Shown: piece by piece, positions 1 to 41,728 of the stretch
Position numbering within the stretch: the stretch's first letter is position 1
How the letters are laid out: each line of letters starts with the position of its first letter
Assembly: GCA_030550555.1 (NCBI GenBank)
Contig: JAUQPD010000034.1
Coordinates: 1-41,728, forward strand
DNA length: 41,728 nt
Direction of reading: 5' to 3'
Source of the DNA: Thermodesulfobacteriota bacterium
GTDB taxonomy: Bacteria > Desulfobacterota > Thermodesulfobacteria > Thermodesulfobacteriales > Thermodesulfobacteriaceae
Notes under the pieces: generated by a model
What the model was told of the DNA's origin: nothing
What the model saw: only the letters and a program-made list of their open reading frames with translations
Database searches by the model: none
Program-made: the position numbers and the translations under genes

Positions 1-830
1 AAAAGACAAAAAGAGTTCTCCTTTATCTCAACTCCAGAGAGGAATGGCTTATTCCAAAAAGTGAGGAAGCCCTGTGGATAGACAAAGACAAAAGAAAGCA
101 CGAGTATGTTTCAGACAGAGGAGACCTCTTTGGCAGAAAATTTTAGAGCAAGGTCAGAGAATTTGCAGAGAAGATAGACAGAATTCAAAGAGATCCGCAA
201 AGGAGTAGAAAAAAGCCAACAGAGAGCAGAAGGTATTTAAGACTTCAACACAGGCTAAGTGAGTATGTGAAGAATGAGGTAAGGAGGATAATAAACAGGG
301 TTATAGAGTTATGCAGACCACAAAGGCTTGTGCTTGAGGACTTAAGAGGATTTTTGAAGAGAGGGTGATTAACAATTTTCCAAAGGCTATAAAAGAGGGT
401 GCTTATAAGGTTTGGGCTTGGGGAGATAAGGAGGAAGTTAGAGGAAGTGAGAGAGGAATATGGCATAGAGGTAGTGTATGTGAATCCTGCCTATAGTTCA
501 CAAGCGTGTAGTAATTGTTGGTATGTAGACAAAGAGAATAGGAAGACAAGGAGTGAGTTTGAGTGTAAGCTATGCAGTAGAAAACTCCATCCTGCTGTGA
601 ATGCGAGCAGGAATCTGCTTAGCGGTGGTAAGTGGAGCTTGCGTTTACGCGGTATGGAACAAGCCCTCACTAAGCAAGTGAAGGTTTTTATAAAGAACTT
701 GTTTAGTGAGCGGTTTAAGTGTCTTTGGAGTAAGGCACAGGGATTGATTGAAAGAAATCCATACTTTCAGTTAGTCCCTAAACCCGAGGTGTGGATAAAT
801 GTCCATAGAAGGGATATTTGTCCATGCTAA
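1..830 (+). pseudogene. tnpB: IS200/IS605-type TnpB (OrfB) remnant
   Basis: TnpB is the RNA-guided RuvC nuclease carried by IS200/IS605 elements. One frame (codons from base 3) reads continuously as TnpB-like protein, including a LVLEDLRGFL segment typical of the second RuvC motif, but is broken by TAG at 144-146 and TGA at 366-368. An open stretch follows from GTG 399 to 830 with a zinc ribbon (CSNC...CKLC) and an NAS motif near its C-terminus. Active TnpB has Asp two residues before that Asn; here the context is HPAVNAS, so the third catalytic Asp appears lost. The 5' end lies outside the window. The gene is dead as a nuclease. The intact C-terminal piece has no convincing start of its own, so I call it decay, not a domesticated protein. 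Confidence 0.85.
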
Positions 831-835
831 GGGAT
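795..835 (+). repeat. Imperfect tandem repeat at TnpB 3' end
   Basis: Two copies of roughly 21 bases, both carrying TGTCCAT and ending AAGGGAT (795-815 and 814-835), lie in tandem over the end of the TnpB remnant. TnpB elements carry their guide RNA scaffold and right end here, so this may be a remnant of the element terminus. I could not identify a target site or a folded scaffold. Confidence 0.4.
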
Positions 836-863
836 ACTCTAAGTAATATCAAGGAGGTTCTTG

Positions 864-1502
864 TTGATTCAGGAATATCTAAAATTATCTCTCGATTATT
901 TTCTACTTTTTTTTGAGAGAACTACCTATTTTGGAGTCTTTTTCTTGATGACAATTGAGTCTAGCTTTATTCCCTTTCCAAGTGAGATTGTCGTTCCTCC
1001 TGCAGGATATCTTGCCTCTAAAGGAAAGATGAATCTTTTAGGAGTAATTCTTGCTGGAACACTGGGTAGCCTTGCAGGAGCCCTGATAAATTACTATCTT
1101 GCTTTAAAACTTGGAAGACCAATGGTTATCAAATTTCTCAGGAGATACGGAAAATATGTACTCCTAACCGAGGCTTCTCTATATAGAGTAGAAAAATTTT
1201 GGGGGGAACATGGGCCCTTTGGAACCTTTGTAGGAAGACTTCTTCCTGGTATTCGACAAGTCATTTCCATACCTGCTGGTTTTGCCAAAATGGGCCTTAC
1301 TCTATTTTGTATCTACACAAGCCTTGGTGCAGGAATCTGGTGCACCTTTCTTGCCCTATGTGGTTATTTCTTTGGAAAAAATGAAGAACTCCTAAAAAAA
1401 AGCCTTAGTGAAGGCTCCTACATATTTATTGGCCTTGTCCTTGTTCTTACAGTTATTTACATCTTTTACAAAAGGTATAAGAGGACAAAACAAGTCCACT
1501 AA
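864..1502 (+). CDS. DedA family membrane protein
   Basis: A polytopic inner-membrane protein of about 212 residues, the usual length for the DedA/SNARE-associated (PF09335) family. Members of this superfamily are implicated in moving or flipping phospholipids and undecaprenyl phosphate and in maintaining membrane potential. The family signature is visible: an early ESSFIPFPSEIVVPPAGYLA segment, then GTLGSLAGALINYYLALKLG, then FVGRLLPGIRQVISIPAGFA with the conserved arginines, and a C-terminal hydrophobic helix followed by a basic tail. An AAGGAGG ribosome site at 851-857 is followed by two TTG codons at 861 and 864; 864 has the better spacing of six bases. The gene stands alone and converges with the AhbA-like gene, their stop codons overlapping. 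Substrate is unknown. Confidence 0.88.
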   Translation: MIQEYLKLSLDYFLLFFERTTYFGVFFLMTIESSFIPFPSEIVVPPAGYLASKGKMNLLGVILAGTLGSLAGALINYYLALKLGRPMVIKFLRRYGKYVLLTEASLYRVEKFWGEHGPFGTFVGRLLPGIRQVISIPAGFAKMGLTLFCIYTSLGAGIWCTFLALCGYFFGKNEELLKKSLSEGSYIFIGLVLVLTVIYIFYKRYKRTKQVH

Positions 1503-1960
1503 AGTTTAAATACCGCTCTTACCTTAAATTTCCTTTTGGCAGGAAAGGCATAGATCTTGACACTAAATCTTTCCTCTAAGGCTTTAATGTAGGGCTCGAG
1601 ATCCTCTTTCTTTGGAAGCACAAGGGTGAACCAAAAATTGAGTTTGTGATCTCTTAAGTAGGCATGAGTAACCTCTGGTAACTCTGCAATTTCCTCTGCT
1701 ATGTGGAGGCGACCTTCAGGAAGAGAGCAAGCAAGCAAACAAGTGAAATGCCCCAATTTGTGAGAATCTGGACTTGCTCCGAGATGTCTTAGGACTCCTC
1801 TTTCTCGTAGAATCTTTAAAAAGTTTAAAATCTCTTCCTCAGTAAGCCCAACTTTTTTACCAAGCTCCTGAAATGGTTGAGGAACAAGTGGTAATTCCTC
1901 CTGCAAGAGATTCAAAAGCTCCTGATATCTTTTGTCTTCAATAAAGTTGACCTCCTTCAT
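1499..1960 (-). CDS. Lrp-like protein, siroheme decarboxylase (AhbA/AhbB) type
   Basis: A 153-residue protein of the AsnC/Lrp fold, with a winged-helix N-terminal half (about 15-65) and an effector-like C-terminal half. It is closer to the siroheme decarboxylase subunits AhbA/AhbB (NirDLGH family) than to DNA-binding Lrp: PQPFQELGKKVGLTEEEILN, then RHLGASPDSHKLGH, then VTHAYLRDHKLNFWFTL, the signature where VTHNYxR is usual. In sulfate reducers AhbAB removes two acetate carboxyls from siroheme to make didecarboxysiroheme for haem synthesis. The enzyme normally has two paralogous subunits and only one is here; it looks more like AhbA, so the partner must be elsewhere. The start ATG follows an AAGGAGA site. 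The gene is divergent from birA. Assignment between AhbA and AhbB is uncertain. Confidence 0.72.
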   Translation of the reverse strand: MKEVNFIEDKRYQELLNLLQEELPLVPQPFQELGKKVGLTEEEILNFLKILRERGVLRHLGASPDSHKLGHFTCLLACSLPEGRLHIAEEIAELPEVTHAYLRDHKLNFWFTLVLPKKEDLEPYIKALEERFSVKIYAFPAKRKFKVRAVFKL

Positions 1961-2004
1961 AACTTATGTCTCCTTCCTCTACTTGCTTCATTTGAAAAAT
2001 GATA

Positions 2005-2033
2005 TTACACTAAAATTAGTAAGTTTCTATAGC
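2005..2033 (+). promoter_or_regulatory. Possible birA promoter
   Basis: TTACAC (2005-2010), a 17-base spacer and TATAGC (2028-2033) resemble a weak sigma-70 promoter. The predicted start lies only about 10 bases before the birA ATG, which also lacks a visible ribosome site, so the transcript would be nearly leaderless. No BirA-type operator was recognised. Confidence 0.3.
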
Positions 2034-2047
2034 ACATTTGATCTTTC

Positions 2048-2986
2048 ATGTCTTTGGAGTTTAGGATCCTTGAGATATTAAGGGAAAAGGATGAAATACT
2101 CTCTGGAGAAAAACTTGCAAGAGAGCTTGATGTCAGTAGAGTCGCTATTTGGAAGGCTATAAAGAGATTGCAGGAAAAAGGTTACTCTATAAGGGTCAGC
2201 AGAAAAGGGTATACCCTTGAGAATAAGGACATAATTTTGCCTGAAGATTTAGAGAAAATTATCAGTAGAAGCTCTCTCTTCAGGACTGCCCATTACTACT
2301 ATGAAATTCCCTCTACGATGGACTTGGCAAAGGAGATTGCTGAGTCTGGGATAAGTGGATTGATTCTTGCAGAAAAACAAAAATCAGGGCGAGGAAGATT
2401 GGGAAGATACTGGGACTCCCAACAAGGTGGTCTATGGCTTACCTTAGCTCTAATCATTCCTCTACCTTTAAAAGAAACCTTTATACTTTCCTATCTTTCA
2501 AGCCTTGCAGTCGTAAGGGCATTAAATAAAAGTTATAACATCCATGCAACTCTTAAATGGCCCAATGATATCCTACTTTCTGGAAAAAAATTAGGAGGAA
2601 TCCTCTTAGAGCTAAAAGCAGAAGTTGATCTCCTCTCCTATGCCTTGATTGGCATTGGTATTAATGTAAACAACAAAGTATCGGAGAAAAACTTTGAAAT
2701 ACCTGCAATTTCTATCTCTGAATTCCTCGGAACAAATGTAAAAAGACTACCCCTATTGGCAAATTTAATCGAACAATTTGAAAACCTTTTCCGTAGTAGA
2801 AATACTATAATTGAAGAATGGAAAAAACATAGCGATACCTTAGGAAAGATGGTTAGAATCAATACTTTAGAAGAAACAATTGAAGGAATAGCCTATGACA
2901 TCGACAGAGATGGAGCTCTCCTTGTGCGCACAAAAAATAACGTTATAAAAAGAATATTTTCTGGAGACTGTTTCCATCTCCGTTAG
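2048..2986 (+). CDS. birA: Biotin protein ligase, bifunctional BirA type
   Basis: BirA attaches biotin to acyl carrier subunits such as BCCP via biotinyl-AMP. The 312-residue protein has an N-terminal winged helix (about 1-60, with the recognition stretch LDVSRVAIWKAIKRLQ), the catalytic lipoate/biotin ligase domain with the biotinyl-AMP loop GRGRLGR at 114-120, KWPNDIL at 170-176, and KKLGGILLEL with the catalytic Lys, and a small C-terminal SH3-like domain. The HTH suggests it could also repress biotin genes as in E. coli, but no biotin gene is nearby. It starts at ATG 2048 without a clear ribosome site. The next gene begins 12 bases after its stop, so the two are probably co-transcribed. 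Confidence 0.93.
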   Translation: MSLEFRILEILREKDEILSGEKLARELDVSRVAIWKAIKRLQEKGYSIRVSRKGYTLENKDIILPEDLEKIISRSSLFRTAHYYYEIPSTMDLAKEIAESGISGLILAEKQKSGRGRLGRYWDSQQGGLWLTLALIIPLPLKETFILSYLSSLAVVRALNKSYNIHATLKWPNDILLSGKKLGGILLELKAEVDLLSYALIGIGINVNNKVSEKNFEIPAISISEFLGTNVKRLPLLANLIEQFENLFRSRNTIIEEWKKHSDTLGKMVRINTLEETIEGIAYDIDRDGALLVRTKNNVIKRIFSGDCFHLR

Positions 2987-2998
2987 TCCAATTTCCCT

Positions 2999-3913
2999 AT
3001 GTTAACCGTAAGCTCTTCTCTTCTACTATTCACAGCCCTTGTATTTATTTTAGTCCTGATAGGAATAGTATTATTGTATACTCTCCTTAAAAACCATATA
3101 GAAAAAAAACTAATAGAGTACTTCTCAGGTATTAAGGAAAAACTTGAAGATATTGCAGAGATTAGAAGAGATCTACAAAAAGATCTACAAAAACTACATC
3201 TAACTGAGCATCTACTGAAGGAGCTTGGAGAAGATCTTCGGCGTTTGAGTCAGATTTTCATAAGTAGAAAGTCTGGAAAGGCTGGAGAAAGGGGACTTGA
3301 AGAACTACTCTCTCTTCTTCCATCTCATCTTTTACGGAGAGATCTTCCACTTGGAGACGGAATCATTGAGTTTGCCCTTGTTATTGATGAGGACAAATAC
3401 CTTCCGATAGATTCCAAGTTTGTAGGTTCTGACCTTCTTATGAAGGAAGAACTTAGTTCCAACGAGGAGCGAGAGCTCCTAAGGAGGGTTAGGGAACGGG
3501 CAAAGGAACTTGTGAGCTATTTAAGGGATGAAAGGTCAATAGGTTTTGGAATAATGGCCTGTCCCGATGGGCTTTTTCCATATTTGCAAAGAAGAATTTT
3601 TGAAGACCTTGAAAGAGAAAAGCTACTACTTGTGCCTTACTCTTTTCTCCTACCAATATTACTTTTTATCCACTATTTTTGGAAAAGATATGCTAAATCC
3701 TATAATTTTGAAGAATTCTCCCAGAGTATTGATGAATTTGAACGAAGCCTATCACTTCTTGAAAAAGACATAGAGAAACTCGGAAAAGAATTAAGAAGTA
3801 TAGAAACTATCTATCAAAGATTAAAAGAACATCACCGAAAACTTAGCAAAGAATTAAATAGACTTACAAATAGATCTCAAAGTTCAATAAGATCTAATGA
3901 AATTTCTGAATAA
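2999..3913 (+). CDS. rmuC: RmuC family protein
   Basis: A 304-residue protein with one N-terminal transmembrane helix (about 5-30), a coiled-coil stretch (about 31-95), the RmuC core, and a C-terminal coiled coil rich in Glu/Lys. The core shows KAGERGLEELLSLLPSHLL, then a LPLGDGIIEFALVI segment and DKYLPIDSKF, matching the RmuC pattern in which a PD-(D/E)XK-like fold carries D-x(n)-DxK residues. RmuC limits recombination between inverted repeats in E. coli, but its biochemistry is unsettled. It is shorter than E. coli RmuC (475 aa) because the coiled-coil arms are reduced. The gene follows birA closely and its 3' end overlaps the convergent peptidase gene by 37 bases. Confidence 0.82.
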   Translation: MLTVSSSLLLFTALVFILVLIGIVLLYTLLKNHIEKKLIEYFSGIKEKLEDIAEIRRDLQKDLQKLHLTEHLLKELGEDLRRLSQIFISRKSGKAGERGLEELLSLLPSHLLRRDLPLGDGIIEFALVIDEDKYLPIDSKFVGSDLLMKEELSSNEERELLRRVRERAKELVSYLRDERSIGFGIMACPDGLFPYLQRRIFEDLEREKLLLVPYSFLLPILLFIHYFWKRYAKSYNFEEFSQSIDEFERSLSLLEKDIEKLGKELRSIETIYQRLKEHHRKLSKELNRLTNRSQSSIRSNEISE

Positions 3914-4974
3914 ACTTCAGGTCCATCTTTTCTCATAAAGACTACATTTTCAAGTCTAACTCCAAACTTTTCAGAAAAATATAATCCTGGCTCAATTGTG
4001 AAAACCATACCTTCTTCAAGTATAGGTTGTTCCTTGAGATATTTTTTATTTTTATGATAATAAATCCGAGGATATTCATGTATCTCAAGACCAATTCCAT
4101 GACCCGTTGCATGAGTGAAATATTGAAGTACTCCTTTTTTGTCAAAAAATTCTCTTATAACTCTATCAATTTCGTAGACCGGTTTCCCAGGTTTTGCGGA
4201 CTCAAAGCCACGGTACCAGGCCTCTTTTACTAGTTCGTAGATCTGTCTAAACTCTTTATCAGCTTTACCGAAATAAAGTGTTCTTGTAAAATCACTGCAA
4301 TATCCTTCATATAACACTCCCATATCAATTAAGAGGGGACCTTTACTCAATTTTGCTAAAGATGTTTCCCAATGGGGAATGGCAGTATGGGACCCAGAGG
4401 CAACTATTGTAGGAAAAGCCTCTCCCTCAGCTCCATACTTAAAAGCAAGCTCCACTACCTTTCCCCTAATCTCAAGTTCACTCTTACTCTCATCAATATG
4501 ATTTAGAATCTCTCTATAGATTTGATCAACTATAGCTACTGCCCTTTTGATTTTCTCTATCTCTGATTCATCCTTCTTTTTTCTCAGTGTCCTTAATGGA
4601 TAAGTAAAGGGAACTAAACGATAAGTCTTCCCTCTAAGTAATCTTAAAAATTCATAGCTTAAGCGTTCACTTTCAAAGCCAATTTGCTTCAATCCTAAGG
4701 TCTTAAAAAACTTCTTCAAATAGGAAATAGTATCTCCACCTGTTATTAAGTTCAACTTTATATTTTCTGGCAAAATTCTTTTAGCTTTATCATAATACCT
4801 TGCATCCGTAATTAGATAATTTTCTGTAGGAGTAACTAAAAGATAAGCATGAGTCGACCTAAAGCCAGTTAGATAAAAAACACTAACTGCTGATGCGAAT
4901 AAAAATCCAGAAAGTCCCCTTTCTTCAAGTAATTTCTTTATTTTTTCAATTCTTTCATTATATATGCTTAGCAT
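3877..4974 (-). CDS. pepQ: M24 family Xaa-Pro peptidase
   Basis: A cytoplasmic aminopeptidase or dipeptidase that cleaves X-Pro bonds with two metal ions. The 365 residues form a creatinase-like N-terminal domain (about 1-130) and a pita-bread catalytic domain. All metal ligands are present in order: two Asp in LLIDMGVLYEGYCSDFTRT, His in HATGHGIGLEIHEYP, Glu in FTIEPGLYF and Glu in VRLENVV. Size and layout fit the short bacterial PepP/PepQ-like proteins; substrate range cannot be decided from sequence. The ATG at 4974 is preceded by a GAGGTGAG site that overlaps the stop of the broken glycosyltransferase gene upstream, suggesting the two once formed an operon. Confidence 0.9.
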   Translation of the reverse strand: MLSIYNERIEKIKKLLEERGLSGFLFASAVSVFYLTGFRSTHAYLLVTPTENYLITDARYYDKAKRILPENIKLNLITGGDTISYLKKFFKTLGLKQIGFESERLSYEFLRLLRGKTYRLVPFTYPLRTLRKKKDESEIEKIKRAVAIVDQIYREILNHIDESKSELEIRGKVVELAFKYGAEGEAFPTIVASGSHTAIPHWETSLAKLSKGPLLIDMGVLYEGYCSDFTRTLYFGKADKEFRQIYELVKEAWYRGFESAKPGKPVYEIDRVIREFFDKKGVLQYFTHATGHGIGLEIHEYPRIYYHKNKKYLKEQPILEEGMVFTIEPGLYFSEKFGVRLENVVFMRKDGPEVYSEISLDLIEL

Positions 4975-4978
4975 TTTC

Positions 4979-5785
4979 TCACCTCAGATACTCTCTGATA
5001 ATTTTTCCAACCTCAAAACCCGCCTGTGGTTTCTTAATTCTCTGTATATTTTCGAGAAGTCTTTTTTCTTACACTTTTCTCTGTAAGTATCAGTTCAAGT
5101 AAGTTCTTTGGAGATGAATATTTATACCTCTTCCTTCAAAACTCTTCAATACTTCACAAATTTCCATTGTAGATGGAGTCATGCCGAATACCCCAGCACT
5201 TACCACTATTTCTGAGCGATCCTCTGCTCTAAAGAGATCAAATTCAGGCTGAATAGGTATTCCTGTCACCTTGATCCTTGTCCTCGTTAATCCCCTTCTG
5301 TAAAGATACCATCTCATTTCTTCAGAGGGAACAAAGTAACAAGCTACATCCCGATGAAACCATTGACTATGTGCCATAAAATCCGTAATAACCACAAAGG
5401 TCGGTGGAACAGGAAAACCTTCATCTCTTAACCTGCTGATCACATTGCCATAGGTAGGATAGGTTACAACGATACAGGAATAAGAATCCTTCTCAAGAAG
5501 TCTCATTAAGTCTCTCTTGCCTGGGAGATTTAAAAGATAATTAAAAATATTGTAGCCATTTCCACGGGCAGTAACCTCGTAGAAAAGCCCATATAAACGA
5601 GGACAATGTCTCATCATCCACACATAGGCAGATGTAAAAAACTCTTTGATTTTCCTGTTGAAGAGTTCATATAGATCTACAATTTCTGCTTCCATGAAAT
5701 AGTGAAATTCAAAAATCCTCTTGAGAGTTGAGGCAACACTCTTATGGCCACCACCAAAGGAAGCAGAGAGTATAAGGGCCTTCAT
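4979..5785 (-). pseudogene. MGDG-synthase/UgtP-like glycosyltransferase, internally deleted
   Basis: The first 231 codons encode the N-terminal half of an MGDG-synthase-type glycosyltransferase: LILSASFGGGHKSVASTLKR (the acceptor-side GGGH motif), the YP(T)YG segment, FVVITDFMAHSQWF and VTGIPIQPEF, leading into VVSAGVFGM, where the sugar-nucleotide domain should begin. TGA at 5090-5092 ends the frame soon after. In the same frame downstream, 4979-5060 reads as a plausible family C-terminus (ENIQRIKKPQAGFEVGKIIR) ending in TGA just before pepQ. Roughly 100-130 residues of the donor-binding domain are missing between, so an internal deletion is the simplest reading, with another one-base shift possible in the six-base T run (5062-5067). 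A promoter-like TTGACC-17-TAAAAA lies at 5795-5823. A functional N-domain-only product is possible but unlikely. Confidence 0.72.
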
Positions 5786-5930
5786 TAAATGTTTTTTTTA
5801 ACCCAAAAAACTCAAAAGGTCAATAAGAACCCAAAATCTGTAATTAATCTAACTTGAATTTATAAGAGCCTGAAGTAACTTTAGATCTATAAGGAGGTGA
5901 TTTCTAAAATTTACAAAGGAGGTGTTCAGA

Positions 5931-6380
5931 ATGGAACAGATAGATGACCTCTTTGCGGAAGGAGCTCTCAAGCTTGCCAAAAAAGAGTTAGATGAGGCCT
6001 TAAGGATCTTTACCAAAATATTGGAACTTGATCCAAATCACATAAATGCCCTTGAAGGAAGAGCAGCAGTATATCTTTACAAAGGTGAGTTAGATCTTGC
6101 AGAGGAGGATTTAAATAGAGCCATTGCTCTTCAGCCAGACAAGTATAGGCTATATTATAGACTGGGGCAGGTGTATTATCGGAGAAAAGACCTTGACAAA
6201 GCCCTAGAGCTCTTTACCAAAGCAATTGATCTCAATCCTATGTATGCAGCTGGCTACATGGCAAGAAGTCAAGTTTTGAGAGACAAGGGATTAGAAGAAG
6301 CTGCTGATCTTGAGCTTGACAAGGCAGTTGCTGTTCAAAGGGAGCTTGCCAAGGCAAATAAAATTATTGACTTTTGCTAA
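5931..6380 (+). CDS. Tetratricopeptide repeat protein
   Basis: A soluble 149-residue protein made almost wholly of TPR helices, with about four repeat units: residues 1-32, ending ILELDPNHINALEG; 36-67, with IALQPDKYRLYYRLGQ; 70-100, with AIDLNPMYAAGYMA; and a partial C-terminal unit. TPR proteins serve as protein-binding scaffolds; no signal peptide or enzymatic domain is visible, so partner and role are unknown. I place the start at ATG 5931, seven bases after a strong AAAGGAGGTG, rather than GTG 5922, which lies inside that site. A second, perfect AAGGAGGTGA occurs 25 bases upstream (5891-5900) with no ATG behind it. The gene is divergent from the broken glycosyltransferase gene. Confidence 0.85.
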   Translation: MEQIDDLFAEGALKLAKKELDEALRIFTKILELDPNHINALEGRAAVYLYKGELDLAEEDLNRAIALQPDKYRLYYRLGQVYYRRKDLDKALELFTKAIDLNPMYAAGYMARSQVLRDKGLEEAADLELDKAVAVQRELAKANKIIDFC

Positions 6381-6400
6381 CTCTTCCAAAGTTTAATATC

Positions 6401-7474
6401 TTAAAAAGGGGCTTCAAGTGTGATTGTCCAACCGAATGGGTCCTCTATTTCTCCATATTGTAGTCCCGTCAGGTAGTCAAAAAGTCTCCTGGCAAGTGGC
6501 CCTGTTTTTTCTTCGTTTATAATATACTCAACTCCTTTGTAGTAAATTCTTCCGACAGGTGAGATAACTGCTGCGGTACCAGTCCCAAAACATTCTTTGA
6601 GACGTCCTGTTCTTGCTCCCTCAAGAACCTCTTCTATTGAGATTCGACGCTCCACAGTTGGAATACCAAGATGTCTGGCAAGTTTAATAACACTGTCACG
6701 TGTTATTCCTGGGAGTATGGTTCCAGTTAACTCAGGGGTTGCAAGTTCTCCTTCAAAATAGAAAAAAATGTTCATTGTCCCAACTTCTTCCACATATTTT
6801 CTCTCAATTCCATCTAACCAAAGAATCTGAGTATATCCTAATTTTTTTGCTTCCTCCTGAGCCTTTAGACTTGCTGCGTAGTTTCCACCTGCCTTTACAT
6901 CACCAGTACCACCTGGAAAAGCTCTAACATAGGTATCGGTCACATATATACGAATAGGATCAAAGCCCTCATCATAATAGGCAGAAACTGGACAGAGAAT
7001 TATCACAAATAGATACTCACTACTTGGTTTAACTCCAAGAGCACCCTCAGTTCCAAAAATAAAGGGTCGAATATATAGTGAAGACCCTCTCTTTCTCGGT
7101 ATCCACTCTCTATCAACCCAAACGAGGGTTTTGATCGCCTTTAGAGCAAGATCAGGATCTACAGGAGGAATACAAAGCCTCTCAGCAGATGTATTTAATC
7201 TTGCCACATTATCCCAAGGCCTAAAAAGACGAATCTTTCCATCTGTTCCATAGTAGGCTTTGAGTCCTTCAAATATTGTCTGCGAATAGTGAAGTACAAT
7301 AGCTGCAGGATGAAGCTCAATTTTGGAAAAAGGAACAATCCGAGGTGAATGCCAACCCTTATCTTCACTATAATTCATCAAAAACATGTGGGAGGTAAAA
7401 ACTCTACCAAAAGGAAGTTTGTCTAGATTTGGAATCGTTTCTCTCTCCTCCTTCAAGTTGAGCTCAATGTCCAT
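6401..7474 (-). CDS. ilvE: Branched-chain amino acid aminotransferase
   Basis: IlvE catalyses the last step of valine, leucine and isoleucine synthesis, moving an amino group from glutamate with PLP. The 357-residue length and the segments LHYSQTIFEGLKAY, ARLNTSAERLCIPP and GGTGDVKAGGNYAASLKAQ (PLP lysine about K194), then LWLDGIERKYVEEVGTMNIFF and a final GTGTAAVISPVG, match the longer, eukaryote-like class of fold-type IV BCAT. All active-site blocks are intact. The ATG has a GAGGGGAT site upstream and a candidate promoter at 7522-7549. It lies alone, end to end with the TPR gene (20 bases apart) and divergent from the nuclease gene. Confidence 0.93.
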   Translation of the reverse strand: MDIELNLKEERETIPNLDKLPFGRVFTSHMFLMNYSEDKGWHSPRIVPFSKIELHPAAIVLHYSQTIFEGLKAYYGTDGKIRLFRPWDNVARLNTSAERLCIPPVDPDLALKAIKTLVWVDREWIPRKRGSSLYIRPFIFGTEGALGVKPSSEYLFVIILCPVSAYYDEGFDPIRIYVTDTYVRAFPGGTGDVKAGGNYAASLKAQEEAKKLGYTQILWLDGIERKYVEEVGTMNIFFYFEGELATPELTGTILPGITRDSVIKLARHLGIPTVERRISIEEVLEGARTGRLKECFGTGTAAVISPVGRIYYKGVEYIINEEKTGPLARRLFDYLTGLQYGEIEDPFGWTITLEAPF

Positions 7475-7521
7475 AGATCCTATCCCCTCATTAATATATA
7501 TAGTCTTTAAAGTTTAGACAT

Positions 7522-7571
7522 ATAATATAGCCATTTGATCCTTTGACAAGTTCTTTTTGTCATGATATTTT
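7522..7571. promoter_or_regulatory. Divergent promoters with overlapping -35 boxes
   Basis: Plus strand: TTGACA (7543-7548), 17-base spacer, TATTTT (7566-7571), pointing at the nuclease gene; its start would fall at or next to the GTG at 7578, so that transcript may be leaderless. Minus strand: TTGTCA (complement of 7544-7549), 16-base spacer, TATTAT (complement of 7522-7527), giving ilvE a leader of about 40 bases with a ribosome site. The two -35 boxes share five bases, so the promoters probably compete. Confidence 0.5.
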
Positions 7572-7577
7572 ATATAG

Positions 7578-8183
7578 GTGGCTCTTAAACCCAACCTTAT
7601 CAGGCCTAAATATACAATCTCTTCTGAAAAAGAGAATCACCAAAGACTTGGTGAAATTTTACACTTTTCCCTCAGCTATATCTTATTCAATCACCAACTT
7701 CTCAATGAGCTCAATCCAGATAACATAGTTACTCGAGCCCTCTTATATTCGCGTTCAAGTCCCGATAATTTAACCACCATTGCCTACTCAGCAGAAACTA
7801 TCATTGAAAATATTCTAAATGATCCTCACTTGAAAGAGCTTCTCGACCTTGTCAGAGATGCTAAACAAATTTATAGTGAAATAGAAATCTTCGCTGGTGA
7901 CGACAATAGATCTTACCGACCAGACTTTATAATAGTAAAAGATAATCTCCTTATCTTACTGGAATTTAAGCTAAGAGAAGAAGATTTTTCCGAAGATCAG
8001 CTAAAAAGATATATCGAACTTCTAAGAAACCTTTTTCCCCAACATGGACTCTTAGCCTATCTCGTTACCTTCACACCTTTTACCTTAAAACTCCTCAAAA
8101 AATTGGAACCAGCCATAGGGAACCATGGAACTCAAAGGATATCTCATATCTCCCAGCTCACACTTTTTAAAAACCTTAGTTAA
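7578..8183 (+). CDS. RecB-type nuclease, resembling the C-terminal domain of AddA
   Basis: A 201-residue PD-(D/E)XK nuclease. Motifs of the RecB/AddA nuclease domain appear in order: His in GEILHFSL (H29), Glu (E101/E103), RPDFIIV (D116), LEFK (E129, K131) and QLKRY (Q141, Y145, the QxxxY motif). In AddA this domain is the extreme C-terminus of a protein above 1000 residues; here nothing of the helicase precedes it, since a promoter and the divergent ilvE gene come directly upstream. The catalytic residues are conserved, which argues against simple decay. The next gene, an AddB-like protein, overlaps it by 59 bases, the place where addA would sit. The start is GTG 7578 with no ribosome site. 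Either a truncated addA or a stand-alone nuclease subunit. Confidence 0.72.
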   Translation: MALKPNLIRPKYTISSEKENHQRLGEILHFSLSYILFNHQLLNELNPDNIVTRALLYSRSSPDNLTTIAYSAETIIENILNDPHLKELLDLVRDAKQIYSEIEIFAGDDNRSYRPDFIIVKDNLLILLEFKLREEDFSEDQLKRYIELLRNLFPQHGLLAYLVTFTPFTLKLLKKLEPAIGNHGTQRISHISQLTLFKNLS

Positions 8184-11076
8184 TTACTGTATAGAAAATA
8201 TTCCCCTTAATAAGGTTTCTGCATCGAGATACTACATTGTTTTTCCAACAAAAAGGGCATCTCTTTTTTTCAAATTTTATCTCAGAGAAAAACTTAACAG
8301 ACAGTCTTTTATCATACCAAAAGTACTCTCCTGGGAAGAATTTCTCCTTGAGGTCTACGTGTATTCCTCTAAAGTTCCTTATAGACTTCTTCCCGATGAG
8401 GCAAAGTTCATCATTTTTCTTCCGATTATGAATCAGCTTGGCATCTCTTGGAGCGAGCCCGAAAAACTCCTCTTTTGGAGTGCTAAGTTTGTAGAAGTAT
8501 TTGAAGAGCTTGAAAAGGAAGGAATTAGACCAAAAAATCTTTATTACCCACCTGAACATCTCCCTATCCAGGCAAAGTCTTTTTTTGAAAAAATAGATGA
8601 GGCCTATGCCCTATTTACAAAGCTCCGCACCCACAAGAAAATTCTGTTTCCCTCAGATCTCCCAACAAGAATCTTAGAAGATCACGCTCATCTTGACTCC
8701 TTCATCTCTTCAATAAAGGGTCTAATCTTTGCAGGATTTGTGGCTCTTCGCAAAGCAGAATCAGAAGTTATCAAACTTATTATCTCAAGATTAAAACTTA
8801 AAGCTGAAACTATTGAACCTCTTTTTTTCTTTGAAGACGACTATCCACCTCACAGACTAATAGAAAAAACCGTAAAAGATCTTGGTTGTGAGCTTATCCC
8901 CTTAGATGTAAAATATCTTGAAAAACTAAACGATGAATCCTCTATAGAAGTATTCGCCTTTCCTGATCCAGAATCAGAAACAGTTTATCTTCGAGACTGT
9001 TTATCTGAAACTCAACCCCAGAGACCTGATGAATTTGCAGTTATTCTACCAGACCCAACTATGATCCAGGCAGTCCTTCCCAAAATTCAAGACTTTCCTC
9101 TTGAAGTCAACATAACTCTTCCCTACAAGGCCAAGTTTTTACCAATAAACCAATTATTACAACAAATTCTATGCATCCAAAGAGAAAGAGAAGAAAATAG
9201 GTATCCCCTCTCCTCGATATCTAAAGTCATCTCAAATCCTCTGTTAAGGCTTCTCTTCCCTGATCAATATGGTAATCTCTCAAGAATTCGAGAAGTCCTG
9301 GAAAACGAAATCAAAAATCCAGAAAGAACAAGAATTTCAATAGAGGAGCTCAAGGAGTATCTGGATCCATCTCTAAGGCCTCTATTAGATAAATTGGATG
9401 AACCTCTCTTTTCTATTTGGGAAGAAGTAGAATCACCTTTCACACTTACTAAAGCCCTTCGCAAATTTCTTGAGTTTTTAAAGCCCCTAACTGGAGGAGA
9501 AGATCTTATTTCAATCTTAAATGGTTTATATGTAGAACAAATCCTTGAGAAAATTGAGCCTATATTTGCGAACACCTCTATATGGGAGGATATAAGTCCC
9601 TTAAGTAGAAATATACTTTTAAAAATACTTGAAATTCTCCTTGCAGAACTTGAACTTCCCCTTTATGGAGATCCCCTCGCAGGACTTCAAATTCTGGGAT
9701 TTCTCGAAGCAAGATTATTGAGTTTTAAAAATATTATCGTCTTTGACGTAAATGAAGGCACCCTTCCACCAAGACCTCCAACAAATCCCTTGCTGACGGA
9801 TGAAATCAGAGTTCTCCTCAAGCTCCCTATTTACAGAAATGAAATTTGGGACTACTATTTCAAAAATCTCATCCACTCTGGAAACAAGATCACCCTTCTT
9901 TTTGTTAAGGCTGAAAAGGGGCAACTAGCAGAAGAACCCTCTAGATTTCTTCAAAAATTGGTGTGGAAATCTAAAAAAGAAAAAAGAAATCTCGAACCTA
10001 AGCCAATCTCATGGAAGATATTCTCTCCCGTAATGCGGGAGTTTATCCCTAAAACAGAAGATGATAAAAACTTAATATTTAATATGCTGAAAGATTCAAG
10101 TATCAGTAGATATTTAATAGAAACATATCTTTATTGTCCTGTACGTTTTTATTTTAAGTATATTTTACGTCTTGAAGAAAAGAATGAAAAATATGAAGAA
10201 GATAAAGAGATAGGGAATTTTTTTCATAGGTTTTTTGAGGAATTTTTAAATATAGCAAAAAATTCAGATGAAGGAAGTTTCCAAAGAATAGCCATTGAGG
10301 GATGGTGGAGAGATCTCTTCGAAAAAATATGGGAAGAACTGAAACCTGACAGATTTTTTGATCCCCTAAATGCCTATATTGTTAAGAAAATTGCCTTAAC
10401 ATCTGTTGAGAAATACTTAGCCTATCTCGTAAAATGTGAAAAAGATAGCTTTCTCGTAGAAAATAAAGTTTTAGAAACTGAAAAAGTTCTCACATATATT
10501 TTACCTATTAAAGATTCTTTTCTCTCAGACCTAAATCTATCTTTCATAAAACTTGAGGGACGTGTTGACCTTTTAGTTGAACGCAAATTTAGAAATTCGC
10601 AAATCCAAGTTATTGCCTTTGATTTAAAGACAAATCCTAATAAAAATGTTTCTACTAAAATAATCTCTAATTTGACTAGTGATGTATTAAAATTAACTGA
10701 AGAATATACAAAAGAAACACTATACTATGCAAGAAAGCTTACAGCGAGTAATCTAAAAAATTTCCAGCCTCTTTTTTACTTCTTTCTTCTCTGGCATGAT
10801 GAATCTTTTTTAAAAAACTCTAAGCATTTAAAAGTTCCAAATGCTGGATATATTACTCCAACTAATTTTGAAAAACCTGAATCTCTTATAATACCTTATT
10901 CTGGAAGGTCATTATCACCATATAAGCAAGGAGAGATTCTAATTTTAAGGTTAAAAAAATTTCTCTTATGGATAATAAAACATATGATCTTTTCTGAATC
11001 CTTTTATTTTATTGATGATAACTGTGCTTTCTGTTCCTATCAAATGCCCTGTAGATCTCTTCGAATAGGGGGATAG
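8125..11076 (+). CDS. addB: AddB-like protein with Fe-S RecB-type nuclease domain
   Basis: A 983-residue protein with the architecture of AddB, which with AddA degrades double-strand break ends before RecA loading. The N-terminal ATPase-like region starts with IVFPTKRASLFFKFYL where Walker A would be and has no GKT, as in the short AddB forms seen in Bacteroidetes-like relatives. Central segments FKNIIVFDVNEGTLP and RPPTNPLLTDEIR match the degenerate helicase repeats. The C-terminal nuclease has H701, D815 in EGRVDLL and D833/K835 in FDLKT. The Fe-S staple is complete: C671 in YLYCPVRFYF and C967, C970, C976 at the end. Translation is probably coupled to the preceding nuclease gene, and the next gene starts 5 bases after its stop. 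Its AddA partner is reduced to a nuclease domain here. Confidence 0.83.
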   Translation: MELKGYLISPSSHFLKTLVNYCIENIPLNKVSASRYYIVFPTKRASLFFKFYLREKLNRQSFIIPKVLSWEEFLLEVYVYSSKVPYRLLPDEAKFIIFLPIMNQLGISWSEPEKLLFWSAKFVEVFEELEKEGIRPKNLYYPPEHLPIQAKSFFEKIDEAYALFTKLRTHKKILFPSDLPTRILEDHAHLDSFISSIKGLIFAGFVALRKAESEVIKLIISRLKLKAETIEPLFFFEDDYPPHRLIEKTVKDLGCELIPLDVKYLEKLNDESSIEVFAFPDPESETVYLRDCLSETQPQRPDEFAVILPDPTMIQAVLPKIQDFPLEVNITLPYKAKFLPINQLLQQILCIQREREENRYPLSSISKVISNPLLRLLFPDQYGNLSRIREVLENEIKNPERTRISIEELKEYLDPSLRPLLDKLDEPLFSIWEEVESPFTLTKALRKFLEFLKPLTGGEDLISILNGLYVEQILEKIEPIFANTSIWEDISPLSRNILLKILEILLAELELPLYGDPLAGLQILGFLEARLLSFKNIIVFDVNEGTLPPRPPTNPLLTDEIRVLLKLPIYRNEIWDYYFKNLIHSGNKITLLFVKAEKGQLAEEPSRFLQKLVWKSKKEKRNLEPKPISWKIFSPVMREFIPKTEDDKNLIFNMLKDSSISRYLIETYLYCPVRFYFKYILRLEEKNEKYEEDKEIGNFFHRFFEEFLNIAKNSDEGSFQRIAIEGWWRDLFEKIWEELKPDRFFDPLNAYIVKKIALTSVEKYLAYLVKCEKDSFLVENKVLETEKVLTYILPIKDSFLSDLNLSFIKLEGRVDLLVERKFRNSQIQVIAFDLKTNPNKNVSTKIISNLTSDVLKLTEEYTKETLYYARKLTASNLKNFQPLFYFFLLWHDESFLKNSKHLKVPNAGYITPTNFEKPESLIIPYSGRSLSPYKQGEILILRLKKFLLWIIKHMIFSESFYFIDDNCAFCSYQMPCRSLRIGG

Positions 11077-11081
11077 TATCC

Positions 11082-12311
11082 ATGACAGACAAAAGGCCTT
11101 ATAAACTCCTAATTGGTCAAGTTGAAATTTCTACAAATATCGTCAAAAATGTAGATAAAATTAAGGAAATAGTAAGAAGTTATTTGGCTGACCTTTATAT
11201 TTTTCCAGAACTAGCGCTTACCGGCTATCAGAATACTGAACACCTAAAGCAAGAACAAATCTTCACTGCAATTCAAGAAATTCAATCTTCTCTACGATCA
11301 GGGATTTTATTACTTGGATCACCTAATCCTTACTCTCTTAAAACGAACTCTTACTTACTTGTAACTAAAGAAACCACTCAGATTATCGCAGAAAAGTATT
11401 TGCTCTTTCCAGGGCTTGATGACAAATTTGGTTATCATATGGGTTTCCACAGAGATTTCATTAAGCTTTCTCATCAAACTCATCTCGGTGTTGTTCTATG
11501 TTTCGAGCTTAGAAGTCCAGAAATTATAAGGAGTTTCTGGAATAATGGCATAGTTGGTGTAGTAGTAGCTTCGCAGTGGCCTGAGATTCGTATCAATCAT
11601 TTTGAGGTGCTTTTAAAAGCTCGTGCAATAGAGAATCAGATATACACAATAGGTGTAAATGGAGTTGGAAAAATTGACAATCTTAATCTTGGAGGTAGAT
11701 CCTCTATTTACTCACCATCTGGAGAGGAAATACTAAAGCTTGGTCATGATGAAGAAATAGCGATAACTGAATTATCCTTTGAAATACCTTATTTTCCCTA
11801 TCCTCTTAGAACTCCCTTACTCGAATTTCCCAAATTGAAAACCCTCAGTGAGCTCCTGGAAGTAAGTCTTTTGAGAAGAAAGAAAGGACAGAAGATGGTT
11901 TTCACAAATGGCTGTTTTGATATTCTTCATGCTGGCCATATTGATTATCTTACGAAGGCAAGAAAACTTGGTGACTTTCTCGTTGTGGGACTCAACAGCG
12001 ACGAATCAATAAGACGCATCAAGGGGCCAACAAGGCCAGTCAATAATTTATCCTTTCGAATATCAGCCCTCTCAGGATTGGCATCTGTAGACTACATAGT
12101 TGTCTTTGAAGAAGACACCCCCGAAGAACTAATTAAAACCCTCAAGCCAGATGTCTTAGTTAAGGGCGAAGATTGGAAAGAAGAAGAGATCGCGGGTGGA
12201 GCTTTTGTTAGAAGTTATGGAGGAAAAGTGGTAAGAATTCCTTTTAGTTTTAATATTTCCACGACAAAGATAATTGAGAAGATTAGGGAATGTCAGCAAG
12301 AAAAGCTCTAA
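11082..12311 (+). CDS. Fusion: nitrilase-family amidohydrolase + heptose-1-phosphate adenylyltransferase (RfaE2)
   Basis: A 409-residue two-domain protein. Residues 1-245 are a carbon-nitrogen hydrolase of the nitrilase superfamily with the full Glu-Lys-Cys triad: E43 in FPELALTGY, K105 in AEKYLLFPG and C140 in GVVLCFELRSPE. Residues 265-409 are a nucleotidyltransferase of the RfaE2/HldE-C type, with TNGCFDILHAGH (HxGH at 283-286), VGLNSDESIRRIKG, RPVN and the closing STTKII. RfaE2 makes ADP-heptose for lipopolysaccharide core from heptose 1-phosphate and ATP. The hydrolase substrate is unknown; an omega-amidase-like role is possible. The junction near 246-264 contains no stop or frameshift. 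The RfaE1 kinase is not nearby. The 3' end overlaps flgM by 29 bases tail to tail. Confidence 0.85.
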   Translation: MTDKRPYKLLIGQVEISTNIVKNVDKIKEIVRSYLADLYIFPELALTGYQNTEHLKQEQIFTAIQEIQSSLRSGILLLGSPNPYSLKTNSYLLVTKETTQIIAEKYLLFPGLDDKFGYHMGFHRDFIKLSHQTHLGVVLCFELRSPEIIRSFWNNGIVGVVVASQWPEIRINHFEVLLKARAIENQIYTIGVNGVGKIDNLNLGGRSSIYSPSGEEILKLGHDEEIAITELSFEIPYFPYPLRTPLLEFPKLKTLSELLEVSLLRRKKGQKMVFTNGCFDILHAGHIDYLTKARKLGDFLVVGLNSDESIRRIKGPTRPVNNLSFRISALSGLASVDYIVVFEEDTPEELIKTLKPDVLVKGEDWKEEEIAGGAFVRSYGGKVVRIPFSFNISTTKIIEKIRECQQEKL

Positions 12312-12594
12312 GCATAGCTCTTGCCAGATCCTTGTTTGAAACTTGATAAGTTCCTTCTTGTATTCTCGCCTGAAGCTCCTTTATTTTGTCTTCTCTGACA
12401 TCAGGATAGTTTTCAACTCCTAATTGGGCCTCTTTCAGGATTTCCCGAATCCTAAGGCTAACTGAATCTCTTGTAGAATCTCCAGGAGATATCTCAACAT
12501 TCCTCTCATTCTCACTCCTATTAATCCTCTCTCTTACTGCCTCAGCCTTGTTCCTCAGGGTTAATATCCCATTTAAAATCTCACCTACTTTCAT
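12283..12594 (-). CDS. flgM: Anti-sigma-28 factor FlgM
   Basis: FlgM binds the flagellar sigma factor FliA and holds back late flagellar genes until the hook-basal body can export it. The 103-residue product has the typical disordered, polar N-terminal part and the conserved C-terminal sigma-binding region: REDKIKELQARIQEGTYQVS followed by KDLARAMLRAFL. Length is normal (about 90-105). The ATG has an AGAGGT ribosome site. No other flagellar gene is in the window, so its presence implies motility genes elsewhere. Two promoter candidates lie upstream, one sigma-70-like and one sigma-28-like. Confidence 0.85.
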   Translation of the reverse strand: MKVGEILNGILTLRNKAEAVRERINRSENERNVEISPGDSTRDSVSLRIREILKEAQLGVENYPDVREDKIKELQARIQEGTYQVSNKDLARAMLRAFLADIP

Positions 12595-12619
12595 GGCTAA
12601 ACCTCTTTTTTTTATATAA

Positions 12620-12646
12620 TAAACGGAAGAAACTTAAAAAACTTTA
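12620..12646 (-). promoter_or_regulatory. Candidate sigma-28 (FliA) promoter of flgM
   Basis: Read on the minus strand: TAAAGTTT (complement of 12639-12646), an 11-base spacer, then TCCGTTTA (complement of 12620-12627). The flagellar consensus is TAAAGTTT-N11-GCCGATAA, so the -35 is exact and the -10 matches 5 of 8 including the CCG core. flgM is a known FliA target in enteric bacteria. Confidence 0.55.
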
Positions 12647-12662
12647 ACTCTCCTTAACAAGT

Positions 12663-12690
12663 ATTATAAAGCTTTTGGTCTCTTTGTCAA
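12663..12690 (-). promoter_or_regulatory. Sigma-70 promoter upstream of flgM
   Basis: Minus strand TTGACA (complement of 12685-12690), 16-base spacer, TATAAT (complement of 12663-12668): both boxes match consensus exactly. Transcription would start near 12656 and give a leader of about 60 bases that contains the sigma-28-like site. Confidence 0.65.
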
Positions 12691-12719
12691 TAAAGGCTCA
12701 AATTTTTACTTTTCTCACA

Positions 12720-12747
12720 TTGCTTTTAAGATTAATTTAATTAAAAT
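12720..12747 (+). promoter_or_regulatory. Possible promoter of the rhodanese gene
   Basis: TTGCTT (12720-12725), 16-base spacer, TAAAAT (12742-12747), about 25 bases before a strong AAGGAGGTG ribosome site. The surroundings are very AT-rich, so chance resemblance is possible. Confidence 0.4.
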
Positions 12748-12778
12748 ATTTACTGAAATTTTGCAAGGAGGTGTGTCT

Positions 12779-14128
12779 ATGGCTAAAAGGAAGGTCAGTT
12801 ATCTAATCTCATTGCCTGTGATTTTTATTATGGGTTCTGCCTTTTTCAATTCATCTCCTGTTCATACTGAGACCAAAGGTGGCCCAATGCATCCCCTCTG
12901 TCAAAATTGTCATAGCCCAACTCCAAACGTAATTAGAGGACCCCTTGATTCTGTATCATTTAAAGCCCAAATAATCACAATAGATGTGGGAACTCATAAA
13001 GAAGCGATCAGGTTTGATGAAACAACGAAAGTCAAAAATATGAAGGACCTGGAAGATCTCAGAAATTTTAGAGGTCGTGGATTCATGGTATTCTACGAAA
13101 TGAGAAATGGAACAAAACATGCTCTACAAATTACTCGTTTTGATGTTCTTAAATTAATAAAACCTGAAGACAGAGTCACAAAAGAGGACCTAAAAAAGAT
13201 CATTCAAGAAAGAAAAGATGTTGTCATTTTTGATTCCAGACCACTTCCAGCCTATCAAGAAGCTCACATACCCGGTGCCAAACCTCTTCCTGCCCCTGCT
13301 TTCGATCAACTAAAGAACAACCTGCCACATGATAAGAACACTCCAATTATTTATTACTGCGTGGGCGGGTGTCTTAGCCCCACAAATTACCTTAGGACAA
13401 AAGCCCTAGGCTACAGAAACGTCAAAGTTTACTTCGGTGGCTTCCCTGACTGGAGTCAAACAGAATACAGCATTACAACTCCTCAATGGCTTAAAAGGGC
13501 AATTGATGAACAATTTTCATATGTCCTCATTGATCTTAGGCCCAGAGAAAAGGCAAAAGAAGGATATATCCCTACTGCTGTAAACATTCCTTTTTCAGAA
13601 TTAGACAAAGCCAAAGAACAATTCCCTAGACAAAGACGAGCACCAATTATTCTCTACGGTCCAAACAAAGAAGAAGCAGCAAAGAAAATTATCTCCTGGG
13701 GTTATAGAAACGTTAGAATTCTACCCATCGAATTTGAAGAATGGAAAAACCAGGGACTTCCTGTCGCTAAAGGCGAAATATCGACAAAAATTACCTATGT
13801 CCCCAAAGCAAGACCTGGCACAATCCTTCCCGAAGACTTCATTAGAATTATCAACGATCCACCAGCTAATGTGCTAATAATAGATGTCAGAAATCCCGAC
13901 GAAACCAAAGAGGGTATAGTTAAAGGGGCTAAAAATATTCCTCTCGATGAACTTGAACATCGTATTGCAGAGATACCAAAGGATAGAGATATCATCATAT
14001 ATTGCGAAACCGGTATAAGAGCAGGTATGGCTCATGACATTCTTAAAAAATATGGAATAAACTCTAGATATCTAGAAGCTAGAATTCAAATTACGAAAGA
14101 CGGCAAAGTTACAATAGAATCTGACTAA
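12779..14128 (+). CDS. Exported haem-binding protein with three rhodanese domains
   Basis: A 449-residue exported protein. Residues 1-30 are a signal peptide (basic start, hydrophobic core); C41-x2-C44-H45 is a single c-type haem motif; 55-125 is a small beta-rich region I do not recognise. Rhodanese-like repeats follow at about 132-230, 235-332 and 347-435. Repeat 1 keeps a cysteine in the active loop (C194, with C198), repeat 3 has C409 in the loop CETGIRA, while repeat 2 has Gly where the cysteine belongs (ILYGPNKEE), so it is probably structural. Rhodaneses carry sulfane sulfur as a persulfide; joined to a haem in the periplasm this suggests handling of polysulfide or thiosulfate. I chose ATG 12779, behind AAGGAGGTG, not TTG 12761. 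It faces qmoC across a shared terminator. Confidence 0.82.
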   Translation: MAKRKVSYLISLPVIFIMGSAFFNSSPVHTETKGGPMHPLCQNCHSPTPNVIRGPLDSVSFKAQIITIDVGTHKEAIRFDETTKVKNMKDLEDLRNFRGRGFMVFYEMRNGTKHALQITRFDVLKLIKPEDRVTKEDLKKIIQERKDVVIFDSRPLPAYQEAHIPGAKPLPAPAFDQLKNNLPHDKNTPIIYYCVGGCLSPTNYLRTKALGYRNVKVYFGGFPDWSQTEYSITTPQWLKRAIDEQFSYVLIDLRPREKAKEGYIPTAVNIPFSELDKAKEQFPRQRRAPIILYGPNKEEAAKKIISWGYRNVRILPIEFEEWKNQGLPVAKGEISTKITYVPKARPGTILPEDFIRIINDPPANVLIIDVRNPDETKEGIVKGAKNIPLDELEHRIAEIPKDRDIIIYCETGIRAGMAHDILKKYGINSRYLEARIQITKDGKVTIESD

Positions 14129-14131
14129 ATA

Positions 14132-14163
14132 AATAAGGGGGGGGAGAATACCCCCCTCTTATT
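14132..14163. terminator. Bidirectional rho-independent terminator
   Basis: A stem with AATAAG followed by a run of G on the left and CCCCCC-TCTTATT on the right, loop AGAATA, with one mismatch or bulge. It lies 4 bases after the rhodanese stop and about 35 bases after the qmoC stop (reading minus), so it serves both converging units. T-rich tracts are modest on the plus side; an A10 run at 14171-14180 supplies the U tract for minus-strand readthrough only before the stem. Confidence 0.7.
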
Positions 14164-14198
14164 ACTCATCAAAAAAAAAATACTTCCTAATCTCTTGC

Positions 14199-15407
14199 TT
14201 AAGAAAGATCACTTGATTTAAGTTTTCTTTGAATGTCCTTGTAGTAAAGATCAAACACCACAGCAGTAGTTCTGAAGACGAGGTGTGAAAATTTTGAATA
14301 GGGGATTGCTAAAAATAGTAAAAAAACAGTGATTAAGTGGATCATATAGATGACGCCTGTTAAATTAAATAAAAATGGGATTGATCTAAAAATAACAATA
14401 GCAAATCCTGTAATACCTACAAAAAGAATTAGCCAAAGTAGGAACCTATCAGGATATGATGTCTTTAAAGAGTTTTGAAGTTCAGCTTTATTTCTGCCGG
14501 AAATTAAGCCTATAATTCCATATAATAGAAGAATACCTCCGATATAGCCTAACCATTTGACAGGATGAGTTAGAGGATTCCATGGGGTATGCATACCAAC
14601 TATATCAGCAAGAATAAAGACAGTACCTGTGGTGATGAAGAGAATAATAAATCCAAAGACTAGCATCTTATGAGGGTTGGCTCTCCAAGAATTTGATCCA
14701 CATTTCTCAAATCTTGAGTGGTTTATGATCTCCTTAAGTGCGGGAATAAGATAGGATGAAATTATTTTCCCATAGCTATATCTGTAAGCCTGTGGGATAT
14801 TATAGTAATCAAGATAGGTCTTCCACATCTTACTTACTGCATTTGCCATGACAACAATCACAAAACCTGCGAGTGAGAGAAATACAATATCAATCATTAC
14901 AACCCTTGCAGGGAGCTTCAAGAACCCAATTTTATAGTAGATATCGCTATAGGGAAATGACTTAGCGTCAAAGAAATTAGGCACTCCTTTAAATGTTAAG
15001 GCAGTAAAAATAAATAAAATTATAAAGGAAATCAACACAAGTATAGGCAGTCCCCATGGTTGATTGTAGAAGGTGTTTAAAAACTTGAAAGGAACCAGCT
15101 CTTTTGTAACCATAAGTCTGAGGGATGCAAAAACGTCTCCTGGCCTCGCGTTTCTAGGACAATATCTCGTGCAGTCACCACATTGATGACAAAGCCATAT
15201 GCTGGGGTCTGAAAGTAATTTTTCTCTAAATCCCCATTGAGCTAGGATCATCTGCTTCCTTGGAAATGGCGCTTCATCAGGGGAGAGAGGACAGACACTT
15301 GAACAAGTTGCACATTGATAACACCTTTTTACAGTTTCTCCCCCTACTGACTGTATCTCTTTGACTGCACTGAGATCTGCATCCACCTTTAAGACTTGTT
15401 CTCCCAT
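14199..15407 (-). CDS. qmoC: Quinone-interacting oxidoreductase subunit QmoC
   Basis: QmoC is the membrane subunit that takes electrons from menaquinol and passes them to QmoAB for APS reduction. The N-terminal HdrC-like part has two four-cysteine motifs for [4Fe-4S] clusters: C29, C32, C35, C39 and C73, C76, C79, C83. From about residue 110 on there are some six hydrophobic helices resembling the cytochrome b of HdrE/NarI type, with histidines suited to haem b. Length 402 is normal for QmoC, which is a natural HdrC-HdrE fusion. It is the last gene of the block, 12 bases after qmoB, with an AAGGAGGAG ribosome site. Confidence 0.94.
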   Translation of the reverse strand: MGEQVLKVDADLSAVKEIQSVGGETVKRCYQCATCSSVCPLSPDEAPFPRKQMILAQWGFREKLLSDPSIWLCHQCGDCTRYCPRNARPGDVFASLRLMVTKELVPFKFLNTFYNQPWGLPILVLISFIILFIFTALTFKGVPNFFDAKSFPYSDIYYKIGFLKLPARVVMIDIVFLSLAGFVIVVMANAVSKMWKTYLDYYNIPQAYRYSYGKIISSYLIPALKEIINHSRFEKCGSNSWRANPHKMLVFGFIILFITTGTVFILADIVGMHTPWNPLTHPVKWLGYIGGILLLYGIIGLISGRNKAELQNSLKTSYPDRFLLWLILFVGITGFAIVIFRSIPFLFNLTGVIYMIHLITVFLLFLAIPYSKFSHLVFRTTAVVFDLYYKDIQRKLKSSDLS

Positions 15408-15419
15408 ATCCTCTCCTCC

Positions 15420-17621
15420 TTACCATCCCTTAAATGGATTTTCACCATATGTTTTGATAGTCTCTGCAAATTCATTCATCTTATTAACTATTTTCTCTAG
15501 TTCGTCAATCGCTACAGTATCTATTGTAACTCTCTCCATCTCCAATGCAAGCTGCTGAAGTGTTTCTTGAACATTCTCCATCCTTCTATTGGCAAGCTCG
15601 CTACCTTTGATGAAATGACACTGATAATTTTCACCATATTTGCACCCAAGGAGTAAAATCCCGTCATATCCCTTACTCATAGCATCTTTAACAAATGACA
15701 CATTAACTGCTCCAAGGCATCTTACAGGAATAATTCTAAAGCCTACAGGAATGCTCATTCTCTTATAGGCAATCATATCGAGAGCTGGTAGAGCATCATT
15801 CTCGCATACAAAGGCCATAAATCTATATTGCTCATAGCCTTGTTCAGGCATTTCAGTAGCCTTTATCATACTCCCAACCATATCAATTGAATAGTCCTTG
15901 AAATTGATAATTCTCTGTGGACATGATCCAAAACAGGTTCCACATCTTCTACAACGTGTTATGAATGGTATTGGGAATGCTTTCTCATCCTCGTTCAAGG
16001 CTCCAAAAGGACATTCCTCCGTACATCTCTTACACTGGGTGCACATCTTGAGATCCCACTCTGGATAGGCATAATCCCATGTTCTTGGATGAACCGCATG
16101 CCCCACCTCTATTGCCTTGAGACACTGAATTGCCTTTAGCGCAGCCCCACGAGCATCCTCAATAGCCTGGTCTATAGTCATTGGCTGATGCACTGCACCA
16201 GCAGCATATATTCCGGTTCTTCTGGTCTCATAGGGGAAGCAGATGTAATTGGAATCTGCATAACCATAAAAGAGCTCGAGCTCTGGTAATGCAGGACCTT
16301 GTCTATATTCTAGATTAAGCACTGCCTCCTCTGCAGTCACTGGAACCATACCAACAGCAAGCACTACAAGATCTACTTCAAGCTCAACTTTCTCACCAAG
16401 AAGCGTATTATCCACAACTACCTTTACCTTACCATTAGAACCCTCACTTATGGATACAATATCTCCCTTTGTAAGAAAAACCCCAGGATCATCCTGAAGA
16501 GTCTTGTAGAAGTTTTCGTAGATCCCCATCGTTCTCATATACTCATAAACAATATAAGCCTTTGCGTCAGGATTGGCTTCTCTTAAGTATTTTGCCTGTT
16601 TCAAACTTGCAAGACAACAATAGCTCGAACAATAGGGAAGATGATTTTCATCCCTCTGACCTGCACACTGCACAAAGAGCACACTATTTACAGGTGCCCC
16701 ATCAGATGGTCTAACAAATCTCCCCTCAACAGCCATTTTCTCAAAATCTACATTGGTAATCACGTTAGGTACTACACCAAATCCAAGGTGAGATAACTGA
16801 CTCGCATCATAGGGCTTGAACCCAACCGCAAGAACAATAGCTCCAATCTTTACCTCTTCCTCTTTGTTGCCCTGTTTTATTGTAACCCTGTAAAGCCCTG
16901 GGCCTCCAGATGTCTTTGTGACCACAGCTCCCTTGTAAACCTTGATCCTCTCATTCCCTTCAACTTCCTTAATGAGATCGTTCACAATTGGAGTGACGAG
17001 ATTTTTATATGGTGGTTTAGTCTCACAATGGGCCTTCATTCTTCTGGCAAAACCACCAAGCTCATTTTCCTTTTCTACCACAATAACATCATACCCTGCC
17101 TTAGCACACTCAAGAGCTGCAGTCAATCCTGCAACTCCACCACCGATTACCAAGATAGTATTGGATATCTCTTCCTCTGGCTTGAATGGCTCTGGCGTCT
17201 TGTAAACCCTGAGCTTAGCTACACTCATTCTCACGTAATCCTTGGCAAGAGCCATGAGCTCATCTCGAAAAGTGACCCCACTAGCTACTTCAATAGAATC
17301 GTCAACACCATTACCATTCTGTCCTACAGGAAATCTGCTCCAAACTACTCCCTCTCTTAGACTAACACGATCGACTGCTACCTTACCAAAGTTGAATACA
17401 TCATAATTAACTCTCATTGAACAAGCACAGATTGATACCGCATCAAGTCCATCTTCCTGTATTTTTGTGTTGATGAAATCTCTTCCCTCTTTCGAACATA
17501 AAAATTCTTTGCTGTAAACAGATTGAGCTCCCTGCTCTCTTGCAACTGCCTCAAGCTCTTCAATATTCAACCTCTTTTCGATATCACAACTCTTACATAT
17601 AAAAACTCCAATCTTCTCCAT
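15420..17621 (-). CDS. qmoB: Quinone-interacting oxidoreductase subunit QmoB
   Basis: A 733-residue HdrA-like flavoprotein. The N-terminal part (about 1-140) carries CKSC and CACSMRVNYD, resembling the HdrA N-terminal region; then the FAD fold with VIGGGVAGLTAALECAKAGY, VEKENELGGFARRM and VLFVQCAGQRDENHLPYCS; two ferredoxin motifs CTQCKRCTEECPFG and CRRCGTCFGSCPQ; and a C-terminal MvhD-like domain (VPVRCLG-type segment IIPVRCLGAVN and LLLGCKYGENYQCHF). This HdrA-MvhD fusion is typical of QmoB. It sits between QmoC in the membrane and QmoA/AprAB in the cytoplasm. Some Qmo models propose electron bifurcation or confurcation; sequence alone does not settle this. Confidence 0.95.
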   Translation of the reverse strand: MEKIGVFICKSCDIEKRLNIEELEAVAREQGAQSVYSKEFLCSKEGRDFINTKIQEDGLDAVSICACSMRVNYDVFNFGKVAVDRVSLREGVVWSRFPVGQNGNGVDDSIEVASGVTFRDELMALAKDYVRMSVAKLRVYKTPEPFKPEEEISNTILVIGGGVAGLTAALECAKAGYDVIVVEKENELGGFARRMKAHCETKPPYKNLVTPIVNDLIKEVEGNERIKVYKGAVVTKTSGGPGLYRVTIKQGNKEEEVKIGAIVLAVGFKPYDASQLSHLGFGVVPNVITNVDFEKMAVEGRFVRPSDGAPVNSVLFVQCAGQRDENHLPYCSSYCCLASLKQAKYLREANPDAKAYIVYEYMRTMGIYENFYKTLQDDPGVFLTKGDIVSISEGSNGKVKVVVDNTLLGEKVELEVDLVVLAVGMVPVTAEEAVLNLEYRQGPALPELELFYGYADSNYICFPYETRRTGIYAAGAVHQPMTIDQAIEDARGAALKAIQCLKAIEVGHAVHPRTWDYAYPEWDLKMCTQCKRCTEECPFGALNEDEKAFPIPFITRCRRCGTCFGSCPQRIINFKDYSIDMVGSMIKATEMPEQGYEQYRFMAFVCENDALPALDMIAYKRMSIPVGFRIIPVRCLGAVNVSFVKDAMSKGYDGILLLGCKYGENYQCHFIKGSELANRRMENVQETLQQLALEMERVTIDTVAIDELEKIVNKMNEFAETIKTYGENPFKGW

Positions 17622-17635
17622 CGTTTACCTCCTTT

Positions 17636-18877
17636 TTATGCGCTTTTAATAATTTGCAACGCCTTTATAACTGCACCAGTTGCAGACTCATTTGAACACA
17701 TAACATCTAGAGGCTTCTTAGCACAGCCAACTGGAATTATTCCCTCCTTCTCAACTACAAAACCATATTCATCAGTGGTAAGGCCTGGGATAGGATTATC
17801 AGATGTGCTTGGTTGCATTCCTAAAGCTAAAACAACCATATTTACTCTCTCATTAACTTTCTTTCCTGATAAAGTATCCTCAGCAGTTACAATTAAATCT
17901 TTAGTAGCAGGATCCTCTTCAATCTTGGCAACCTTACCTTTTATGAAGTTGATATTCGCTTCATTTTGAGCTCTCTTTAAGAATTTTTCATATCTGCCAG
18001 GGGTCCTTATATCGATATAGAACACAAGACATTCAGTCTCTGGCGACTGCTCTGCAAGATAAAGAGTATGTTTAAGTGTAGCTAAACAACAGATGTATGA
18101 ACAATAGGGTAGATGATTTTCATCACGTGATCCTGCACACTGAACAAAAGCTACACGTTTTGGTGCCTCTCCATCAGACGGCCTCAATATTCTTCCGCCA
18201 GTTGGTCCCCACGGAGATGCCATTCTCTCGACCTGCATGTTAGTCACAACATTTGCATATTTGCCATATCCGAGATTGTCAAGACGTGTCGCATCATATA
18301 ACTTCCATCCCGTCGCCCAGATTATCGCTCCTACCTCAAGTTCGAAAACTTCCTCCTTCATGTCTGGATCTATAGCATTGTATGGACAGGCACTAATGAT
18401 CCTCTCAAGATCTCCAGGTGCGAGAGCATTTTTATCCAAAACATACTTCCCAGGAAAGGCCATTGGAGAAGGAAGATATATAGCCTTTGTCTTCCCTAAA
18501 CCAAAATCGAAATCGCTAACTCTCTCTCCCTCACAGACCTTCTCGCACTCACCACAGGCAGTGCAATTATCATTAACAAAACGAGGTCTCTTCCTCAATT
18601 TTACTTTGAAATTTCCAGGGCCTCCATTAATCTCTAAAACATCAGTCATTGTGTATATAGTTAGATTGGGATTCGCTTTCATTCTTTTGTAATTCAATTC
18701 AAGTCCACAAGTAGGAGGACATAACTTTGGAAAATAATAACGAAGTTGTCCAACTCTGCCACCAAGTGTAGGTTCCCTCTCGACTAGATATACTGGAACC
18801 TCCATCTCTGCTGCTTCAATAGCAGATGTGATGCCACTTATACCTCCACCCACTACTAATATACTCTGATTTGCCAT
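17636..18877 (-). CDS. qmoA: Quinone-interacting oxidoreductase subunit QmoA
   Basis: QmoA is the smaller soluble HdrA-like FAD subunit. The 413 residues begin with ILVVGGGISGITSAIEAAEM, then VEREPTLGGRVGQLRYYFPK and PPTCGLELNYKRM, where HdrA-type cysteines ligate a cluster; CTACGECEKVCEGER follows; VAFVQCAGSRDENHLPYCSY closes the FAD domain. Length fits QmoA of other sulfate reducers. It starts at ATG 18877 behind GGGAGGT, 14 bases ahead of qmoB. The gap to aprA contains a terminator and a long palindrome, so qmoABC is probably expressed as a separate or attenuated unit. Confidence 0.94.
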   Translation of the reverse strand: MANQSILVVGGGISGITSAIEAAEMEVPVYLVEREPTLGGRVGQLRYYFPKLCPPTCGLELNYKRMKANPNLTIYTMTDVLEINGGPGNFKVKLRKRPRFVNDNCTACGECEKVCEGERVSDFDFGLGKTKAIYLPSPMAFPGKYVLDKNALAPGDLERIISACPYNAIDPDMKEEVFELEVGAIIWATGWKLYDATRLDNLGYGKYANVVTNMQVERMASPWGPTGGRILRPSDGEAPKRVAFVQCAGSRDENHLPYCSYICCLATLKHTLYLAEQSPETECLVFYIDIRTPGRYEKFLKRAQNEANINFIKGKVAKIEEDPATKDLIVTAEDTLSGKKVNERVNMVVLALGMQPSTSDNPIPGLTTDEYGFVVEKEGIIPVGCAKKPLDVMCSNESATGAVIKALQIIKSA

Positions 18878-18896
18878 AATTTACCTCCCGATGGAT

Positions 18897-18924
18897 ATTT
18901 TATTTTTTCAGGATAAGGTCTTAA
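18897..18924 (-). promoter_or_regulatory. Possible qmoABC promoter inside the palindrome
   Basis: Minus strand TTAAGA (complement of 18919-18924), 16-base spacer, TAAAAT (complement of 18897-18902). The -35 box lies at the loop and the spacer is one arm of the 18-bp palindrome, so the palindrome could act as an operator. Matches are imperfect. Confidence 0.35.
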
Positions 18925-18952
18925 CTAACATTCAGACCTTATCCTGAAAAAA
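18903..18952. repeat. Perfect 18-bp inverted repeat between aprA and qmoA
   Basis: Left arm TTTTTTCAGGATAAGGTC (18903-18920), 14-base loop, and an exact reverse complement at 18935-18952. As RNA from either strand the U run lies 5' of the stem and pairs with an A run on the 3' side, so this is not a standard terminator. It may be an mRNA processing or stabilising hairpin at the apr/qmo border, or a binding site for a dimeric regulator. Confidence 0.85.
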
Positions 18953-18983
18953 TAAAAAAAGAGGGGGCCTAAGCCCCCTCTTT
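18953..18983 (-). terminator. Rho-independent terminator of aprBA
   Basis: Minus strand: an 11-bp stem (AAAGAGGGGGC pairing over 18958-18968 and 18973-18983) with a 4-base loop, followed by a T7-A-T6 tract, 10 bases after the aprA stop. This is a strong intrinsic terminator in the aprA direction and should reduce or stop readthrough into qmo. Confidence 0.85.
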
Positions 18984-18993
18984 AGCTACTCAA

Positions 18994-20994
18994 TTAGGGT
19001 CCAAGTGGATCAGGAATGATCTGGACGTATGGATAAGTTTCAAGCTCCCACTGTTTGGTCTCAGGATTCCATCTGGAGAGTGTGAAACATCTCCAATTAG
19101 CATCGTCAATGTTGGGATAATCTGCTCTGTAGTAGTAACCTGGATAACGTGTCTCCTCTCTAAAGAGAATGTGGAGAAGATGAGCTTCAGCTGTCCATAC
19201 TCTGTGTCTGTTCTCCCAGGCTCTCATGAGCTCGTGAAGGTCTCTGGCAGCAGCAAGCTCCATATCCTCTTTGAGCATTCTGAGTAATTCAAGCCCTCTC
19301 TCGAGCATTACCTTATTGGTCATATAGTAGGTTGATGTTCCAGCAACATACTCATCCATCAGCTTCATAAGCCTTGCCTGAATGTGACGTGGAATAAGAT
19401 AGTTGGGGTTAATCTCAAAAGCGGTTGTTGCATTCTTATACTGCTCAAATCTATACCAAGGTCCATAAACCTCTTTCTTGAGCTCCTCAGGAGTCTCCTT
19501 AATTGCTGGCTTGTAATCCTTGTGATCTAGACAGAATTTCACCATAGCCTTAGCTGCAATTCTTCCCTCAACGTGAGATCCAGAGGAGAACTTATGTCCA
19601 CTTGCCCCAACAGTGTCACCTGCACAGAATAGACCCTTCACTGTTGTCATTCTGTTGTAAAGACCGATTTCTCTCCAAGGCTTCTTATATTCCTCAGGTA
19701 CCCAGTCCTCATCTGGCCCACAACACCAAGCACCAGCACATCCAGCGTGAGATCCAAGGAAGTATGGCTCAGTAGGCATAATTTCAGAGGGTTTCTTTTC
19801 AGGCTCGATGTTCAAACATGCCCAGAGACCAGCCTGTCCAACACACATGTCAAGGAAGTCTTCCCATGCCTCTGCAATAAGATGCTTAAACTCTTTCTTG
19901 TCCATTGTCTTTTCAGCTTCCTGAAGCGCCCACTCAGTGTGCATTAGAATAGGTCCCCTTCCCTCTTTCATCTCAATCAACATCGCGTGGTTTCTCAAAC
20001 AAGTTCCCACGACAGAAGCTTCACTGTAAGGTGCAAACTTCTTGAGTTCATCCTTGTGCTTGGCAACATAATCCTCATCAAAAGCATTGGTTGCCCTTGC
20101 CTTGAAGAGCAAGAACCAAGCTCCAACAGGTCCATATCCATCTTTAAATCTCGCAGGAACAAACCTGTTCTCCATGAGAACTAGCTTCGCACCGCTCATT
20201 GCACACATAGCATATCCAGATCCAGGATTCCAAACAGGATACCAGGTTCTCCCCTTACCCTCATCTATGGATCTTGGACGAAAGATGTTAACCGCACCAC
20301 CAGTTGCAAGAAGCGTTGCATTGGCCTTGATAATGAAAATCTTGTTCTCTCTTACAGAAAATCCGACAGCTCCTGCGCATCTGTTCTTCTCATTTGCATC
20401 GAGAAGAGGTCTGACAATGAAGCATCTCTCAATTATCTCAGCCTTATCATATGAAGCAAGAGCGTTCTTTGCTGCCTCGGCTACAATAACCTTGTAGGAC
20501 TCACCATTGATCATGATCTGCCAACGGCCAGAACGAACAGGCTGGGCTCCATTCTTGAGAAGAAGTCCCCTTGCCTTTGCCTCTGCACCATCGAGAGTCT
20601 TACCAGTATTGGGATCCTTCTTCCAAATGGGAAGACCCCATTCCTCAAAAGCATGCACAGTGTCATCAACGTGCCTACCAACATCAAAGGAGAGATCCTC
20701 ACGAACAATTCCCATAAGGTCGCATCTCACCATTCTGACATAATCATCGGGCTTGTTTTCTCCAATGTAGGTGTTGATCGCAGAGAGTCCCATAGCAACT
20801 GCACCAGATCTCTCTAGAGCAGCCTTGTCACAGAGAAGAATCCTCAAACCATGGGGTTTTGCCCAACGAACCGCTTCAACAGCAGCACCACAGGCTGCCA
20901 TTCCACCACCTACTATGAGTATATCAGTCTCCTTCTCGACAATTTCAGGCTCAGCACAAGGTAGTCCGAAGTTGTAAAAATGGATCTTAGGCAT
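18994..20994 (-). CDS. aprA: Adenylylsulfate (APS) reductase alpha subunit
   Basis: AprA holds the FAD at which APS is reduced to sulfite and AMP in the cytoplasm. The 666-residue length is normal for dissimilatory AprA. Visible blocks: TDILIVGGGMAACGAAVEAV (FAD binding), the family-typical DLMGIVREDLSFDVGRHVDD, NGESYKVIVAEAAK, GPVGAWFLLFKARATNA, CAGAWCCGPDEDW, and the GASGHKFSSGSHVEGRIAAK segment that binds flavin, then a C-terminal helical domain rich in Arg and Trp. I take ATG 20994 (MPKIHFYNFG), behind AAAGGAGGTG; GTG 21003 lies inside the ribosome site. It is 22 bases after aprB, the usual aprBA order. Confidence 0.97.
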   Translation of the reverse strand: MPKIHFYNFGLPCAEPEIVEKETDILIVGGGMAACGAAVEAVRWAKPHGLRILLCDKAALERSGAVAMGLSAINTYIGENKPDDYVRMVRCDLMGIVREDLSFDVGRHVDDTVHAFEEWGLPIWKKDPNTGKTLDGAEAKARGLLLKNGAQPVRSGRWQIMINGESYKVIVAEAAKNALASYDKAEIIERCFIVRPLLDANEKNRCAGAVGFSVRENKIFIIKANATLLATGGAVNIFRPRSIDEGKGRTWYPVWNPGSGYAMCAMSGAKLVLMENRFVPARFKDGYGPVGAWFLLFKARATNAFDEDYVAKHKDELKKFAPYSEASVVGTCLRNHAMLIEMKEGRGPILMHTEWALQEAEKTMDKKEFKHLIAEAWEDFLDMCVGQAGLWACLNIEPEKKPSEIMPTEPYFLGSHAGCAGAWCCGPDEDWVPEEYKKPWREIGLYNRMTTVKGLFCAGDTVGASGHKFSSGSHVEGRIAAKAMVKFCLDHKDYKPAIKETPEELKKEVYGPWYRFEQYKNATTAFEINPNYLIPRHIQARLMKLMDEYVAGTSTYYMTNKVMLERGLELLRMLKEDMELAAARDLHELMRAWENRHRVWTAEAHLLHILFREETRYPGYYYRADYPNIDDANWRCFTLSRWNPETKQWELETYPYVQIIPDPLGP

Positions 20995-21016
20995 AGCCTT
21001 CACCTCCTTTTATTTT

Positions 21017-21502
21017 TTAGATTGTCATTTTCTTATCAATGCAAGGGAAAACTTTATTCAAAACTGCCTCAGGCTTCTTGGGTTCAATACCCTGAACCGC
21101 CTGTGTAAAAAGCTGGTTAGTGTTGAGCTTTGCAGGATCTGGATCACTGAGTCCAAGTGTGGGATCAGCAGATCCTTCAGGAGTGGTTCTAATGGGGAAT
21201 TTAAATCTCAAAACAACACCGTTTCTAAACTTGATGGTCCACATAATATCTGTTGTTCCTCTCATAGGCTGACATGTTCCATGCAGAGGAGCAAAGTCAG
21301 CATAATGTCTTACAGAAATAGCTCCCTGAGGACAGCTCTTTACACAGCTATAGCATTCCCAGCACTGTTCAGGCTCCTGGTTGTATGCCCTCATTGCCTC
21401 AGGGTCGAGAATCATTAAATTATTGGGACAGATGTACATACATACTGTCCTGTCTCCTCCCTTGCATCCATCACACTTCTCAGGATTTACATAGGTTGGC
21501 AT
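21017..21502 (-). CDS. aprB: APS reductase beta subunit
   Basis: AprB feeds electrons from QmoABC to AprA through two [4Fe-4S] clusters. The 161-residue product starts MPTYVNPEKCDGC and shows both cysteine sets: CDGCKGGDRTVCMYICP and CWECYSCVKSCP. The C-terminal tail (about 100-161), which wraps around AprA in known structures, is present and of normal length. ATG 21502 follows AAGGAGGTG; the GTG six bases earlier overlaps that site and is not used. A candidate promoter lies in the 106-base gap upstream. Confidence 0.97.
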   Translation of the reverse strand: MPTYVNPEKCDGCKGGDRTVCMYICPNNLMILDPEAMRAYNQEPEQCWECYSCVKSCPQGAISVRHYADFAPLHGTCQPMRGTTDIMWTIKFRNGVVLRFKFPIRTTPEGSADPTLGLSDPDPAKLNTNQLFTQAVQGIEPKKPEAVLNKVFPCIDKKMTI

Positions 21503-21540
21503 AGTCACACCTCCTTATGTTTTTTTTAGTTTCTGGTATT

Positions 21541-21568
21541 ATTTTAAAATTCCTTTCAAACATTTCAA
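21541..21568 (-). promoter_or_regulatory. Possible internal promoter for aprBA
   Basis: Minus strand TTGAAA (complement of 21563-21568), 16-base spacer, TAAAAT (complement of 21541-21546), in the only sizeable gap between sat and aprB. It would let aprBA be made in excess of sat. Confidence 0.4.
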
Positions 21569-21608
21569 GACCTTTTCATTCCTTCCTTCATTCCTCATAA
21601 AACAAACT

Positions 21609-21965
21609 CTATTCCTCAATCTCAGGCGGTGGAAGAAATTCGGATTCTTTTGCAGCTAGCTCCTTTATCTCATTAATCCTAGCAAGCACAGCCCTTGCTA
21701 CATCTTCAGTCAGACTTTTCTGATTTGCAATCTCCTCAAATAGCGCCCTTCTAAAAGCTACAGGAGTATCAGTTATGCAAGCACGTGAATCTATTCTTGC
21801 TGTTTCAAAAGCCTTAAGGATCTCGTTTTTGACATCCTCACCAACCTTTAATCTTAAAACCTTGAGCTCTCCTCCAAACACAGCCTCGATATTTGCCTCA
21901 ACTGGTGTTCCCTTAATCTTGCTCAATCTGTAATCATCAAGGAAAATTTCAAGTATATATTCCAT
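21609..21965 (-). CDS. Conserved-position small protein between sat and aprB
   Basis: An acidic soluble protein of 118 residues without transmembrane segments, signal peptide or cysteine pairs (one Cys). Mixed beta (1-45) and alpha (46-108) pattern; the end is a short Pro/Glu tail. It starts at ATG 21965 behind TGAGGAGGTG, 30 bases after the sat stop. I do not recognise a domain. As I recall, Archaeoglobus fulgidus also has a small unknown gene (AF1668) between sat and aprB; whether the two are homologous cannot be checked here, but the shared position suggests a role linked to APS formation, transfer or reductase assembly. The ribosome site and lack of lesions make it a real gene. Confidence 0.85.
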   Translation of the reverse strand: MEYILEIFLDDYRLSKIKGTPVEANIEAVFGGELKVLRLKVGEDVKNEILKAFETARIDSRACITDTPVAFRRALFEEIANQKSLTEDVARAVLARINEIKELAAKESEFLPPPEIEE

Positions 21966-21995
21966 CGCTTCACCTCCTCACTTTGTTGTCAAGTT

Positions 21996-23372
21996 TTAAT
22001 CTAAATCTGGAATATCAACTTCTAATTCCTGCTCCTTCCACTGGACATAACGCTCATTAACAAATGGATAGTTAAATTTCTTCCACCACTTGACAACTAC
22101 CTTAAATACCTCAGGTCTCATAATTATGTTTGGTGGCTGAACACCTTCCGCAACAAGCCCTCTTATGAGACTTCCAGAAAGTTTCTGCTTCTGCTTGCTG
22201 TGACCACAGGTCTCACTGTAGACCATCTCTTTACATACAGGACAATACCAAAACTCTCTCATGTTCTGTGGCCTAATAAGAAGACCTCCCTCAACCTCAT
22301 TTACTGGTTTGTCAAAACCATAACTTGGTATACCCTTAAGCCAGAGAATCTGCGTTGCAAAGGAATCGTAATACTCACCAACAGCTGCATGGTCACGACC
22401 AAACATATGATGAGTACAACCCATATTCTGACGAATTATTCCATGAAGCAAACTCTCAAGAGGATTACCATATCTCATATCCCAAAGAGTAAAGGTTACC
22501 ATGTGTCTTTCAGGCTTAATGTAACCATACTTGTTTACTGCCTCATGAGCCTCAAGAATTGCCTCGTCAGGATAGTCTCCCCTTCTCTTAACTCCAATAA
22601 TCGCGTTCACCAAGATACCATGACAAGGCTCAACATCTCCAGTATAAGCTGCATTTTTCATTAAGTGTTCATGACCCACGTGAGGAACATTCCTTGTCTG
22701 ATGAGCAATGACTGTCCTCCAACCTCTACGCTCAAACTCCTCCCTACACTTCCTTGGAGGTAGCCAAAATCTATCATAAGGTGGCTTAAAAACGGGCTCA
22801 TTAATTATTGTGTATTTTCCAGCAAGGATTATAGGATTGTGCGACCTATAAATGACCCAACCAGGATGCTTATCATCAAACTTCTCCCTGACAACCTCTG
22901 GATTTGTCTCGGGTGTTCCAAAAGTCCTATTTGCAAGCTCTTCTGGATCAATCTCATAAATCTCCTCAATGTCAAGAATTGCAAAGGGCTTCCCTTTTAG
23001 TGTCAACAAGAGCCTATCTCCCTCGCTGACACCAAGCTTCTGATAGTCCTCCTTTGATATGTCAAAGAGAATTGGATAAGGGAAAACCCAACCAGAAAGT
23101 AATCTTCTCTTGGAAAGAACGCTCTCAAGCTCTGCAGAAGTCATAGATCCCTCAACAGGGCTAAAGAAACCATAACATACAGACATTATCTCACGATAGA
23201 CGTTTCTCACAGGAACTCCACGTTTATAATGAAGCGTAGGCTTTATTTCATAAACCGCACCTGTTTTTTTACAAGCCTCATAAAACTTCTTTGCTATCCT
23301 CCTGTCTGTAATGACCCTCTCAACCAATTTACCACCATGAGGCATGGGCCTCTTAAAGTAGAGCTCTGACAT
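21996..23372 (-). CDS. sat: Sulfate adenylyltransferase (ATP sulfurylase), homo-oligomeric type
   Basis: Sat activates sulfate with ATP to give APS and pyrophosphate, the first step of dissimilatory sulfate reduction (or, in reverse, makes ATP from APS). The 458 residues hold the PUA-like N-terminal domain (about 1-170) and the catalytic domain with HQTRNVPHVGHEHLMKNA (QxRN and HxxH motifs) and HMFGRDHAAVGEYY (GRDHAxxG). Near the C-terminus CPVCKEMVYSETCGH forms a zinc site also known from thermophile enzymes. No APS-kinase domain follows, fitting the dissimilatory role. I start at ATG 23372 behind AAAGGAGGTG, not TTG 23390. It heads the sulfate genes, 161 bases after nuoN. Confidence 0.97.
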   Translation of the reverse strand: MSELYFKRPMPHGGKLVERVITDRRIAKKFYEACKKTGAVYEIKPTLHYKRGVPVRNVYREIMSVCYGFFSPVEGSMTSAELESVLSKRRLLSGWVFPYPILFDISKEDYQKLGVSEGDRLLLTLKGKPFAILDIEEIYEIDPEELANRTFGTPETNPEVVREKFDDKHPGWVIYRSHNPIILAGKYTIINEPVFKPPYDRFWLPPRKCREEFERRGWRTVIAHQTRNVPHVGHEHLMKNAAYTGDVEPCHGILVNAIIGVKRRGDYPDEAILEAHEAVNKYGYIKPERHMVTFTLWDMRYGNPLESLLHGIIRQNMGCTHHMFGRDHAAVGEYYDSFATQILWLKGIPSYGFDKPVNEVEGGLLIRPQNMREFWYCPVCKEMVYSETCGHSKQKQKLSGSLIRGLVAEGVQPPNIIMRPEVFKVVVKWWKKFNYPFVNERYVQWKEQELEVDIPDLD

Positions 23373-23411
23373 CCTGCACCTCCTTTCCAAATTTGATGTT
23401 TTTCATCTGTG

Positions 23412-23438
23412 ATTTTAAGAGTTTTTTATTAAAGTCAA
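23412..23438 (-). promoter_or_regulatory. Possible sat promoter
   Basis: Minus strand TTGACT (complement of 23433-23438), 15-base spacer, TAAAAT (complement of 23412-23417), about 40 bases before the sat ATG. The spacer is short, so strength is uncertain. The rest of the 161-base nuoN-sat gap holds only an AT-rich imperfect hairpin. Confidence 0.4.
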
Positions 23439-23533
23439 TCCCAATTAATGGCACAAAAGGGAATTTAACGGTATTTCCTTCACTTTTTTTAGAATTTTGA
23501 ATAAAATTTCTCATAAATTCGCTCGTTTAAATT

Positions 23534-24988
23534 TTAAAAATGGAGAAATTGAAAGGTCAAATAGAGATAGAGAGTCCTCTGGATGAACTCTATCGCAGGC
23601 TGAGGATAAATACCAAGTAGAATCACTAAAAAGGCAGAAATATAAAGGGCTAAATAAGTCAGAAATGAAAAGGCGCCTCTATTGAAGGACACACTAGGCC
23701 TATCCATATAGATAACTTTCAGAATCCTCAAATAAGGATAAGCACCAATCACCGAGAACAACAACCCAAGCACTGCAGAAATTAAAAAACCTCCCTTGAT
23801 AAGCACTACAAAGACATAAAATTTTGCCATAAATCCTGCAGTAGGAGGTATTCCTGCAAGGGAAAAGAGAAAAATGAGTGCCATAAAGGAAAAAAGGGGC
23901 AGTTCTTTGGCAAGGCCTGCTAAGTTGGAAATCTCAAGAATGTTACGATTATATCTGTAGAGATAAATAATCACTGAAAAAAGGCCTAGTGTCATAAAAA
24001 GGTAAACAAAGCCATAAAATATAGAGAAGCCATATCCTACGTATTCTCCACTCACAAGCCCAAGCAAAGCATATCCCATATGCGCAATCGAAGAGTAGGC
24101 AAGAAGACGAATAAGATTTTCTTGAATGATGGCAAGAACAGATCCAACCAAAATGCTAAGAAGAGCTACCCACAAAAGAAGTTGCCCCACATCATCTTTA
24201 ATAGGTGAAAAGGCTATAATTAAGACCTTAATAAGCGCTGACAACACTGCAAATTTGATAAAACCAGCAAGATAAGCTGTCACTGGCACGGGAGACGCCT
24301 CATAGGCATCAGGAGCCCACATGTGAAAAGGCACAAGAGAAAGCTTTATAGAAAAACCAACTAGTAAGAAAACTATACCAGCAAGGAATTCCTCTCTCCT
24401 ATCCCCTTGGGCTACCTTCGTTAAAATTATATCGAAGTAAAGACTGCCAGACAGGTAGTAAAATATACCTAACGCAAGTATAAAGAATAGGCTCCCCAAT
24501 GCACCAACAATAAAATACTTTATCGCACCTTCAATGCTACGTCGTTGATAGAGAAAATTGGTGGCTATTAGAAAATAGATTGGAATACTCGTTAGCTCAA
24601 GTCCAAGAAAAAGCGTAAGAAAATCCTGAGACGATAACATAATAAAACTTCCAAAAAGAGAGAAAATAAGAAGTCCATAAAACTCTCCATACTCTAAGGC
24701 CCTAAAGGTTACCAAATATTCTTTCGCCAAAATCACTACAAAAAAGAACCCAAAAATTAAAAGGAATTTGAGTGTTGCTGAGTAAAAATCATTTCTAAAT
24801 GCCTTAGTAAATTCACCAAAAGGAATGAAAAGAATAATGAAACCTGAAAATATGCAGAGTAAAAGGCAAATCCAAAAGGCATAGCTCTTCCGTGAAATAA
24901 AGCGATCAACTAAGAAAAAGAAAAGTCCGGTCACAAGTAAAATTAATTCGAGAAAAAAAGCACCTACATTCAAGTTAAGGCCAACCAC
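23534..24988 (-). CDS. nuoN: NADH-quinone oxidoreductase-type subunit N
   Basis: One of three antiporter-like proton-pumping subunits of complex I. The 484 residues give about 14 membrane helices. The pump residues are visible: Glu in LFLGLELTSIPIYFL, and the segment LVPFHMWAPDAYEASPVPVT with the following Lys in AGFIKFAV. It starts at GTG 24988, immediately after the nuoM stop (TAA-GTG), so translation is coupled. Last gene of the nuo block. Confidence 0.95.
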   Translation of the reverse strand: MVGLNLNVGAFFLELILLVTGLFFFLVDRFISRKSYAFWICLLLCIFSGFIILFIPFGEFTKAFRNDFYSATLKFLLIFGFFFVVILAKEYLVTFRALEYGEFYGLLIFSLFGSFIMLSSQDFLTLFLGLELTSIPIYFLIATNFLYQRRSIEGAIKYFIVGALGSLFFILALGIFYYLSGSLYFDIILTKVAQGDRREEFLAGIVFLLVGFSIKLSLVPFHMWAPDAYEASPVPVTAYLAGFIKFAVLSALIKVLIIAFSPIKDDVGQLLLWVALLSILVGSVLAIIQENLIRLLAYSSIAHMGYALLGLVSGEYVGYGFSIFYGFVYLFMTLGLFSVIIYLYRYNRNILEISNLAGLAKELPLFSFMALIFLFSLAGIPPTAGFMAKFYVFVVLIKGGFLISAVLGLLFSVIGAYPYLRILKVIYMDRPSVSFNRGAFSFLTYLALYISAFLVILLGIYPQPAIEFIQRTLYLYLTFQFLHF

Positions 24989-26464
24989 TTAACTACCCCC
25001 TATGTTCATAAAATGGTTTAAAATCATAAAAACACTTCCTTTCATGAAATCAAGAAGAAGACTGGGGTATAGTCCGATAAGAAAAACTAGTATGACCATA
25101 GGTAAAAGGGCAATTAGTTCATTCCATTTGAGTGGTGGTAAATTAAATACATTGGGACTTGGTTTTTCAAAAAAAACTCTCTGATACAGCCAAAGCATGT
25201 AACAAGCTCCAATTATTACACCTGTTGCTCCAAGAGCAGAAAAAAGCTTGTCTCTGAGAAAAACACCCTGGAGAATTAAAAATTCTCCCACAAAACCATT
25301 TGTTCCAGGAAGCCCAATACTTGCTAAGGTAAAAATCATAAAAAGCCCAGCATAGAAAGGAAAAGTAGTGGCTAATCCGCCATAATGACTAATTGCTCTG
25401 CTGTGAGTTCTATCATAAATTACGCCTACACACATAAAAAGTGCACCTGTTACTATGCCATGATTAATCATCTGTAAAATAGCTCCCTTAAGGCCTATGG
25501 GGTTCAGACTAAAAATCCCAAGAGTTATGAATCCCATGTGACTCACAGAGCTGTAGGCAATAAGTCTCTTAAGGTCACTTTGCCAGAGACATGCTAGACC
25601 TGCGTATATTATGGCAATCACAGAGAGAATTAGTATTAAATTGGCAAAATAGAGTGTAGCATTGGGAAAGAGTGGAAGTAAAAATCTTATCATGCCATAT
25701 CCGCCTAGTTTGATAAGGATTCCAGCAAGTATAACAGAACCAGCTGTAGGTGCTTCTGTATGAGCATCAGGTAGCCAAGTGTGAACAGGCCACATAGGCA
25801 CCTTAACTGCAAAAGCTATAAGAAAGGCTAAGAAAAGGAATCTCTCTATGTGTGTAGGATAATTTTTTCCCAAAAGGGCTGTATATTCAAAAGTTCCATA
25901 CTGAAGAAAAATATAAATTATGGCAACTAACATAAATATAGATCCAAAGAAAGTATAGAGGAAAAACTTAATTGTTGAATAAATTCGTCTCGGCCCGCCC
26001 CAAATTCCAATAATCAAATACATAGGAATTAATAAAGCTTCCCAAAAAATATAAAATAACAAGAGATCAAGAGAAACAAAAACACCTATCATAGCTATAT
26101 TTGTAAAAAGAAGAGCTAAATAAAATTCCTTTACCTTTTCAGTTATTGAATCCCAAGAAATCAAAACACATAATACAGTTACAAGAGTTGATAGCGGTAT
26201 AAATAATATACTAACACCATCAACACCTAAATAATAACTACTATTGATTATTGACAACCATTCACTCTTTTCAACAAATTGAAATCCTGAATTTTGAAAA
26301 TCAAAATTTAAAAGAAGACATAATGAAAAGAGAAAATCCACTATTGCAGTAACTAGTGCAATAGTTTTGATTAAATTTTCTCTATTCCTTGGTGTAAATA
26401 GAATTGACAATATACCAACAAGAGGGAACCATAAAATTAATGATAGTAAAGGAAGACTACTCAC
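24989..26464 (-). CDS. nuoM: NADH-quinone oxidoreductase-type subunit M
   Basis: Antiporter-like proton-pumping subunit. The 491 residues form about 14 helices with the pump Glu in FYIFWEALLIPMYLIIG, the Lys segment AVKVPMWPVHTWLPDAHTEA and GILIKLGGYG, and the proton-path segment SHMGFITLG. It begins at GTG 26464 with AGGAGGGAG upstream that overlaps the nuoL stop. All key residues are kept, so full pumping activity is expected. Confidence 0.95.
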   Translation of the reverse strand: MSSLPLLSLILWFPLVGILSILFTPRNRENLIKTIALVTAIVDFLFSLCLLLNFDFQNSGFQFVEKSEWLSIINSSYYLGVDGVSILFIPLSTLVTVLCVLISWDSITEKVKEFYLALLFTNIAMIGVFVSLDLLLFYIFWEALLIPMYLIIGIWGGPRRIYSTIKFFLYTFFGSIFMLVAIIYIFLQYGTFEYTALLGKNYPTHIERFLFLAFLIAFAVKVPMWPVHTWLPDAHTEAPTAGSVILAGILIKLGGYGMIRFLLPLFPNATLYFANLILILSVIAIIYAGLACLWQSDLKRLIAYSSVSHMGFITLGIFSLNPIGLKGAILQMINHGIVTGALFMCVGVIYDRTHSRAISHYGGLATTFPFYAGLFMIFTLASIGLPGTNGFVGEFLILQGVFLRDKLFSALGATGVIIGACYMLWLYQRVFFEKPSPNVFNLPPLKWNELIALLPMVILVFLIGLYPSLLLDFMKGSVFMILNHFMNIGGS

Positions 26465-26473
26465 AACTCCCTC

Positions 26474-28450
26474 CTAACGGATGTAGATATAATAAATTAA
26501 ATAAATAATAATTCCGAACAAAATAAACCAGATGTAGTGATTTATAAGACCTGTGTGCACCTTCCGTAGTAAATTTGCAGATGTCTCAGTCGTTCTAGCA
26601 CTCCCATTAACTGTGTGATCTATTATAAACGTGTCAAGAATTAGATTGACGACTGTACGTGATAGCCAAAACGTTGGAACTACAAATAAATAGTGATAAA
26701 GTTCATCAAAATACCACTTTCTATATAAAAATCTATAAATTCTTGGAAATTTAGACGGACCTAATGTCTCAAGAGCAGGTTTTTTGACATAAATTAAATA
26801 TGCAAAGCCGATTCCTAAAATACCTGCTAATACAGAGATTGCCATAAGGAAGTATTCAACGGTATGGTCTACTCCTACAAGTTCTGGGTGGCCAACCACT
26901 TTCTCAAGAAACTTCTGAAAGTGAGCTCCTCCACCAAGCACTTCTGGAATCCCAAGCCATCCAGAAAAGATAGCACCAATAGAGATAATTATTAGTGGTA
27001 TAGTCATAACTTTTGGAGACTCATGTGGCTCATGTCCGTGTAGAGCCTCTCTTCCTCTAAATTCTCCAAAAAAGGCCTTAAAAAAGACTCTAAAAGTATA
27101 AAAAGCAGTCATTACCGCAATAATTATCCCAATAAGCCATATAAATTTACCCCAGGGATATTTTGAGAAAAAGGCATGAGCTAATATCTCATCTTTACTA
27201 AAAAATCCAGCAAATCCAGGAACTCCAGAAATAGCAAGTCCTGCAATCAAAAAAGTAACAAAAGTTATTGGCATGTACTTTCTTAGCCCACCCATAATGC
27301 GAATATCATTAGGATCTACTGCATGATGAAGCGCATGAATTATACTTCCCGCTGAAAGAAATAGCAGTGCCTTAAAATAAGCATGAGTAAAGAGATGAAA
27401 CATCCCAACCGCAAAGGCTCCTACTCCACAAGCCATAAACATATAACCAAGTTGTGATAAAGTTGAATAGGCAATAACTCGCTTTATATCAAACTGAGTA
27501 ATGGCAATAGTTGCTGCCATAAATGATGTAAAGGCCCCTACAAAAGCAACCATAGCCATCGCATATTCACTCATCTCAAAGAGGGCATGTAACCTAGCAA
27601 CCATAAAAACTCCTGCTGTAACCATCGTAGCTGCGTGTATGAGTGCTGAGACAGGTGTTGGACCCTCCATCGCATCTGGAAGCCAGGTGTGTAACGGAAA
27701 TTGAGCACTTTTACCCATTGCACCGCAAAACAACAAAAATGCAATCAGGAAAGGCACATGTACCTCATAACTTCCTATACCAAGGTAAACGTCTTTAAGC
27801 ACTGATAATTTAGGAATAATCTCATCATAATACAATGTTCCAAGATAATAAAAGACAGCGAATATACCTAAAGCAAAGCCAAAATCACCAACTCTGTTTA
27901 TGATAAATGCTTTCTTTGCAGCATCACTAGCTCTCTTTTTCTCATACCAAAAACCTATCAATAAATAGGAACATAGCCCAACACCTTCCCATCCTAAGTA
28001 TAACTGAACTAAATTATTAGAAAGAACAAGCATCAGCATAAAAAAGGTAAAAAGAGAGATGTATGCGAAAAACCTATAGTATCCAGGATCACCCTTCATG
28101 TAGCCAATAGAATAAACATGAATAAGAAAAGAAAGTGAAGTTACCATACATAACATCATTACTGATAGGGGATCGACAAGAAATCCAAGGCCTACCTTCA
28201 AATTCCCTGCACTAATCCATGTGAAAAGATCAAACTGGTAAATCTTTCCAGAGAGAACCTCAAAAAGTAAATAGAGAGATAGAATAAAACTTAGAAAAAG
28301 AGCAGAAACTGGTAAGATATATGGCCTTTCTGGAAAATAACGCTTACCAAATATTAGTGTAATTATTGAGGCTATAAAAGGCAAAAAGGGAACAAGAAAG
28401 ACCGGAAGAGAAAAACTTCGAACTATTTCAAACTCTTGAAATGCCCCCAT
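26474..28450 (-). CDS. nuoL: NADH-quinone oxidoreductase-type subunit L
   Basis: The distal antiporter-like subunit, 658 residues, with about 16 helices and the long lateral helix at the C-terminus that braces the membrane arm (roughly 520-600). Conserved residues appear in YLGWEGVGLCSYLLIGFW (pump Glu), MGKSAQFPLHTWLPDAMEGP (Lys) and ATMVTAGVFM, and HLFTHAYFKALLFL. Length is full, so this is not a shortened Mrp or hydrogenase homologue. It starts 4 bases after the nuoK stop. Confidence 0.95.
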   Translation of the reverse strand: MGAFQEFEIVRSFSLPVFLVPFLPFIASIITLIFGKRYFPERPYILPVSALFLSFILSLYLLFEVLSGKIYQFDLFTWISAGNLKVGLGFLVDPLSVMMLCMVTSLSFLIHVYSIGYMKGDPGYYRFFAYISLFTFFMLMLVLSNNLVQLYLGWEGVGLCSYLLIGFWYEKKRASDAAKKAFIINRVGDFGFALGIFAVFYYLGTLYYDEIIPKLSVLKDVYLGIGSYEVHVPFLIAFLLFCGAMGKSAQFPLHTWLPDAMEGPTPVSALIHAATMVTAGVFMVARLHALFEMSEYAMAMVAFVGAFTSFMAATIAITQFDIKRVIAYSTLSQLGYMFMACGVGAFAVGMFHLFTHAYFKALLFLSAGSIIHALHHAVDPNDIRIMGGLRKYMPITFVTFLIAGLAISGVPGFAGFFSKDEILAHAFFSKYPWGKFIWLIGIIIAVMTAFYTFRVFFKAFFGEFRGREALHGHEPHESPKVMTIPLIIISIGAIFSGWLGIPEVLGGGAHFQKFLEKVVGHPELVGVDHTVEYFLMAISVLAGILGIGFAYLIYVKKPALETLGPSKFPRIYRFLYRKWYFDELYHYLFVVPTFWLSRTVVNLILDTFIIDHTVNGSARTTETSANLLRKVHTGLINHYIWFILFGIIIYLIYYIYIR

Positions 28451-28454
28451 AAAA

Positions 28455-28757
28455 CTAACCTCTGTAGTAGTTTATATCTTCGGTATAAATCTTCTTAAGT
28501 GATCGATAAAGCAAAACAACAAGACTTAATCCAACACCAGCTTCAGCAGCAGCTAAGGCTATTAGAAAAAAGACAACCACGTATCCTGTCGTATCATTAG
28601 AATAACGAGATATAGCTGAAAACAAAACAATTAAAGCATTCATCATAATTTCAAGAGATACCAAAAGAATTATTAAATTTCTTCTCAACATTACCCCTAC
28701 TAGTCCTATACAAAAAAGTAGTAAACTTAGATAGACGTAATATTCAAAAGGAATCAT
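28455..28757 (-). CDS. nuoK: NADH-quinone oxidoreductase-type subunit K
   Basis: Small three-helix membrane subunit, 100 residues, with the two buried Glu that carry protons: NLIILLVSLEIMMNALIVLF and AAAEAGVGLSLVVLLYR. Its start overlaps the end of nuoJ by 14 bases, indicating coupled translation. Normal length. Confidence 0.94.
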   Translation of the reverse strand: MIPFEYYVYLSLLLFCIGLVGVMLRRNLIILLVSLEIMMNALIVLFSAISRYSNDTTGYVVVFFLIALAAAEAGVGLSLVVLLYRSLKKIYTEDINYYRG

Positions 28758-29280
28758 TTTTTACCTCCTGCAATTTTTTCAAAATAAATACCGCACCGAG
28801 GACGACGATAAGTAAGATAACACCAATAAGTTCAAATTGTAATAGATAATGAGTAAAAAGATAACGGGCAATCCATACTAAGTTTGATGCCTGAGCTAGG
28901 TCATAAGGTAGTTTTGGCTTGAAGGCAGGTACTAATGCAAGGAAGACGGAAATAGTCTTAAAAAGGAGAAAAACAAATATAAATATAAGAATAAGCCCAA
29001 TACCAGATCTTCTTACAAATACTTTCCATCTCTCCTCAAGACGTAGATTAATCATATACACAATGAAGAGAAAAAGCACGAGAACTGCTCCTGCATAGAC
29101 AATAATCTGTATAGCTGTTAAAAATTCAGAACCAAGTGTATAAAGGAGTAAAGCTTGATGAAGAATCAATACAAGAACCCAAAGAACAGCATGCACAGGA
29201 TTTCTTGATATTACTGCCAAAATCCCAGGTATTGTCATTCCTAATGCTAAATAATAAAAGACTAAATGATTGAGATCCAT
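28744..29280 (-). CDS. nuoJ: NADH-quinone oxidoreductase-type subunit J
   Basis: Membrane subunit of 178 residues with five predicted helices. The segment AIQIIVYAGAVLVLFLFIVY, with its conserved Tyr and pi-bulge helix region, is characteristic of NuoJ/ND6. It lies 4 bases after nuoI and overlaps nuoK. Confidence 0.93.
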   Translation of the reverse strand: MDLNHLVFYYLALGMTIPGILAVISRNPVHAVLWVLVLILHQALLLYTLGSEFLTAIQIIVYAGAVLVLFLFIVYMINLRLEERWKVFVRRSGIGLILIFIFVFLLFKTISVFLALVPAFKPKLPYDLAQASNLVWIARYLFTHYLLQFELIGVILLIVVLGAVFILKKLQEVKNDSF

Positions 29281-29284
29281 AGTT

Positions 29285-29827
29285 CTAAACTCCCTTAAAT
29301 TCTCTTTTCTTTATGGGTAATAGCTTTTCAGGATATCCTCTTGGCTTCCAGAAAGGATTCATATATGGTCTCTTTTGAGTAGAGATAAACTCATCCCAAT
29401 TTTTCAAAAGAGCTTCTTTGTCAAAATATAATTCCTCTCTTGTAAATCCAATATAACTGAAATACTCTGTAAGAACTATTGCATTTACTGGACAAACCTC
29501 TTCACAGTAACCACAATAAACACATCTCAATGCATCAATATCATAGCGAGTTATTTTCCTTTTTCTTTCATTGACATCAACTTCGTATTCGATGTAGATA
29601 CATTTCGATGGACATACTTTTACACATCTCATACAGGCTATACATAGAGTGTCACCTGTGTTAGGATCTCTTACTAGAGCATGTCTACCTCTAAAGCCAG
29701 GGGCAGGAATTACGTAATCCTTTTCGGGAAATTGAATAGTTACTGGCTTATGAAAGAGGAGTTTTTTAAGAGTAAGGCTAAGACCTTTCAAAATCTCAAT
29801 TAAAAGTATTTTCCTTAATAGGCTCAT
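29285..29827 (-). CDS. nuoI: NADH-quinone oxidoreductase-type subunit I
   Basis: Peripheral-arm subunit that carries clusters N6a and N6b and passes electrons to NuoB. The 180 residues include FRGRHALVRDPNTGDTLC, then CIACMRCVKVCPSKCIYIEY and CVYCGYCEEVCPVNAIVLTE, both full [4Fe-4S] motifs. In a complex lacking NuoEFG this subunit, with NuoB, is the likely docking face for a separate electron donor. Gene order nuoH-I-J is standard. Confidence 0.95.
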   Translation of the reverse strand: MSLLRKILLIEILKGLSLTLKKLLFHKPVTIQFPEKDYVIPAPGFRGRHALVRDPNTGDTLCIACMRCVKVCPSKCIYIEYEVDVNERKRKITRYDIDALRCVYCGYCEEVCPVNAIVLTEYFSYIGFTREELYFDKEALLKNWDEFISTQKRPYMNPFWKPRGYPEKLLPIKKREFKGV

Positions 29828-29838
29828 ATGTTTCCCCT

Positions 29839-30828
29839 TTACAAGAGCAATTTAAGAAGGGCTGTCATGAAGAGATTGACAAGTCCAAGTGGTATAAGAA
29901 TCTTCCACCCAAGTCCCATTAATTGATCATAGCGATAGCGGGGTAGTGTTGCTCTTATCCATATATATATGAATAAAAGAAAATATAGTTTTATCAAAAA
30001 CCAGAAAAAGGGTATTCCTGGTATTTCAAAGGGGCCTGCATAACCACCAAGAAAACAGGTTACCGCAAGGGCACTCATTACAACCATCCCAAAATACTCT
30101 GCAAGATAAAAGAGAGCAAACCGTATCCCGCTATATTCCACAAAGTAGCCAGCAACAAGTTCTGTTTCAGCCTCTGGTAGATCAAAGGGCACACGATTTG
30201 TTTCAGCAAGGGCAGACACCCAGAAAATGAAAAAAGCAATGATTTGTGGAATTAGGTAGACCTTATAGGGACTTTCAAGTTGGGCCTTGACAATATCCTG
30301 AAGGTTAAAAGACCCTGCCATCAGAACTACTGAGAGTAAAGAAAGTGACATAGCAATCTCATAACTAATGACCTGTGCACTTGCCCTAAGCCCACCAAGA
30401 AGGGCATAACGGGAGTTAGAAGCCCAACCAGAGAGAATCACTCCATAGGCACTTAGAGAACTTAGAGCCAATATGAACAAAAGGCCTACATTAAAATTAC
30501 TCAGAACAAAATTTTGCCAAAGAGGTATCAAGGCAAGTCCTGTTCCTGCACAGACAAGAGAAACAAGAGGAGCAATAGCAAATACAGGTCGGTCAACCCC
30601 TGATGGAATAATGTCTTCTTTGTGAATGAGCTTTAATACATCTGCAATTGGTTGTAAAATACCCCTCGGACCAACCCTATTCGGGCCAAGCCTCTGTTGT
30701 ATCCTTGCAATAATCTTACGTTCAGCATAGGTCAAATAGGCAACATGAAAAAGTGATACAAGGAGAAGCACTAGGGCACTAACTGCGGTAATAATGATAG
30801 CGTAAAGACTTTGAGATGAAAATTCCAT
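29839..30828 (-). CDS. nuoH: NADH-quinone oxidoreductase-type subunit H
   Basis: Membrane subunit at the quinone-binding site, 329 residues, about eight helices. Diagnostic segments: ERKIIARIQQRLGPNRVGPR, DVLKLIHKEDIIP and PFDLPEAETELVAGYFVEYS with the acidic cluster that links quinone reduction to proton transfer. Starts 43 bases after the nuoD stop. Confidence 0.95.
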   Translation of the reverse strand: MEFSSQSLYAIIITAVSALVLLLVSLFHVAYLTYAERKIIARIQQRLGPNRVGPRGILQPIADVLKLIHKEDIIPSGVDRPVFAIAPLVSLVCAGTGLALIPLWQNFVLSNFNVGLLFILALSSLSAYGVILSGWASNSRYALLGGLRASAQVISYEIAMSLSLLSVVLMAGSFNLQDIVKAQLESPYKVYLIPQIIAFFIFWVSALAETNRVPFDLPEAETELVAGYFVEYSGIRFALFYLAEYFGMVVMSALAVTCFLGGYAGPFEIPGIPFFWFLIKLYFLLFIYIWIRATLPRYRYDQLMGLGWKILIPLGLVNLFMTALLKLLL

Positions 30829-30871
30829 TCCCCCTCCCTCAAAAGGTAAAAACGCTATAAATATATCTCAA

Positions 30872-32104
30872 TTATCTATCGCTATCACCAAGCACTACAT
30901 CTAAAGTTCCTATTATAGCAATCAAATCTGCAATCATGTGTCCTTTAGCAAGCTCAGGCAAGGCAGATATATGGACGAAAGATGGCGTTCTTATTCTGAG
31001 ACGCCAAGGTTTGTTTGTCCCATCGCTAACCACATAAACCGCAAGTTCTCCCTTAGGAGATTCAATGCTTGCAAAGGCCTCCCCCGGAGGCACAACTGGC
31101 ACCTCTTTTCCAGTAAAAATAAAGCCTTTTTTGGGGTGAGGCTTAGGCTCTGGCTCCCTAACTCTCTCAGGAATCAGGAGATCAGGGGCATTCTCAGGGA
31201 GAACAGGCTCTCCCTCTGTCTCAGAAAGTTTTTCCAAACACTGCCTAATTATCTTATTTGACTGACGAAGCTCTTCCATCCTTACTCGGTATCTGTCATA
31301 GACATCACCATTTTTACCAATAGGCACCTCAAACTCGACCTCGTCATAGGCGTCATAAGGTCTAAATTTCCTCACATCATAGGGAACACCAGATCCACGA
31401 AGAACAGGCCCAGTAAGACCTAGACTTATGGCCTCCTCAGCTGATACAACCGCAATGTTTTTCGTTCTCTCAAGCCAAATCCTGTTCACATCTATTAGGG
31501 TCTCATATTCAAGAACCCTCTCGGGGAAAACTTCTGTAAACTTATATAAATCCTCAATAATTTCCAGTGTAAAATCTTGACGGACTCCTCCCACACGGAC
31601 ATAGCTGTGAGTTAGTCTAGCCCCGCAGATCTTTTCAAAGATATTCAGTAACCATTCGCGATCTCTAAAGCAGTATAAAAACACTGTCATAGCTCCAATA
31701 TCTAAAGCATGAGTTGCCAACCAAAGAAGGTGACTTGAAATACGAGCCATTTCATTTACAATAGTTCGAAGTATCCTTGCTCTCCTTGGAACCTGAAGCC
31801 CAAAAAGCTTTTCAAAAGCAAGACAAAATGCAGTGTTATTCGCACAGGAAGCAATGTAGTCAAGCCTATCACTCAGAACTATAGTCTGATTATAATTCAA
31901 TGTTTCAGCAAGTTTCTCTACTCCTCTATGGAGATATCCTATCTTGGGATCACAATTGATTATAGTTTCACCGTCAAGCTCAAGAAAAAGCCTCAGCACT
32001 CCATGAGTAGAAGGATGCTGAGGTCCCATATTGATATAAAAAGGTTCATCAAAACTTGAAGCTCCTCTCTGCTTAGAATTAACCTCAACTAAGGAAAGCC
32101 CCAT
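30872..32104 (-). CDS. nuoD: NADH-quinone oxidoreductase-type subunit D
   Basis: The 49-kDa homologue that forms the quinone cavity with NuoB, 410 residues. Visible motifs: [40 protein letters not shown] and [20 protein letters not shown]. It lacks the paired Cys motifs for NiFe, as expected for a true complex I subunit and not a hydrogenase. Its ATG shares the A of the nuoC stop (TGATG). NuoC and NuoD are separate, not fused as in E. coli. Confidence 0.95.
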
Positions 32105-32613
32105 CAGCTACTCCTTGCCCTTTCCTTGAGTTCTTTATAGACTTTCCACTCCCTTTCTTCGTCTAATTCAAGTGGATAATCCTTCCTCAAGGGATAGCCC
32201 ACCCAATCATCAGGCATGAGAATTCTCCTAAGATCAGGATGCCCCTTAAACTTTATGCCAAACATATCGTAACACTCTCTTTCAAACCAGTTTGCAGTTT
32301 TCCAAAAAGGTGTTAATGAATACTGCCAACAATCACTCTCTGGAATAGGCACCTTCAGACGAATAAGTTCTCTTCTCTCAATACTATATAGATGATATAC
32401 AACTTCAAATCTCTCTTCTTTTTTTTCGGGCTTAAAGTTTAAATAGTCAACTCCGCAGAGATCAATAAGATGATTATATCCTTGTTCCTTTAAAAATTTA
32501 ACTACCTCTAAAAAGCCCTCTCTTTTTAGAGTGATTACAGGGGGATCTCCTGCCTCAAGACGAAGAATTTGAGCCCTAAATTTTTCTCTAAGTTCTCCAA
32601 ATAAGTCGCTCAT
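32104..32613 (-). CDS. nuoC: NADH-quinone oxidoreductase-type subunit C
   Basis: The 30-kDa subunit of the connecting arm, 169 residues, no cofactor. The signature [20 protein letters not shown] and [20 protein letters not shown] identifies it. It starts 1 base after nuoB ends and shares a base with the nuoD start. Confidence 0.95.
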
Positions 32614-32614
32614 T

Positions 32615-33133
32615 TTATTTTCTCCAAAAACCCCATTTTCCAGACTCGGCTTTTATCTTATCCTGCAATTTTAGGAGAGCATAAATAAGAGCTTCTGGTC
32701 TTGGAGGACAGCCAGGCAAATAAATATCAACAGGCAAAAACTCATCAACTCCCTGAACTGTGGAATAGGTTCTAAAAATCCCGCCAGAGCAGGCACAACT
32801 ACCCATAGCAATTACATACTTAGGCTCTGGCATCTGCTCATAAACCCTTTTGATCATGGGAGCCATCTTTTTTGTTACAGTCCCTGCAACTATAAGACAA
32901 TCTGCCTGTCTAGGTGAGGCCCTAAAGATGATTCCAAAACGGTCAAGGTCATAATGGCTCGCACCAGTTGCCATCATCTCAATAGCACAACAGGCAAGGC
33001 CAAAGGTCATCGGCCATATAGAACTTGCTCTTGCCCAATTAAAAATTTTATCAATAGAAGTTATAAACACAGGAGTACCCGGAATCTGCCGAACAGAAGG
33101 CATTACTTCAATTGTGGACTTTTCTATTCCCAC
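32615..33133 (-). CDS. nuoB: NADH-quinone oxidoreductase-type subunit B
   Basis: Carries cluster N2, the direct donor to quinone. The 172 residues show the tandem cysteines in [19 protein letters not shown], then [27 protein letters not shown] and [16 protein letters not shown], all four cluster ligands intact. It starts at GTG 33133 behind GAGGGAGG and overlaps nuoA by 10 bases. Confidence 0.95.
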
Positions 33134-33477
33134 TTGAGTCCTCCCTCGCTTAGGGCATAAAGATAGGCTCCAAAAAGCATAAGCACAAATATAAGAATCT
33201 CTACAAATCCAAACCAGCCAAGCTCCTCAAAAACAACTGCCCAGGGATAAAGAAAAACAATCTCCACATCAAAAATCAAGAAAATTAAAGCAATTAAGTA
33301 AAACTTCACATGAAAAGGAATTCTCGCATCTCCAGAGGGATCAACCCCACATTCATAGGCTATGAGTTTTTCTGGCTTAGGTCTGCGTAAGGCAAGCACT
33401 CTATTGGCAATAAGCATTGAAGCTCCAATTATGAGAACAAAGAAAGCAAATATTAAAAGAGAAACCATGGGATCCAT
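33124..33477 (-). CDS. nuoA: NADH-quinone oxidoreductase-type subunit A
   Basis: Three-helix membrane subunit, 117 residues, with the loop [20 protein letters not shown], whose Cys sits at the quinone entrance, and [18 protein letters not shown] take ATG 33477, nine bases after AGGAG, and not the TTG two codons earlier. It follows the ferredoxin gene by 6 bases, so that gene belongs to the same operon. Confidence 0.94.
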
Positions 33478-33483
33478 ATGCAA

Positions 33484-33897
33484 TTACTCCTTGGCTTTTA
33501 ACTCTTTTATTTCAAGAGCACCCTTTGGGCACGCCAGGACACATAAAGTAGATTCTCCTCGTTCAAGCCTCTCCAAGCAGAGATCACATTTTTCTATTGT
33601 TCCTGTGTTGAAATTGAATCTTGGGACACCCCATGGACAAGCCTCAATACAATTCTTACACCCCACACACTGCTTCCTGTCAAAAGCTACTACATCCCCC
33701 TTTCTATATAGCGCAAACACAGGACACGCACTTGCACACTGAGGCTTTTTGCACTGCATACAAGAAAAATAGGCAAACTTGTTGCCTACCTTGAAAATCC
33801 TGCAATTAGAAAGGCCTTCATGGCCCTTCTCACAGGCCTGGAGACATTCTCCACATCCATCACACTTTTCTGTATAATGCACAACCGTTACATTCAT
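33484..33897 (-). CDS. Four-cluster ferredoxin subunit (CooF/HycB/FdhB type) heading the nuo operon
   Basis: A soluble 137-residue electron-transfer protein with 16 cysteines in four [4Fe-4S] sets plus C32: CDGCGECLQAC (12-22), CMQCKKPQCASAC (46-58), CVGCKNCIEAC (77-87) and C104, C107, C119, C123. The layout and the GLSNCRIF, CPWGVPRFNF and KCDLCLERLERGE segments are those of the beta subunits of formate dehydrogenases and hydrogenases and of CooF. It is the first gene of the operon, 6 bases before nuoA, and no nuoE, F or G is present. It may therefore link an outside enzyme (formate dehydrogenase, CO dehydrogenase or hydrogenase) to NuoI/NuoB. I chose ATG 33897; a near-leaderless transcript is possible from the promoter just upstream. 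Confidence 0.88.
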   Translation of the reverse strand: MNVTVVHYTEKCDGCGECLQACEKGHEGLSNCRIFKVGNKFAYFSCMQCKKPQCASACPVFALYRKGDVVAFDRKQCVGCKNCIEACPWGVPRFNFNTGTIEKCDLCLERLERGESTLCVLACPKGALEIKELKAKE

Positions 33898-33906
33898 CAC
33901 CGACCT

Positions 33907-33934
33907 TTTATAAATCTACATAAGTAAAAGTCAA
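33907..33934 (-). promoter_or_regulatory. Promoter of the ferredoxin-nuo operon
   Basis: Minus strand TTGACT (complement of 33929-33934), 16-base spacer, TATAAA (complement of 33907-33912). The start would fall within a few bases of the ferredoxin ATG, where no clear ribosome site exists, so the mRNA may be leaderless. Confidence 0.5.
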
Positions 33935-34008
33935 GTTTAAAATGTTCATTTTTTTTCGGTTTCATCCGAAATTTCTCAATTTTTTCCGTTTATTTTTAAA
34001 AATTCCTA

Positions 34009-34692
34009 TCATCGCAAATAGATATGAATGCAATTTTCTGCATCTTGATGGACTCCACAAAATCCCTCAAATACTAAGAACAAAATAGCAAGAAAAGCAA
34101 AAACAAGAGATTCCCTCGAAAAAAGCTCCCTCTCCTTTATCATTTCTCTCCAAGTTGTGGCTTTTTTCTCCAGAATAAATTCTTTCAACTCTTCTGCAAC
34201 TTTACCTATTGATTGTTGATTTAATTCTAAAACCATCCTTGGTTCTGCTCTTAACCTCTCCAATACCTCTAAAATTGCCCTTGTAATCTTGGTCAAATCA
34301 CCCCTACTTGGTGGACTCTCTAATAGGTCATCCAGAAAGACCTTCGTCACGAATACCCACTCCCCAAGAACTCTATCCAATGGCAGACAATCATAGAGAT
34401 ATAATTGTCTCTGGGATAAAGGCATTTCATGACTTTCCTCTAATTCTTCTTTTGGTGCATTCGGATTCAGAAGTAAACTACTCTTCAAGTAAAGTCCCTG
34501 GGCAAGTCGCAAAAGGATTTCAAAAACTAAATCACTAAACTTTATCCTTGGATTTGCGGTAATTAGATTTCTTAATTCTTGAAAAAACACATAGAAACTC
34601 AAACTCAGAAGCTCATCCCTACGATACGTAAGGACCTTTCTGAGTCTCTCAGAAGTTTCAACGAGTTTTGGTAAACTTTCTACTTCTTCCAT
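34009..34692 (-). CDS. scpA: Segregation and condensation protein A (ScpA-like)
   Basis: ScpA is the kleisin that bridges Smc heads with ScpB in chromosome condensation. The 227-residue product is diverged but keeps the pattern: a helical N-terminal part with FEILLRLAQGLYLKSSLLLN, an acidic middle (PKEELEES), and a C-terminal winged helix reading SRESLVFAFLAILFLVFEGF then GVHQDAENCIHIYL, which matches the family's FLALLEL-x-Q-x-F-x-DI ending. It is shorter than the usual 240-270 residues because the N-terminal Smc-neck segment is reduced. It overlaps the tpiA fusion gene by 13 bases. No scpB or smc is in the window. Confidence 0.7.
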   Translation of the reverse strand: MEEVESLPKLVETSERLRKVLTYRRDELLSLSFYVFFQELRNLITANPRIKFSDLVFEILLRLAQGLYLKSSLLLNPNAPKEELEESHEMPLSQRQLYLYDCLPLDRVLGEWVFVTKVFLDDLLESPPSRGDLTKITRAILEVLERLRAEPRMVLELNQQSIGKVAEELKEFILEKKATTWREMIKERELFSRESLVFAFLAILFLVFEGFCGVHQDAENCIHIYLR

Positions 34693-35894
34693 TTAGAGAT
34701 CTGATGCACTTTCTTGAAACAAAGATTCATGACTACCTTTATACCCTCTTTCTCTGCAAGGGCCTTTGCCTCTTTATTCTCAATTCCTTCCTGCATCCAA
34801 ATTACCCTTGGTCTTACTTTTACTGCCTTCTCAACAATAGGATAGACCTCACTGCTCTTTCGGAAAATGATGACCACCTCTGGTTGGAGGTCTTGAGGAA
34901 TACTCTCCAAATCAGGGTAAGTCTTAATTCCCATGATCTCTTCATATCTGGGATTAACAGGAAGGACTTGAAAACCCTCTTTGATAAGATAATCCATGAC
35001 CACAAAACTTGGTCGATCTGGTTTGGGGCTCACCCCAACAATAGCAATTCTCTTGTATCTGTTTACAATGTCCAAAAGGTCATCACCAATCTGAGAGTAA
35101 TCGGGAAGTCTACATTCAGGGCTCTCTGCCTTCTTAACCTCGACAGTTACAATTCTGAAAAACTTTTCAGGATCAAGAGATGCTCCTCCAACAAGCACTC
35201 CGTCTATATTAGGCTGAGAGAGCAACTGTCCTACATTTTCAGGAGTTACACTGCCTCCATAAAGAATCGCTACCTCTGCACCTTCATTTCCAAATACTTG
35301 CTGAAGATGTTCCCTTATGAAGCGATGGACCTCTTCTGCCTGTTCAGGTGTTGCATTTTTACCAGTTCCGATTGCCCAAACTGGTTCATAGGCTATAACT
35401 AATCTATCTCTCGAGAGATTATCAATGTATTTTAATCCCTCTCTTAGTTGAGTATCCACCCTTTCAAAAGTCCTTCCACTCTCCCTTTCTTCTAAGGTTT
35501 CCCCAACACAAAGAATAGGTATAAGTTCCTCCTCATAAGCTCCTCTGACTCTTTTGGCAATAAGTTCATCACTCTCGCTAAAGAGATGCCTTCTCTCCGA
35601 ATGGCCAACAATTACATACCTCACACCGAGTTCTCTTAGCATAGGAGGAGAAATCTCCCCAGTAAAGGCTCCCTTCTTCTCATAATGGACATTCTGTGCC
35701 CCAAGCTCAACAGGACTTCCCTCAATCAACTTGGATACAAAGTAGAGGGCAGTAAAAGGTGGAGCTATAACGATAACTCTATCCTCTAAGGGAGATCCAG
35801 AGAGTAGAGCCAAAAACTTTTTAAAATAAGTTTCGCACTCTGCAAGAGTATGATTCATCTTCCAATTTCCTGCAAAGATATATTTCCTCCCCAT
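34680..35894 (-). CDS. tpiA: Fusion: triosephosphate isomerase + CoA-binding domain
   Basis: Residues 1-252 are a complete triosephosphate isomerase, which interconverts glyceraldehyde 3-phosphate and dihydroxyacetone phosphate: N10/K12 in GNWKMN, H98 in VIVGHSERR, E170 in AYEPVWAIGTGKNA, and LYGGSV at the phosphate site. Residues 265-404 form a CoA-binding domain of the YccU/CoA_binding_2 type: KRIAIVGVSPKPDRPSFVVM, VLPVNPRYEEIMG, VIWMQEGIENKEAKALAE and a closing VVMNLCFKKVHQ. The reading frame is open across a linker near 253-265. Stand-alone YccU-like proteins have no settled function. It follows pgk by 27 bases, so glycolytic genes are paired; its end overlaps scpA. Confidence 0.9.
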   Translation of the reverse strand: MGRKYIFAGNWKMNHTLAECETYFKKFLALLSGSPLEDRVIVIAPPFTALYFVSKLIEGSPVELGAQNVHYEKKGAFTGEISPPMLRELGVRYVIVGHSERRHLFSESDELIAKRVRGAYEEELIPILCVGETLEERESGRTFERVDTQLREGLKYIDNLSRDRLVIAYEPVWAIGTGKNATPEQAEEVHRFIREHLQQVFGNEGAEVAILYGGSVTPENVGQLLSQPNIDGVLVGGASLDPEKFFRIVTVEVKKAESPECRLPDYSQIGDDLLDIVNRYKRIAIVGVSPKPDRPSFVVMDYLIKEGFQVLPVNPRYEEIMGIKTYPDLESIPQDLQPEVVIIFRKSSEVYPIVEKAVKVRPRVIWMQEGIENKEAKALAEKEGIKVVMNLCFKKVHQISKWKK

Positions 35895-35921
35895 CAGGTG
35901 CCTCCCTAAACTACCTCAACC

Positions 35922-37082
35922 TTACTTCAACACCGCAAGTCCAGGAAGTTCCTTTCCTTCAAGATACTCCAAAAAGGCTCCACCTGCTGTGGAAGTATGA
36001 GAAAAGGCGGTAAGAACACCTGCCAATTTAAGGGCTGACAGAGTATCTCCTCCTCCAGCTACTGTTGTTGCTGGAAGCCCTGCAACTCTTCTTGCAACAC
36101 TTACTGTGCCATAGTGAAAGGGCTCCTTCTCAAAATACCCGAGAGGGCCATTCCAAATAACAGTCTTTGCCCCCTCAAGGGCAAGAGAAAAGTATTGAAT
36201 TGTCTCCTCACCGATATCGTATATTATATCTCCATCCTCAATCTCTTTTAGGGTCACATCAACAACCTCTACACCCCTCTCCACCGCAACATCCACCGGC
36301 AGATAGATCTTGACTTCTTGTTCCTTTGCCTCCTTAATTATCTCTTTTGCTACCTCTACATATTCCCTTTCAACGAGAGAGGCACCAACATTGTAGCCCT
36401 GAGCAAGGAGAAAAGTATTGGCCATTGCACCCCCAATAATGAGTTTGTCAACCCGAGGTAGAAGATTTTTGAGGACACCTATCTTTGTTGAAACCTTACT
36501 CCCACCAACAATTGCATAGAGGGGTCTTTCTGGTCTCCCAATAACTCTTGTAAGATATTTCAATTCCTTCTCAGTGAGAAAACCTATCCCTCTCTCTTGA
36601 GCTAACTGAGCAACACCAACAACAGATGCATGGGCCCGATGACACACCGAAAAGGCATCATTTATATAGACATCTACGAATCTGGAAAGAATCTTTGCAA
36701 ATTCAGGATCATTCTTAGTCTCTCCCTCATAAAACCTCACATTTTCCAAAAGAAGTATTTCTCCCTCTTTTAGATTTGCAAGTTCTTTATCAGCCACATC
36801 TCCTACTATATCTTCAAGATATTTGACAGGCACATTGAGTTTGCTTTTGAGGTATTCATAGACAGGTTTTAGCGAAAGTTCAGGAACTCTTTTTCCTTTC
36901 GGTCTCCCTAGGTGAGAACAAAGTATTACCTTACCCCCTGCCTTTAAGGCATACTCTATGGTTGGTAAGGCCTCAATAATTCTGGTATCGTCCTGAATAA
37001 CCCCTCCCTCAAGAGGCACATTGAAGTCAACCCTAATAAATACCTTCTTGCCCTTTAGGTCGAAATCTCTAATCGTCTTCAT
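35922..37082 (-). CDS. pgk: Phosphoglycerate kinase
   Basis: Pgk transfers phosphate between 1,3-bisphosphoglycerate and ADP. The 386-residue length is normal. Motifs: KKVFIRVDFNVPLEGG with the substrate Arg and Asn, ILCSHLGRPKG, LLLENVRFYEGE, INDAFSVCHRAHASVVG, YAIVGGSKVSTKIGVL, and the nucleotide segment VIWNGPLGYFEKEPF followed by TVAGGGDTLSAL. ATG 37082 follows AGGAGGT. First gene of the pgk-tpiA-scpA run, with its own promoter at 37106-37133. Confidence 0.96.
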   Translation of the reverse strand: MKTIRDFDLKGKKVFIRVDFNVPLEGGVIQDDTRIIEALPTIEYALKAGGKVILCSHLGRPKGKRVPELSLKPVYEYLKSKLNVPVKYLEDIVGDVADKELANLKEGEILLLENVRFYEGETKNDPEFAKILSRFVDVYINDAFSVCHRAHASVVGVAQLAQERGIGFLTEKELKYLTRVIGRPERPLYAIVGGSKVSTKIGVLKNLLPRVDKLIIGGAMANTFLLAQGYNVGASLVEREYVEVAKEIIKEAKEQEVKIYLPVDVAVERGVEVVDVTLKEIEDGDIIYDIGEETIQYFSLALEGAKTVIWNGPLGYFEKEPFHYGTVSVARRVAGLPATTVAGGGDTLSALKLAGVLTAFSHTSTAGGAFLEYLEGKELPGLAVLK

Positions 37083-37105
37083 AGCTCTACCTCCTATTCT
37101 TGTCG

Positions 37106-37133
37106 TTTATACCTTATTAAACTCTTTTCTCAA
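37106..37133 (-). promoter_or_regulatory. pgk promoter
   Basis: Minus strand TTGAGA (complement of 37128-37133), 16-base spacer, TATAAA (complement of 37106-37111), about 17 bases upstream of an AGGAGGT ribosome site. It overlaps the last codons of the decayed PIN gene. Confidence 0.5.
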
Positions 37134-37535
37134 ATCTCTTATGCCTAAGGTTATCAATTTAACTCTTAATAGATTATCATAAGTTAGAAAGTGAGTTATT
37201 TTTGTTCTATTTTTCTCCACAATCTTAAATAGCGTGTAATATACTAAACTCAATGTTCTCTTCCAAAACTTCTACCCTAAACCTTTCATCTCTGCATATT
37301 TTAAAACATTTATACTATTATTTCTTAATATGTCAAGAAGTCTAAAAAATTTTAAATCCAGTCTATTTTCTTTTAAAAATTCATATAACGAAAGCCACGG
37401 AATTATAATTTGGATTCTATATATACGAACAAAGTCAATTAAAAGTTTAAATATCTTAGAGCTTAATATGTGATACTGATCTCTCCTATCTAAAAGGCCT
37501 ATCCAGAATCCGCTATCAATTATAATAAACCACAT
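37107..37535 (-). pseudogene. PIN-domain protein interrupted by an in-frame TAG
   Basis: PIN domains are Mg-dependent RNases, often the toxin of VapBC-like pairs. The open part (87 codons) has D7 in IIIDSGFWIGLLD and E52 in LSLYEFLKEN, both typical acidic site residues. TAG at 37272-37274 ends it, but the same frame continues 53 more codons and contains HFLTYDNLLRVKLITLGIRD (D120), the expected C-terminal PIN strand with its Asp, ending at TAA 37107-37109. Total length would be about 142 codons, the normal PIN size. A single nonsense mutation is the simplest explanation. No ribosome site precedes the ATG, which lies 2 bases after the previous gene's stop. Confidence 0.7.
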
Positions 37536-37537
37536 AT

Positions 37538-37682
37538 TTATGATTTATATTCATATTCCTTTACAACCGCCACGTATAGGCCACACTCCTCAGCATTAAG
37601 GCTATCAAAGCCATTCATAAAGACCTTAATAGTCTCCATGTAAACCTAAGTCATAGGATAGCCAAAACAACTTTTTCAGCAT
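37538..37682 (-). pseudogene. Decayed small gene upstream of the PIN remnant
   Basis: ATG 37682 has a perfect AGGAGG site (37688-37693) overlapping the ribH stop region. The frame reads MLKKLFWLSYDLGLHGDY then TAA, continues GLYEWL, then needs a one-base shift at a CTTT run to give DSLNAEECGLYVAVVKEYEY and a stop at 37538. Joined, this looks like one coherent protein of about 47 residues with one nonsense and one frameshift lesion. Position directly ahead of a PIN gene suggests the antitoxin-side partner, but I do not identify the family with certainty. A 33-residue open frame from ATG 37639 covers only its second half. Confidence 0.55.
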
Positions 37683-37698
37683 TAGGTTCCTCCTATTC

Positions 37699-38178
37699 CT
37701 ATATACTTGCTACCTTTTTCAGCAAATTTGCTATCTCAATAGCGGTATAAGCTGCCTCTGCTCCTTTATTACCTGCCTTAGACCCTGCTCTTTCAATGGC
37801 CTGTTCTATAGTATCTGTAGTAAGAATTCCAAAGATAACTGGCACTTCCGTCTCAAGCATAACTTGAGCAATTCCTTTAGATGCTTCAGCTGCTACATAT
37901 TCAAAATGAGGAGTTGCCCCTCTAATAATTGCTCCAAGACAGATGATCGCATCAAATCTACCAGAACGAGCAAGCTTCTTCGCAACAAGAGGGATCTCAA
38001 AGGCACCTGGAACCCAAACAACCGATATGTCCTCCTCCGCAACATTGTGCCTTCTCAATACATCAAGCGCTCCTTCAAGGAGTCTCTGAGTAACAAAAAC
38101 ATTAAACCTACTAACTACTATTCCAAACCTACAACCCCGCCCCTCAAAGTAACCCTCTATAATCTGGTAACCAGTCAT
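37699..38178 (-). CDS. ribH: 6,7-dimethyl-8-ribityllumazine synthase
   Basis: RibH condenses the ribityl-aminopyrimidine with 3,4-dihydroxy-2-butanone 4-phosphate in the next-to-last step of riboflavin synthesis, usually as a 60-mer shell. The 159-residue product has [20 protein letters not shown] (substrate Phe/Asn loop), [18 protein letters not shown], and [15 protein letters not shown] with catalytic H91; [19 protein letters not shown] closes it. I use ATG 38178; the GTG five codons upstream lies within the GAGGTGAG ribosome site. Other rib genes are not nearby. Confidence 0.95.
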
Positions 38179-38233
38179 TCCACTCACCTCCACCTCTATA
38201 ATAACGTGTGTTCTAATGTTATTATCCTATGAT

Positions 38234-38536
38234 TTATCTAATATATATAATAATCTTCTCCCCATCTTTAATGTATCCGAGCCTTGTTCTTATGTATTCC
38301 TCGTAGGCTTCTTGAGAGCTTTGAAACTTCTTGATTTCTGAGCGAATTTTTTGATTCTCATATTTTAGTCTCTCCAATTCTGTCTTTTCCTTTTTAACAA
38401 GCCAGCTCAAAAATAAATAAATACTAACTGTAAAAAAAATCAAAAAAGTAAATATTACCAAAAAATAACGCCTCCATGTCTTTTTCTTCCTCTTTTTTGA
38501 ATAGGGTTTTATAACTATCTGGGGGTTACGTTTCAT
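38234..38536 (-). CDS. ftsB: FtsB/DivIC-like septum formation protein
   Basis: A bitopic membrane protein of 100 residues: basic cytoplasmic N-terminus with a KKRKKKTWRR stretch, one helix at about 24-43, then a coiled coil (48-75) and a short C-terminal domain with YIRTRLGYIKDGEKIIIYI, typical of the FtsB/DivIC family that links FtsQ and FtsL in the divisome. I take ATG 38536, right behind the stop of the preceding gene, not the more distant ATG 38626 in the same frame, because the extra 30 residues overlap that gene and do not resemble the family. Confidence 0.78.
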   Translation of the reverse strand: MKRNPQIVIKPYSKKRKKKTWRRYFLVIFTFLIFFTVSIYLFLSWLVKKEKTELERLKYENQKIRSEIKKFQSSQEAYEEYIRTRLGYIKDGEKIIIYIR

Positions 38537-38537
38537 T

Positions 38538-38849
38538 TTAAAACCATTGCCATGGAGAAGGTTCGGGTCTTGTAGGAGCTTCAGGCTTAATTTGGGGACC
38601 CATCTGAAGCGGTAAGACTGGTTCATACGTGGTTGGTAAAGGAGAGGTAGTAGGATGTGATATTTCAGATATTGGTGGAGGAGGTGGTGGAGGCACAGGA
38701 ACCTTTATTTTTGGCTCATTTTTCTCTTTTTTAAAAAACCTTAGAAAGGCAAGGTCTAACGTTTTTTTATTGTAATCTGTGGGCGGAAGGGAAATTATAT
38801 GAACAATGATCCATCCGCCCAAAAAAAACAAGACTATAATATTCGTCAC
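38538..38849 (-). CDS. Small membrane-anchored proline-rich protein
   Basis: An uncharacterised 103-residue protein: one N-terminal transmembrane helix (about 3-20), a short basic stretch (LRFFKKEKNEPKIK), then a periplasm- or cytoplasm-facing tail of very high Pro content, with eight prolines in a row near 52-60 and repeated Pro/Ser/Thr to the end. The pattern resembles TonB- or pilus-assembly-type (PilP-like) linkers but no domain is recognised. It starts at GTG 38849, overlapping the ppsA stop by 4 bases (GTGA), and ends 1 base before ftsB; this coupling on both sides argues it is real. Confidence 0.65.
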   Translation of the reverse strand: MTNIIVLFFLGGWIIVHIISLPPTDYNKKTLDLAFLRFFKKEKNEPKIKVPVPPPPPPPISEISHPTTSPLPTTYEPVLPLQMGPQIKPEAPTRPEPSPWQWF

Positions 38850-41293
38850 TTTTTCTTACGTCCTTTATCCGCTTGTAAGGCCTTCTCCTTCTCTGCAACC
38901 AACAACCTTGTTTTTACAATAGTGTCTGGAGTCAAACTCATAGAATCGATTCCGCACTCTACTAAAAATTCTGCAAAATCGGGAAAGTCACTTGGAGCTT
39001 GTCCACAAATTCCGATCTTTCTCTTCATCCTTTTTGCAGTCTCTATCACTTCTTTTATCATTTTCTTTACTGCAGGGTTCCTCTCATCATATAAATGTGC
39101 AACAAGTTCAGAATCTCTATCAAGACCTAAAGTTAGCTGAGTAAGGTCATTAGAACCTATGGAGAATCCATCAAATATCTTTGCAAACTCTTCTGCGAGT
39201 ACTACATTGCTTGGAATCTCGCACATTACATAGACTTCAAGTCCGTTCTCTCCTCTTTTAAGCCCGTACTTTTCCATAATACTCATTACTTTTACTCCCT
39301 CTTCGGGAGTTCTGCAGAAGGGAATCATTACTTTTACATTAGTTAGTCCCATTTCATTCCTGACCTTTGCCAAGGCCTTACATTCAAGAGCAAAGGCAGG
39401 TTCAAATTTAGGGTCATAGTAGCGGGATGCACCGCGCCAACCTATCATAGGATTGTGCTCCTCTGGCTCGTAGAGAAATCCTCCAAGAAGATTGGCATAC
39501 TCATTACTCTTGAAATCCGAAAGTCGCACGATTACATCTTTGGGATAAAAGGCTGCTGCAATCATCCCGACACCCTGGGCTAACTTATCGACAAAAAAGT
39601 CTGCCTTGTTTTCATAGCCGACAGTTCTCTCCTCAATAGCCTTGACTAGCTTGGCTAATCTCTTGTCTTTTTCAGCTTGTTTCTTTAATTCATCAAAATT
39701 TATTAAGGCAAGGGGATGAATTCCTATATGGGAACCAATTATGAATTCTAAACGGGCAAGACCCACTCCATCATTGGGCAACTGAGCCTGAGAAAAGGCC
39801 TGTTCTGGTATACCAACATTCATCATTATTTGGGTCTTCGTTTTTGGAACATTCTCAAGGTCAATACGCTCTACTTCAAAAGGTATTAAGCCCTCAAGTA
39901 CTCTACCCTCTTCTCCCTGAGTGCAGTCTATGGTTACCTCCATTCCTGTTTTCAAAACCTTTGTCGCTATTTCTGTTCCTACAATGCAGGGAATCCCAAG
40001 TTCACGTGATACAATAGCCGCATGACAGGTTCTTCCTCCCTTGTCAGTAACTATAGCAGAGGCCTTTTTCATTATTGGTTCCCAATCTGGGTCGGTCATA
40101 GTAGTGACAAGGACTTCTCCTGCTTGAAACTCAGAGATTCCACTAACATCCATTATTACCCTTGCCTTGCCCTGACCGATCTTACTTCCAACTGCCTTCC
40201 CAGTGCAGAGAACCTTTCCGTCACCCTTTAATTTATAAATCTCATAAAATCTCTGCTCTTTTATTGCATGCACAGTCTCAGGTCTTGCCTGAACAATAAA
40301 AAGTTCTCCAGTTCCTACCTCTTTACCATCGCCATCTTTTGCCCATTCAATGTCCATTGGCCTTCCATAGTGTTCTTCGATGATAATAGCCCACTCTGCA
40401 AGTTTCAAAATCTCATCGTCAGTAAGAACAAAGGTGGCCCTTTCTTGAGGTGTTGTCTTTACAGACTTCAAAGGTTTGGAGGGACTATCGCCATAGACTA
40501 GCTTTATGTCTTTACTTCCAAGCTTTTTAGAAAGTATAGGCCTAAATCCAAGCTTAAGAGTTGGTTTAAAAACATAAAACTCGTCAGGATTTACTTTACC
40601 TTGGACAACGTATTCACCAAGCCCCCATGATCCAGTGATATACACTACATCACGGAATCCTGACTCTGTATCAAGGGTAAACATTACACCAGAACTTGCT
40701 TTGTCTGAACGAACCATCTTCTGAACCGCAACAGAAAGATAGACAGAAAAGTGGTCAAAACCTTTATCCTCGCGATAAGAGATAGCTCTATCAGTGAACA
40801 AGGAGGCAAAACAATGCTGTACATATTTTATGACATTATCAACTCCTCTAACATTAAGATAGGTCTCCTGTTGCCCAGCAAAGGACGCATCAGGAAGATC
40901 CTCTGCGGTAGCAGAGGATCTTACCGCAACATCAGGATCTTTACCATAGATTTCACCTAACCTCTCGTAGGCCTTTGCAATTTCCTCTGCAAGCTTGGGG
41001 GGCATCTTTGCATGAAGAATGAGACTCCTTATCTTCTTTCCTCTTTTCATGAGGTCCTCAACATTGTGAGTATCAAGCCCTTTTAAAGTGTTTTTGATCT
41101 CATCATCAAGATGATTCTCCTTGATAAAGTATCTATAAGCCTCAGCGGTAACCGCAAATCCATAGGGAATTTTAATGCCCTTCTGGGTAAGTTTTGTATA
41201 CATCTCTCCAAGAGATGCATTTTTGCCTCCAACAAGAGGCACATCTGAGTAGGTTATCTGGTCGAACCAAAGAATGAATGGTTTATCCGCCAT
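38846..41293 (-). CDS. ppsA: Phosphoenolpyruvate synthase
   Basis: PpsA makes PEP from pyruvate and ATP with release of AMP and phosphate, the entry to gluconeogenesis. The 815 residues have the ATP-grasp N-terminal domain (VPLVGGKNASLGEMY, AVRSSATAEDLPDASFAGQQ), the swivelling phosphohistidine domain (DKGGRTCHAAIVSRELGIPC, catalytic His) and the PEP/pyruvate barrel (MCEIPSNVVLAEEFA, SIGSNDLTQLTLGLDRDS, GICGQAPSD). ATG 41293 follows GGGGAGGT; an upstream in-frame start at 41332 lies on the promoter and is rejected. First gene of ppsA-orf-ftsB-ribH. Confidence 0.95.
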   Translation of the reverse strand: MADKPFILWFDQITYSDVPLVGGKNASLGEMYTKLTQKGIKIPYGFAVTAEAYRYFIKENHLDDEIKNTLKGLDTHNVEDLMKRGKKIRSLILHAKMPPKLAEEIAKAYERLGEIYGKDPDVAVRSSATAEDLPDASFAGQQETYLNVRGVDNVIKYVQHCFASLFTDRAISYREDKGFDHFSVYLSVAVQKMVRSDKASSGVMFTLDTESGFRDVVYITGSWGLGEYVVQGKVNPDEFYVFKPTLKLGFRPILSKKLGSKDIKLVYGDSPSKPLKSVKTTPQERATFVLTDDEILKLAEWAIIIEEHYGRPMDIEWAKDGDGKEVGTGELFIVQARPETVHAIKEQRFYEIYKLKGDGKVLCTGKAVGSKIGQGKARVIMDVSGISEFQAGEVLVTTMTDPDWEPIMKKASAIVTDKGGRTCHAAIVSRELGIPCIVGTEIATKVLKTGMEVTIDCTQGEEGRVLEGLIPFEVERIDLENVPKTKTQIMMNVGIPEQAFSQAQLPNDGVGLARLEFIIGSHIGIHPLALINFDELKKQAEKDKRLAKLVKAIEERTVGYENKADFFVDKLAQGVGMIAAAFYPKDVIVRLSDFKSNEYANLLGGFLYEPEEHNPMIGWRGASRYYDPKFEPAFALECKALAKVRNEMGLTNVKVMIPFCRTPEEGVKVMSIMEKYGLKRGENGLEVYVMCEIPSNVVLAEEFAKIFDGFSIGSNDLTQLTLGLDRDSELVAHLYDERNPAVKKMIKEVIETAKRMKRKIGICGQAPSDFPDFAEFLVECGIDSMSLTPDTIVKTRLLVAEKEKALQADKGRKKK

Positions 41294-41322
41294 AGATGAC
41301 CTCCCCACAGAATTTAGGATAG

Positions 41323-41351
41323 AAAATAGCAAAATTTAAAATTTTTGTCAA
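41323..41351 (-). promoter_or_regulatory. ppsA promoter
   Basis: Minus strand TTGACA (complement of 41346-41351), 17-base spacer, TATTTT (complement of 41323-41328). The start near 41316 gives a leader of about 23 bases with a GGGGAGGT site, and supports ATG 41293 as the ppsA start. Confidence 0.65.
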
Positions 41352-41371
41352 GATAAGAGTTGATTTGGGAC

Positions 41372-41400
41372 TTGCCTTTGTGGAATCTTTTAAATATGAT
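41372..41400 (+). promoter_or_regulatory. tpx promoter
   Basis: TTGCCT (41372-41377), 17-base spacer, TATGAT (41395-41400), followed by a leader of about 27 bases with the ribosome site AAAGGGGGA (41422-41430). Confidence 0.55.
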
Positions 41401-41433
41401 TGTATAAATAACTATAAACTCAAAGGGGGATAT

Positions 41434-41728
41434 ATGGATAGAACAGTTACACTTTTCGGTAAACCACTAACCCTCATAGGTAGTGAAATCAAAGTAGGAG
41501 AGTTCGCTCCTGATTTTGTTGCTCTAGATAAGGATCTAAATTCAGTTAGGCTTAGTGATTTTAGAGGAAAGATTAAACTGATCAGTTCAACACCTTCCCT
41601 TGACACTCCTGTCTGTGATCTCCAGCTAAGGACTTTCAATCAAAAAGCGTCCCAAATCCCTGAGAGAGTTGTACTCATAAACATAAGTATGGACTTACCA
41701 TTTGCCCTAGGAAGATTTTGCTCCCATG
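41434..41728 (+). CDS. tpx: Thiol peroxidase Tpx (partial, runs off the window)
   Basis: An atypical 2-Cys peroxiredoxin that reduces peroxides with thioredoxin as donor. The 98 residues present match the N-terminal half of Tpx: VTLFGKPLTLIG, VGEFAPDFVALDKDL, then SSTPSLDTPVCDLQLRTFNQ with peroxidatic C61 in the TPVC motif, and MDLPFALGRFCSH with resolving C96. The family length is about 165-170, so about 70 residues lie beyond the end. The ATG has a good ribosome site and promoter, and the gene diverges from ppsA. A protective role against oxygen is expected in an anaerobe. Confidence 0.93.
   Translation, partial: MDRTVTLFGKPLTLIGSEIKVGEFAPDFVALDKDLNSVRLSDFRGKIKLISSTPSLDTPVCDLQLRTFNQKASQIPERVVLINISMDLPFALGRFCSH

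Follow-up and report, generated by a model that had tools for sequence, protein, structure and literature searches.

Sud, the polysulfide-sulfur transferase of Wolinella, is a rhodanese thought to pass sulfane sulfur to polysulfide reductase, and SbdP of Aquifex, a rhodanese attributed to work by Aussignargues in 2012, is reportedly thought to pass it to a sulfur/polysulfide reductase. To our knowledge, both proteins have few domains and carry neither a haem nor an OB domain or selenocysteine (Sec). Haem c is coupled to sulfane-sulfur chemistry in SoxXA, TsdA, and flavocytochrome c sulfide dehydrogenase. As far as we know, these proteins contain no rhodanese domains and have unrelated folds.

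An exported three-rhodanese sulfurtransferase, RS06465, belongs to the Psr operon of Desulfurivibrio dismutans, which is strongly upregulated during sulfur disproportionation, and has been proposed to take sulfur outside the membrane (Sorokin et al. 2025, PMC12142623). The authors call it a lipoprotein and, in the sections consulted here, mention neither haem nor selenocysteine. In D. alkaliphilus, high expression has been reported for a rhodanese-molybdopterin-Psr operon, again with no mention of haem in the consulted sections (Thorup et al. 2017, PMC5516251). Periplasmic rhodaneses were also highly expressed in a study of cable bacteria (PMC13047784), and SseA-type rhodaneses were found to be uninformative for disproportionation in a 2026 survey (PMC12998232). 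In Geobacter sulfurreducens, the exported rhodanese ExtH, a lipoprotein, is encoded in an electron-transfer gene cluster (PMC6148476).

In this study, we analyzed a gene located on a 41,728-nucleotide stretch of contig JAUQPD010000034.1 from a Thermodesulfobacteriota bacterium (GCA_030550555.1). This stretch is referred to as the window. It bears on how sulfate reducers and disproportionators handle sulfur, polysulfide, and thiosulfate outside the membrane. Compared by description only, RS06465 resembles the family to which this gene belongs in being exported, in having three rhodanese domains, and in being encoded with PsrABC.

Domain architecture of the window protein

The gene spans positions 12779 to 14128 of the forward strand, starts with ATG just downstream of an AGGAGG sequence, and encodes a protein of 449 amino acids. 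Its N-terminus is basic, then hydrophobic, as in a signal peptide (residues about 1 to 30, positions 12779 to 12868), lacks a lipobox, and shows low pLDDT at residues 1 to 27. The only CXXCH of the protein, the putative haem c attachment motif CQNCH, follows at residues 41 to 45 (12899 to 12913). Pfam PF00581 matched three stretches with 155.7 bits (cut-off 22.2, E=5.2e-46). Rhodanese domain 1 (13181 to 13459) carries the loop YYCVGGCLSP, with Cys194 encoded at 13358 to 13360 and Cys198 at 13370 to 13372. Domain 2 (13478 to 13750) has the loop LYGPNKEE and thus no catalytic cysteine, and domain 3 (13829 to 14074) has YCETGIRAG, with Cys409 at the start of its CETGIR loop (14003 to 14005). Both sequence and Pfam therefore agree with the initial annotation, which had proposed a signal peptide, a single CxxCH, and three rhodaneses, of which only the first and third have an active cysteine.

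An AlphaFold2 model built from 76 family sequences reached a mean pLDDT of 90.5, with disorder limited to the signal peptide. The stretch between the haem motif and domain 1 (residues about 51 to 121, 12929 to 13141), previously described as a beta-rich region of unknown type, is indeed beta-rich and, folded alone, was predicted to be an OB fold (pLDDT 89.9). Its best solved matches were CusF structures (Z of 8.1 to 8.6 over 66 to 71 residues), a fold match which carries no information on function. The N-terminal region had no convincing Pfam match. No Pfam cytochrome c domain was found for the window protein, nor any above cut-off for its N-terminal domain, which has the OB fold instead; the absence of a cytochrome fold among the matches listed for this domain is not evidence against one.

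No model for the whole protein exists among the curated Pfam and NCBIfam entries. The nearest models, NF041203 for a rhodanese-related (seleno)protein (66.3 bits for the window protein and 48.8 to 70.6 for relatives, cut-off 115) and NF045694 for TsoB (57.8 and 45 to 72 bits, cut-off 805), match domain 1 and place Sec similarly (UxxxxU, CxU). However, they comprise other domains and no haem, and all family members tested scored far below the cut-offs. The multi-rhodanese chains retrieved by fold, YnjE with its three rhodanese domains and EanB, have neither haem nor an OB domain.

Extent of the family and Sec/Cys exchange

Used alone as a query against genome contigs, the window protein retrieved no relatives, and an alignment of the family had to be used instead. 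By profile search, members were found in 42 of 395 genomes belonging to the phylum. A family pattern run over 84,980 species genomes yielded 203 relatives, of which the best 80 were kept. The 108 collected rows come from Desulfobacterota, Nitrospirota, Betaproteobacteria (Rubrivivax, Burkholderiales), and Geobacteraceae.

The initial annotation regarded the domain 1 cysteine as active. A cysteine is present there, but the annotation missed that relatives carry a pair at this site, whose place is occupied by CVGGC in the window protein. It also missed that most relatives are selenoproteins. The pair is Cys-x4-Sec, with Sec encoded by UGA, in 78 of the 108 rows and Cys-x4-Cys in 27, whereas the window protein has Cys-x3-Cys and its two sister orthologues have Asp-x3-Cys, with Asp replacing Cys194. 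In the window clade, the loop between the paired residues is one residue shorter (two by MAFFT placement). The reading of UGA as Sec is based on its conserved alignment with Cys and on the presence of SelB and tRNA-Sec, both of which occur in the window genome (G000) and in every UGA-bearing relative examined (G001, G002, G004, G006, G011, and G013). At least 12 switches between Sec and Cys were counted on the family tree, and this repeated switching points to a chalcogen site in domain 1. The domain 3 cysteine is invariant.

The Sec site of the family reads U-V-L-S (UxxS). Rhodanese-like selenoprotein form 1 (WP_010941598.1) of a selenoproteome review has the same UxxS pattern and may include Sec members of this family (PMC13188914). 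The review lists it as a predicted selenoprotein and gives no haem, number of domains, or partner for it; it was set beside the family by description only. Since its motif fits, the selenocysteine may be partly known already.

On the tree, the window clade is sister (support 85) to a clade with CX4CH from Thermodesulfobacterium, G001, and Thermodesulfovibrio-like genomes. The congeners G002 and G004 encode orthologues of the window protein with CKSCH and Cys (51 to 53% identity), in addition to haem-less UGA paralogues, while G001, G006, and Thermodesulfobacterium-type genomes have a version with CX4CH and UGA. The predominant residue in the family is Sec, and we read the window protein as a Cys variant that is probably derived and has a shorter loop.

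The window genome also harbors a paralogue that had gone unnoticed (G000:C52:49889-51076; L039, 5797 to 7113), with three rhodaneses, one in-frame UGA, and no haem motif, at 32% identity to the window protein over the whole length. Its active site reads YCGGVT-UGA-PFSP, and it is likely annotated as two truncated open reading frames. Truncation at UGA can be expected often for Sec members of this family in automatic annotation. Two further features were noticed among relatives. Desulfarculaceae-type sequences (L081 to L084, L087, L112, L117, and others) have a conserved C-terminal CCYK or CCFK and with it an additional pair of vicinal cysteines that the window protein lacks. The G006 copy (L045, 115 to 1439) contains an apparent frameshift near the domain 1 active site, due to sequencing error or decay.

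Conservation of the haem motif

Of the 108 rows, 83 have the haem motif as CXXCH and 9 as CX4CH. The 16 that lack it form one clade, which includes the paralogue of the window genome. Its conservation in 92 of 108 rows is, by this alignment, beyond chance, although the haem-bearing fraction is possibly too high because the scan used one domain-3 pattern and retained those relatives that best matched a query with the haem motif. Both cysteines and the histidine are kept in all 92 of the motif-bearing rows. A conserved distal (second axial) ligand was sought across the family, and none was found; a five-coordinate haem is also possible. The window genome encodes the haem c maturation protein ResB (E=3.6e-61), and we infer that the exported window protein carries covalently bound haem c.

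The haem-less clade retains the rhodanese part, which argues that haem is dispensable for core activity. It also retains the Cys/Sec pair, so haem and pair vary independently and other reductants can serve.

Judged from sequence, the arrangement of a haem motif, an OB fold, a Cys/Sec-bearing domain 1, a Cys-less domain 2, and a Cys-bearing domain 3 is conserved across several phyla. This upholds the earlier idea of a haem site joined to sulfane-sulfur carriers as a conserved architecture.

Gene neighborhood

Of 100 family loci, 13 have a Psr/Phs-like molybdenum (molybdopterin) oxidoreductase close by, against about 0.4 expected from the PsrA density of 13 relatives, where 7 copies occur in about 21.5 Mb. 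The excess has a P of about 1e-15 if loci are taken as independent; the true probability is larger because family loci are related, yet the association still spans four lineages, namely, Desulfuromonadales/Geobacteraceae, Nitrospirota, Betaproteobacteria, and genome G388. In loci L173 to L176, the last three assigned to Desulfuromonadales by tree and gene order, the rough order is a DUF3373 porin-like protein, a small protein, the haem-rhodanese, a PsrA-like TAT protein, and an NrfD-type membrane subunit, followed by an Fe-S subunit in several loci of this type. L173 has a multihaem cytochrome after the rhodanese in place of the small protein. In Thermodesulfovibrio-like loci, genes for a multihaem cytochrome and cytochrome bc intervene. 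In three loci from Thermodesulfovibrio-like genomes (L153, 5214 to 5684; L169, 5226 to 5696; L170, 5354 to 5896), the triple-rhodanese gene adjoins one for a divergent rhodanese that has a single domain and an N-terminus resembling a signal peptide. Sigma-54 regulators and sensor kinases, the first signal of neighbor clustering, were set aside as large generic families.

Most loci, including that of the window gene, have no adjoining Psr gene. A separate contig of the window genome carries a PsrABC-like operon (G000:C47; L200, 8994 to 13111). A multihaem cytochrome with nine CXXCH motifs is encoded at 1538 to 2800 of the same locus, some 6 kb upstream of the operon. Within the family, this type of PsrA was present in seven of nine genomes with the haem rhodanese and in none of four without (P = 0.02); the two exceptions with haem rhodanese and without this PsrA are G001 and G006.

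Downstream, the window gene is convergent with qmoC (14199 to 15407, reverse strand), as had been indicated by its description as facing the qmo genes. The 70-bp gap holds a strong hairpin (14132 to 14163, no strand assigned; −22.6 kcal/mol, z of −3.9), a possible two-way terminator. This gene order is shared by G002 and G004 but absent from G001 and G006. Restricted to three congeners, the adjacency is a local feature, and a special tie to qmo was rejected. Elsewhere in the window, a 118-amino-acid open reading frame of no evident function lies between aprB-like and sat-like genes (21609 to 21965, reverse strand).

Host range and sulfur metabolism

Hosts of the haem-triple-rhodanese protein are mostly sulfur-metabolizing. 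In the phylum sample, 28 of 36 carriers had dsrA, compared with 21 of 40 noncarriers (P = 0.03). Among Betaproteobacteria, 8 of 11 carriers had it, compared with 25 of the 97 related genomes (P = 0.003), shared ancestry being uncorrected in both comparisons. Carriers from Nitrospirota, Betaproteobacteria, and other groups had dsrA in 31 of 38 cases, and three of the seven dsrA-negative carriers outside the phylum sample (L139, L171, and L173) have a Psr-like gene adjoining the rhodanese. Mapping of hosts thus did not find the architecture to be common in organisms without sulfur metabolism. Together with the recurrence beside Psr/Phs-like oxidoreductases, these counts bear out the relevance to sulfur metabolism proposed in the initial annotation. 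Its more specific link to sulfur disproportionation was not supported, and a role as a disproportionation marker was rejected, since Thermodesulfobacterium sulfate reducers, Betaproteobacteria, and many others carry the gene.

Proposed role and alternative explanations

We favor, with a probability of about 0.55, an exported sulfane-sulfur relay, Sud-like in role, with its own haem electron link. In the periplasm, the protein would take up sulfane sulfur, donated by polysulfide or thiosulfate, in the form of a (seleno)persulfide, hand it between domains 1 and 3, and present it to an enzyme that handles sulfur there, typically a Psr/Phs-type molybdenum oxidoreductase, much as Sud does for the Psr of Wolinella. 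The haem would give or collect electrons one by one, for example, when release of sulfide from the persulfide closes the Cys-Sec or Cys-Cys pair, which then needs re-reduction. In the window organism, the likely partner would be the PsrABC-type operon on G000:C47. We infer export, haem attachment, the loading of both active rhodanese domains with sulfane sulfur, its delivery to a Psr-type enzyme, and electron exchange through the haem.

A bolder version, which we hold only tentatively, is that the protein is not a mere carrier but an oxidoreductase in periplasmic sulfur respiration, in which the Cys-Sec or Cys-Cys pair of domain 1 would be a redox site that frees sulfide from bound sulfane sulfur, or captures it, and trades the electrons through the haem c. 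With two neighboring chalcogens in domain 1, the second could resolve a persulfide on the first, so that sulfide is freed and the bond left behind needs electrons. On this hypothesis, the haem would have a purpose.

The haem itself might instead make and break S-S bonds, like that of SoxXA, TsdA, or flavocytochrome c sulfide dehydrogenase, oxidizing sulfide or thiosulfate to rhodanese-held sulfane sulfur. A single chain would then unite haem and sulfur-binding residues, the lack of a conserved distal ligand would allow an open site, the Cys/Sec pair could alternate between dithiol and disulfide, and the protein does occur in probable sulfur-oxidizing Betaproteobacteria with dsrA. We nevertheless consider this rather unlikely: there is only one haem, on a short N-terminal extension, with no conserved cysteine close to its motif and no flavin, and the recurrent neighbor in the loci, where Sox was covered only unsystematically, is Psr/Phs-like rather than Sox or Tsd. 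Gene order in some loci invites another comparison, as the DUF3373 porin-like neighbor resembles the layout of ExtHIJKL, of which ExtI affects selenite and tellurite reduction (PMC6148476). Rhodanese domains are versatile, and an ExtH-like sulfurtransferase could serve periplasmic detoxification or homeostasis (polysulfide excess, selenite, tellurite, or cyanide) outside energy metabolism. Such a function is unlikely, however, given a host range that tracks Dsr/Psr sulfur metabolism and a score of 16.5 bits with the NCBIfam ExtH model NF040901 (cut-off 200).

That the CXXCH is a structural or other metal site in a plain three-rhodanese sulfurtransferase would accord with the haem-less clade, with the resemblance of the N-terminal domain to the metallochaperone CusF, and with the absence of a standard cytochrome c domain. 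CXXCH and CX4CH are, however, both known haem c spacings. The motif varies between these two with its cysteines and histidine always kept, the weak PDB matches of the profile are nearly all c-type cytochromes, and the window organism has ResB and encodes multihaem cytochromes, which makes a site without haem very improbable. Least credible of all is an EanB-like enzyme that moves sulfur to a small molecule such as hercynine. This role in ergothioneine synthesis was considered for the fold match, EanB being second in the Foldseek list (TM 0.22). Single domains of ordinary rhodaneses match equally well, though, and the sequence profile gave 34 bits for EanB against 108 for 1yt8. Moreover, the protein is predicted to be exported, and its recurrent partner is a quinone-linked Psr-type operon.

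The domain architecture is real and conserved, its sulfur context is strong, and it is apparently undescribed, with no description found in the literature searched; it represents a variant on known rhodanese sulfur carriers. It adds a large family with repeated Sec/Cys exchange. As an exported relay with a haem link, the haem-rhodanese (seleno)protein would be a testable candidate for a carrier still missing from the path that links extracellular sulfur to the electron-transport chain.
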